NCBI RefSeq assembly: GCF_022414575.1
Contig: NZ_JADWYQ010000054.1
Location: 1-39,425 of the forward strand
Length of the DNA stretch: 39,425 nt
DNA from: Streptomyces sp. MUM 178J
GTDB lineage: Bacteria > Actinomycetota > Actinomycetes > Streptomycetales > Streptomycetaceae
Direction of reading: 5' to 3'
A program made the translations under genes and the position numbers. The notes beneath the pieces were generated by a model. It had not been told where the DNA came from. It saw only the letters and a program-made list of their open reading frames with translations, and ran no database searches. Shown here one piece after another: positions 1-39,425 of this stretch. Numbering within the stretch: the first letter of the stretch is position 1; every line of letters starts with the position of its first letter.

Positions 1-1404
1 GCCGAGGGCGGGACCGGACCCGTCAGCCGCGGACGCGGCGGGCCCGGGCAGGACGGCCCCGGACACGTCCGACGCAGACACCCCGGATCCAGCCCGGACG
101 GCCCCGGACACGTCCGACGCAGACACCCCGGATCCAGCCCGGACGGCCCCGGGCGCTGCGGACGCAGGCGCGTGGAGCCCTGACCCGTCGGCCCCGGGCG
201 CCCCGCCGGACAGGACGGCCGCGGACTCCCCGGGCCCGGTCATGCCGGCCGGGGTCTCGCCGGGGGCGTCCGCGGCGTGGCCGGGCGCGGTGCCCGCGCC
301 CAGAGCCAGCGCCTCGGCGATCCGGTCCGCCATCGCCGGGAGCGCCGTCTCCAGGCGGGCCCGGTGCTCCGGCCGGAAGCCGTGTCGCCCGCCGTCGGGC
401 AGTCCCTCGGGCCAGCCGAGGTCGATCCGCACCACGCGTCCCGCGGCCCCGTCAGCCCCGTCAGCCCCGTCAGCCCCGTCAGCCCCGTCAGCCCCATCAG
501 CCGCAGAGGACTCAGGCGCCCCATGGTCGGCCTCATGGCAGGCCACCAGCTCCTGTCCCTTCTCCAGGACGCCGTCCGGCAGGGTCACGGTCCCCGAGGC
601 CAGGGAGACCAGATCGACGCACGCGCCGATCTCGGCGGCGAAGGCTGCCAGCCGGGCGCGGTCGCTCGGGGCGCGCATATCGGCGAGCGCCACGATCACA
701 TAGCGTTCGCGCGGGTAGCGGGCGTGCAGGGCGCGGATGGTGTTGAGCACGGTGTTGCCCGTGGAGAACTCGTCGTCCACGAGGACCAGCGGCCCCGTCC
801 CGGTCAGCAGTTCCGGATCCTCCGGCAGCAGCAGATGGGAGGTGGCGTGCGAGTGGGACTCTTCAAAGCCGCCCGCCTGCGCCACGCCGGCCACCGCCCG
901 GCGGGTGGAGTGCAGATACGGGGAGAGGCCGAGACCGTCCGCGACCGTGTGGCCGAGGCCGGTCGCCGTCTCCGCATAGCCGAGGACGACGGCCCGCGCT
1001 GCGTCCGCCTCGCCCAGCAGTTCCCGCACCCGCTCGCCGAGCCCGCGCCCCGCCCCGTACACAACGGACGGGTGCTGCGGGACGTGCTTGCCGAGGACGT
1101 TGGACACCAGCAGATGGGCCCGCTTCGGATTGCGGCGCAGGGCGAGGCCGAGCAGTTCCTCAAGCCTCGGGGCCCCCGGGGCGCCCTTCTCGTCAGCGGC
1201 CAGGGCGACGCCCAGCCGCTCGGCCACCCAGCTGCCCGTCCACACCGACACCGTGTCGCTCTCCTTCTCCGCGCGCACCGCTTCCGCGCGCTCTGTTGCA
1301 GCATGCGCCATCCCCGCATGCACCATCCCCGCATGCACCATCCCCGCATGCGCGATGCCCGCGCGGTCCGTCACCGCATGCGCCGCTTCAGCCGCGTCCC
1401 GCAT
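1..1404 (-). CDS. Phosphoribosyltransferase of the Ter biosynthetic module (PRTase_2 / TRSP type), 3' end outside window
   Basis: The reading frame is open from an ATG at 1404 to the left edge, so 468 residues are visible and the C-terminus is missing. The ATG overlaps the stop of the upstream aldolase gene (ATGA), so the two are translationally coupled. About residues 206-217 carry a type I phosphoribosyltransferase PRPP-binding motif (VLVDDEFSTGNT), with hydrophobic strands before and after it. I infer a PRPP-dependent transferase of the PRTase_2/TRSP family that accompanies ter genes and is predicted to help make a nucleoside-like metabolite. Low-complexity segments flank the core: an HAGMV pentapeptide repeat near the N-terminus (1302-1361), a GAD tripeptide repeat (451-504) and a 15-residue repeat (51-150). 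The folded core probably begins near residue 50, after the first repeat, so the true start is less certain than the frame. Confidence 0.8.
   Translation of the reverse strand, partial: MRDAAEAAHAVTDRAGIAHAGMVHAGMVHAGMAHAATERAEAVRAEKESDTVSVWTGSWVAERLGVALAADEKGAPGAPRLEELLGLALRRNPKRAHLLVSNVLGKHVPQHPSVVYGAGRGLGERVRELLGEADAARAVVLGYAETATGLGHTVADGLGLSPYLHSTRRAVAGVAQAGGFEESHSHATSHLLLPEDPELLTGTGPLVLVDDEFSTGNTVLNTIRALHARYPRERYVIVALADMRAPSDRARLAAFAAEIGACVDLVSLASGTVTLPDGVLEKGQELVACHEADHGAPESSAADGADGADGADGADGADGAAGRVVRIDLGWPEGLPDGGRHGFRPEHRARLETALPAMADRIAEALALGAGTAPGHAADAPGETPAGMTGPGESAAVLSGGAPGADGSGLHAPASAAPGAVRAGSGVSASDVSGAVRAGSGVSASDVSGAVLPGPAASAADGSGPALG
51..150 (-). repeat. 45-bp in-frame tandem repeat in the phosphoribosyltransferase gene
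   Basis: Two identical 45-bp units (51-95 and 96-140) are followed by a 10-bp partial third (141-150). The period is 15 codons and encodes a Gly/Ala/Ser/Val-rich segment (GAVRAGSGVSASDVS). It lies in a poorly conserved, probably disordered C-terminal region. Confidence 0.9.
451..504 (-). repeat. 9-bp coding microrepeat (GAD)n
   Basis: Five exact copies of gtcagcccc occupy 451-495, followed by a degenerate sixth. On the coding strand this is a Gly-Ala-Asp repeat forming an acidic linker after the PRPP-binding domain. Because the period is three codons, copy-number change alters linker length without shifting frame. Confidence 0.9.
1302..1361 (-). repeat. 15-bp coding repeat near the start of the phosphoribosyltransferase gene
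   Basis: There are four 15-bp units (1302-1316, 1317-1331, 1332-1346, 1347-1361). The middle two are identical (catgcaccatccccg) and the outer two carry one to three changes. They encode an HAGMV-type pentapeptide. Each unit carries an in-frame ATG, so the start of the gene is ambiguous among several methionines. Confidence 0.85.
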
Positions 1405-2567
1405 CAGTGCGCGACCCCCGCCGCCAGCAGTTCCACGAAGCCGACGTCCTCCCGCGCCACGCCGAACGCCTCGGCGCGCACCAGAGTCCGTTCGGCCCAG
1501 GCGCGGTGCGGCTTCACCTCGTTCATCTTGTTCGTGTACGCGGAACGCAGCACGCCCCCGCCGCCTCGCTCGGGACGCAGTATGTCCTGGGCGTCGCTGT
1601 ACTCCTCGTGGCTGACCACCGACAGCGCGTGCACGGGCAGCACATGCGAAGGGTGGATGCAGGTCTTGCCGAGCAGGCCGTTCGTCCGGTCCAGCTCGAT
1701 CTCGCGCAGCAGACCGTCCATGTCGTGCTCGATCAGCGAGGTGCGCAGCTCCTCGGCGCGCCCCGCGAGAAAGGGGCTGCGCCGCAGCTGGGGCTTGAAC
1801 ATCCGCTCCTGCAGCCGGAAGTACTCCCACACCGGGCCGGTGATGGTGAAGCCCGTGCCGTCCGAGCGGCCCAGCACATTGACCACGTCCGCGATGACCG
1901 AGGCGACGATCCCGACGTCGTACGCCGTCATCTCCGGCGAGCGGCGCAGCCCGTAGGCGGAGCAGAAGTCCGTGACGCCGAGCCGCAGCGCCAGCACCCG
2001 GTCCCGGTATTTGTCGACGGTGCGGGCTATGCCGGCCAGAGCCTCGGTCCTGGTCTCCAGATGCAGCAGCTCGGGCGATTCGAGGACGGGCATGGCGAAC
2101 AGCCGGCGTCCGGTCGCCGCCTCGGCCGCGGTGAGCGCCTCGAGGAAGGGCGCGCCGCGCTCCTCGGTGAACTTGGGGACGACGAATCCGGACAGCAACT
2201 CGCCGGCCGCGCCGAGGCGGGCGGCGAGGTCCGGTATCTGGCCGGACTCGCGGACTCGGATGAACAGCAGCGGTGGCTCGATTCCGCTCTTGTGCAGCGC
2301 GGCGAACTGCCGTATCAGGTTGGCCTCGGCGCCGCCGACGTCGGCGTCGTCGATCGAGTCCTCCAGGCAGAGCACCATGGAGACGACCCCGCGCCCTGCC
2401 TGCTTGACGATGTCGTCGGCGAGTTTCGGCCTGGTGGCGGGCGAGTAGAGGGTGGCTCCCAGAGCCGCGGAGAGAATACGGGCCGGGGAGTCCGCGGTGA
2501 ACGTGCACGGCTCCCGGTGGAACAGCCCCTGCCGGGCAGCGGGCGGGATGTGCCCGAAATGACGCAT
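1404..2567 (-). CDS. HpcH/HpaI aldolase / citrate-lyase-like protein
   Basis: The 387-aa product looks like a TIM-barrel C-C lyase of the HpcH/HpaI / citrate lyase beta superfamily. Visible motifs are ATLYSPATRP (~38-47), VLCLEDSIDD with acidic residues at ~69-74, LFIRVRE (~101-107), VVPKF, MPVLESPELLH and DFCSAYGLRRSPE. These place the Arg and acidic residues used in this family to bind a carboxylate substrate and Mg2+. The start is ATG with GGGGAA about 5 nt upstream. It overlaps the phosphoribosyltransferase gene by ATGA and is divergent from a TerD-like gene. In other bacteria such aldolases occur with PRTase, HAD and ATP-grasp genes in Ter biosynthetic modules, so a role in making a small metabolite is inferred. 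The substrate is unknown. Confidence 0.88.
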   Translation of the reverse strand: MRHFGHIPPAARQGLFHREPCTFTADSPARILSAALGATLYSPATRPKLADDIVKQAGRGVVSMVLCLEDSIDDADVGGAEANLIRQFAALHKSGIEPPLLFIRVRESGQIPDLAARLGAAGELLSGFVVPKFTEERGAPFLEALTAAEAATGRRLFAMPVLESPELLHLETRTEALAGIARTVDKYRDRVLALRLGVTDFCSAYGLRRSPEMTAYDVGIVASVIADVVNVLGRSDGTGFTITGPVWEYFRLQERMFKPQLRRSPFLAGRAEELRTSLIEHDMDGLLREIELDRTNGLLGKTCIHPSHVLPVHALSVVSHEEYSDAQDILRPERGGGGVLRSAYTNKMNEVKPHRAWAERTLVRAEAFGVAREDVGFVELLAAGVAH

Positions 2568-2736
2568 AAGAATTCCCCGTACTGCCGTGGCGGGCCGGAT
2601 GACATGTGGCCGGTAATAGTACGTACGCGGGGGTGTCGGCAGTTCCCCGTATGCATGAAATCCACGTAACCCGTCTGCTTCTCACCGGTGCCGGCCAGGC
2701 CCCCCGCGTTGTCCGCCCGGCCTCGGGGAAGGCAGG
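2568..2736. promoter_or_regulatory. Divergent promoter region between aldolase and TerD-like genes
   Basis: This 169-bp gap lies between two genes read outwards, so both promoters should be here. On the minus strand a TACTAT hexamer (2616-2621) could be a -10 for the aldolase operon, with no convincing -35. The plus-strand gene has a GGGGAAGG ribosome site just before its first ATG. Confidence 0.4.
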
Positions 2737-3672
2737 ATGACGGGCATGACGCACGCGATGCTGAAGGGCTCGAACGTCCCTCTTGACGCCACGGCGGTAC
2801 GGGCCGTGCTGCGCTGGACCCCCGGCGGCGGGGTCCCTGATGTGGACGCCTCCGCCCTGCTGCTCGGCGGTGACGGACGGGTGCGCTCGGACGAGGACTT
2901 CGTCTTCTACAACCAGCCCCGGCACCCTTCCGGGCTGGTGCGCCGACTGCCGAAGAAGCGGATCGCCGAGCATCTGACGGATACGGTCGAGACGGATCTC
3001 GCGGGGCTCGACCCGTCCGTCGACCAGGTGGTGCTGGCGGCGTCGTCGGACGGCGGGACCTTCCGGCAGGTGGCGGATCTGCGGATCGCCCTGTACGACG
3101 CGGGCGCCGACGGCGACGACGCGCCGATCGCCGTGTTCGACGTGCATGCGGAGACCGGCGAGGAGACGGCGATCATCTGCGGCGAGCTGTACCGGCGCGG
3201 CGAGGGCTGGAAGTTCCGCGCGGTGGGCCAGGGCTATCCGACGGGTCTGGTGGGGCTGGCGACGGACTTCGGCATCTCGGTCGACGAGGCCGCGGACGAG
3301 ACCGCGGACGGAAGCGGGCCGGACGGCGGCGGGCCGGACGGCGAGGCCGCGGGCGACGTCTCGGCTGCCGCGCCGGCGGAGCCCGCGCCCCAGGGGGCCG
3401 TCCCCGGTGAGGCCGCCGCGGCCGGGCAGGCTGCTCAGACGGGGCTGCCGCCGATGCCGGCCGCACCGCCCGCGTACGGCTACCCTCCGGCCGCCCCGAC
3501 ACAGCCCGGCCCGGGACAGTCCGGGCCCGGACAGCCCGCGTCCCAGCCCGCGTACGGCTATCCCCACCCGGCCGCCGCACCGGCCGGGCCGCCCGCGTAT
3601 GGCTATCCGCACGCCGCGTCCGACCAGGACTTCCGGATGCCGCCGATGGGGCCGCAGTTCGTCCGCCCGTAG
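2737..3672 (+). CDS. TerD-family protein with long Pro/Ala/Gly-rich C-terminal tail
   Basis: This 311-aa protein has a TerD domain in residues ~1-190 (DVDASALLL ~28-36, [38 protein letters not shown]). It lacks the [19 protein letters not shown] loop that contributes Ca2+ ligands in the two shorter TerD paralogs here, so its metal binding may differ. After residue ~190 comes an acidic then Pro/Ala/Gly-rich tail with three PAYGYP repeats, ending in a short DFRMPPMGPQF stretch that may be a binding tag. The start is ATG 2737, with GGGGAAGG close by. ATG 2746 is equally plausible and would give a 308-aa protein. It is convergent with the TerA-like gene downstream. A cytoplasmic stress or metal-sensing role is inferred from the family. 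Confidence 0.88.
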   Translation: MTGMTHAMLKGSNVPLDATAVRAVLRWTPGGGVPDVDASALLLGGDGRVRSDEDFVFYNQPRHPSGLVRRLPKKRIAEHLTDTVETDLAGLDPSVDQVVLAASSDGGTFRQVADLRIALYDAGADGDDAPIAVFDVHAETGEETAIICGELYRRGEGWKFRAVGQGYPTGLVGLATDFGISVDEAADETADGSGPDGGGPDGEAAGDVSAAAPAEPAPQGAVPGEAAAAGQAAQTGLPPMPAAPPAYGYPPAAPTQPGPGQSGPGQPASQPAYGYPHPAAAPAGPPAYGYPHAASDQDFRMPPMGPQFVRP

Positions 3673-3724
3673 CCGGGAGGGCCGTGCCCCGTCCGCCCGT
3701 CCCCCCAGCTCCGGCGTCCGGCGG

Positions 3725-4462
3725 TCAGACACGGCTCTTGTAACCGCGCCCCCACTGCAGACCCCAGCCGTACAGCCGGTCCAGCTCGGCCTGAAAGCCG
3801 TAGACGAACTTCACCTCGCGGCGCACGACCAGCTCGTCCTTGACCTTCTCCACGGTGAACACGGCACACGAGCGGGCCTGCGGGGCGCGCTCGTCGAGGT
3901 CTATCTCCACCCGCGGGCCGTTGCTGGGGTAGAGGGTCACCTTGGCCTGCGTACGGTCGAAGGCCGGGGTCGCGTCATAGATGTAGACGAAGAACAGCAG
4001 TCGCCGGATGTCTTCGCGGTGGTCGAGATTGACGTAGACCGTCTCTCCGGAAGGTGCGCCGAACCGGTCGTCGCCGCTGAGCTTCACATACGGCGGCTCG
4101 TTGAGGCTGCCCAGGAAGCCGCCGAGGGGCTGGACCACTCCCTTGGAGCCATCCGTCAGCTCGTACAGACAGCCGAGGTCGAGGTCCACGTTGACCACGC
4201 CCTGGGTGTGCGCCTGGACGACCTCGGGCTGGAAGAGCCTGAAGGGGCGGCGCAGCAGGCCGCCGCTCCGCCGGGACCGGCCCTCGATGTCGGAGGTGCG
4301 CATGCGCCAGGAGAGGTTGACGCGGAGATTGCCGGTGGCGGCGCCCTGCTTGGTGAGCGAGACGGTCGGTTTCCGCCGGGTCAGTTCGATGGAGTTGGCG
4401 CCGCCGCCCGCGTCGAAGTCGAACGACCGCCTGCCGCCCAGCAGACCGTCCCAGAAAGCCAT
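3725..4462 (-). CDS. TerA-like tellurium-resistance / TerD-superfamily protein
   Basis: The product is about 245 aa from the internal ATG at 4462 (MAFWDGLLGG), preceded by a GGGGGTGGTGGAG purine run. The frame stays open to an ATG at 4510, but that extension has no ribosome site. Visible features are an N-terminal strand region (IELTRRKPTVSL), VVNVDLDLGCLYEL near the middle, YVNLDHREDIRRLLFFVYIYD, and a C-terminal block ending RREVKFVYGFQAELDRLYGWGL. That ending resembles the last part of TerA proteins. The acidic NVDLDLG and NLDHRED motifs correspond to the metal-binding loops of the TerD fold. It has its own upstream terminator, separating it from the DUF475 gene, and belongs functionally with the neighbouring terD genes. 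Its exact role is not known. Confidence 0.8.
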   Translation of the reverse strand: MAFWDGLLGGRRSFDFDAGGGANSIELTRRKPTVSLTKQGAATGNLRVNLSWRMRTSDIEGRSRRSGGLLRRPFRLFQPEVVQAHTQGVVNVDLDLGCLYELTDGSKGVVQPLGGFLGSLNEPPYVKLSGDDRFGAPSGETVYVNLDHREDIRRLLFFVYIYDATPAFDRTQAKVTLYPSNGPRVEIDLDERAPQARSCAVFTVEKVKDELVVRREVKFVYGFQAELDRLYGWGLQWGRGYKSRV

Positions 4463-4523
4463 CTCCACCACCCCCAGATGTCCCGGTGTCCCCTGACGCA
4501 CGACCGGCATACGGGCATACGAC

Positions 4524-4565
4524 AGCGGGGCGGTCGTCAGGCCGTCGGCCCGAGACCGCCCCGCT
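4524..4565 (-). terminator. Hairpin downstream of the DUF475 gene
   Basis: A perfect 12-bp stem (agcggggcggtc, 4524-4535, with gaccgccccgct, 4554-4565) encloses an 18-nt loop with its own short ggcc/ggcc pairing. It lies 28 nt after the DUF475 stop. There is no T-tract, as is common for actinobacterial terminators. Confidence 0.65.
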
Positions 4566-4592
4566 CTGTGCGCTTCCCGCTACAGCCCGGGG

Positions 4593-5759
4593 TCACACCC
4601 CGGAGGACACCTCGGTCTTCTCACCCGAGCCGCCGGGGCCCCCGGGGCCGGGGTCGTCCCCGCCCGCTGCCGCGAGGGCGCGGTTGCGGCGCACGGAGGA
4701 GAAGAAGGACCAGGCGATCAGCGCCACGCCGATCAGGCCGGTGACGACCTCGGGAACCTCGTACTGGATGGTGATCAGCAGGATCACGGCCAGCGCGCCG
4801 ATGGCGTAGTGGGCGCCGTGCTCCAGGTACACATAGTCGTCGAGGGTGCCCTGGCGGACCAGATAGACGGTCAGCGAACGCACATACATGGCGCCGATGC
4901 CGAGACCCAGCGCGATGACCACGGGGTCGTTGCTGACCGCGAAGGCGCCGATGACGCCGTCGAAGGAGAAGGAGGCGTCCAGCACCTCGAGGTACATGAA
5001 CATGAAGAAGGCGGCCTTGCCGACGAGCTTGGTCGCCGCGAGCGGCTTGCCGGTCCTCTTGGCCTCTTCCTCCGCCTCGTGCTCACGCTCCTCCTCTTCC
5101 TCGAGCTTGTCCTCGAAGAAGCCGGAGAGTCCGCCGACGATCATGTAGGTGACCACACCCGCGACGCCGGCGAGCAGCACGGTCGCCGACTTGTCGGCGT
5201 GGGCTCCGCCGTACTGGTGGGCGTGGACGGCGAAGGTGGTCGCGGTGATCAGCAGCACGATCAGCGCGATGCAGGCCGACAGCATGTCGACCTTGCCGAG
5301 CTTGGCGAGCGGCCGCTCCAGCCAGGCCAGCCACTTGATCTCGCGCTCCTCGAAGATGAACTCCAGGAAGATCATCAGCAGGAACATGCCGCCGAAGGCG
5401 GCGATCGCCGGATGGGCGTCGGTGACCAGTTCCTCGTACCGCTTGTGGTCGGTCAGCGCGAGGTCGATGGCCTCGATCGGGCCGAGCTGCGCGGTGATCG
5501 AGACGATCACCACCGGGAAGACCAGCCTCATGCCGAAGACGGCGATCAGGATGCCGATGGTGAGGAAGATCTTCTGCCAGAACTCGCTCATCTTCTTCAG
5601 CACGCCGGCGTTGACCACCGCGTTGTCGAAGGAGAGCGAGACTTCGAGGACGCTCAGGATCGCGACCAGCCAGAAGGCCGTCCACCCCCCGTAAAGCACC
5701 GCCGCGACCAGGCCGAGCGCAGTTACTGCGAACGACCAGCCGAAGGTCTTGAAAACCAC
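4593..5759 (-). CDS. DUF475 family integral membrane protein (TerC superfamily)
   Basis: The 388-aa polytopic membrane protein has about nine hydrophobic segments. Two related motifs, VSLSFDNAVV (~41-50) and ASFSFDGVIGAF near residue 265, hold conserved Asp residues in membrane segments, a hallmark of the TerC-like superfamily. A charged cytoplasmic loop rich in Glu (DKLEEEEEREHEAEEE) separates the two halves, and the C-terminus is a soluble Gly/Pro tail. TerC-type proteins are thought to move metal ions and to work with TerD at the membrane; transport of Mn2+ or a related ion is inference here. It lies between terD-type genes transcribed the same way, with hairpins on both sides, so it is probably its own transcription unit. 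Confidence 0.88.
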   Translation of the reverse strand: MVFKTFGWSFAVTALGLVAAVLYGGWTAFWLVAILSVLEVSLSFDNAVVNAGVLKKMSEFWQKIFLTIGILIAVFGMRLVFPVVIVSITAQLGPIEAIDLALTDHKRYEELVTDAHPAIAAFGGMFLLMIFLEFIFEEREIKWLAWLERPLAKLGKVDMLSACIALIVLLITATTFAVHAHQYGGAHADKSATVLLAGVAGVVTYMIVGGLSGFFEDKLEEEEEREHEAEEEAKRTGKPLAATKLVGKAAFFMFMYLEVLDASFSFDGVIGAFAVSNDPVVIALGLGIGAMYVRSLTVYLVRQGTLDDYVYLEHGAHYAIGALAVILLITIQYEVPEVVTGLIGVALIAWSFFSSVRRNRALAAAGGDDPGPGGPGGSGEKTEVSSGV

Positions 5760-5783
5760 TGGCTACCCAATCGTGTTCATGGA

Positions 5784-5810
5784 GGTCGCCCAAGGGGTCC
5801 TTGGGCGACC
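5784..5810 (-). terminator. Hairpin terminator after the first terD paralog
   Basis: A perfect 11-bp stem (ggtcgcccaag with cttgggcgacc) has a 5-nt loop. It begins 22 nt past the stop of the terD gene at 5833 and separates it from the DUF475 gene. Confidence 0.75.
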
Positions 5811-5832
5811 GTCCCCCGCGCCGCGCACGGCT

Positions 5833-6408
5833 TTACGAAACATTGACTCCGAAGTCTAGAGCGATGCCCCGCAGCCCCGACGCGTACCCCTGCCCCACCG
5901 CCCGGAACTTCCATTCGCCGCCATAGCGGTACAGCTCACCGAAGATCATCGCGGTCTCGGTGGAAGCGTCCTCGCTCAGGTCGTAGCGGGCGAGCTCCTG
6001 GCCGTCCGCCTGGTTGACCACGCGGATGAAGGCGTTGCTGACCTGCCCGAAGGTCTGGCCGCGATTGTCGGCCTCATGGATGGAGACCGGGAAGACGATC
6101 TTGTCGCAGTGGGCGGGCACCTTGCCGAGATCCACCAGCAGCGACTCGTCGTCACCGTCCCCCTCGCCCGTGAGGTTGTCACCGGTGTGCTCGACCGAGC
6201 CGTCGGGGCTGGTGAGGTTGTTGTAGAAGACGAACCACTCGTCGCCCAGCACCCGGCCGGACTGGCAGAGCAGGGCGCTGGCGTCGAGGTCGAAGGGCGC
6301 TCCGGTCGTGGAGCGCGCGTCCCAGCCGAGTCCGACCAGCACCTGCGTGAGGTTGGGTGCGGCCTTGGAGAGGGAGACATTGCCTCCCTTGGCGAGTGTG
6401 ACGCCCAT
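5833..6408 (-). CDS. terD: TerD family calcium-binding stress protein
   Basis: This is a canonical 191-aa TerD. Key motifs are [34 protein letters not shown] and [20 protein letters not shown]. The FDLDASA and GDGDDE acidic loops form the two-site Ca2+-binding pocket known in TerD structures. The ATG at 6408 has GGAGGA 9 nt upstream. The frame is open further upstream, but that extension is Arg-rich and unlike TerD. The next terD (6658-7233) is the same length and very similar along its whole length, so the pair is a tandem duplication. Cytoplasmic; implicated in stress responses, tellurite resistance and development in Streptomyces. Confidence 0.93.
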
Positions 6409-6565
6409 GATGGTGAGTCCTCCCCGGGTGATGTGGTGCGAGACGCCGCACCGGCGGCGGCGGTGCGTGCGGTGCGTGCCGCGCGCCGATGTATGCGGCG
6501 GCGACGGGCGGTGCGGCGACGACGACCGCACGACGGCACGGCGCCTGCGGCGCCGGCCTGTCAGG

Positions 6566-6605
6566 CGCGTCCGGCGTCGCACTGTGCAGTGCGACGCCGG
6601 ACGCG
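6566..6605 (-). terminator. Perfect 19-bp inverted repeat between tandem terD genes
   Basis: The arms 6566-6584 and 6587-6605 are perfectly complementary over 19 bp around a 2-nt centre (core ccggcgtcgcactg / cagtgcgacgccgg). It starts 52 nt after the stop of the upstream terD and lies 157 nt before the start of the downstream one. It is most simply an intrinsic terminator without a U-tract. A transcript-stabilising or attenuating role for the second gene is possible. Confidence 0.7.
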
Positions 6606-6657
6606 GGATGCTGCTGCTGCGCGGAGCGCGCCGGCTCGGACGCCGGCTCAGCCGGAC

Positions 6658-7233
6658 TCAGACGTTGACGCCGAAGTCCTGAGCGATGCCGCGCAGACCC
6701 GAGGCGTACCCCTGGCCGATGGCGCGGAACTTCCACTCCGCGCCGTGGCGGTACAGCTCGCCGAAGACCATCGCGGTCTCGGTCGAGGCGTCCTCGGTCA
6801 GGTCGTAGCGGGCGAGCTCCTCGCCGTTGGCCTGGTTCACCACGCGGATGAAGGCGTTGCGCACCTGGCCGAACGACTGCTGGCGGGTCTCGGCGTCGTA
6901 GATCGAGACCGGGAACACGATCTTCTCGACGTCGCCCGGGACCCCGGCGAGGTTGACCTTGATCTGCTCGTCGTCGCCCTCGCCCTCACCGGTGAGGTTG
7001 TCACCGGTGTGCTCGACGGAGCCGTCGGCGCTCTTGAGGTTGTTGAAGAAGACGAAATTGCCGTCCACGGCGACCTTGCCCTCGGCGTTGGTCAGCAGGG
7101 CGCTGGCGTCGAGGTCGAAGTCGGTTCCGGTGGTGGTCCGCACGTCCCAGCCGAGACCGACGGTCACCGCGGTCAGATTGGGCGCGGCCTTGGTCAGCGA
7201 GACGTTGCCGCCCTTGCTGAGGCTGACTCCCAC
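6658..7233 (-). CDS. terD: TerD family calcium-binding stress protein (second paralog)
   Basis: The product is 191 aa from a GTG at 7233, chosen because GGAGGG sits 5 nt upstream and the resulting length equals the neighbouring paralog. An in-frame ATG four codons earlier (7245) overlaps that ribosome site and is unlikely. Motifs are [36 protein letters not shown] and [20 protein letters not shown], with intact Ca2+ ligands. It is followed by a strong hairpin and then the other terD. The 111-bp gap to the peroxiredoxin gene contains its promoter. Role as for TerD proteins generally; which paralog dominates cannot be told from sequence. Confidence 0.93.
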
Positions 7234-7288
7234 GAGTCCCTCCATTGGTTGTCAGGGGCAGCGCCCCCGTTGTGCCTTGCATCGGATC

Positions 7289-7323
7289 AACGTCTGGATC
7301 CTAGTGACCGGTTCCCGGGTCAA
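7289..7323 (-). promoter_or_regulatory. Candidate promoter(s) of the upstream terD paralog
   Basis: On the minus strand a TTGACC (7318-7323) and TAGGAT (7298-7303) are separated by only 14 nt, short for a housekeeping promoter. The same stretch also reads GGGAACC, 17 nt, CGTT (7316 to 7289), which resembles an extracytoplasmic-function sigma factor promoter. A stress sigma would suit a terD gene, but this is inference. Confidence 0.35.
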
Positions 7324-7344
7324 ACAGACACTTCGGCCGAAGAA

Positions 7345-7803
7345 TCACAGGGTGTCGAGCGCCTTGACGTAGTCGTTCAGATCCCGGGCGTCCGGCAGAT
7401 CGTTGACGACGGTCCAGCGGACCGTGCCCGAGGCGTCGATGACGAAGGTGCCGCGCACCGCGCACCCCTTCTCCTCGTCGAAGACGCCGTACGCCCGCGC
7501 GGCCTCGCCGTGCGGCCAGAAGTCGGAGAGCAGCGGATACTCCAGTCCCTCCTGCTCGCCGAAGATGCGCAGGCTGTGCATCGAGTCGGCGGAGACGGCG
7601 AGCAGCTGTGTCTCGTCGTTGACGAACGACGGCAGCTGCTCCTGGAGCGCGCGCAGCTCGCCCGTGCACACACCGGTGAACGCGAACGGATAGAAGAGCA
7701 GGACGACGCGCTTGCCGCCGCGGAAGTCCGCGAGGCGCACGGTGCGTCCGTGGTTGTCCTTCAGCTCAAAGTCCGGGGCCTGTGAGCCGACCTCGATCGC
7801 CAT
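7345..7803 (-). CDS. ahpE: AhpE-type thioredoxin-fold peroxiredoxin
   Basis: The 152-aa protein has a single AhpC/TSA domain. The peroxidatic site FYPFAFTGVCTGEL puts Cys at 46 with the usual Thr/Pro surroundings, and the segment SDFWPHGEAARAYGVF (~93-108) closely matches mycobacterial AhpE. It reduces peroxides and peroxynitrite in the cytosol. A second Cys (114, GCAVRGT) is present and could act as a resolving Cys or react with mycothiol; this is inference. The start is ATG 7803 with GGAG 5 nt upstream. It follows the DUF3052 gene on the same strand, with a hairpin between, and precedes terD, giving an oxidative/metal stress neighbourhood. Confidence 0.92.
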   Translation of the reverse strand: MAIEVGSQAPDFELKDNHGRTVRLADFRGGKRVVLLFYPFAFTGVCTGELRALQEQLPSFVNDETQLLAVSADSMHSLRIFGEQEGLEYPLLSDFWPHGEAARAYGVFDEEKGCAVRGTFVIDASGTVRWTVVNDLPDARDLNDYVKALDTL

Positions 7804-7877
7804 GTCCACTCCACCTCTTTGGGAACTCCGCTCCCGCTGGGCCGAACCGGTGAAGCCCCACCCTACGCGCCTGTGCC

Positions 7878-7912
7878 AGGGCCCCGCGGCGGCTGGGCGG
7901 CCACGGGGCCCT
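7878..7912 (-). terminator. Hairpin between the DUF3052 and peroxiredoxin genes
   Basis: A 9-bp perfect stem (agggccccg / cggggccct) has a 17-nt G/C-rich loop. It is placed 49 nt after the DUF3052 stop and could end that transcript. The long loop makes this moderate evidence. Confidence 0.45.
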
Positions 7913-7960
7913 CGAGGGTGCGGCTCCACCCCTTGGGCGGATGAGCCGAAGGGGGAGGAT

Positions 7961-8383
7961 TCAGCGCTTGGGTGCGGCGAGACGGACGCCCGACCAGTCC
8001 TTGCCGACGCTGATGCTCTTGGATGAGGAGAGGCCGGCGGTCTTGGCCGCGTCGATCACATCGCTCGGCTCGACGTATCCGTCACGACCGGTCTTCGGCG
8101 TCAGCAGACAGATGACACCGCCCTCGTCCAGCAGGCCGATGGCATCGACCAGCGCGTCCGTGAGATCGCCGTCCTCGTCGCGGAACCAGAGCACGACGGC
8201 GTCGGCGACGTCGTCGTAGTCCTCGTCCACGAGCTCCTGACCGATCACGGACTCGATGCCTTCACGGAGATCCTGGTCGACGTCGTCGTCGTAACCGATC
8301 TCCTGGACCACCTGTCCGGGAGAGAACCCCAGCTTTCCAGCCGGGTTGGTCCGCTCCTCCGCGTGGTCCGCGGTCGCGCTCAC
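7961..8383 (-). CDS. DUF3052 family protein
   Basis: A small acidic 140-aa protein with no signal peptide or membrane segment. Visible features are the acidic stretch YDDDVDQDLREGIE, EDYDDVADAVVLWFRDEDGDL, GLLDEGGVICLLTPKTGR and a C-terminal KDWSGVRLAAPKR. These match the actinobacterial DUF3052 family, usually found next to aceE and ahpE as here. The start is GTG 8383, set by a strong AGGAGG 6 nt upstream; the frame stays open further upstream, but that stretch is Cys/Arg-rich and looks non-coding. It is divergent from aceE across a 500-bp gap. The biochemical role is unknown. Confidence 0.88.
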   Translation of the reverse strand: MSATADHAEERTNPAGKLGFSPGQVVQEIGYDDDVDQDLREGIESVIGQELVDEDYDDVADAVVLWFRDEDGDLTDALVDAIGLLDEGGVICLLTPKTGRDGYVEPSDVIDAAKTAGLSSSKSISVGKDWSGVRLAAPKR

Positions 8384-8883
8384 GGCTTGCCTCCTGATCG
8401 TGTGTGGAAAATGCTGCAGCCGCGCGCGTACGCGCGGCGTTGGCCGTAGTCCACACGTGCTGGGCGGATCGCGCAAGTACCCGGCCGCCGAGACCGCCGA
8501 AACGGTGACGTTTGCGGCCGTCTTGCCGCAAGTCCCGGCACGCTCGAGGGACTGAGGGCGATCCAGGGCACACCCTTCGATGGCCTTTGCGGCTTTTCTT
8601 CCCGGCAGCCCGCCCTCATACGCCACCCAATCGCGAACAAAGAGCCGAAACGCCTGCGCGATCCCGGTGCGCGCATACGACGTGCATACGGCGTGCGCAC
8701 GGCGTGCACCCCGCCCGCATACGACGCACACCCCCGCCCGCCCGCGACCTGACACAGGACTTCGGGGTTACCCCTGAGTAGAGATGACGTTTCCCGTCCA
8801 GCGGTACACGATGGGAGACGGTGCACGCCCGCCCTGTCGCAACTCCCGCCCTGTCACACCTCTCCTAACAGTGAAGGAACAGC
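8384..8883. promoter_or_regulatory. 500-bp divergent intergenic region upstream of aceE
   Basis: No convincing gene is present. The region should hold the promoters of the DUF3052 gene and of aceE and is long enough for a regulated leader. Visible elements are a ccgcgcg/cgcgcgg hairpin near 8421, a GGGGT-T-ACCCC dyad at 8764-8774, a direct repeat of cccgccctgtc at 8828-8838 and 8845-8855 (17-nt period), and several cgcatacgac-like repeats at about 8677-8730. Confidence 0.45.
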
Positions 8884-11631
8884 GTGGCTTCCGGATCAGA
8901 TCGCAACCCGATCATCATTGGCGGCCTTCCCAGTCAGGTCCCGGACTTCGATCCCGAAGAGACCCAGGAGTGGCTGGACTCCCTCGACGCCGCCGTCGAC
9001 GAGCGGGGGCGAGAGCGCGCCCGCTACCTGATGCTCCGCCTGATCGAGCGGGCCCGTGAGAAGCGCGTGGCCGTGCCCGAGATGCGCTCCACGGACTACG
9101 TCAACACCATCGCCACCAAGGACGAGCCGTTCTTCCCCGGAAACGAGGAGATCGAGCGGAGCATCCTCAACGCCACCCGGTGGAACGCGGCCGTCATGGT
9201 CTCGCGCGCCCAGCGCCCCGGGATCGGCGTCGGCGGCCATATCGCCACCTTCGCCTCCTCCGCCTCCCTCTACGACGTGGGCTTCAACCACTTCTTCCGC
9301 GGCAAGGACGAGGGCGACGGCGGCGACCAGATCTTCTTCCAGGGGCACGCCTCCCCCGGCATCTATGCCCGCGCCTTCCTGCTCGACCGGCTCGACGAGG
9401 CCCGGCTCGACGCATTCCGCCAGGAGAAGTCCAAGGCCCCCGACGGTCTGTCGTCCTATCCGCATCCGCGGCTGATGCCGGACTTCTGGGAGTTCCCGAC
9501 CGTCTCCATGGGTCTGGGCCCGATCAGCGCCATCTACCAGGCGCGGATGAACCGCTATATGGAGGCCCGCGGCATCGCCGACACGTCCAAGTCCCACGTC
9601 TGGGCCTTCCTCGGCGACGGCGAGATGGACGAGCCGGAGTCGCTCGGCCAGCTGTCCATCGCAGCCCGCGAGGGCCTGGACAATCTGACCTTCGTGGTCA
9701 ACTGCAATCTCCAGCGGCTGGACGGCCCGGTGCGCGGCAACGGCAAGATCATCCAGGAGCTGGAGTCGCAGTTCCGCGGCGCCGGCTGGAATGTGATCAA
9801 GCTGATCTGGGACCGCACCTGGGACCCGCTGCTCGCCCAGGACCGGGACGGCGTACTGGTCAACAAGCTGAACATCACGCCGGACGGGCAGTTCCAGACG
9901 TACGCCACCGAGACCGGCGCATACATCCGCGACCACTTCTTCGGCGACGACCACCGGCTGCGCGCGATGGTCGCGAACATGACCGACCACCAGATCCTGA
10001 TGCTCGGCCGCGGCGGCCACGACCACCGCAAGATCTACGCCGCCTACTCGGCGGCCCGTGCCCACAAGGGCCAGCCCACGGTGATCCTCGCCCAGACCGT
10101 GAAGGGCTGGACGCTCGGCCCGAACTTCGAGGGCCGCAACGCCACCCACCAGATGAAGAAGCTGACGGTCGACGACCTCAAGGGCTTCCGGGACCGGCTG
10201 CACCTGCCCATCGCGGACAAGGACCTGGAAAGCGGCCTGCCGCCGTACTACCACCCCGGCCGCGACTCCGAAGAGATCCAGTACATGCACGACCGGCGCA
10301 AGTCCCTGGGCGGGTACGCGCCGACCCGCGTCGTGCGCGCGAAACCCCTGCAACTGCCCGACGACAAGGTGTACGCGGCGGTCAAGAAGGGCTCCGGACA
10401 GCAGTCCATCGCCACCACCATGGCGTTCGTCCGGCTGCTGAAGGACCTGATGCGGGACAAGGAGATCGGCAAGCGGTTCGTACTGATCGCGCCGGACGAG
10501 TACCGCACCTTCGGCATGGACTCCTTCTTCCCGAGCGCCAAGATCTACAACCCGCTGGGGCAGCAGTACGAGGCGGTGGACCGCGAGCTGCTGCTCGCCT
10601 ACAAGGAGTCCCCCACCGGACAGATGCTGCACGACGGCATCTCGGAGGCCGGCTGCACCGCCTCGCTGATCGCCGCGGGCTCCGCGTACGCCACCCACGG
10701 CGAACCGTTGGTCCCGGTGTACGTCTTCTACTCGATGTTCGGCTTCCAGCGCACCGGCGACCAGTTCTGGCAGATGGCGGACCAGCTGGCGCGCGGCTTC
10801 GTGCTGGGCGCGACCGCCGGGCGCACCACCCTGACCGGCGAGGGCCTGCAGCACGCGGACGGCCACTCGCAGCTGCTGGCCTCCACAAACCCGGCGTGCG
10901 TCGCCTACGACCCCGCCTTCGGCTTCGAGATCGCCCATATCGTCAAGGACGGTCTGCGCCGGATGTACGGCTCCGACGCCGAGCACCCCCACGGCGAGGA
11001 CGTCTTCTACTACCTGACCGTCTACAACGAGCCCATCCAGCACCCGGCCGAACCCGACGACGTGGACGTCGAGGGCATCCTCAAGGGCCTCCACCGCTTC
11101 AAGGCGGGCGAGGCCGGCGACGTGTCCGCCCAGATCCTGGCGTCCGGCGTCGCCGTGCCCTGGGCCGTGGAGGCGCAGCGGCTGCTGGCCCAGGAGTGGA
11201 ACGTCCGCGCGGACGTGTGGTCGGCGACCTCCTGGAACGAGCTGCGGCGCGACGCCGTCGCCACGGACGAGCACAACCTCCTCCACCCGGAGGAGGAGCA
11301 GCGTGTTCCGTACGTCACCCGGAAGCTGTCCGGGGCGGCCGGTCCGTTCGTCGCGGTCTCCGACTGGATGCGGTCCGTGCCGGACCAGATCTCCCGCTGG
11401 GTCCCGGGGACGTACACCTCCCTGGGCGCCGACGGCTTCGGCTTCGCGGACACGCGGGGCGCGGCGCGGCGGTACTTCCACATCGACGCGCAGTCGATCG
11501 TGCTGGCGGTGCTGACGGAGCTGGCGCGGGAGGGAAAGCTGGACCGCTCGGTTCTGAAGCAGGCGGTCGACCGTTATCAGCTGCTGGACGTCGCCGCGGC
11601 TGAGCCGGGTGCGGCGGGCGGCGACGCGTAG
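8884..11631 (+). CDS. aceE: Pyruvate dehydrogenase E1 component, homodimeric type
   Basis: The 915-aa protein has the full length of AceE. It catalyses thiamine-diphosphate-dependent decarboxylation of pyruvate and acetyl transfer to the lipoyl domain of E2, feeding acetyl-CoA to the TCA cycle and fatty-acid synthesis. The ThDP/Mg2+ motif runs from GDGEMDE (244-250) to NCN (273-275). The N-terminal E1 domain includes [21 protein letters not shown] (119-139, with the His of the active site), and the middle and C-terminal transketolase domains include [15 protein letters not shown]. The start is GTG 8884, after a GAAGGA purine stretch. It stands alone, with no E2 or E3 gene beside it, as is usual for actinobacteria whose complex shares E2 with 2-oxoglutarate dehydrogenase. 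Confidence 0.97.
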
Positions 11632-12091
11632 CCGCCTGCGGCGCGCATACGGGGTCCAAGGCCCGGGCGCCTCGCCTCGTGCCGAGCCACGAGCCTCGCT
11701 CCGGGCCGGGCCGCCCCCAGGCCCGGACCCGGAGCCCGGCTCGAGCCCGGAGCCCGGGGGCCTCGCTTCGTACTGGCCCCCGGGACCCGCGGTCCCCGGG
11801 CACCCGGAGCCTCGCCCCGCACCAGGCCGCCCCAAGCCCGGGACCCGGACCCGGAGCCGGAACCCCACGGCCTCCCCTCGTACCGCCCCAAGCCCGGGAC
11901 CCGGACCCGGAGCCTGGGGGCCTCCCCTCGTACCGCCCCACCCCGGGACCCGCGGTCCCCGAGGCCCGGACCTCGCTCCCTATCGGGCCGCCCCAGGCCC
12001 GGGGCGCTCGGGTGGGCGGGGCGAGCGGAAGGAGCCCGGGCCCGGGGGAAGGGTGCACGGGGGCGTCGGTCCCACGTGCGGAGCCCCTAGC
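11632..12091. repeat. GC-rich decayed tandem repeat between aceE and the K+ channel gene
   Basis: There is no plausible gene in this 460-bp stretch. It is dominated by variants of cccgggacccggacccggagcc and cctcccctcgtaccgcccc, recurring every ~50-56 bp (clear copies near 11827, 11869-11918 and 11919-11968). Palindromic variants of gggacccgcggtccc occur near 11783 and 11945. The earlier part (from about 11680) holds more diverged copies. All frames through it are low-complexity Pro/Gly/Arg, so it looks non-coding. Confidence 0.7.
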
Positions 12092-12952
12092 ATGCTGCGC
12101 ATGAACGAAACGTCCGCCCAAGATCGGTGGGAGCGGCGCAGTCAGGGGCCCCTCCTGTGGCTCGCCGTCGCCTTCGCCGTCGCGTACGCCGTACCCGTCG
12201 TCGCCCCTGACTCCGCCCCCTGGGTGCGCACCCTGTGCGTGATCACGAACTGGGTGGTCTGGGCGGCGTTCGCCGTGGACTACTCCGCACGGCTGTGGCT
12301 CGCCGAGAACCGGATGCGTTTCGTCCGCTCCAACCCGCTCTCCCTGCTCGCCGTCGCCCTCCCCCTCCTCCAGCCGCTACGGCTGCTCAAGCTGGTCTCG
12401 ATGCTGCTGCTCGCGGGCCAGCGGGCCCGTATGGCGTCGCAGGTGCGGGTGACGACCTATGTCGCCGGCTCCTGCCTCGGGCTGCTGATCTTCGGGGCGC
12501 TGGCGGTGCTGGAGGTGGAACGCCATGCGCCCGGTGCGTCGATCCAGTCGCTGGGCGACGCCCTGTGGTGGGCGTTCACCACGATGACCACCGTCGGGTA
12601 CGGGGACATGGCGCCCACGACCGGCGTCGGCCGGATCCTGGCGGTGGGGCTGATGCTCTCCGGCATCGCCCTGCTCGGTGTGGTCACGGCGAACATCGCC
12701 GCTTGGTTCATCGCCCGCTTCGAGAAGGACGAGGATGCCGAGCGCCGTCACTCCGCGGCCATCGAGGCGCTGACCGCCGAGGTCCGCTCGCTGCGTGCCG
12801 AGGTGGCGCGGCTGTCCGAACCGGAATCGGAGCGGGAAGCCGACCGGGGATCCGAGAGGGTTTCGCAGCCGGCTTCCGAGCCGGGCGGCGAGCCGGTTCC
12901 CGCGCCGGGATCCGCCCCGGTCCCCGCGGCCCAGACCGCGGCCCGGTCATAG
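12092..12952 (+). CDS. Potassium channel family protein (voltage-gated-like, six-TM)
   Basis: The 286-aa inner-membrane protein shows the signature filter TTVGYGD in LWWAFTTMTTVGYGDMAP, followed by an S6 helix (RILAVGLMLSGIALLGVVTANIAAW). Before the pore are S1 (LLWLAVAFAVAYAVPVV), S2 (TLCVITNWVVWAAFAVDYSARL), an S3/S4-like region with few Arg residues, and S5. The layout is that of a Kv-type subunit with a weak voltage sensor. After S6 a coiled coil (IEALTAEVRSLRAEVARL) probably holds the tetramer, and a disordered Ser/Pro/Glu tail follows. ATG 12092 is preferred because GGAG lies 8 nt upstream; ATG 12101 is the alternative. A hairpin follows between this and the convergent I36 gene. Confidence 0.9.
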   Translation: MLRMNETSAQDRWERRSQGPLLWLAVAFAVAYAVPVVAPDSAPWVRTLCVITNWVVWAAFAVDYSARLWLAENRMRFVRSNPLSLLAVALPLLQPLRLLKLVSMLLLAGQRARMASQVRVTTYVAGSCLGLLIFGALAVLEVERHAPGASIQSLGDALWWAFTTMTTVGYGDMAPTTGVGRILAVGLMLSGIALLGVVTANIAAWFIARFEKDEDAERRHSAAIEALTAEVRSLRAEVARLSEPESEREADRGSERVSQPASEPGGEPVPAPGSAPVPAAQTAARS

Positions 12953-13022
12953 ACGACGAGGTTCCGGCGCGCCGCCCTGTCCGACGCGAACGCCACGGCG
13001 GAGGTGCGGCCGCGCCCCTACA

Positions 13023-13051
13023 GGTGCCGGACGTCCGCTATGTCCGGCACC
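13023..13051. terminator. Bidirectional hairpin between convergent genes
   Basis: A perfect 10-bp stem (ggtgccggac / gtccggcacc) with a 9-nt loop lies between the ends of the K+ channel gene (plus) and the I36-like gene (minus). Its position suits a terminator for both. Confidence 0.65.
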
Positions 13052-13075
13052 CCGCACCGGCCGGGCGGGCAGGTC

Positions 13076-13495
13076 TCAGCTCTCCCACAGTTTGAACGCC
13101 CGCACCCGGTATGGCGAGCGCGGGGCCCATGTCCCGCTGCCCGGGTACGTCTCGAACTCGCCCGTCTCCGCGCATTCGCCCGACTGGTAGGTGGTGACCG
13201 GCCGCCCGGTCCTGTTGGCCAGTGACTGGGCCGCGGCCCCCGCCGGCAGCCGGATGCAGGACTCGATGTCGGTGTCGGCGAGTTCGAAGGTCTGGCGGGG
13301 GCCCTGGAAGTCGTCCTCGGGCCACAGGCAGAGCTGCCCCGGCCCACAGGGCCCGAGGTCCGCCGGCGCCCCGGAGGCCGTGGCGGTTCCCCCGGAAGCC
13401 GTGGCGGTTGCCTCGGGTGCCGACAGCAGGGCGGCGGCGGTCGCGGCGAGCACAGCGAACGCGGCAGCGGCCAGGGCGGTGGCGGTCATCTGCAT
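13076..13495 (-). CDS. Secreted peptidase inhibitor family I36-like protein
   Basis: The 139-aa protein has a Sec signal peptide (hydrophobic Ala-rich residues ~5-25, cleavage near AXA), a Thr/Ala/Gly linker with an imperfect repeat, and a small Cys-containing beta domain. The domain starts PCGPGQLCLWPEDDFQGPRQTF and has Cys at 50, 56, 80 and 108. The pattern matches the crystallin-fold inhibitor/I36 family (Streptomyces metalloproteinase inhibitor SMPI). Four Cys suggest two disulfides. It probably acts outside the cell; whether it inhibits a protease is unknown, since many I36 homologues are uncharacterised. The start is ATG 13495 with GGAG 7 nt upstream. Confidence 0.82.
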   Translation of the reverse strand: MQMTATALAAAAFAVLAATAAALLSAPEATATASGGTATASGAPADLGPCGPGQLCLWPEDDFQGPRQTFELADTDIESCIRLPAGAAAQSLANRTGRPVTTYQSGECAETGEFETYPGSGTWAPRSPYRVRAFKLWES

Positions 13496-13724
13496 CTGGT
13501 TCTCCCCCGTACGGTGTGGTCCTGCTCTGGAACCACGGTGGGCCGCCCGGCCCGACCGGGGAAGGGCGCCTGCGGCCGATCACCCTGATAGGCGACTGGC
13601 CCTCCTCCCCCGGCAAGCACCCGGTAGCCGCAGGCGACCAAGGCGCGGCCGCACGTCCTCGGCGCGCGCGGGCGCGAAACGTGATCTACCTCACGGTATT
13701 CACAGAGGTGCCCGTGAGTCTCCT

Positions 13725-13730
13725 AGGGTG
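13725..13730 (+). promoter_or_regulatory. Candidate -10 element for a leaderless hydrolase transcript
   Basis: TAGGGT ends 7 nt before the GTG at 13738, so transcription would start at the GTG itself. An upstream in-frame GTG at 13714 has a weak GAGG site and is the alternative start. Confidence 0.45.
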
Positions 13731-13737
13731 TCCCGCA

Positions 13738-14964
13738 GTGACTTCCTTCAACACCTCCCCCACCCTCCCCGTCTGGCGCGCAGTGCTGGCTCTGGCCGTC
13801 GTGTTCGTGATGCTGGCGACGACGGGGTGGACCGCCGTACGACACCACGGCGGTCCACGGGACGCCCTGGAAGCCGAGTTGACCGGGTGGCGGAAGGAGC
13901 GGGTGGGGACTCGTGCCCTGCCCTCGCCCGACTCTCCGCCACAGCGCATCGCCGCCTTCTTCGCGTCGATCGGCTCGGCGCGGCAGCACCGACTCGCGGA
14001 CCGCTTCCCCCGCATCGTCGGCAATCTCAACGGCGCGCCCGTCAGCCTGCGTTACCGCGCCAACCGCAGCTCCCTCGGCGCGACGCTGAAGATGGAGGGC
14101 GAGCGGCTCCGCAAGGCCTCGTCCCGGTTGACCCGCGAGGGTCGGCACACCGCCGCCCGCCGGCTGCACCGCTTCCGGGCGCTGATGGCCCGCGACCGGC
14201 AGATCCTCGCCTTCGACCCGTCCGGTTCCGGGAAGGTCGCCGAGGTCTTCGGCGACCTCGACCGCGCCGAGCGGGTCTCGGTCGTGGTCCCGGGCGTCGA
14301 CACCAATCTGCTCACCTTCCAGAAGACCGCGCGCAAGTACACCGCCCCGGTGGGCATGGCGCAGTCGCTGTACGCCGCCGAGCAGGCCGCGGCGCCCCGG
14401 GCCCGTACGGCCGTCATCGCGTGGGCGGACTACACCGCGCCCGTCGGGATCGGCATGGACTCGGCGATCGGCCGGCTCGCGGAGAGCGGCGCGGTGCGGC
14501 TGACGGCGCTGACCGAGGCGCTCCCCGGCGACTCGGAGGTCGCGCTGTTCTGCCACAGCTACGGTTCCGTGGTCTGCGGGGTCGCCGCGCGCGGCCTGCC
14601 GCCGCGCGTCACCGACCTGGCGGTTGCGGGCAGTCCCGGCATGCGCGCGGAGAACGTCGCCGGCCTGGGCACCCGTGCCCGGGTGTGGGCGATGCGGGAC
14701 GAGGACGACTGGATCGAGGACGTGCCGCATCTGGCGGTCGGGGGGCTCGGGCATGGCGAGGACCCGGTCGCGCCCGACTTCGGCGCGCGTGTGCTGTCGG
14801 CTGCGGGCGCGGTCGGCCACGCAGGCTATTTCAAGCCGGGAACTGGGAGTGTGGAGAACTTCGCCGCGATAGGTGTCGGCTCCTACGGCGACGTGGAATG
14901 TGCGCCGGGGCATCGGGCCTGCCGCAGCGGTATTTCCGGCGCAAAAGACGTCCGACGCGCGTAG
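13738..14964 (+). CDS. Alpha/beta hydrolase, DUF1023 family, membrane-anchored
   Basis: The 408-aa protein has one N-terminal membrane helix (~13-29), a helical middle with predicted coiled segments (~40-160), and a C-terminal alpha/beta-hydrolase domain. The nucleophile elbow is FCHSYGS (Ser 274), after a first strand SVVVPGVDTN (~181-190). An Asp (EDDW region) and a C-terminal His (GHAGYF) could complete the triad. The DUF1023 family is typical of actinobacteria and lacks an assigned substrate. The gene may start at GTG 13714 or 13738; I chose 13738 because of the -10 element. It is followed after 86 bp by a same-strand DUF4429 gene with its own predicted promoter. Confidence 0.82.
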   Translation: MTSFNTSPTLPVWRAVLALAVVFVMLATTGWTAVRHHGGPRDALEAELTGWRKERVGTRALPSPDSPPQRIAAFFASIGSARQHRLADRFPRIVGNLNGAPVSLRYRANRSSLGATLKMEGERLRKASSRLTREGRHTAARRLHRFRALMARDRQILAFDPSGSGKVAEVFGDLDRAERVSVVVPGVDTNLLTFQKTARKYTAPVGMAQSLYAAEQAAAPRARTAVIAWADYTAPVGIGMDSAIGRLAESGAVRLTALTEALPGDSEVALFCHSYGSVVCGVAARGLPPRVTDLAVAGSPGMRAENVAGLGTRARVWAMRDEDDWIEDVPHLAVGGLGHGEDPVAPDFGARVLSAAGAVGHAGYFKPGTGSVENFAAIGVGSYGDVECAPGHRACRSGISGAKDVRRA

Positions 14965-15037
14965 ACCGCCGTGGATCGAGGTGGATCCGGGTGGATTTGG
15001 CTGGTTGCCAAGGGGCGACGCGCGGGCGTACGCCGCA

Positions 15038-15043
15038 TACGAT
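15038..15043 (+). promoter_or_regulatory. Candidate -10 element for leaderless DUF4429 transcript
   Basis: TACGAT ends 7 nt before ATG 15051. A GAGG stretch also lies 3 nt before the ATG, too close for a good ribosome site, which favours leaderless initiation. Confidence 0.45.
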
Positions 15044-15050
15044 GAGGCGT

Positions 15051-15908
15051 ATGGGTGATGTGCTGGCCGGAATTCAAGCCACTTGGGAGTTCGAGTCCGA
15101 CTCCGTGCTCATCCGCTTCGAACGGGGGATCCGTACGCCGAAGCTGCTCTCCGTGCTCGGTGAACGGCGCATCCCCCACGAGGCGTTGGCGTCGGTGATG
15201 CTCACTCCCGGCAAGCGGGGGACGGTGGTGCTGCGCGCCGTGCCCAGATCCGGCGCGGACCCGCTGATGGAAGCGGCCGCGGACCAACTCAAGGAGGCCT
15301 GCGACCCCTACCGGCTGGTGCTGCCGGCCGAGCGGGAGACACTCGCCGAGTACTACGCCGACGAGCTGCGGGCCCGGCTGAGCCCGGACGCGGACCGGCC
15401 GGCGGACCGCTTCACAGTGGCGGCCCCACCCCCGCCGCTGCACTTCAAGGCCTACGACGGCAAGGCCTCGTTCGACGGCACGCACGTCTCCTTCCGCTGG
15501 TTCCGGACGGGCGCGTCGTCGGCGAAGTGGAAGGCCGGCGACCAGAGCTTCCCGGTGGCGGAACTGAGCGGGGTGGAGTGGCGCTCGCCCGAGGTCTTCG
15601 ACGGCTGTCTGCGGCTGCTGCGGGACGGCGGCACGCCCGGGGAGCGGGCGCAGCCGGACCAGGACCCCGCCGCGGTGGTCTTCGGACTGGGCTACGGGCC
15701 GGTGCACGAGTCGCTGCCGTTCGCCGCGGCGGTGCTGGAGTCGATCCGCACGACGTCGGCCGTCCCGGCCCTGGCGATCCCCTCGGCCCGCCGCGACCCG
15801 GCGGACATCGCGGACCGGATCCGGCATCTGGGGGAGCTGCACCAGGCGGGACTGGTGACGGACGAGGAGTTCACCACCAAGAAGGCGGAGCTCCTGGCGG
15901 AACTGTGA
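15051..15908 (+). CDS. DUF4429 domain protein with C-terminal SHOCT domain
   Basis: This soluble 285-aa protein has two related beta-rich DUF4429 repeats: residues ~1-85 (FESDSVLIRFERGIRTPKLL) and ~125-235 (FDGTHVSFRWFRTGASS). A short C-terminal SHOCT-type helical module (IADRIRHLGELHQAGLVTDEEFTTKKAELLAEL region) follows. Both parts are common in Streptomyces proteins of unknown function, where SHOCT often mediates oligomerisation. There is no signal peptide or membrane segment. A second ATG at 15042 is in frame but has no support. A weak GC hairpin follows the stop. Nothing here suggests a specific role. Confidence 0.85.
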   Translation: MGDVLAGIQATWEFESDSVLIRFERGIRTPKLLSVLGERRIPHEALASVMLTPGKRGTVVLRAVPRSGADPLMEAAADQLKEACDPYRLVLPAERETLAEYYADELRARLSPDADRPADRFTVAAPPPPLHFKAYDGKASFDGTHVSFRWFRTGASSAKWKAGDQSFPVAELSGVEWRSPEVFDGCLRLLRDGGTPGERAQPDQDPAAVVFGLGYGPVHESLPFAAAVLESIRTTSAVPALAIPSARRDPADIADRIRHLGELHQAGLVTDEEFTTKKAELLAEL

Positions 15909-16148
15909 CCGGGGCCGGGCCCCGTGTCATACCGTTCCGATCCTGGCCCGGCCGGCCTGGCTGCCGCCGTTCGCCGCAGTGCTGATCCTGACCGGCCGCC
16001 GCACCCGGGCCTTCGAGGCGCCGTGGCACGGCGCGGGCCGGGGGCGGCGGGCGGTCGCGGGGCTGCTGACGGCGTTCTCCGCGGTCTTCGCACCGGGCCT
16101 GGCGTGACGCCGGACCGGCCGCAGGTCATCCGCCGGGGCGTACTCGGA

Positions 16149-17204
16149 TCACTCGCGGCCCGCCGACGTGCTCGACATGTCCGGGTACCGCTCGCCCGCC
16201 ACCCGGGCCGCGATGGCGTCCAGGGTCTTCAGCTCGGCCTCGTCGAGGACCAGCCGGGCGGCCGCCGTGTTCTCCTCCAGGCGGGTGCGCCTGCGGGTGC
16301 CGGGGATCGGGATCACCGGCAGACCGTGCGCCTCGGCCCGGTGGTGGACCCAGGCGAGGGCGATCTGGGCGGGGGTGGCGCGGTGGGCGGCCGCGATCTC
16401 CCGCAGGGGGGCGAGCAGGGCCGCGTTGGCGGTGGCGTTGGGGCCGGTGAGGCGAGGGAAGTAGCGACGCAGGTCATCCTCGCTGAGCTCCTCTTCGGCG
16501 TGGACGAACGCCCCCGTCAGAAAGCCCCGGCCGAGCGGGGAGTACGGCACGAGGGCGGTGCCCAGCTCGGCGGCCGCCGGGACGACCTTCTGCTCGATGT
16601 CGCGGCTGAACAGCGACCACTCCGACTGCACGGCGGCGATGGGGTGCACGGCGTGCGCCGCGCGCAGCTCGTCTGCGGTGACCTCGCTCAGGCCGAGGCG
16701 TCTGACCTTGCCCTGGGCGACGAGTTCGGCCATCGCGCCGACCGACTCCTCGATGGGGACGTCCGGGTCGCGGCGGTGCATGTAGTAGAGGTCGATCCGG
16801 TCCACGCCGAGGCGGCGCAGACTGGCGTCGGCGCACTGGCGGATATACGCGGGATCGTTGCTGATGGTCCGCCTGGCGGGGTCGTCCGGGTCGAGCCGTA
16901 TGGCGAACTTGGTGGCCAGCACGATGTCGTCGCGGTGCGCCCGGACGAAGGGGGCGAGGAACTTCTCGTTCTCCCCGGCCCCGTACATGTCGGCCGTGTC
17001 GTACAGGGTGACGCCGAGCTCCAGGGCGCGCTCCAGTGTGGCGCGCGCCTCGCGGGCGTCGGTCGGGCCGTAGGCGAAGCTCATGCCCATACAGCCGAGG
17101 CCCTGGACGCCGACCTCGTCTCCGGTGCTGCCGAGCGGGGCTCGTGCGAGGGCGGCGGTGCTGTTCGCGGTGTCCGTCTCGGGGGACGTCTTCGGGATGG
17201 TCAT
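16149..17204 (-). CDS. Aldo/keto reductase
   Basis: The 351-aa AKR-fold oxidoreductase has the catalytic tetrad Asp69 and Tyr74 in LYDTADMYG, Lys99 in ATKFA and His143 in YYMHRRD. NADPH-binding residues are in the C-terminal VIPIPGTRRRTRLEEN loop. The family (YajO/Gcy-type; similar to AKR11/13) reduces aldehydes and ketones with NADPH; the substrate is unknown. The start ATG has no clear ribosome site but begins 8 nt after the stop of the upstream MerR gene, so it is probably translated from a merR-AKR transcript. A control loop in which the MerR protein senses the toxic carbonyl compound is inferred. Confidence 0.93.
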   Translation of the reverse strand: MTIPKTSPETDTANSTAALARAPLGSTGDEVGVQGLGCMGMSFAYGPTDAREARATLERALELGVTLYDTADMYGAGENEKFLAPFVRAHRDDIVLATKFAIRLDPDDPARRTISNDPAYIRQCADASLRRLGVDRIDLYYMHRRDPDVPIEESVGAMAELVAQGKVRRLGLSEVTADELRAAHAVHPIAAVQSEWSLFSRDIEQKVVPAAAELGTALVPYSPLGRGFLTGAFVHAEEELSEDDLRRYFPRLTGPNATANAALLAPLREIAAAHRATPAQIALAWVHHRAEAHGLPVIPIPGTRRRTRLEENTAAARLVLDEAELKTLDAIAARVAGERYPDMSSTSAGRE

Positions 17205-17212
17205 AGGTGGGT

Positions 17213-17791
17213 TCAGACCCTCTCCGGCGCCCTGCGGGCGTCAGTGTCGGAGGCGCGTGCGGTGTTGTCGGCGCCATCGGCGATCTCGGTGTTTGCGGTG
17301 TTCTCGGCGTTCTCGGCGCTGTCGGCGTTCGCGGCGCTGTCGGCGTAGAAACCGATCTTGCAGTCGAGTACGGCAAGGGTGTCCTGGAGCTCCGCGATCC
17401 GGGCGATCACCTCGCGCCGGGTCCGCTCCAGCAGTTCCTTCCTGGCCTCGAAGGTGTGCTCGCCCTCCCGTACGAGATGTGCGTAGCGGACCATGTCCGC
17501 CACCGGCATGCCGGTCAGCCGGAGCTTGCCGACGAGCGCGAGCCAGTCCAGGTCCCGATTGGAGAACCGGCGCTGGCCCGTGTGCGAACGGTCGACGTGC
17601 GGCATCAGCCCGATCCGCTCGTACCAGCGCAGGGTGTGCGCGGTGAGCCCGGTCAGGGCCGCGACCTCGCTGATCGTGTACCGGTCCTCACCGGCCGGCC
17701 GCGGGTGGGAACCCGAGACGGGGAGAGAGGCGAACGGCGTGGGAGGGGAAGCGGAGACAGGGGTGGATTCGGGGGTGCTCTCAGTCACCAT
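17213..17791 (-). CDS. MerR family transcriptional regulator
   Basis: The 192-aa regulator has a winged-helix DNA-binding domain starting at residue ~37 (YTISEVAALTGLTAHTLRWYERIGLMP, then RRFSNRDLDWL). A dimerisation helix follows (EARKELLERTRREVIARIAELQDTLAVLDCKI). There are no metal-binding Cys pairs of classical MerR type; a single Cys sits in LDCKIGFYA. The C-terminal tail is low-complexity and rich in Ala, Asn, Asp and Glu, with imperfect NADSAEN-like repeats. The N-terminal ~35 residues are a Pro/Ser-rich extension that might be part of the start choice. ATG 17791 follows a -10 hexamer by 6 nt and lacks a ribosome site, so the transcript is probably leaderless. It heads the operon with the aldo/keto reductase. 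Confidence 0.9.
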   Translation of the reverse strand: MVTESTPESTPVSASPPTPFASLPVSGSHPRPAGEDRYTISEVAALTGLTAHTLRWYERIGLMPHVDRSHTGQRRFSNRDLDWLALVGKLRLTGMPVADMVRYAHLVREGEHTFEARKELLERTRREVIARIAELQDTLAVLDCKIGFYADSAANADSAENAENTANTEIADGADNTARASDTDARRAPERV

Positions 17792-17797
17792 GCCGCC

Positions 17798-17825
17798 ACG
17801 CTAGAACCTTGGAGTGCACTTCAAG
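17798..17825 (-). promoter_or_regulatory. MerR-type operator and merR promoter
   Basis: A near-perfect dyad cttggagtg/cacttcaag (17808-17825, one mismatch) overlaps the -35/spacer region of a minus-strand promoter whose -10 is TAGCGT (17798-17803), 6 nt before the merR ATG. MerR regulators bind such dyads between -35 and -10. The TTGAAG here gives a 15-nt spacer rather than the usual 19, so the -35 assignment is uncertain. Confidence 0.6.
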
Positions 17826-17859
17826 CAAGCCCGTTCCGTACGTGTGTGCGCCCACCCCT

Positions 17860-17865
17860 TAGGCT
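17860..17865 (+). promoter_or_regulatory. Candidate -10 element for leaderless serine hydrolase transcript
   Basis: TAGGCT ends 7 nt before ATG 17873 and no ribosome site is visible, consistent with a leaderless mRNA. The MerR dyad lies about 40 nt upstream and could also affect this promoter. Confidence 0.5.
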
Positions 17866-17872
17866 CATACGC

Positions 17873-18691
17873 ATGCAGAGCCTGGCGATGATCGAGAACT
17901 GGCCGACGCCGACCGCGGCGGCCGCCGTCGTACGCGCGGACGGGACCGTCGCCGGCGCACACGGTCCCACCGGACGCCGCTTCCCGCTCGCCTCCGTCAC
18001 CAAGCCGCTCGCCGCGTACGCGGCGCTCGTGGCGTACGAGGAGGGGGCGGTCGAACTCGACGAGCCGGCCGGTCCCGAGGGCTCGACCGTGCGGCATCTA
18101 CTCGCCCACACCTCCGGTCTCGCCTTCGACGAGCACCGCGCCGTGGCCGCGCCCGGCACACGCAGGATCTACTCCAACGCGGGTTTCGAGGTGCTCGGCG
18201 ACCACATCGCCAAGGCGACGGACATCCCGTTCGAGGAGTATCTGCGGCAGGCGGTGCTCGAACCGCTGGGGATGACCTCGACCGCGCTCGACGGGTCCCC
18301 GGCCAAGGACGCCGTCTCGACGGTCGACGACCTGGTGCGCTTCGCCGCCGAGGTCCAGGCCCCGCGGCTGCTCGACGCCCGCACGGTCCTGGAGGCGATG
18401 ACCGTCGTCCATCCGGGGCTGACCGGCATCCTGCCCGGGTACGGGCATCAGAAGCCCAACGACTGGGGCCTCGGCTTCGAGATCCGCGACGGCAAGTCCC
18501 CGCACTGGACGGGCGCCTCGTCGTCGCCGCGCACCTTCGGGCACTTCGGCCAGTCCGGCACCTTCCTGTGGATCGACCCGGACGCGGGCGCGGCGTGTGC
18601 GGCGCTGACGGACCGGGCGTTCGGGCCGTGGGCGATCGAGGCGTGGCCGACGTTTACGGACGCGGTGCTGGCGAACCTGAGGTCTGCCTGA
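17873..18691 (+). CDS. Serine hydrolase, beta-lactamase / DD-peptidase fold
   Basis: A 272-aa member of the class C beta-lactamase-like family. The active-site motifs are ASVTK (Ser41, Lys44), YSN (100-102) and a third box around FGHFGQSG. There is no signal peptide, so it may act in the cytosol as an esterase or peptidase rather than on cell wall. The start is ATG 17873. It is divergent from merR across an 81-bp gap containing the MerR-type dyad. Its 3' end overlaps the convergent lipoprotein gene by 38 bp. The substrate cannot be read from sequence. Confidence 0.9.
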   Translation: MQSLAMIENWPTPTAAAAVVRADGTVAGAHGPTGRRFPLASVTKPLAAYAALVAYEEGAVELDEPAGPEGSTVRHLLAHTSGLAFDEHRAVAAPGTRRIYSNAGFEVLGDHIAKATDIPFEEYLRQAVLEPLGMTSTALDGSPAKDAVSTVDDLVRFAAEVQAPRLLDARTVLEAMTVVHPGLTGILPGYGHQKPNDWGLGFEIRDGKSPHWTGASSSPRTFGHFGQSGTFLWIDPDAGAACAALTDRAFGPWAIEAWPTFTDAVLANLRSA

Positions 18692-19271
18692 GATCGTCGG
18701 GTTCGGCGACCTGTGGCGTGGGCCGGGCATCGGCCCCGTCCTCCTCGGCGCAGCGCGACGCAGGCACCCCGCCGTCCGGGCCGATGAGAAGCACCTCGAC
18801 GGCGCCCGACGTGTCGGCGGCGTACGCGGTCGTGCACACCAGCTGCAGTACGGCGTGCTCCGGCAGCCTGCGCACCGAGAACGAGGCCCTGATCTCGACC
18901 CGGCCGGGGAACTCCGCGGACCGCGTCACCCGGAGGGCGCCCACGGGCGGCGGGGGCAGGGCGCTCTCCAGCCCGGCCTCCTGCTCGTGCGGCAGCGGCC
19001 CCGCCGCCAGCGCCGCGAGGCTCTTGCCGATCGCCTCCTGCGAGATATGCAGTTCCTCGGGTCCGCCGAAGTTCGTGTCGGCCGACCGGGCCACCGGCAC
19101 CAACTGTCTCTCGGGGCCGACGAAGAACAGCAGCAGCCGGTGTGCTTCGTCGGGGTAGACGTTGACGGTGGCGGGCCCGCCGGCCTCGACGACGCCGGTC
19201 CCCTGCACTCCGCAGCCCGCCAGCAGCAGGGCCGCCGATGCGGCGAGAGCCCGGCCCAGAGCCCGCCTCAC
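18654..19271 (-). CDS. GerMN-domain lipoprotein of a two-component operon
   Basis: The 205-aa lipoprotein has signal and lipobox LLLAGC (Cys20). The body contains the GerMN-like pattern: strand VNVYPDEAHRLLLFFVGPERQLVPVAR, a helix with ISQEAIGKSLAALAAGPLPHEQEAGLESALP, and LVCTTAYAA near the end. Such domains are found in sporulation GerM and in envelope lipoproteins such as mycobacterial LpqB. The start is GTG 19271, overlapping the kinase stop (GTGA), so it is the third gene of the regulator-kinase-lipoprotein operon. By analogy with kinase-associated lipoproteins it may tune signal sensing outside the membrane; this is inference. The 3' end overlaps the convergent serine hydrolase gene. Confidence 0.85.
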   Translation of the reverse strand: MRRALGRALAASAALLLAGCGVQGTGVVEAGGPATVNVYPDEAHRLLLFFVGPERQLVPVARSADTNFGGPEELHISQEAIGKSLAALAAGPLPHEQEAGLESALPPPPVGALRVTRSAEFPGRVEIRASFSVRRLPEHAVLQLVCTTAYAADTSGAVEVLLIGPDGGVPASRCAEEDGADARPTPQVAEPDDLRQTSGSPAPRP

Positions 19272-21109
19272 GAGGTCGCCCCCTCCGTGGTCAGGGGCAG
19301 TTCGACGGTGAAGACGGCTCCGCCGCCGGCGGCGTTGGCGGCGCGGACCGTGCCGCCGTGCAGCCGTACGTTCTCCAGGGTGATGGCCAGTCCGAGACCG
19401 CTGCCCTCCGAGCGGGTGCGGGCGGCGTCCGCCTTGTAGAAGCGGTCGAAGAGATGCGGCATGGCCTCCTTGCTGATGCCCGGGCCGCTGTCGGCGACCT
19501 CCATGACCAGGGCGGCCGGTCCCGTGCCGGGGGTCCGGGCGCGCACCCGGACCGTGACGGGCGCGGCGCCGTGCCGCAGCGCGTTGCCGACGAGATTGGC
19601 CACGATGACGTCAAAGCGCCGCGGGTCGACGCGGGCCCGGATGGCGTCGGGCAAGTCCGCGACGACGTCGGCGGGGTCGCTCCAGCGGCGGCTGTGCAGG
19701 GTCTTGCGGATCGTTTCGGCGATGTCGACCTCGTCGAGGTGCAGTTCGGCGGCGCGGGCGTCAAAGCGGGAGATCTCCATCAGATCCTCGACCAGGACGG
19801 CGAGCCTGCCCGTCTCCACGCTGATCAACCGGATGGCGGCGGCGGTGTCGCGGTCCAGCGACCCGGCGTCCTCGTCGAGGAGTTCGGTGACGGCCAGCAT
19901 CCCGGCGAGCGGAGTGCGCAGCTCGTGTGAGACGTCGGCGGCGAAGCGCCGGGCGCGGCTCTCGGCGCGCTGGAGTTCGTCCACCGACCGTTCCAGCGCG
20001 CCCGCCGACTCGTTGAAAGTGCGGGCGAGGTCGGCGAGTTCGTCCGACCCCTTTGCCTGGATGCGGGTGTCGAGCCGTCCGCGGCCCATGCTGCGGGCGG
20101 CCAACCGCAGTTCACGCACCGGCCGCAGCACGCTGCGGGCGGACAGCAGAGCGGGCACGAGCGCCACGGCCAGCCCCGGCACCGCGCCGTCCCGGGCGGC
20201 CGTGACCATGGCCCGTACGTTGGCCTCCTCGTCGTTCAGCGGCATCACCGCGTACAGCGTCAGCCCGCTGGACTGGAAGGAGTGGCCGGTGGCGAAGACG
20301 GCGGGCACCGCGATGGTGAGGTAGGGGTCGCCGCCCTTGACGACGCGCTGGAAGCTGCCGCGGGGGTCGGCGTGGGCGGCGCGGCGCAGCTCCGGGGTGA
20401 TGACGGTGGAAACCGGGCTGCTGGTGGAGGAAACCCGGACCGATCCGTACTCGGCGAAGACATACCAGGCGCGGGGCTTTCCGCGGCCCGCTATGCGGCG
20501 CAGCTCCCGCTGGAGGTGGGCGCCGTCGACGGGGAGGCCGACGGCGAGGTTGGCCACCTGGTCGCGGAAGGAGGAGACGGCGGTGTTCTGAGTCTGCTCC
20601 AGGATGGCGTTGCGGGCCTCGCGATAAGTGAGGGTGGCGGTGGTGCCCGCGCTGACGGCGGCCACGAGGAGGAAGGCGAGGACGAGCCGGGTGCGCAGCC
20701 CGAAGCGCGCCCGTGTCGGCGACCCGGCAGCCTCGCGAGTGTCGCTCACAGATCCCCCTTGTTCGCTTCTCCGCCCACTCGGCGAAACAGCAGACACCGC
20801 CACCGCCTGCGACCCGGCAGCCTCGCGTGCGTCGCTCACAGATCCCCCTCGTTCGCTTCTCCGCCCACTCGGCGAAACAGCAGACACCGCCACCGCCTGC
20901 GACCCGGCAGCCTCGCGTGCGTCGCTCACAGATCCCCCTCGTTCGCTTCTCCGCCCACTCGGCGAAACAGCAGACACCGCCACCGCCTGCGACCCGGCAG
21001 CCTCGCGTGCGTCGCTCACAGATCCCCCTCGTTCGCTTCTCCGCCCACTCGGCGAAACAGCAGACACCGCCACCGCCTGCGACCCGGCAGCCTCGCGTGC
21101 GTCGCTCAC
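19268..21109 (-). CDS. Sensor histidine kinase with N-terminal 30-residue tandem repeats
   Basis: The frame gives 613 aa from GTG 21109, which overlaps the response-regulator stop (GTGA). Residues 1-120 are four near-identical 30-residue repeats (SDAREAAGSQAVAVSAVSPS core). A fifth start-like copy (MSDTREAAGSPTR) at residue 121 leads into the real kinase: TM1 (~141-158), an extracellular sensor (~160-305), TM2 (~310-325), HAMP, then HisKA with phospho-acceptor H395 in ADVSHELRTPL, an N box (NLVGNALRHG), and G boxes (ADSGPGIS, GSGLGLAI). Without the repeats the protein would be ~493 aa from GTG 20749, normal for an AfsQ2/CseC-like kinase. The true start may be any of five GTGs. Confidence 0.9.
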   Translation of the reverse strand: MSDAREAAGSQAVAVSAVSPSGRRSERGGSVSDAREAAGSQAVAVSAVSPSGRRSERGGSVSDAREAAGSQAVAVSAVSPSGRRSERGGSVSDAREAAGSQAVAVSAVSPSGRRSEQGGSVSDTREAAGSPTRARFGLRTRLVLAFLLVAAVSAGTTATLTYREARNAILEQTQNTAVSSFRDQVANLAVGLPVDGAHLQRELRRIAGRGKPRAWYVFAEYGSVRVSSTSSPVSTVITPELRRAAHADPRGSFQRVVKGGDPYLTIAVPAVFATGHSFQSSGLTLYAVMPLNDEEANVRAMVTAARDGAVPGLAVALVPALLSARSVLRPVRELRLAARSMGRGRLDTRIQAKGSDELADLARTFNESAGALERSVDELQRAESRARRFAADVSHELRTPLAGMLAVTELLDEDAGSLDRDTAAAIRLISVETGRLAVLVEDLMEISRFDARAAELHLDEVDIAETIRKTLHSRRWSDPADVVADLPDAIRARVDPRRFDVIVANLVGNALRHGAAPVTVRVRARTPGTGPAALVMEVADSGPGISKEAMPHLFDRFYKADAARTRSEGSGLGLAITLENVRLHGGTVRAANAAGGGAVFTVELPLTTEGATS

Positions 21110-21110
21110 A
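20721..21110 (-). repeat. 90-bp in-frame tandem repeat at the kinase gene start (4 full copies plus partial)
   Basis: The segment gacccggcagcctcgcg recurs at exactly 90-bp spacing (20721, 20811, 20901, 20991, 21081). Three full units are identical or nearly so; the copy next to the kinase core (20721-20810) differs at a few positions, and the outermost copy (21081-21110) is a 30-bp fragment. On the coding strand each unit ends with a GAGG/AAGG purine run 7 nt before a GTG, so each of the four inner GTGs has its own ribosome-site-like sequence. Confidence 0.95.
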
Positions 21111-21786
21111 GTGGGCCGAAGCGGTAGCCGAAGCCGCGCAGCGTCTGTATGTACCGCGGGCTGCCGGGCACGTCCTCGATCTTGTTCCGGAGCCGCCGGA
21201 CGCAGGCGTCGACCAGTCGGGCGTCGCCGTGGTAGCTGTGCTCCCAGACGTGTTCGAGGAGCTGCTGTCTGCTGAAGACCTGTTCTGGGGCGGCGGTCAT
21301 ATACAGCAGCAGTCTCAGCTCGGAGGGGGCGAGCGTGAGCCGCTGCCCGCCCTTGGAGACGGTCAGCCCGGCGCGGTCGACGGAGAGTTCGCCGTGGACC
21401 TCGACGGAGGTCCGGCCGGCGGGCGCCTCGATCCGGCGGAGCACCGCCCTGATCCGGGCGTCGATCACATCGGTGCGGGCGGGTTTGACGATGTAGTCGT
21501 CGGCGCCCGCCTCCAGTCCCACCACGACGTCGAAGTCGTCGCCGCGGGCCGTGAGCATGATGATGGGCAGTTGGCTGGCCTCCCGGACCCGGCGGCAGAT
21601 CTGCACGCCGTTCATGCCCGGCAGCATCAGATCCAGCAGCAGCAGATCGGGGCGGAACTCACCGAGGGCGGCGAGCCCGGCCTCCCCGGTGCCGACGCCG
21701 CACACCTCGTGCCCGCGTCGGCGCAGTCCGAGTTCGACGCCTTCGCGGACGGAGGGATCGTCTTCGATCAGCAGGACGCGTGGCAT
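21106..21786 (-). CDS. OmpR/PhoB-family response regulator
   Basis: The 226-aa regulator has a receiver domain (acidic pocket EDD at 8-10, phosphoacceptor Asp52 in LLLDLMLPG, Thr79 in MLTA, Lys101 in IVKP). A C-terminal winged helix follows (LTLAPSELRLLLYM, RLVDACVRRLRNKIEDVPGSPRYIQTLRGFGYRF). It is close in type to AfsQ1/CseB regulators of Streptomyces. It is the first gene of a tight regulator-kinase-lipoprotein operon (GTGA overlaps). There is no ribosome site; a GATACT hexamer ends 6 nt before the ATG, so a leaderless transcript is likely. A perfect tgtccggaca palindrome at 21810-21819 upstream could be an autoregulatory site. Confidence 0.93.
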   Translation of the reverse strand: MPRVLLIEDDPSVREGVELGLRRRGHEVCGVGTGEAGLAALGEFRPDLLLLDLMLPGMNGVQICRRVREASQLPIIMLTARGDDFDVVVGLEAGADDYIVKPARTDVIDARIRAVLRRIEAPAGRTSVEVHGELSVDRAGLTVSKGGQRLTLAPSELRLLLYMTAAPEQVFSRQQLLEHVWEHSYHGDARLVDACVRRLRNKIEDVPGSPRYIQTLRGFGYRFGPL

Positions 21787-21792
21787 GAGCGG

Positions 21793-21798
21793 AGTATC
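21793..21798 (-). promoter_or_regulatory. Candidate -10 element of the two-component operon
   Basis: On the minus strand GATACT ends 6 nt before the response-regulator ATG. The promoter lies in the 42-bp gap after the murJ-like gene. The -35 is not obvious; the palindrome tgtccggaca (21810-21819) sits where a -35 or activator site would be. Confidence 0.45.
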
Positions 21799-21828
21799 CC
21801 AACGGTGTGTCCGGACAGGTCAGGCAGT

Positions 21829-23724
21829 TCAGGGGGTTCGGCGGGTTCGGCGCAGGCGGCGGCCGGCGGTGCGGAGCACGACCCGCACCTCTTCAAGACG
21901 CAACGGGCGGGACAGCAGCGCGAAGACCGCCGCGACGGCCGCAGTGCCCGCCGCGGCGGACGCGAGCGGCCCGTGCTGCGAGGTCTGCTCGGCGGCCAGG
22001 CGGGCGAGGACGGTCGCGGGTGCGGCGGCGAGCAGCAGCCGCGCGAGTGCCGCGGCCGTCGGGGAGCGCCTCAGCCGGGTTCGGGCCGGGGAGCCGGATG
22101 TCCGGGCGAGCCGGCGGTGGAGCGTGTACGCGGTGACGGCCCAGCCCGCGAAGAGGGCCGCCGAGTAGGCCCCGGCCATGCCGGTGACCGCCCAGCGGGC
22201 GGGCAGCAGCAGATACGCGGCAGCCGAGCCGCCCGCGTTGAGCGCCACGATCACCAGGTTGAGCAGGAAGGGCGTACGGGTGTCGGAGAGCGCGTAGAAG
22301 GCGCGGGAGAGCACGTACTGGCCGGAGAAGGCGATCAGCCCGGGTGCGAACGCGGCCAACGCGCCCGCCATGACCGCGATGTCGCCGGCGTCGGTCCTGC
22401 CGTACTGGTAGACGAGCGCCATGACCGGCTGGGCGAGCGCGAGCAGCGCGCAGGCGGCGGGCACGACGACGGCGAGGCTGCCACGCAGGGCGTACGCGAC
22501 GTCCCGGCGCACGGCCGCGGCGTCGCCGTCGGCGGCTGCGCCGCTCATCCGCGGCATAAGGGCGGTGACCAGGGAGACGGTCACGATGCCGTGCGGCACT
22601 GCCCACAGCACATAGGCGTTGTTGTAGGCGCTGAAGCCGGCGCCGCCGTCGATGCCGAGCGCGGCGGCCCGGGTGCCGGCGGCGGTGGCGAGCCGGGTCA
22701 CCGCCCAGTACGCCAGCTGGTTGGTCAGCACCAGCAGGACCAGCCAGCCAGCGGAGCGCAGCGGCCGGGTCAGTCCGCTGCCGCGCCAGTCGAACCGCGG
22801 CCGCCAGCGGAACCGGGCCGCTCGCAGCGACGGCCACAGCGCGAGGGCCTGGACGGCGATCCCGGCGGTGGTGCCCCAGCCGAGGAGGGCGGTCTCGGCT
22901 GGGGTGAGGGCGCCGCCGGTGCCCGCGGTGACCAGGAACAGCCCGAACACGGCGATGACGACGACGTTGTTGAGGACCGGCGTCCACATCATCGCGCCGA
23001 ACCGGCCGCGGGCGTTGAGCACCTGCCCGAGCAGGGTGAAAAGTCCGAGGAAGAAGATCTGCGGCAGGCAGTAGCGGGCGAAGGCCACGGTGGCTGCCCG
23101 CTGCCCGCCGGTGTAGTCCGTGTAGACGTCGACGACGGCGGGCGCGGCGAGCACGGCCGCGGCGGTGAGCACGACAAGTGCGGCGGTGCAGACGGTGAGC
23201 AGCCGGTCGGTGTACGCGGCTCCGCCGTCGTCGTGCTCCTTCGCAGCCTTGACGAGCTCCGGCACGAAGACGGCGTTCAGCGCGCCGCCGAGGAGCAGCA
23301 TGTAGACGATGGTGGGCACGGAGTTCCCGACGGCGTACCCGTCGGCGACCACGCCCACTCCGAGAGCGGCGGCCACCACGGCGGACCGCACGAATCCCGT
23401 GGCCCGCGACACGACGGACCCGGCGGCCATGACGGCCCCGCTGCGCGCGACGGACGCCTGCCGCGGGCCGGGTTCCGCGGAATCGGCGCGGCCGTCGCGC
23501 GCGGTGCCCGCAGCGTGCCCGCCGCCGGACGACGCTCCGTCCCGCGGTGCGGGGCCTGGGTCCGCGCCGACGTGCGCGGCCGGCGACGCCGACGCCGTCT
23601 CCTCGGACGCCGCACCAGCGGGAACGGCCGGATCGCCCGCCGCCGGCACGGCGGCGTCGCGCCGTGCGGGCGGGACGTCGACGGTCTCGGCGGGGCCGCC
23701 GGCCGGCGGGTGGCGCAGGCTCAT
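21829..23724 (-). CDS. MurJ/MviN-like lipid II flippase
   Basis: The 631-aa protein has a cytosolic Pro/Ala-rich N-terminus (~1-95) followed by about 14 membrane helices of the MOP exporter superfamily. Core features are SVVSRATGFVRSAVVAAALG (TM1 start), GGALNAVFVPELVKAA and RYCLPQIFFLGLFTLLGQVLNARGRFGAMMWTPVLNN. It moves lipid II or a related undecaprenyl-linked substrate across the membrane. ATG 23724 overlaps the stop of the FemX-like gene (ATGA), so the two are coupled. Streptomyces usually have another MurJ nearer the origin, so this is probably a paralog; that is inference. Confidence 0.9.
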   Translation of the reverse strand: MSLRHPPAGGPAETVDVPPARRDAAVPAAGDPAVPAGAASEETASASPAAHVGADPGPAPRDGASSGGGHAAGTARDGRADSAEPGPRQASVARSGAVMAAGSVVSRATGFVRSAVVAAALGVGVVADGYAVGNSVPTIVYMLLLGGALNAVFVPELVKAAKEHDDGGAAYTDRLLTVCTAALVVLTAAAVLAAPAVVDVYTDYTGGQRAATVAFARYCLPQIFFLGLFTLLGQVLNARGRFGAMMWTPVLNNVVVIAVFGLFLVTAGTGGALTPAETALLGWGTTAGIAVQALALWPSLRAARFRWRPRFDWRGSGLTRPLRSAGWLVLLVLTNQLAYWAVTRLATAAGTRAAALGIDGGAGFSAYNNAYVLWAVPHGIVTVSLVTALMPRMSGAAADGDAAAVRRDVAYALRGSLAVVVPAACALLALAQPVMALVYQYGRTDAGDIAVMAGALAAFAPGLIAFSGQYVLSRAFYALSDTRTPFLLNLVIVALNAGGSAAAYLLLPARWAVTGMAGAYSAALFAGWAVTAYTLHRRLARTSGSPARTRLRRSPTAAALARLLLAAAPATVLARLAAEQTSQHGPLASAAAGTAAVAAVFALLSRPLRLEEVRVVLRTAGRRLRRTRRTP

Positions 23725-24935
23725 CGGCGGGTCAGATACGCCTGGAAGGCGCGGTACAGCGTGTGGTTGGCGGTGCCGGTCAAGGGTGTCTCCCACTCCC
23801 CCAGGGTCTCGACGACCTGTCCCCCGGTGCCGAGCTTCCAGCGCAGCAGCCCGAACGGACGTTCGTCAGGGTCGAGAGTGGAGGGTACCCCGCGCATGTC
23901 GTAGACGTCCGCTCCCCGTTCATGGGCGTCGAGGAGCATCCGCCACTGCAGGGCGTTGGAAGGGCGGACCTCGCGGCGGTGGTCGGCGGAGGCGCCCGTC
24001 TGGTACCAGACGCGGCTGCCGACCGTCACCATCGTGTGCGCGGCGAGTATCTCGCCCCGCCAGCGGGCGAGATAGAGCTTCATCCGGCCGGGCTCCTCGG
24101 CGTTGAGGGCCTTGTACTGGCGTTCGTAGTACGCGAGGGAGCGGCCCAGCCGGAAGCCGTCGCGCTGCTCGGTGATCCCCAGCAGGCGGTGGAACTCGGG
24201 GAGGTCGGCGGCCGTGCCGAGCGACACCTCGACTCCTTCCTTCCGGGCGCGCCGCACATTGCGCCGCCACTCCTGATTGAGGCCCGCCCACAGGTCGTCG
24301 GCGGTGCGGCCGGCCAGCGGCACGCGGAAGACGTGGCGGGGCTGCGCATCTCCGTCGCCGCCGGCGCCGCCCTCGCCGCAGCGCCGCCAGCCGCGGGCCC
24401 GCAGCCGCTCCGCGACGGCCGCGCCCAGTGGGTCGACCTCGCAGGCGACGACGTCGGGGAGTCGACGGCCGCGCCCGGTGAGGGATTTCAGCCGGGCGGC
24501 GTTCCAGCGCCGGTACGCGGGCGAGGGCCCGATCCGCACTGCGAACGCGCCGGCCGCCCGCAGCTGGCGCAGCAGCGGGGTGAGCCAGCGGTCGAGGTCC
24601 GGGTCGGCCCAGTCGGCGACCGGTCCCTCCGGCAGATAGGCGAAGTGCTTGCGGGTGCCGGGGAGCTGGCGCAGCAGCACCAGGGCGGCTCCGGTGAGCT
24701 GCTCCGCCTGGGGCCCGGTCCGCGGGCCCCAGCCGAGCAGCAGGGAGCGCCAGCCCTCCTTGACGTCCGCCCACGAGGGGCACTGCAGAAAACCGGCCCC
24801 GAGGGCGGCGCCGGTGCGGGATGCGAGGAACGCGCGGTACGTCGCGGCGGTGACCGGCCCCAGCCAGAACTCGCCGGCCGTCTCCTCCCGGCGCCCGCGC
24901 GCTTCCCCTTCTGACATTGCGAGCAGCGCTGACAC
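23721..24935 (-). CDS. FemX/FemAB-like peptidoglycan aminoacyltransferase (GNAT-fold)
   Basis: The 404-aa protein is built from two GNAT-like domains. The second contains a Fem signature region: LNQEWRRNVRRARKEGVEV, YYERQYKAL, ARWRGEILAAHTMVTVGSRVWYQTGAS, and DMRGVPSTLDPDERPFGLLRWKLGTGG. Fem enzymes add the first glycine of the interpeptide bridge to lipid II using aminoacyl-tRNA. The start is GTG 24935, fixed by GGGAGG about 4 nt upstream. It is overlapped by the murJ-like gene, so lipid II modification and flipping are co-expressed. A homologue elsewhere could be the main FemX, so this may be a specialised copy. Divergent from the L,D-transpeptidase. Confidence 0.88.
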   Translation of the reverse strand: MSALLAMSEGEARGRREETAGEFWLGPVTAATYRAFLASRTGAALGAGFLQCPSWADVKEGWRSLLLGWGPRTGPQAEQLTGAALVLLRQLPGTRKHFAYLPEGPVADWADPDLDRWLTPLLRQLRAAGAFAVRIGPSPAYRRWNAARLKSLTGRGRRLPDVVACEVDPLGAAVAERLRARGWRRCGEGGAGGDGDAQPRHVFRVPLAGRTADDLWAGLNQEWRRNVRRARKEGVEVSLGTAADLPEFHRLLGITEQRDGFRLGRSLAYYERQYKALNAEEPGRMKLYLARWRGEILAAHTMVTVGSRVWYQTGASADHRREVRPSNALQWRMLLDAHERGADVYDMRGVPSTLDPDERPFGLLRWKLGTGGQVVETLGEWETPLTGTANHTLYRAFQAYLTRR

Positions 24936-25086
24936 TGCGCCTCCCTGAGTTGCGCCGTTGGGTACGTCCGGAAGGCTCACAGCCGACCGTGACCGAACCG
25001 CGCGGCGAATGTGACGGGACGACGACCGTTGCGCTCCAGAGGCGGTCACAGAGCCGCTCGTCCGTTTCCGCACGCCCTCGGCGGCC

Positions 25087-25092
25087 TAGAGT
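25087..25092 (+). promoter_or_regulatory. Candidate -10 element upstream of the L,D-transpeptidase gene
   Basis: TAGAGT lies about 55 nt before the TTG start, giving a leader of roughly 50 nt with a good ribosome site. The -35 is not clear, but the 212-bp divergent region with the FemX-like gene is the obvious promoter zone. Confidence 0.35.
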
Positions 25093-25147
25093 CCCTGGCG
25101 TCCCGGCGATCTTCACGCCGTTGCTCCCGCCGACCCCGGAGGTCCCG

Positions 25148-26371
25148 TTGCGTTCCCGCCAGATACGACGCCAGATACGTGCAGGACACATATGTGCGCT
25201 GCTCGCAGCCGCCTCGCTCACTGCCACGGGTTGCACCGCCGCCGCGGACACCCCGGGCGGAGAGCCGAAGGCGAAGACGGACGCCGCGCGGCAGGGCGAG
25301 GCCGGCCGGCCGGTCACCGTGACCGTGACCCCGCAGGGAGACCGGGCCGCCGCCGGCGAGCCGGTGAGGGTCACGGCGGAGGCGGGCACGCTCACCTCCG
25401 TCACCGTCACCGACGACAAGGGCCGCACCCTGGCCGGCACGGCTTCGGCGGACGGCCGCACCTGGACGTCGGACCGCGTCGCCGCACCCGGAGCCACCTA
25501 CACGGTCAAGGCCGCGACCCGCACCGGGGGCGGCCGGGCGGGCACAGCGGGGTCGTCCTTCACCACCGCCCCCGCCGACAAGGTCAACAAGGTCGACTGG
25601 CGGCCGGGCGACGGCGCCGTGGTCGGGGTGGCCCAGCCGATCTCGCTGGTCTTCGACCACCCCGTCGAGAACAAGGCCGCTGTCGAGAAGCAACTGAGAG
25701 TGACCACCTCGAACAGCACCGAGGGCTCCTGGGGCTGGCTCACCGACTGGTCGGGCAAGGACCGCGTCGACTGGCGTCCGAAGGAGTACTTCGAGCCCGG
25801 CACCGAGGTGACCCTGGACGCACGGCTCAACGGCGTCGATTCGGGCGAGGACGGCGGCTGGTTCGTCCGCGACTACAAGGTCGGCTTCACCGTCGGCGAC
25901 CGCCGGATCGTCAGGGTCGACCTGGACGACAAGCAGCTCACGCTGGAGCGTGACGGTGCGGTGGTCCGGCGGATCCCGGTCTCCGGCGGCACCCCCGGCG
26001 GCGACAGGCGCTCCTGGCGGGGCACGGCGGTGCTGATGTCCAAGGAGGGCACGATCCGGATGAACTCCGAGACCGTGGGTCTCGGCAGCGCATACGACAA
26101 GATGGTCGACTACTCGATGCGGCTGACCTGGTCGGGCATGTACGCGCACGCCGCGCCGTGGAACGCCGAGTACCTGGGCAAGGCGAACCGCAGCTCTGGC
26201 TGCATCGGCATGAGCGACCCCGACGCGGCCTGGCTGTACGGGCAGGTGCGCGTCGGCGATCCCTTCGAGATCGAGGGCGCGGACACCAAGGGCGCCCTCG
26301 CCCCGCATAACGGCCTGGGCGTCTGGAACGTCGACTGGGCGGACTGGCAGGCCAAGAGCGCCCTGCGGTAG
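25148..26371 (+). CDS. L,D-transpeptidase lipoprotein (Ig-like domains plus YkuD)
   Basis: The 407-aa lipoprotein starts at a TTG (25148), set by a perfect GGAGG 5 nt upstream; no ATG or GTG fits. Signal peptide and lipobox: LLAAASLTATGC (Cys29). Two beta-sandwich domains follow (~45-160 and ~160-245, with VDWRPGDGAVVGVAQPI), as in mycobacterial LdtMt2. The YkuD catalytic domain is ~250-395 with IVRVDLDDKQLTLERDG and the active site HAAPWNAEYLGKANRSSGCIGMS (Cys352). The usual His in S-H-G-C is Ser here. It forms 3-3 cross-links in peptidoglycan outside the membrane. Divergent from femX/murJ, so the three genes look like a wall-remodelling set. Confidence 0.92.
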   Translation: MRSRQIRRQIRAGHICALLAAASLTATGCTAAADTPGGEPKAKTDAARQGEAGRPVTVTVTPQGDRAAAGEPVRVTAEAGTLTSVTVTDDKGRTLAGTASADGRTWTSDRVAAPGATYTVKAATRTGGGRAGTAGSSFTTAPADKVNKVDWRPGDGAVVGVAQPISLVFDHPVENKAAVEKQLRVTTSNSTEGSWGWLTDWSGKDRVDWRPKEYFEPGTEVTLDARLNGVDSGEDGGWFVRDYKVGFTVGDRRIVRVDLDDKQLTLERDGAVVRRIPVSGGTPGGDRRSWRGTAVLMSKEGTIRMNSETVGLGSAYDKMVDYSMRLTWSGMYAHAAPWNAEYLGKANRSSGCIGMSDPDAAWLYGQVRVGDPFEIEGADTKGALAPHNGLGVWNVDWADWQAKSALR

Positions 26372-26389
26372 GCGCCCCGGTCAGCCCCC

Positions 26390-26422
26390 GGCCGGTCGCC
26401 GGCCGGTCGCCGGCCGGTCGCC
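26390..26422. repeat. 11-bp triplicate between convergent genes
   Basis: Three exact head-to-tail copies of ggccggtcgcc lie 19 nt after the L,D-transpeptidase stop and before the pirin gene end, followed by decayed copies. Each unit contains the self-complementary core ggcc. It may act as a structured end region, but no clear terminator hairpin is visible. Confidence 0.8.
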
Positions 26423-26449
26423 GGTCGGGCGCCGGTCGGACCTCGCGGC

Positions 26450-27109
26450 TCAGCCGCCGAGCTCCCACAGCAGCACCTCGGCGGCTGCCGCCCCCGCCTG
26501 GAGCTCAAGACCGTCCTCGCCGCTGATCCGCGCCGAGTCCCCGGGCCCGAGCTCTTCGTCCTCCAGCAGCGCCGCGCCGCGGACCATATGCACATACGCG
26601 GCGTTCGCGCCCGGCACCGCGGTCCGCTCGCCGGGGGCGAGCCGGCGTATGTGCAGCAGCGCGCCCGCCTGCGGCAGGGCGTACGGCGTGGAGTCGGCGA
26701 TGCCGCGCACGATCTCGTACGAGGGCTCGCCGCCCGGGTCGCGCGGTGCTAGCCACATCTGCACGAACACCAGCGGATCGGCGCCGTCGTTGCGTTCGAT
26801 GTGGCGGACCCCGCCGGCGGAGCTGAGGCGCTGGACGTCGCCGGGCCGTACGACGGTGGCGTGCCCGGCAGAGTCGCGGTGGGTCAGTTCGCCTTCGACC
26901 ACCCAGGTGACGATCTCGGTGTGGCTGTGCGGATGCTCGTCGAATCCGGCGCCGGGCGCGAGGTGCTCCTCGTTGCAGGCGAGGATCGCGTCGAAGCGGA
27001 GGTTCTCGGGGTCGTAGAAGCTTCCGAAGGAGAACGCGTGCCAGGACTCGATGCCCGCGTCCGCATCGCCCCCGCGGTAGCGCTCCCCTGCCCGCCGTAC
27101 AGAAATCAC
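26450..27109 (-). CDS. Pirin family protein (cupin)
   Basis: A 219-aa bicupin. The metal site has the pirin pattern FDEHPHSHTEIVTWVVEGEL (His59, His61) and GVRHIERN (His103, Glu105), which bind Fe2+ in pirins. The C-terminal cupin is shorter and lacks metal ligands. Bacterial pirins include quercetinases and proteins that affect central metabolism; in Streptomyces and Serratia, pirins are linked to pyruvate/acetyl-CoA flux. That makes its position next to the fatty-acid regulator suggestive but unproven. The start is GTG 27109, preceded by a -10-like TACCGT ending 6 nt earlier, so leaderless. Confidence 0.9.
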   Translation of the reverse strand: MISVRRAGERYRGGDADAGIESWHAFSFGSFYDPENLRFDAILACNEEHLAPGAGFDEHPHSHTEIVTWVVEGELTHRDSAGHATVVRPGDVQRLSSAGGVRHIERNDGADPLVFVQMWLAPRDPGGEPSYEIVRGIADSTPYALPQAGALLHIRRLAPGERTAVPGANAAYVHMVRGAALLEDEELGPGDSARISGEDGLELQAGAAAAEVLLWELGG

Positions 27110-27115
27110 GCCCCC

Positions 27116-27121
27116 ACGGTA
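27116..27121 (-). promoter_or_regulatory. Candidate -10 element for leaderless pirin transcript
   Basis: TACCGT on the minus strand ends 6 nt before the GTG start. The same hexamer with the same spacing precedes the EI24 gene at 36692. Confidence 0.5.
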
Positions 27122-27326
27122 TCCCCGCGTCCCAGCGCCGGAACCGCCGCGTCCGGAGTACGCCAAAGGCCTCGTTCCCCCATATGCCAGACGCCGCGTC
27201 CAGGGGACGAAACGCGCGGTCCCGGCGACGCCCGCCAGCCCCCTTGTATACCCCGTACGCCCCGTACGCACCGGTAGCCCGACCCGCCACTCCGCGCACC
27301 CGTCCCGATAAGGCACTCTTGTCCCC

Positions 27327-28511
27327 GTGCCAGAACCTGCAGCGAACGACGAACACCCGCACTCCGCGACTCTGCGCCGGCTGGAGCGGTCCTCCGGCCG
27401 GCTCGCCGCAAGCGCCATCGCGCGCATGGACGAGACGCTGCCCTGGTACCGGGCGATGCCCCCGGAGAACCGGTCCTGGATCGGACTGGTGGCACAGGCG
27501 GGCATCGCCGCCTTCACCGAGTGGTTCCGGCATCCGGAAACCCCCCAGGCGATCTCGACGGACGTCTTCGGCACGGCGCCGCGCGAGCTGACCCGGGCGA
27601 TCACGCTGCGCCAGACCGTGGAGATGGTGCGCACCACCATCGAGGTCATGGAGTCGGCGATCGAGGAGGTCGCGGCGCCGGGCGACGAGTCGGTGCTCCG
27701 CGAGGCGCTGCTCGTCTACGCGCGGGAGATCGCCTTCGCCACCGCACAGGTGTACGCACAGGCCGCCGAGGCCCGCGGCGCGTGGGACGCCCGGCTGGAG
27801 TCGCTGGTCGTCAACGCGGTGCTGTCGGGCGAAGCCGACGAGGGCGCGGTCTCCCGGGCCGCCGCCCTCGGCTGGAACGCGCCCGAGCATGTGTGCGTCA
27901 TCCTGGGCACCGCGCCCGACGGGGACAGCGAGCTGACGGTGGAGGCGATCCGCCGGGCCGCCCGGCACGCCAAGCTCCAGGTGCTGACCGGGGTGCTCGG
28001 GGACCGGCTCGTGGTCATCGCGGGCGGCAGCGACAACCCGCTGCAGGTCGCCAAGGCGCTGATCGGGCCGTATGCGGCAGGGCCCGTGGTAGCCGGTCCC
28101 GTGGTGCCCGATCTGCTCGCGGCCACGCGCTCCGCGCAGGCCGCGGCCGCCGGGCTCAAGGCGTGTTCGGCCTGGCAGGACGCCCCGCGCCCGGTGCTCG
28201 CGGACGATCTGCTGCCGGAGCGCGCGATCGCCGCCGACCCGGCCGCGCGCGAGCAGCTGGTGGAGGAGATCTACAGACCACTGGAGGAAGCGGGCTCGGC
28301 GCTGCTGGAGACGCTGAGCGTCTATCTGGAGCAGGCGAGCAGCTTGGAGGGCGCCGCACGGATGCTCTTCGTCCACCCCAACACCGTGCGCTACCGGCTG
28401 CGACGTGTGACTGATGTCACCGGGTGGTCACCCTCCGATGTTCGCTCGGCGTTCACTCTGCGGATCGCACTGATCCTGGGGCGTCTGGCCGACGCCGACT
28501 CCCAGCCCTAA
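27327..28511 (+). CDS. fasR: FasR-type transcriptional activator of fatty-acid synthesis
   Basis: The 394-aa regulator is directly upstream of fabD, where FasR of Streptomyces coelicolor lies. The N-terminal ~1-155 is a helical domain (LTRAITLRQTVEMVRTTIEVM), the middle is a PucR/CdaR-like GGDEF-related region, and the C-terminus has a PucR-type helix-turn-helix: ASSLEGAARMLFVHPNTVRYRLRRV, then GWSPSDVRSAFTLRIAL. FasR activates the fabDHPF operon. The start is GTG 27327 and no ribosome site is visible; CACTCT ends 7 nt before it, suggesting a leaderless transcript. The gap to fabD is 89 bp and probably contains its target. Confidence 0.93.
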   Translation: MPEPAANDEHPHSATLRRLERSSGRLAASAIARMDETLPWYRAMPPENRSWIGLVAQAGIAAFTEWFRHPETPQAISTDVFGTAPRELTRAITLRQTVEMVRTTIEVMESAIEEVAAPGDESVLREALLVYAREIAFATAQVYAQAAEARGAWDARLESLVVNAVLSGEADEGAVSRAAALGWNAPEHVCVILGTAPDGDSELTVEAIRRAARHAKLQVLTGVLGDRLVVIAGGSDNPLQVAKALIGPYAAGPVVAGPVVPDLLAATRSAQAAAAGLKACSAWQDAPRPVLADDLLPERAIAADPAAREQLVEEIYRPLEEAGSALLETLSVYLEQASSLEGAARMLFVHPNTVRYRLRRVTDVTGWSPSDVRSAFTLRIALILGRLADADSQP

Positions 28512-28600
28512 TCTTTTGTCGAACACCAACAATTCCCCCAACGGTTCTTCGTCCCTGTCCCCACGGGCATTTGGAGCCGTCCACAAGAGAGAGTGTGAGG
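28512..28600 (+). promoter_or_regulatory. fasR-fabD intergenic: fab operon promoter and probable FasR target
   Basis: The 89-bp gap is relatively AT-rich for this genome (tcttttgtcgaacaccaaca, then aattccccc). It has TTTGT and AACAA elements in partial dyad (near 28515-28530). No terminator follows fasR, so read-through from fasR into fabD is possible in addition to a promoter here. FasR is known to activate the operon by binding this promoter region; the exact site is not visible to me. Confidence 0.5.
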
Positions 28601-29518
28601 GTGCTCGTACTCGTCGCTCCCGGCCAAGGCGCTCAGACGCCCGGCTTCCTGACTCCCTGGCTCGACCTCCCCGGCGCCGGTGACCGCCTCGCGGCCTGGT
28701 CCGACGCCATCGGACTCGACCTCGTCCACTACGGCACGAAGGCCGACGCGGACGAGATCCGCGACACGGCCGTGGCACAGCCGCTGCTCGTCGCAGCCGG
28801 ACTGCTGTCCGCAGACGCGCTCGGGGCGGCCCCCGACGCCGTCGCCGGCCACAGCGTCGGCGAGATCACCGCGGCCGTCTTCGCGGGCGTGCTCGACGAG
28901 ACGTCCGCACTGCGACTCGTACGGAAACGCGGCCTGGCGATGGCCGAGGCCGCGGCCGTGACGCAGACCGGCATGTCCGCCGTGCTCGGCGGCGACCCGG
29001 AGCAGGTCGTCGCACACCTCCAGGGCCTGGGCCTGACCCCGGCGAATGTGAACGGCGCGGGCCAGATCGTGGCCGCGGGCACGGCGGAGCAGCTCGCCGC
29101 GCTCGCCGAGAACAAGCCCGAGAAGGCCCGGGTGATCCCGCTGAAGGTGGCGGGCGCGTTCCACACCCACCACATGGCGCCCGCGGTCGCCGCCCTGGAG
29201 GAGGCCGCCGCTTCCCTCGCCCCGGCGGCTCCGGCCGTCGCGTATGTCTCCAACAAGGACGGCCAGGTCGTCGCCGACGGCGCGGAGGTCGTGACGCGGC
29301 TCGTGGGCCAGGTCGCCAACCCGGTCCGCTGGGACCTGTGCATGGAGACCTTCACTCAGCGCGGCGCGACCGCCCTGGTCGAGGTGTGTCCCGGGGGCAC
29401 CCTCACCGGACTGGCCAAGCGCGCCCTGCCGGGCGTCAAGACGCTGGCGCTGAAGACCCCCGACGACCTCGACGCGGCCCGCACGCTCGTCGCCGAGCAC
29501 GCCGAGCACTCCGCCTGA
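28601..29518 (+). CDS. fabD: Malonyl-CoA:ACP malonyltransferase
   Basis: The 305-aa acyltransferase has the nucleophile in VAGHSVGEI (Ser85), the N-terminal GQGAQ (9-13, backbone oxyanion hole) and FHTHHM (catalytic His). It charges AcpP with malonyl groups for type II fatty-acid synthesis and can also serve polyketide synthases. The start is GTG 28601 (MLVLVAPGQGAQ); GTG 28595 is in frame two codons earlier and could be used, as a GAGAGAG purine run precedes both. First gene of fabD-fabH-acpP-fabF; the gap to fabH is 18 bp. Confidence 0.97.
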   Translation: MLVLVAPGQGAQTPGFLTPWLDLPGAGDRLAAWSDAIGLDLVHYGTKADADEIRDTAVAQPLLVAAGLLSADALGAAPDAVAGHSVGEITAAVFAGVLDETSALRLVRKRGLAMAEAAAVTQTGMSAVLGGDPEQVVAHLQGLGLTPANVNGAGQIVAAGTAEQLAALAENKPEKARVIPLKVAGAFHTHHMAPAVAALEEAAASLAPAAPAVAYVSNKDGQVVADGAEVVTRLVGQVANPVRWDLCMETFTQRGATALVEVCPGGTLTGLAKRALPGVKTLALKTPDDLDAARTLVAEHAEHSA

Positions 29519-29536
29519 GAGAAGGAGCCGTAGAGC

Positions 29537-30538
29537 ATGTCGAAGATCAAACCCGCCAGGGGAGCGTCGTACGCGCGCATCATGGGCGTCGGCGGCTACC
29601 GTCCCACGCGGGTCGTGCCCAATGAGGTGATCCTCGAGACGATCGACTCGTCCGACGAGTGGATCCGCTCGCGCTCCGGCATCGCCACCCGCCACTGGGC
29701 CTCCGACGAGGAGACCGTCGCCGCCATGTCCCTGGAGGCGTCGGGCAAGGCCATCGCCGATGCGGGGCTGACCCCGCAGCACATCGACGCGGTGATCGTC
29801 TCCACCGTCTCGCACTTCAAGCAGACCCCGGCCGTGGCGACCGAGATCGCCGACAAGCTCGGCGCCGGCAAGCCTGCCGCGTTCGACATCTCCGCCGGCT
29901 GTGCCGGCTTCGGCTACGGCCTCACCCTCGCCAAGGGCATGATCGTCGAGGGTTCGGCGGAGCATGTGCTGGTCATCGGCGTGGAGCGGCTGAGCGATCT
30001 GACCGATCTGGAGGACCGGGCCACGGCCTTCCTGTTCGGCGACGGCGCCGGCGCGGTCGTGGTGGGCCCCTGTGAGGAGCCGGCGATCGGCCCGACCGTC
30101 TGGGGCTCGGAGGGCGACAAGTCCGAGACCATCAAGCAGACCGTTCCGTGGACGGACTACCGCGACGGCGACGTCGCCCGGTTCCCCGCCATCACGCAGG
30201 AGGGCCAGGCGGTGTTCCGCTGGGCCGTCTTCGAGATGGCGAAGGTGGCCCAGCAGGCGCTGGACGCGGCCGGCATCACGGCGGACGACCTGGACGTCTT
30301 CATTCCGCACCAGGCCAATATGCGGATCATCGATTCGATGGTGAAGACTCTGAAGCTGCCGGAGCACGTCACGGTCGCCCGTGACGTGGAGACCACCGGC
30401 AACACCTCGGCCGCCTCGATTCCGCTCGCGATGGAGCGGCTTCTGGCGACCGGTCAGGCGAAGAGCGGGGACACCGCGCTCGTCATCGGCTTCGGGGCGG
30501 GGCTCGTCTACGCCGCGACGGTCGTTACCCTCCCCTAG
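29537..30538 (+). CDS. fabH: Beta-ketoacyl-ACP synthase III
   Basis: The 333-aa protein has the full KAS III architecture and starts fatty-acid chains by condensing acyl-CoA with malonyl-ACP. The catalytic triad is Cys122 in ISAGCAGFGYGL, His258 in IPHQANMRI and Asn289 in TGNTSAAS. In Streptomyces it prefers branched starters (isobutyryl-, isovaleryl-, anteiso-CoA), which sets the branched-chain lipid profile; this is family knowledge. The start ATG has AAGGAG 9 nt upstream. The next gene, acpP, begins 58 bp downstream. Confidence 0.98.
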   Translation: MSKIKPARGASYARIMGVGGYRPTRVVPNEVILETIDSSDEWIRSRSGIATRHWASDEETVAAMSLEASGKAIADAGLTPQHIDAVIVSTVSHFKQTPAVATEIADKLGAGKPAAFDISAGCAGFGYGLTLAKGMIVEGSAEHVLVIGVERLSDLTDLEDRATAFLFGDGAGAVVVGPCEEPAIGPTVWGSEGDKSETIKQTVPWTDYRDGDVARFPAITQEGQAVFRWAVFEMAKVAQQALDAAGITADDLDVFIPHQANMRIIDSMVKTLKLPEHVTVARDVETTGNTSAASIPLAMERLLATGQAKSGDTALVIGFGAGLVYAATVVTLP

Positions 30539-30569
30539 GCGCTTGCGGATCTTCCCAAGCACCACACCC

Positions 30570-30581
30570 TCTGTTAACAGA
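30570..30581 (+). promoter_or_regulatory. Perfect 12-bp palindrome before acpP
   Basis: tctgttaacaga is a perfect palindrome 15 nt before the acpP start, just upstream of its AAGGAG ribosome site. It is AT-rich compared with its surroundings. It could be a binding or processing site affecting acpP, which must be made in excess over the enzymes. Function not known. Confidence 0.45.
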
Positions 30582-30596
30582 TAGAAGGAGCGCCAC

Positions 30597-30845
30597 ATGG
30601 CCGCCACTCAGGAAGAGATCGTCGCCGGTCTCGCAGAGATCGTGAACGAGATCGCGGGCATCCCGACCGAGGACGTCCAGCTCGACAAGTCCTTCACCGA
30701 CGACCTGGACGTCGACTCGCTGTCCATGGTCGAGGTCGTCGTCGCCGCCGAGGAGCGCTTCGACGTGAAGATCCCCGACGACGACGTCAAGAACCTCAAG
30801 ACCGTCGGCGACGCGACGAAGTACATCCTCGATCACCAGGGCTGA
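30597..30845 (+). CDS. acpP: Acyl carrier protein of fatty-acid synthesis
   Basis: The 82-aa acidic four-helix carrier has phosphopantetheine-attachment Ser41 in DLDVDSLSMVEVVV. It holds growing chains for FabD, FabH and FabF. ATG 30597 has AAGGAG 7 nt upstream. It is flanked by a 12-bp palindrome upstream and a hairpin downstream, which could set its mRNA abundance relative to neighbours. Confidence 0.98.
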   Translation: MAATQEEIVAGLAEIVNEIAGIPTEDVQLDKSFTDDLDVDSLSMVEVVVAAEERFDVKIPDDDVKNLKTVGDATKYILDHQG

Positions 30846-30862
30846 ACCTGATATGCGTTTGT

Positions 30863-30880
30863 CGCCACCCGGCGGTGGCG
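30863..30880 (+). terminator. Intercistronic hairpin between acpP and fabF
   Basis: A perfect 7-bp stem (cgccacc/ggtggcg) with a 4-nt loop lies 17 nt past the acpP stop and 44 nt before fabF. It may partly terminate transcription or protect the acpP mRNA from 3' decay, giving more ACP than FabF. It is too short to be a strong terminator. Confidence 0.45.
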
Positions 30881-30923
30881 CCGTGACAATTCAGCACCCT
30901 CTACACGTGGAGAAAGAATTCCT

Positions 30924-32186
30924 GTGAGCTCGACCAATCGCACCGTGGTCGTCACCGGTATCGGCGCAACCACACCGCTGGGTGGCGACAGCGCATCGAC
31001 CTGGGAAGGTCTTCTCGCCGGCCGGTCCGGAGTGTCGCCCCTGGAGGGCGAGCGCTTCGCCGATCTGCCGGTCCGCATCGCCGCCTCGGCGGCCGTCGAC
31101 CCGGGCGAGGTCCTGCCGCGCCCCGTGGCCCGCAAGCTGGACCGCTCGGCGCAGTTCGCGCTGATCGCGGCCCGCGAGGCCTGGGCGGACGCCGGCTTCA
31201 CGGCCGCCGCCGGTGAGGACCAGGCCATCGACCCCGACCGGCTGGGCACGGTCATCGCCTCCGGCATCGGCGGTGTGACCACCCTGCTCGACCAGTACGA
31301 CGTGCTGAAGGAGAAGGGCGCCCGCCGGGTCTCCCCGCACACCGTCCCCATGCTGATGCCGAACAGCCCGTCGGCCAATGTGGGCCTGGAGGTCAACGCC
31401 CAGGCCGGTGTGCACACACCGGTCTCCGCCTGCGCCTCCGGCGCCGAGGCCATCGGCTACGCGGTGGAGATGATCCGCACCGGCCGCGCCGACGTGGTCG
31501 TCGCGGGCGGCACCGAGGCGGCCATCCACCCGCTGCCGGTCGCCGCGTTCGCCAACATGATGGCGATGTCCAAGAACAACGACGAGCCTCAGAAGGCCTC
31601 GCGCCCGTATGACACGGCCCGCGACGGCTTCGTCCTCGGCGAGGGCGCGGGCGTCGTCATCCTGGAGTCGGCCGAGCATGCCGCCAAGCGCGGCGCGAGG
31701 GTCTACTGCGAGGCGCTGGGCCAGGGCCTGTCCGCGGACAGCCACCACATCGCCCAGCCGGAGCCGACCGGCCGCGGCATCGCCGCCGCACTGCAGAACC
31801 TGCTCGACTCGACCGATCTGAAGGCCTCCGAGGTGGTGCACCTGAACGCGCACGCCACCTCCACGCCGCAGGGCGACATCGCTGAGATCAAGGCGCTGCG
31901 CAAGATCCTGGGCGAGGACCTCGACCATGTCGCGGTGTCCGCCACCAAGTCGATGACGGGTCATCTGCTGGGCGGCGCGGGCGGCATCGAGACCGTCGCG
32001 ACGGTTCTCGCCCTGTACTGCCGCACGGCCCCGCCGACCATCAACGTCGACGAGCTCGACGAGACGGTCGACGCGGACATCGTGCGCGACGAGCCGCGGG
32101 CGCTGCCCGAGGGCACGATCGCCGCGATCAACAACTCGTTCGGTTTCGGCGGCCACAACGTGGTCCTCGCCTTCCGCACGGTCTGA
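30924..32186 (+). CDS. fabF: Beta-ketoacyl-ACP synthase II
   Basis: The 420-aa elongating condensing enzyme has the Cys-His-His triad: Cys170 in VSACASGAE, His310 in LNAHATSTPQGD and His347 in SMTGHLLGGAG. It decarboxylates malonyl-ACP and joins it to acyl-ACP. The start is GTG 30924 (MSSTNRTVVVTGIG), preceded by GGAGAAAG. Last gene of the fab operon, followed by a strong hairpin. Confidence 0.98.
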   Translation: MSSTNRTVVVTGIGATTPLGGDSASTWEGLLAGRSGVSPLEGERFADLPVRIAASAAVDPGEVLPRPVARKLDRSAQFALIAAREAWADAGFTAAAGEDQAIDPDRLGTVIASGIGGVTTLLDQYDVLKEKGARRVSPHTVPMLMPNSPSANVGLEVNAQAGVHTPVSACASGAEAIGYAVEMIRTGRADVVVAGGTEAAIHPLPVAAFANMMAMSKNNDEPQKASRPYDTARDGFVLGEGAGVVILESAEHAAKRGARVYCEALGQGLSADSHHIAQPEPTGRGIAAALQNLLDSTDLKASEVVHLNAHATSTPQGDIAEIKALRKILGEDLDHVAVSATKSMTGHLLGGAGGIETVATVLALYCRTAPPTINVDELDETVDADIVRDEPRALPEGTIAAINNSFGFGGHNVVLAFRTV

Positions 32187-32225
32187 CCGTACGCCGGCGG
32201 CGCCGCCCCGGCACACGAACACAAG

Positions 32226-32258
32226 CGGGCCCGCACCGGTTCTTCCGGTGCGGGCCCG
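32226..32258 (+). terminator. Strong terminator of the fab operon
   Basis: A perfect 14-bp stem (cgggcccgcaccgg/ccggtgcgggcccg) with loop ttctt, followed by ttcgtcttcg, lies 40 nt past fabF. It also serves the convergent DUF3145 gene, whose stop is 43 bp beyond. Confidence 0.85.
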
Positions 32259-32301
32259 TTCGTCTTCGCCCCGCGGGCCGAAGGACGCTGGAGACGGGAC
32301 T

Positions 32302-32796
32302 TCAGACGACCTGGTGGAGCCAGCGGACGGGCGCGCCCTCGCCCGCGTACCGGAAGGGCTCCAGTTCGTCGTCCCAGGGCTTGCCCAGCAGCTTGGCGAT
32401 CTCCGCCTCGATGTCGCCCTCGCCCTGCGCGGAGCGGGCGAGGGCGGCGCGCAGCCGGTCCTCCGGGACGAGGATGTCGCCGTGGATGCCGGTGACGGCG
32501 TGGAAGATGCCCAGGTCGGGGGTGGCGCTGTAGCGCTCGCCCTCGGCTGTGGGGGAGGGTTCCGCGGTCACCTCGAAGCGGAGCAGATGCCAGCCGCGCA
32601 GCGCGGAAGCGAGCTTGGAGGCCGTGCCGGCTTCGCCCTGCCAGGAGAACTCCGCTCTCCAGGTGCCGGGGGCGGCGGGCTGGCGGATCCAGTCGAGCTG
32701 CACCCGGACGCCCAGCACGCCCGCGACGGCCCATTCGACGTGCGGGCACAGCGCGCGCGGTGCGGAGTGAACGTACAGAACGCCACGTGTCGTCAC
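32302..32796 (-). CDS. DUF3145 domain protein
   Basis: The 164-aa soluble protein has YVHSAPRALCPHVEWAVAGVLG at the start, W-rich strands (GTWRAEFSWQGEAGTASKLASAL) and a C-terminal FRYAGEGAPVRWLHQVV. This matches DUF3145, a conserved actinobacterial family usually found next to the fab operon, as here. The start is GTG 32796, fixed by GGAGG 5 nt upstream (the same GGAGGTCCCG leader as the L,D-transpeptidase). Function unknown; convergent to fabF. Confidence 0.88.
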   Translation of the reverse strand: MTTRGVLYVHSAPRALCPHVEWAVAGVLGVRVQLDWIRQPAAPGTWRAEFSWQGEAGTASKLASALRGWHLLRFEVTAEPSPTAEGERYSATPDLGIFHAVTGIHGDILVPEDRLRAALARSAQGEGDIEAEIAKLLGKPWDDELEPFRYAGEGAPVRWLHQVV

Positions 32797-33082
32797 CGGG
32801 ACCTCCAGTGTGGGACGAGGATCGCCTTCCCCAGCGGCCTCAGTAAACAGCATCGGGAGCGAATCTCCACAAAAGGGACGCCTTGTGACGTGATGTAATT
32901 TACCGGAGCCGGTGGGCGAGGCACGCCTCTGGGTCGACGGGAAAAAGCTACCGCGCGGCGGTGGCCCGGAGGCGACGTACTGTCGGTCCCGGGGCCGTAC
33001 GCACGAAGCTTTCACCCGCCAGGACGTCTTGCGCCCGCCGTGCGGAGAGCCGGCGACGACATGGAGCGACGGGGAGACCGAC

Positions 33083-34141
33083 ATGGGAGTGCGGAAGCGC
33101 CGGCGGGGCGTACGCACAGCGGACCCTTCCACGGCGGCGGCCTTCGGGGCGGACTCCCCGAGAGCGGCGGGGAATCCCGGGGCGCGGCCCTCCACCGTCA
33201 CGGACCCTCCCAGAGCGCGGCCCTCCGCCGTGACGGACCCTCCCAGAGCGCGGCCCTCCGCCGTGGCGGCCTCGCTCGCGGGTCTGCTCCTCGCCGTGGG
33301 CGCGGTCACCGGATGTGACACGGCGTCGGCTCCCGACGGATCACGCGGTACGGCCGCGAGCGCGCGCCCCTCCCCCAGTCCGACCCCGGTCTGGGACCGC
33401 AGCCCCGACTCGGTCGCCGCCGTCGGCGACTCGATCACCCGTGGCTTCGACGCCTGCGGGGTGCTCTCCGACTGTCCCGAGGTCTCCTGGGCGACCGGCA
33501 CCGACGCCTCCGTGCGCTCACTGGCTGTGAAGCTCCTCGGGCCGGCCGGCGCGGCCGAGCGCAGCTGGAACTTCGCCCGCTCCGGAGCGGCGGTCGGCGA
33601 TCTGGCCGCGCAGATGACGCGCGCGGCGGAGAAGAAACCGGAGCTGGTGACCGTGCTGGCGGGCGCGAACGACGCCTGCCGGGCGACGGCCGAACAGATG
33701 ACGCCGGTCGCGGAGTTCCGCAGTTCGTTCGAGAAGGCGCTGGCGGCGCTGCGGCGCGCCTCGCCGAAGTCCCAGGTGTACGTGGCGAGCGTGCCGGACC
33801 TCAAACGCCTCTGGTCGACCGGGCGCGGCCATCCGCTGGGCCGACGGGTCTGGAAGCTGGGCGTATGCGCCTCGATGCTCGCCGACGCCGAGGACGACGG
33901 GCCCGCGGCGCGGCAGCGCAGGGCGACGGTCCGGCAGCGGGTGGTCGACTACAACGCCGCGCTGGAGGACGTCTGCGCCAGGGACCGGCGCTGCCGCTAT
34001 GACGGCGGCGCGGTCTTCGACTTCCCCTTCACACGCGAGCAGCTCAGCCGCTGGGATCTGTTCCACCCCGGCAAGGACGGGCAGCAGCGGCTGGCGGAGA
34101 TCGCCTACCGCGGTGTCACCGCCGCGGAGCCGTCCGCGTGA
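33083..34141 (+). CDS. SGNH/GDSL hydrolase lipoprotein with extended N-terminus
   Basis: The 352-aa lipoprotein has an esterase fold: block I GDS (115-117, Ser117), block III Asn196 in GAND and block V Asp325/His328 in DLFHPG. It probably hydrolyses an ester or acyl group outside the membrane. ATG 33083 has GGGGAG 6 nt upstream. The hydrophobic segment with lipobox AVTGC (Cys78) lies unusually far in. Residues ~34-60 before it consist of an 11-residue repeat (ARPSTVTDPPR type). An internal GTG may give a shorter, more ordinary signal peptide. The substrate is unknown. No neighbour suggests a pathway. Confidence 0.88.
   Translation: MGVRKRRRGVRTADPSTAAAFGADSPRAAGNPGARPSTVTDPPRARPSAVTDPPRARPSAVAASLAGLLLAVGAVTGCDTASAPDGSRGTAASARPSPSPTPVWDRSPDSVAAVGDSITRGFDACGVLSDCPEVSWATGTDASVRSLAVKLLGPAGAAERSWNFARSGAAVGDLAAQMTRAAEKKPELVTVLAGANDACRATAEQMTPVAEFRSSFEKALAALRRASPKSQVYVASVPDLKRLWSTGRGHPLGRRVWKLGVCASMLADAEDDGPAARQRRATVRQRVVDYNAALEDVCARDRRCRYDGGAVFDFPFTREQLSRWDLFHPGKDGQQRLAEIAYRGVTAAEPSA
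33182..33265 (+). repeat. 33-bp in-frame repeat ahead of the lipoprotein signal peptide
   Basis: Two 33-bp units (33182-33214, 33215-33247) and a partial third (from 33248) share gcgcggccctcc and cggaccctcccaga. They encode ARPS(T/A)VTDPPR. The period is 11 codons, so gain or loss keeps the frame. Confidence 0.88.
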
Positions 34142-34278
34142 CGGGCATGGTTACCGGACATGTCCTGCGGCACAGGAGGGGTTTTCAGGCCAGCCGGCAG
34201 CGGGAGTTGCGACCGGGGTGAATACTTCCCGCCGCGCACGATCACTCTCGCAGCGCCCCGCCGACGGAAGGACTCCCC

Positions 34279-35556
34279 GTGTCACGCGCCCCCGCATCCC
34301 GGATACGCCCCCGCCGCCGCACCGCCGCCGCACTCGTCCTGCTCACGTCCCTGGCCCTCGTCTCCGCCTCACCCCCGGCGCTCGCCGCCGATCCGGCGGC
34401 GGGGCCCGCGGCGGCCACGGGCCCCGCCGCGACCGTCGAGGAGCAGCGGCTGGAGCGCGCCGTGCCGCAGGAGATCCTCCGGCGCAGCGGGTTCGACGAG
34501 GCGGGGCGGGACTTCGCCCGGGCGCTGCGGCGGGCCGGCTCGTACCGGGAGGCGGAGCGGTCCGCCGCCCGGCACGGCGCGCGGCTGTGGGACCGGGCGG
34601 TCGACCGCGCCCAGGGCAGGGGCCCGGCGCGCGGGGACCTGAGCCATGACGACGACCGCCCGCTGTACTGGGCTCGGCTGGCCATGACCCGGGAACTGCG
34701 CACCTGGGAACCGGGGTTCCCGCTCTCCGCAAGCGCGCGGGCACGGCTGCTGGAGCGGCTGGAGCGGTCTTCGCGCGGCCAGGACTCGATGGACTTCCCG
34801 CGGGGCGGGGGCTACCGGCGGATCGTGATGACGGGCTTTGACCCGTTCACTCTGGACCGCGACATCCGGATCAGCAACCCGTCCGGCGCGGCGGCCCTGG
34901 CCCTGGACGGCGCCTGGATCCGCACGGCGGAGGGGTGGGCACGCGTCGAGACCGCGGTCTTCCCGGTGCGCTGGCGGGACTTCGCCGACGGCGAGGTGGA
35001 GCGCACGCTGAGCGCACAGCTGCCGCGCGCGGACGTGTTCACCACGGTGAGCCAGGGCCGGGCGGGTCGCTTCGACATCGAGCGCTTCAACGGGGCATGG
35101 CGCGGCGGCTTCCCGGACAACGAGAACCTCTCGTCCACGGGGACGGTCCCGGTCGCCGATCCGGCCTCCCAGCCGCAGTGGACGGCGACCACTCTCCCGT
35201 ACAAGGAGATCGTCGCCGCGTCCACCGGCCGCTTCCCGGTGTACGACAACACGGCGGTGACCGAGATCCCGGCGGGCGGCGTCGCGGAGGTCGTCCGCCC
35301 CGACGGCCCCACGCCCGGCTCCACGGCGCGCCGCGGGGGCGGGGGCGACTACCTCTCCAACGAGATCGCCTACCGCGCCACCCTGCTGCGGGACCGGCTG
35401 GGCCTGGACATCCCGGGCGGCCATGTGCACACGCCGGTCCTGGAGTTCGGGGACGGCAACACCACTGAGGTCACCGACCCCGATTTCGTACGCAACCGGC
35501 TCGACATCGTCGCCCAGGTCCGGGCGATCATCACGGTGGCGGCGGACGGCGCCTGA
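34279..35556 (+). CDS. Secreted pyroglutamyl-peptidase (C15)-like protein with Cys-to-Ser change
   Basis: The 425-aa secreted protein has a signal peptide cleaved near ALA-A (~35-37), a helical domain (~50-170), and a C-terminal domain resembling peptidase family C15. Matching features are IVMTGFDPF (~182-190), ISNPSGAAAL, VFPVRW, VSQGRAGRFDIERFN (Glu268), DYLSNEIAYR and GGHVHTPV (His384). In C15 enzymes the triad is Glu-Cys-His; the YLSNE segment has Ser360 where C15 has the nucleophilic Cys. The protein may be a serine-type hydrolase or non-catalytic; this is inference. The start is GTG 34279 with AAGGA 7 nt upstream. It is longer than the usual ~215-aa C15 enzyme because of the extra domain. 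Confidence 0.75.
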   Translation: MSRAPASRIRPRRRTAAALVLLTSLALVSASPPALAADPAAGPAAATGPAATVEEQRLERAVPQEILRRSGFDEAGRDFARALRRAGSYREAERSAARHGARLWDRAVDRAQGRGPARGDLSHDDDRPLYWARLAMTRELRTWEPGFPLSASARARLLERLERSSRGQDSMDFPRGGGYRRIVMTGFDPFTLDRDIRISNPSGAAALALDGAWIRTAEGWARVETAVFPVRWRDFADGEVERTLSAQLPRADVFTTVSQGRAGRFDIERFNGAWRGGFPDNENLSSTGTVPVADPASQPQWTATTLPYKEIVAASTGRFPVYDNTAVTEIPAGGVAEVVRPDGPTPGSTARRGGGGDYLSNEIAYRATLLRDRLGLDIPGGHVHTPVLEFGDGNTTEVTDPDFVRNRLDIVAQVRAIITVAADGA

Positions 35557-35580
35557 GAACGCGGCCCCGGTGCGGCGGGC

Positions 35581-35752
35581 CTAGCGGGCGAAGCCCAAGG
35601 AGACGCCGAGGCCGACGAGGACCGACCCGATCGCGCGGTTGAGCGCCTTCTGCCGGCGGAGCATCGCGGCGCGCAGCCGGGTGTCGGAGAAGAACAGCGC
35701 GACGAGCCCCACAGGTACGCGCCGGACGCGATTCTCGGCGACCGCACTCGCA
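35581..35752 (-). pseudogene. Remnant of a LysE-family transporter (3' end, frameshifted)
   Basis: From the TAG at 35581 upward the minus strand encodes the last ~45 residues of a LysE-type exporter (VGLVALFFSDTRLRAAML then LNRAIGSVLVGLGVSLGFAR). A preceding short stretch IASGAYLW, typical of the same family, lies in another frame just before it (~35702-35750), so a frameshift separates the pieces. No larger upstream coding region or start is visible. The rest was probably lost by deletion. Confidence 0.5.
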
Positions 35753-35849
35753 TGCCGGGGCCGGTGGTCGTCCCGACCTCTGATCCGGACGTCGCGGATC
35801 CGGGCAGAGCCTCACATCGCGGCTCTGTGCGGGCCCCGGGTGCGCCCAG

Positions 35850-36692
35850 TCAGAGCGTGGGAGGCGAAGACGGTTCGCCGCCGGTGAGCCGGACGGCGGG
35901 CTCCGCGCCGTCCGCGTCGGCTGCGGTCTTCTCGCTCCGGGGCCCCTGGGGCGGTGGGCAGGGGGCCAGTTCGCGGGACATCAGCGTGGCCCCCGCGACC
36001 GCTCCCGGCATCAGGAACACGGCGACGAACGGGATCAGGAACGCCAGGGTCAGCGGCACTCCGAAGCCGAGCGTCAGCATCCGCCGGCCGCGCAGCAGTT
36101 CCAGACGCTCCTTCAGCTCGATGCCGCGCCGACCCAGCGCCACCGCCGTGAGCTCCTCGGCGAGAAAGAAGCCGGAGACGCAGAAGCCCAGCACCGGGAT
36201 GACCGTCTGTCCGATGACCGGGATGAAGCCGAGGGCGAAGAGCAGCACCCCGTACAGCGCCACCCGCACCAGGATCCGCACCGAGTCCCGGGCGGAGATC
36301 CACAGCTCCTTCCAGAGCGGCAGGCCAGAGGTCGGGACCTCACCGCCCTCGCTGCGGTCGACCTGCTCGGAGAGCGAGTCGTAGAAGGGCTGGCCGACCA
36401 GGAGCGTCACCGCGGTGAAGGTGATCACCGCGAGGAACAGCCCGAAGGCGAAGACCAGCGCGGTCAGCGCGCCGCGGAAGATGCCCAGCCAGGGCGAGGC
36501 CCAGTCGTCGGCGAAGGGCGTGGCCCAGGCCGCCAGATCGTCCGCTCCGTAGCCGAGGCCGACCAGCGCGGCCGCGTACAGCACCAGGGTCACCAGACCG
36601 GGCAGCAGCCCGAAGCCGAACCAGCGGCCATGGCCGGCGACCCAGCGCTGACCCTTCACCAAGTAGCCGAAGCCCAAACCGAGATCGCCCAT
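35850..36692 (-). CDS. EI24 domain membrane protein
   Basis: The 280-aa protein has about four to six membrane helices and the EI24/CysZ-type pattern: LVKGQRWVAGHGRWFGFGLLPGLVTL at the start, LLVGQPFYDSLSEQVDR, and GQTVIPVLGFCVSGFFLAEELTAVALGRRG. Its C-terminus is a polar tail. CysZ proteins import sulfate, but bacterial EI24 homologues are often uncharacterised, so sulfate transport is only a possibility. ATG 36692 has no ribosome site and is preceded by a TACCGT -10 ending 6 nt upstream (leaderless). Confidence 0.85.
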   Translation of the reverse strand: MGDLGLGFGYLVKGQRWVAGHGRWFGFGLLPGLVTLVLYAAALVGLGYGADDLAAWATPFADDWASPWLGIFRGALTALVFAFGLFLAVITFTAVTLLVGQPFYDSLSEQVDRSEGGEVPTSGLPLWKELWISARDSVRILVRVALYGVLLFALGFIPVIGQTVIPVLGFCVSGFFLAEELTAVALGRRGIELKERLELLRGRRMLTLGFGVPLTLAFLIPFVAVFLMPGAVAGATLMSRELAPCPPPQGPRSEKTAADADGAEPAVRLTGGEPSSPPTL

Positions 36693-36698
36693 GCGGAT

Positions 36699-36704
36699 AC
36701 GGTA
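36699..36704 (-). promoter_or_regulatory. Candidate -10 element for leaderless EI24 transcript
   Basis: TACCGT ends 6 nt before the ATG at 36692, the same arrangement as for the pirin gene. The region just upstream reads ctactag on the minus strand. Confidence 0.5.
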
Positions 36705-36798
36705 CTAGTAGGCGGTGTCCGGCGGGTCTTTCCCCTCCCCGCCCCTTCCCATAGCTGGGGGGCAGGCCCCCAGACCCCCGTACGGCCTTCGGCCGTGT

Positions 36799-36845
36799 CC
36801 TCAATCGCCGGACAGGCTCATTCCGAGCCCGTCCGGCGATTGAGG
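36799..36845. repeat. Streptomyces-type intergenic palindrome
   Basis: cctcaatcgccggac (36799-36813) pairs perfectly with gtccggcgattgagg (36831-36845). Inside, ggct/agcc extends the stem to 19 of 20 bp, with a 7-nt loop. Short flanking hairpins (acggcc/ggccgt near 36782 and ggggc/gcccc near 36855) make a compact structured block. Sequences of this kind recur between genes in many Streptomyces genomes; here the gap is between the Ohr and EI24 genes, both on the minus strand. It may act as a terminator for the Ohr gene, which ends just downstream. Confidence 0.75.
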
Positions 36846-36959
36846 AGCGGGGTGAAGGGGCGGAGCCCCAGGTGCGGGAAGGGCGGGGAGGGGAACCGCC
36901 GGAGACGGCGCGGGCCCGCGCCCCTCGCGAGGTGCGGGCCCGGCATGCCGGTGGGGCCG

Positions 36960-37388
36960 TCAGGCGACGGAGACGTCCACCTTGATGTTGCCGCGCGTGG
37001 CGTTGGAGTACGGGCACACCAGGTGCGCCTTCTCCACCAGGGACTTCGCGGTCTCCGCGTCCACGTTCGGGATGGACGCGGTGAGCGCGACCTCCAGGCC
37101 GAAGCCGCCGGCCCCGTTCTTGCCGATGCCGACCGAGGCGGTCACCGTGGAGCCGGAGATGTCCGCCTTCTCCTGGCGGGCCACCACGCCGAGCGCGCCC
37201 TGGAAGCAGGCGCTGAAGCCGGCGGCGAACAGCTGCTCCGGGTTGGTGCCGGCACCGCTGCCGCCCAGCTCCTTGGGCGGGTTGACGACGACGTCCAGCT
37301 GGCCGTCGTTGGAGGCCACCCGGCCGTCACGGCCGCCCTCCGCGGTGGCGACAGCGGTGTAGAGGACGTCTATGTTCTGGATGGACAT
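36960..37388 (-). CDS. ohr: Organic hydroperoxide resistance protein (Ohr/OsmC family)
   Basis: The 142-aa protein has two redox Cys: Cys61 in FSACFQGAL and Cys125 in HLVCPYSNAT, the layout of Ohr peroxidases, which reduce organic and fatty-acid hydroperoxides. ATG 37388 has AGGAGGA 10 nt upstream. A palindromic gaggattcctc overlaps the ribosome site and might bind a repressor. There is no ohrR next to it; the MarR gene at 38575 is the closest MarR and belongs to the NADP-dependent reductase. Confidence 0.94.
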   Translation of the reverse strand: MSIQNIDVLYTAVATAEGGRDGRVASNDGQLDVVVNPPKELGGSGAGTNPEQLFAAGFSACFQGALGVVARQEKADISGSTVTASVGIGKNGAGGFGLEVALTASIPNVDAETAKSLVEKAHLVCPYSNATRGNIKVDVSVA

Positions 37389-37464
37389 GCTTGAGGATTC
37401 CTCCTGGAGTGTCGCCGCGACTCGCGCCCACGATCGCGGCGGTCTGGCGTGAGCCTAGCGGGGC

Positions 37465-38484
37465 TCAGTGGGCAAGGGAAACGATCATCTTTCCGGTGTT
37501 CTCGCCGCGGAGCATGCCGAGAAAGGCGTCGAAGCCGTTCTCGATGCCCTGGGCGACGGTCTCGGCGTACTTCAGCTCGCCGGAGCGGATCCAGCCGGAG
37601 ACGTCCTGGACGAACCGCGGCTGGAGCGCGGTGTGGTCGCCCACCAGGACGCCCTGGAGCCGCAGCCGCTTTCCGACGACGAGGACGAGGTTGCGCGGGC
37701 CGGGGGCCGGCTCGGTGTCGTTGTACTGGGCGATCGCGCCGCAGAGCGTGGCCCGGCCGTGCACGTTGAGCGACGAGATGGCGGCCTCGAGGTGGTCGCC
37801 GCCCACGTTGTCGAAGTACACGTCGATGCCGTCGGGGGCGGCCTGCCTGAGCTGCTCCGCCACGGGGCCGTTCTTGTAGTTGAAGGCCGCGTCAAAGCCG
37901 TATTCCTCGACGAGCAGCTTGACCTTCTCGTCGGAGCCGGCCGAGCCGATGACACGCGAGGCGCCCTTGATCTTCGCCATCTGGCCGACCTGGCTGCCGA
38001 CCGCGCCCGCCGCGCCGGAGACGAAGACGGCGTCGCCCTCCTTGAAGGAGGCGGTCTCGAAGAGCCCGGCGTACGCGGTCAGACCGGGCATGCCGAGGAC
38101 GCCGAGGTAGGTGGAGAGCGGGGCGAGCGAGGCGTCGACCTTGGTGGCGTGCCCGGCGTCGACGTCCGCGTACTCGCGCCAGCCGAGGCCGTGCAGGACG
38201 TGGTCGCCGACGGCGAAGCCCTCGGCGTTTGAGGCGACGACCTCCCCGACGGCGCCGCCGTCCATGGGCTGGTCGAGCTGGTACGGCGGAACGTACGACT
38301 TCACGTCGTTCATCCGGCCGCGCATGTAGGGGTCGACCGAGAAGTGCAGATTGCGCACGAGGATGCGGCCCTCGCCCGGCGCGGTGACCGGGACCTCACG
38401 CAGGGCGACGTCTTCGGCCGTGGGCCAGCCGTGCGGGCGGGCCGCCAGATGCCAGGCGCGGCCGGACGTGGGGAGTGCGGACAT
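37465..38484 (-). CDS. NADP-dependent oxidoreductase, MDR superfamily (CurA/leukotriene-B4-dehydrogenase type)
   Basis: The 339-aa zinc-free MDR enzyme has a GroES-like N-terminus (VRNLHFSVDPYMRGRM, ~43-58) and a Rossmann domain with SGAAGAVGSQVGQMAKIKGA (~160-180), plus FDNVGGDHLEAAISSL. Enzymes of this group reduce alkenal/one double bonds or quinones with NADPH, detoxifying electrophiles. ATG 38484 has AGGAGG 9 nt upstream. It is divergent from a MarR gene across a 90-bp gap, the usual arrangement for a MarR-repressed reductase induced by electrophiles. The substrate is unknown. Confidence 0.92.
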   Translation of the reverse strand: MSALPTSGRAWHLAARPHGWPTAEDVALREVPVTAPGEGRILVRNLHFSVDPYMRGRMNDVKSYVPPYQLDQPMDGGAVGEVVASNAEGFAVGDHVLHGLGWREYADVDAGHATKVDASLAPLSTYLGVLGMPGLTAYAGLFETASFKEGDAVFVSGAAGAVGSQVGQMAKIKGASRVIGSAGSDEKVKLLVEEYGFDAAFNYKNGPVAEQLRQAAPDGIDVYFDNVGGDHLEAAISSLNVHGRATLCGAIAQYNDTEPAPGPRNLVLVVGKRLRLQGVLVGDHTALQPRFVQDVSGWIRSGELKYAETVAQGIENGFDAFLGMLRGENTGKMIVSLAH

Positions 38485-38534
38485 ACGGGGATGCCTCCTA
38501 GAAAGCTTCAGGAACTGAAACAACCATGCTCCTG

Positions 38535-38567
38535 GATATTTCATGTTGTCAAGTATCTGGGTAGACT
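38535..38567 (+). promoter_or_regulatory. Candidate MarR operator and marR -10 element
   Basis: An imperfect dyad gatatttca (38535-38543), 5 nt, tcaagtatc (38549-38557) matches at 7 of 9 positions per half, and is AT-rich. Immediately after it, TAGACT (38562-38567) ends 7 nt before the MarR ATG, consistent with a leaderless transcript. The dyad also lies upstream of the divergent reductase gene, so one bound MarR could repress both. Confidence 0.5.
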
Positions 38568-38574
38568 CGACGCC

Positions 38575-39033
38575 ATGGACTCTGCCAGCGCCGCCGCCTC
38601 GGCCCCCGCTCCCCGTACGGACGCCCTGACCCTCGAAGTGGTCGAGCTGATCGGCACGGTCGTGGCCCGCTACCACGACGAGTACGAGGAGGCCGCGGCC
38701 CAGCACTCCCTCACCGGCGCGCAGGCACGGGTGCTGGGACTGCTCACCCTGGAGCCGATGCCCATGCGCCGCATCGCGCAGAAGCTGAAGTGCGAACCGT
38801 CGAATGTGACGGGGATCGTGGACCGGCTGGAGGTCCGCGGGCTGGTGGAGCGCCGCCCGGACCCAGCCGACCGGCGGGTCAAGCTGGCCGCGCCGACGGC
38901 TCAGGGGCGCCAGACGGCCCGGCGGCTGCGCGACTCGCTGGACTTCGCACGGGAGCCCCTGGCGCAGCTCTCGGCCGAGGAGCGGACGGTGCTGCGGGAT
39001 CTGCTGCGGCGCATGCTCGGCGGAGCCGCGTAG
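38575..39033 (+). CDS. MarR family transcriptional regulator
   Basis: A 152-aa winged-helix repressor. The DNA-binding part runs from HSLTGAQARVLGLLTLE to PMRRIAQKLKCEPSNVTGIVDRLEVRGLVERRPDPADRRVK, including the wing DRRVK. It has a Cys (LKCEPS, ~79) in the recognition helix region that could be a redox sensor; this is inference. The N-terminal 15 residues are Ala/Pro/Ser-rich. ATG 38575 has no ribosome site. It is divergent from the NADP-dependent reductase and probably regulates it. Confidence 0.93.
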   Translation: MDSASAAASAPAPRTDALTLEVVELIGTVVARYHDEYEEAAAQHSLTGAQARVLGLLTLEPMPMRRIAQKLKCEPSNVTGIVDRLEVRGLVERRPDPADRRVKLAAPTAQGRQTARRLRDSLDFAREPLAQLSAEERTVLRDLLRRMLGGAA

Positions 39034-39084
39034 CGGACGTCCGAGGGGCCGCGGCCGGCGGCTGCCGTGGCAGCGGCAGTCGCA

Positions 39085-39126
39085 GTGGACGTCACCAAGT
39101 GGCCGTCACCATGTGGCCGTCACCAG
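39085..39126. repeat. 14-bp triplicate over the end of the right-edge gene
   Basis: Three copies of gtgg(a/c)cgtcaccan (39085-39098, 39099-39112, 39113-39126) follow head to tail. They overlap the stop codon of the minus-strand gene ending at 39120. The period (14) is not a multiple of three. Confidence 0.8.
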
Positions 39127-39425
39127 CAGAACCAGAGGAAGCAGCTCCCGTCTTCCTCGGTGGGCGTGGGCGTGGGTGCGGGGCTGACCGTGGAGTCGGT
39201 CGGGCTCTGACTGGAGGTCGGCGCGGACGCCGACGGGGAGGAGGCGTCGCCGGACGGCGGGTCTGCGGGATCGGAGGCCGTCGGGGAGGCGTCGCCGTCG
39301 CCGGACGACGCGGACCCCGACGGACGTATGCCGCCCGCGCCGCCGGCCTCGCCCCCGGCCCCGCCGCCGGGAGCGGGGCTGCCGCCGCCTTCCCCGCCGC
39401 CCGGGGCCGCGGGGCCGGTCGTCCC
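39120..39425 (-). CDS. C-terminal part of a Ser/Pro/Gly-rich protein, 5' end outside window
   Basis: Only the last 101 residues are visible, in a frame open to the right edge. They are low-complexity: first Gly-rich (APGGGEGGGSPAPGGG), then Ser/Asp/Pro-rich, then PTPTPTEEDGS, and finally an unusual tail CFLWFCW ending the protein. The tail has two Cys and two Trp in seven residues. Such linkers are common in Streptomyces membrane or kinase-like proteins, but the domain is outside the window, so no function can be assigned. The stop lies within a 14-bp tandem repeat. Confidence 0.7.
   Translation of the reverse strand, partial: GTTGPAAPGGGEGGGSPAPGGGAGGEAGGAGGIRPSGSASSGDGDASPTASDPADPPSGDASSPSASAPTSSQSPTDSTVSPAPTPTPTEEDGSCFLWFCW

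Follow-up and report, generated by a model that had tools for sequence, protein, structure and literature searches.

What is an array of 90-bp units doing between a response regulator gene and a sensor histidine kinase gene, and how did it get there? The question is raised by a stretch of 39,425 nt from Streptomyces sp. MUM 178J (contig NZ_JADWYQ010000054.1), which is referred to as a whole as the window. An initial annotation, made from the letters alone, had taken the array for a kinase start duplicated by amplification, whose copies might tune the amount of kinase. Here we follow the repeat unit through this genome and its relatives.

The array at the regulator/kinase junction

TRF reports a repeat at 20719-21111 with a period of 90, 4.4 copies and 99% matches. 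The minus-strand units 21109-21020, 21019-20930 and 20929-20840 are identical to each other, and the fourth unit (20839-20750) is changed against them at 1/90 positions. Both the TRF result and the unit comparison confirm four 90-bp units plus a 30-nt partial one, as described initially, whereby the copy number is that of a draft assembly (127 contigs, 6.63 Mb). The outermost GTG at 21109 indeed overlaps the TGA of the regulator, as is evident from the open reading frames 21106-21786 and 19268-21109. Moreover the frame is kept across the copies: a single open frame, 613 codons long, contains all five GTGs. The HAMP, HisKA and HATPase_c domains of the kinase are found at residues 323-607, with the kinase core extending from about 20749 downwards. 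The features are compiled in Table 1.

Table 1. Features of the regulator/kinase junction and of the adjoining genes, in window positions.
Feature	Position	Strand	Basis
OmpR-type response regulator, stop TGA 21106-21108	21106..21786	(-)	ORF; PF00072 + PF00486
Sensor histidine kinase from the outermost GTG, 613 aa, repeats forming the N-terminus	19268..21109	(-)	ORF
GTGA of copy 1, regulator stop/kinase start overlap	21106-21109	(-)	ORF ends
Element copy 1, 79 nt	21031..21109	(-)	Covariance model R1, 81.3 bits, E 1.5e-17
Linker between copies 1 and 2, 11 nt, SD-like GAGGGGG	21020..21030	(-)	SD duplex -12.4 kcal/mol, before GTG 21019
Element copy 2, identical to copy 1	20941..21019	(-)	R1, 81.3 bits
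Linker between copies 2 and 3, 11 nt, SD-like GAGGGGG	20930..20940	(-)	SD duplex -12.4 kcal/mol, before GTG 20929
Element copy 3, identical to copy 1	20851..20929	(-)	R1, 81.3 bits
Linker between copies 3 and 4, 11 nt, SD-like GAGGGGG	20840..20850	(-)	SD duplex -12.4 kcal/mol, before GTG 20839
Element copy 4; the one change of the fourth unit falls in the linker after it	20761..20839	(-)	R1, 81.3 bits
Linker between copy 4 and partial unit, 11 nt, SD-like AAGGGGG	20750..20760	(-)	SD duplex -11.7 kcal/mol, before GTG 20749
Partial fifth unit, 30 nt, kinase side, GTG at 20749, 2/30 changed	20720..20749	(-)	Comparison
Next operon gene, lipoprotein-like (N-terminus by eye)	18654..19271	(-)	ORF; no Pfam match

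The kinase stop overlaps the start of the next gene by 4 nt as well. This is a second stop/start overlap in the operon, and it carries no element. No Rfam RNA family matched at E ≤ 1 within 20600-21250, and a scan of 20650-21200, which as to promoters covers the sigma-70 type only, gave neither a sigma-70-type nor a terminator-like match.

The unit belongs to a family dispersed in Streptomyces

The array unit matches six other loci in the 6.63-Mb genome, and because the same unit is present there, the array is beyond chance. A covariance model (R1) built from 54 elements yields 12 matches at 7 loci in this genome, with elements of 78-81 nt. At the partial unit of the array it gives a weak match (20691-20749, 17.4 bits, E 0.033).

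A plain local tandem repeat, in which slippage duplicated the start region of the kinase and no mobile element took part, would account well for the perfect register, the near-identical inner copies and the partial last unit. It does not explain the six other loci of the genome, nor the copies that many further genomes carry next to unrelated genes, and we regard it as extremely unlikely. Local amplification of the kinase start was therefore rejected as the origin of a unit that is dispersed. Likewise the proposed duplication of an ancestral kinase start finds no support, the unit being an interspersed element at many unrelated stop/start junctions.

In the genus the 3’ core of the element, searched with ≤ 2 mismatches, is present in 35/246 genomes including this one, while a reversed-pattern control gave 0 matches in all genomes listed. 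Among the matches listed in a scan of named genomes (80 of at least 115 stretches) we find Streptomyces, Actinacidiphila, Streptantibioticus and Wenjunlia as well as one metagenome-assembled genome, "Actinomycetes bacterium". In a class-wide sample the 3’ core occurs in 10/28 genomes of the genus versus 3/268 others, the latter as single 2-mismatch matches, and the covariance model finds 12/28 versus 2/268, the two outside being weak (E 2.4e-4 and 5.0e-4). These out-of-genus matches were read as chance. Decayed copies are under-represented among the loci, because it was mainly the 3’ core that served to collect them.

A protein search with the repeat region retrieved one protein, P0001, among 7990 scored candidates. 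It is a protein of 382 aa with glycosyltransferase domains and carries three N-terminal repeats of 30 residues which resemble those of the window kinase.

The element sits on stop/start overlaps

A typical element starts on the TGA of the preceding gene, and its last letters are GCGAAC, after which come an SD-like linker and the next start. It holds a mini-ORF of about 31 codons, the TGA of which is in 4-nt overlap with the start that follows. We examined 178 arrays or loci, a set that pools copies of some of the same genomes and in which loci identical over a short key were merged. 29 did not enter the frame counts: in 18 no 5’ end was recognisable, 7 had no TGA, and 4 lay close to the end of a locus. 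Of the remaining 149 arrays with intact TGA end, many of which are orthologues of each other, 115 lead through successive 4-nt overlaps to a downstream ORF that extends 150 nt or more beyond the element, 24 run in frame into the downstream ORF, some of them perhaps by chance given the long open frames of high-GC DNA, and 10 do neither. In 129/149 the upstream frame stays open over 100 codons or as far as the locus end.

Clustering assigned 135/149 arrays to 54 distinct sites (14 with short upstream peptides were left aside), of which by majority 36 are coupled, 13 fused and 5 neither. A stricter coupling test was passed by 77/115 single-copy loci versus 11/1024 NTGA sites taken as controls from within these loci. 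The insert length up to the next [AG]TGA (n = 96) is 2 mod 3 in 84 cases, 0 in 11 and 1 in a single one. Judged by eye from the translations, the neighbours include hisB, argC-argJ, nuoD-nuoE, sdhA-sdhB, gatA and mreD-mrdA (MreD-PBP2).

Single copies make up 138/178 family members. Where copies are repeated, units of 89, 92 or 95 nt lead to chains of mini-ORFs, with nine consecutive ones in L092 and L093. With a unit length of 87 or 90 nt a single, longer ORF may arise, which again terminates on the following start (L153, L157). The array of the window itself is an in-frame fusion and has no separate mini-ORF overlapping both neighbours. This form is not limited to the clade of the window and the sister strain Streptomyces sp. 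PR69, as the 24/149 loci show. In the genome of the window 4/7 loci are clean fusions; of the others, C6 follows neither pattern, C3 lacks the 5’ end and has 91-nt units, and C52 has the element inside a gene.

At the 77 strictly coupled loci two SDs are stronger than random (-5.2), namely that of the host ahead of the mini-ORF, with a mean of -9.9, and that of the element ahead of the gene, with a mean of -9.6; host and element do not differ in this respect (p 0.17). The codon-position entropies of the mini-ORF (0.39/0.52/0.50) give no coding signature. Hence we rejected the mini-ORF as a real coding sequence, and its product is probably irrelevant. The mini-ORF is free of stops in 30/30 members of the 81-nt class, to which high GC may contribute something.

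In one cluster of seven loci, among them L150, L167, L172, L209, L220 and L229, the element is found at an upstream stop. Here 6/7 are neither coupled nor fused and one is coupled, perhaps representing operon ends.

Covariation supports a hairpin between the ends of the element

In the alignment of the 54 sequences the ends of the element pair with each other. The helix 9-20/59-70 shows two-sided compensatory changes in 7/11 pairs, and 0/500 shuffles reach the observed measures. Its cells are paired to 95.3%, versus 17.8-54.3% when the helix is slid. Columns 16-17/62-63 are GC/GC in 32/54 sequences and GA/GA in 12/54; the window copies have the GA/GA form, which could correspond to tandem sheared G.A pairs. 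The minimum-energy fold of a single window copy differs from the consensus hairpin and is not significant (z -1.31), and the whole array folds no better than shuffles (z 1.19). Thus it is covariation rather than single-sequence folding that supports the end-to-end hairpin. At the very ends of the element few bases are paired, and clear terminal inverted repeats are not seen.

Empty sites and copy-number change

Relatives were compared at the sites of the element. From the genus 29 orthologous kinase loci were fetched, of which one (L134) could not be parsed. Among the 28 parsed orthologues, 24 have nothing but the 4-nt overlap at the kinase junction, and all 29 loci are free of covariance-model matches. 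In PR69 (L217) the same regulator/kinase junction holds 2 full units plus a partial one versus 4 in the window. The proposal that copy number differs among relatives is thus borne out with 4 units here, 2 in PR69 and no model match in the 29 other orthologous loci, a comparison between species and not between strains of one species. At this locus PR69 aligns in blocks of 87-94%, two of which include repeat units, and its unit differs from that of the window at 16/90 positions. This difference, combined with the near-identity within the window, points to homogenisation or fresh expansion per lineage. Overall PR69 has 6 model matches at 3 loci.

Further sites of the genome were compared by eye. 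The C41 site is a clean empty GTGA in PR69, and the C3 site is there a start-codon GTGA. At the C42 site three relatives (G035, G030, G018) have ATGA, and PR69 has an unrelated spacer without model match instead of a clean empty site. The C7 copy is common to this genome and PR69, and for C6 no clean empty site was found among the relatives compared. The C52 copy (L005, G000:C52:33008-33086) interrupts a MazG-like gene (NTP pyrophosphohydrolase-like, by eye) and is an exception to the DTGA placement, as GTG is followed by T. Since the gene is uninterrupted in G030, G018 and G035 (by eye), this copy looks like a true insertion within a gene; the C52 region is only partly matched in PR69.

Tandem copy number also varies at a hisB-type junction (L093, L084, L085, L099 and orthologues), where 1 to 9 copies are found over 20 loci.

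Based on these comparisons, the array very probably goes back to the insertion and tandem amplification of an intercistronic element which is dispersed in Streptomyces and close kin and resembles the MIRU of mycobacteria (see below). Most likely the element entered a pre-existing GTGA overlap and was amplified in tandem afterwards. In general the element lies in coding direction at stop/start (DTGA) sites, and at the junction of the window the ribosome ending the regulator would meet the same GTGA as without it. As insertion would keep the stop-restart path of the ribosome, it should be tolerated inside core operons. Tandem copies would then come and go, with slippage or recombination as the likely cause. 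In most of the family a short peptide would be translated first, after which the ribosome would restart at the following overlap.

Instead of a selfish insertion, the family could be a conserved intercistronic RNA regulatory element, e.g. a hairpin for mRNA stability or processing. The compensatory pairs would suit such a role, as would the fact that several species carry the element in the same core operons (20 loci of hisB type, 9 of argC-argJ type). Its distribution is however patchy (35/246 genomes by the 3’ core) with unrelated genes at the 54 sites, and the variable copy number as well as the insertion within the MazG-like gene fit mobility better. We therefore consider an RNA regulatory element rather unlikely.

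Consequences for translation of the kinase

A GAGG or AAGG stretch had been noted before each GTG. This is true for the four inner GTGs, which have strong computed anti-SD duplexes (Table 1), and ribosome sites are in this respect multiplied in this strain as had been claimed; the outermost GTG 21109, however, has no SD (-1.7 kcal/mol). This start probably relies on translational coupling. At the bare junction of the orthologues there is likewise little or no SD, with -1.7 to -4.0 kcal/mol in the eight orthologues computed, so that translation of the kinase probably hinged on a restart at the overlap before the element arrived.

The ribosome finishing the regulator would most likely restart at GTG 21109 with its 4-nt overlap and read through all repeats, giving the kinase of 613 aa. 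Because the unit has 90 nt (0 mod 3) in the window and in PR69, each copy would add 30 residues to the kinase instead of a separate mini-cistron.

Alternatively the repeats could have been selected for the SD and GTG that come with every copy, resulting in several kinase isoforms and a looser coupling to the regulator. The contrast between the inner GTGs (-11.7 to -12.4 kcal/mol) and both the overlap start and the orthologous starts speaks for this idea. In the PR69 array, though, the SD at the second GTG is weak (-3.8 kcal/mol) and GCG stands in third place, leaving no innermost GTG; moreover the single copies that dominate the family have no such effect. Selection for multiple starts is accordingly doubtful in our view. 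The tuning of kinase amount put forward initially would thus be possible in this strain but is not conserved, given that PR69 is without strong SDs and innermost GTG. As PR69 keeps the frame and not these signals, read-through is favoured as the shared outcome, and one fused protein started at the overlap seems the simplest result common to both strains. The inner SDs may add shorter, uncoupled kinase forms in this strain.

Relation to known mobile elements

REP elements are short, dispersed imperfect palindromes, sometimes clustered, which are moved by RAYT (Y1) transposases. The Streptomyces element is also a short dispersed imperfect palindrome and sometimes clustered. It differs by its precise stop/start register, its mini-ORF with SD and the missing association with Y1_Tnp. 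MITEs are small non-autonomous dispersed repeats. The Streptomyces element shares small size and dispersal with them but has no clear terminal inverted repeats, and no cognate transposase was identified.

If the element were a palindrome of REP/RAYT type, copied by a Y1 (IS200/IS605-like) transposase, its seat on overlaps would reflect a mere tolerance of insertion. The imperfect hairpin of its ends with compensatory changes agrees with such a palindrome. Against it, the genome of the window has no Y1_Tnp match at E 1e-5, Y1_Tnp occurs in 11/35 element-positive versus 66/211 element-negative genomes (the 246 genomes of the element scan and the 246 of the Y1 scan being taken as the same set), and the precise TGA register is left unexplained. 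Copying of this type is very unlikely, and a Y1 transposase was rejected as mobiliser for want of association with element presence.

The closest resemblance in behaviour is to the MIRU of mycobacteria. The passages on MIRU in PMC12548453 (citing Supply et al. 1997) describe mobile units whose insertion at a start codon couples an internal ORF to the gene at -4 spacing. For the spacer between senX3 and regX3, the relevant text of PMC4213456 gives copies of 77 bp and 53 bp and reports promoter activity. H37Rv has 41 MIRU sites, 12 of them polymorphic, and the rnc-fpg1 spacer measures 279-358 bp in the tuberculosis complex versus 1-54 bp elsewhere, according to the respective sections of PMC2734929.

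As far as these sections describe MIRU, both families consist of short dispersed units (MIRU 40-100 bp, Streptomyces 78-81 nt) in intercistronic positions, both lie at start codons or overlaps with an internal ORF coupled at -4, and tandem copy number varies in both, MIRU likewise occurring within a two-component operon (senX3-regX3). By analogy, the Streptomyces element appears to work like a MIRU. Mycobacteria are however another bacterial group, and the likeness drawn here is one of behaviour as described. In addition, the Streptomyces element has a hairpin backed by compensatory changes, as shown above, and the unit at the junction of the window is 0 mod 3 and fused to the downstream protein. 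Within open-licence PMC articles we found no description of such an element in Streptomyces.

More tentatively, with a likelihood that we place slightly below even, Streptomyces and close kin may hold their own, independently arisen MIRU-like hairpin mini-cistron, which inserts at overlaps of core operons and re-creates the overlap, and whose units of 0 mod 3 in some lineages became N-terminal modules of 30 residues. If the array is a MIRU-like insertion as proposed above, mobile elements exploiting translational coupling would not be peculiar to mycobacteria but seen again in another high-GC Gram-positive group. With 1 to 9 copies per site, the family in its core operons would provide naturally graded material on which termination-reinitiation could be tested. 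Furthermore the arrays would be candidate loci for strain typing and bear on the calling of gene starts, and at the junction of the window the element would change the N-terminus of a protein.

Carriage and possible nesting of repeats

Phages and plasmids were searched as possible carriers. The phages searched gave no match to the element, and the plasmids searched gave none to the window copy. With a generic copy, 3 partial matches (79% identity) were obtained in Streptomyces plasmids.

The 5’ end of the element is replaced or disrupted in L055, L087, L137 and L143. In L055 and L087 its place is taken by another hairpin-like repeat, GGGGGCACCTCCCAGCGGTAGC, and L137 and L143 show the same left edge, CCAGCGGTAGC. 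These arrangements suggest that one interspersed repeat landed in another at the four loci.
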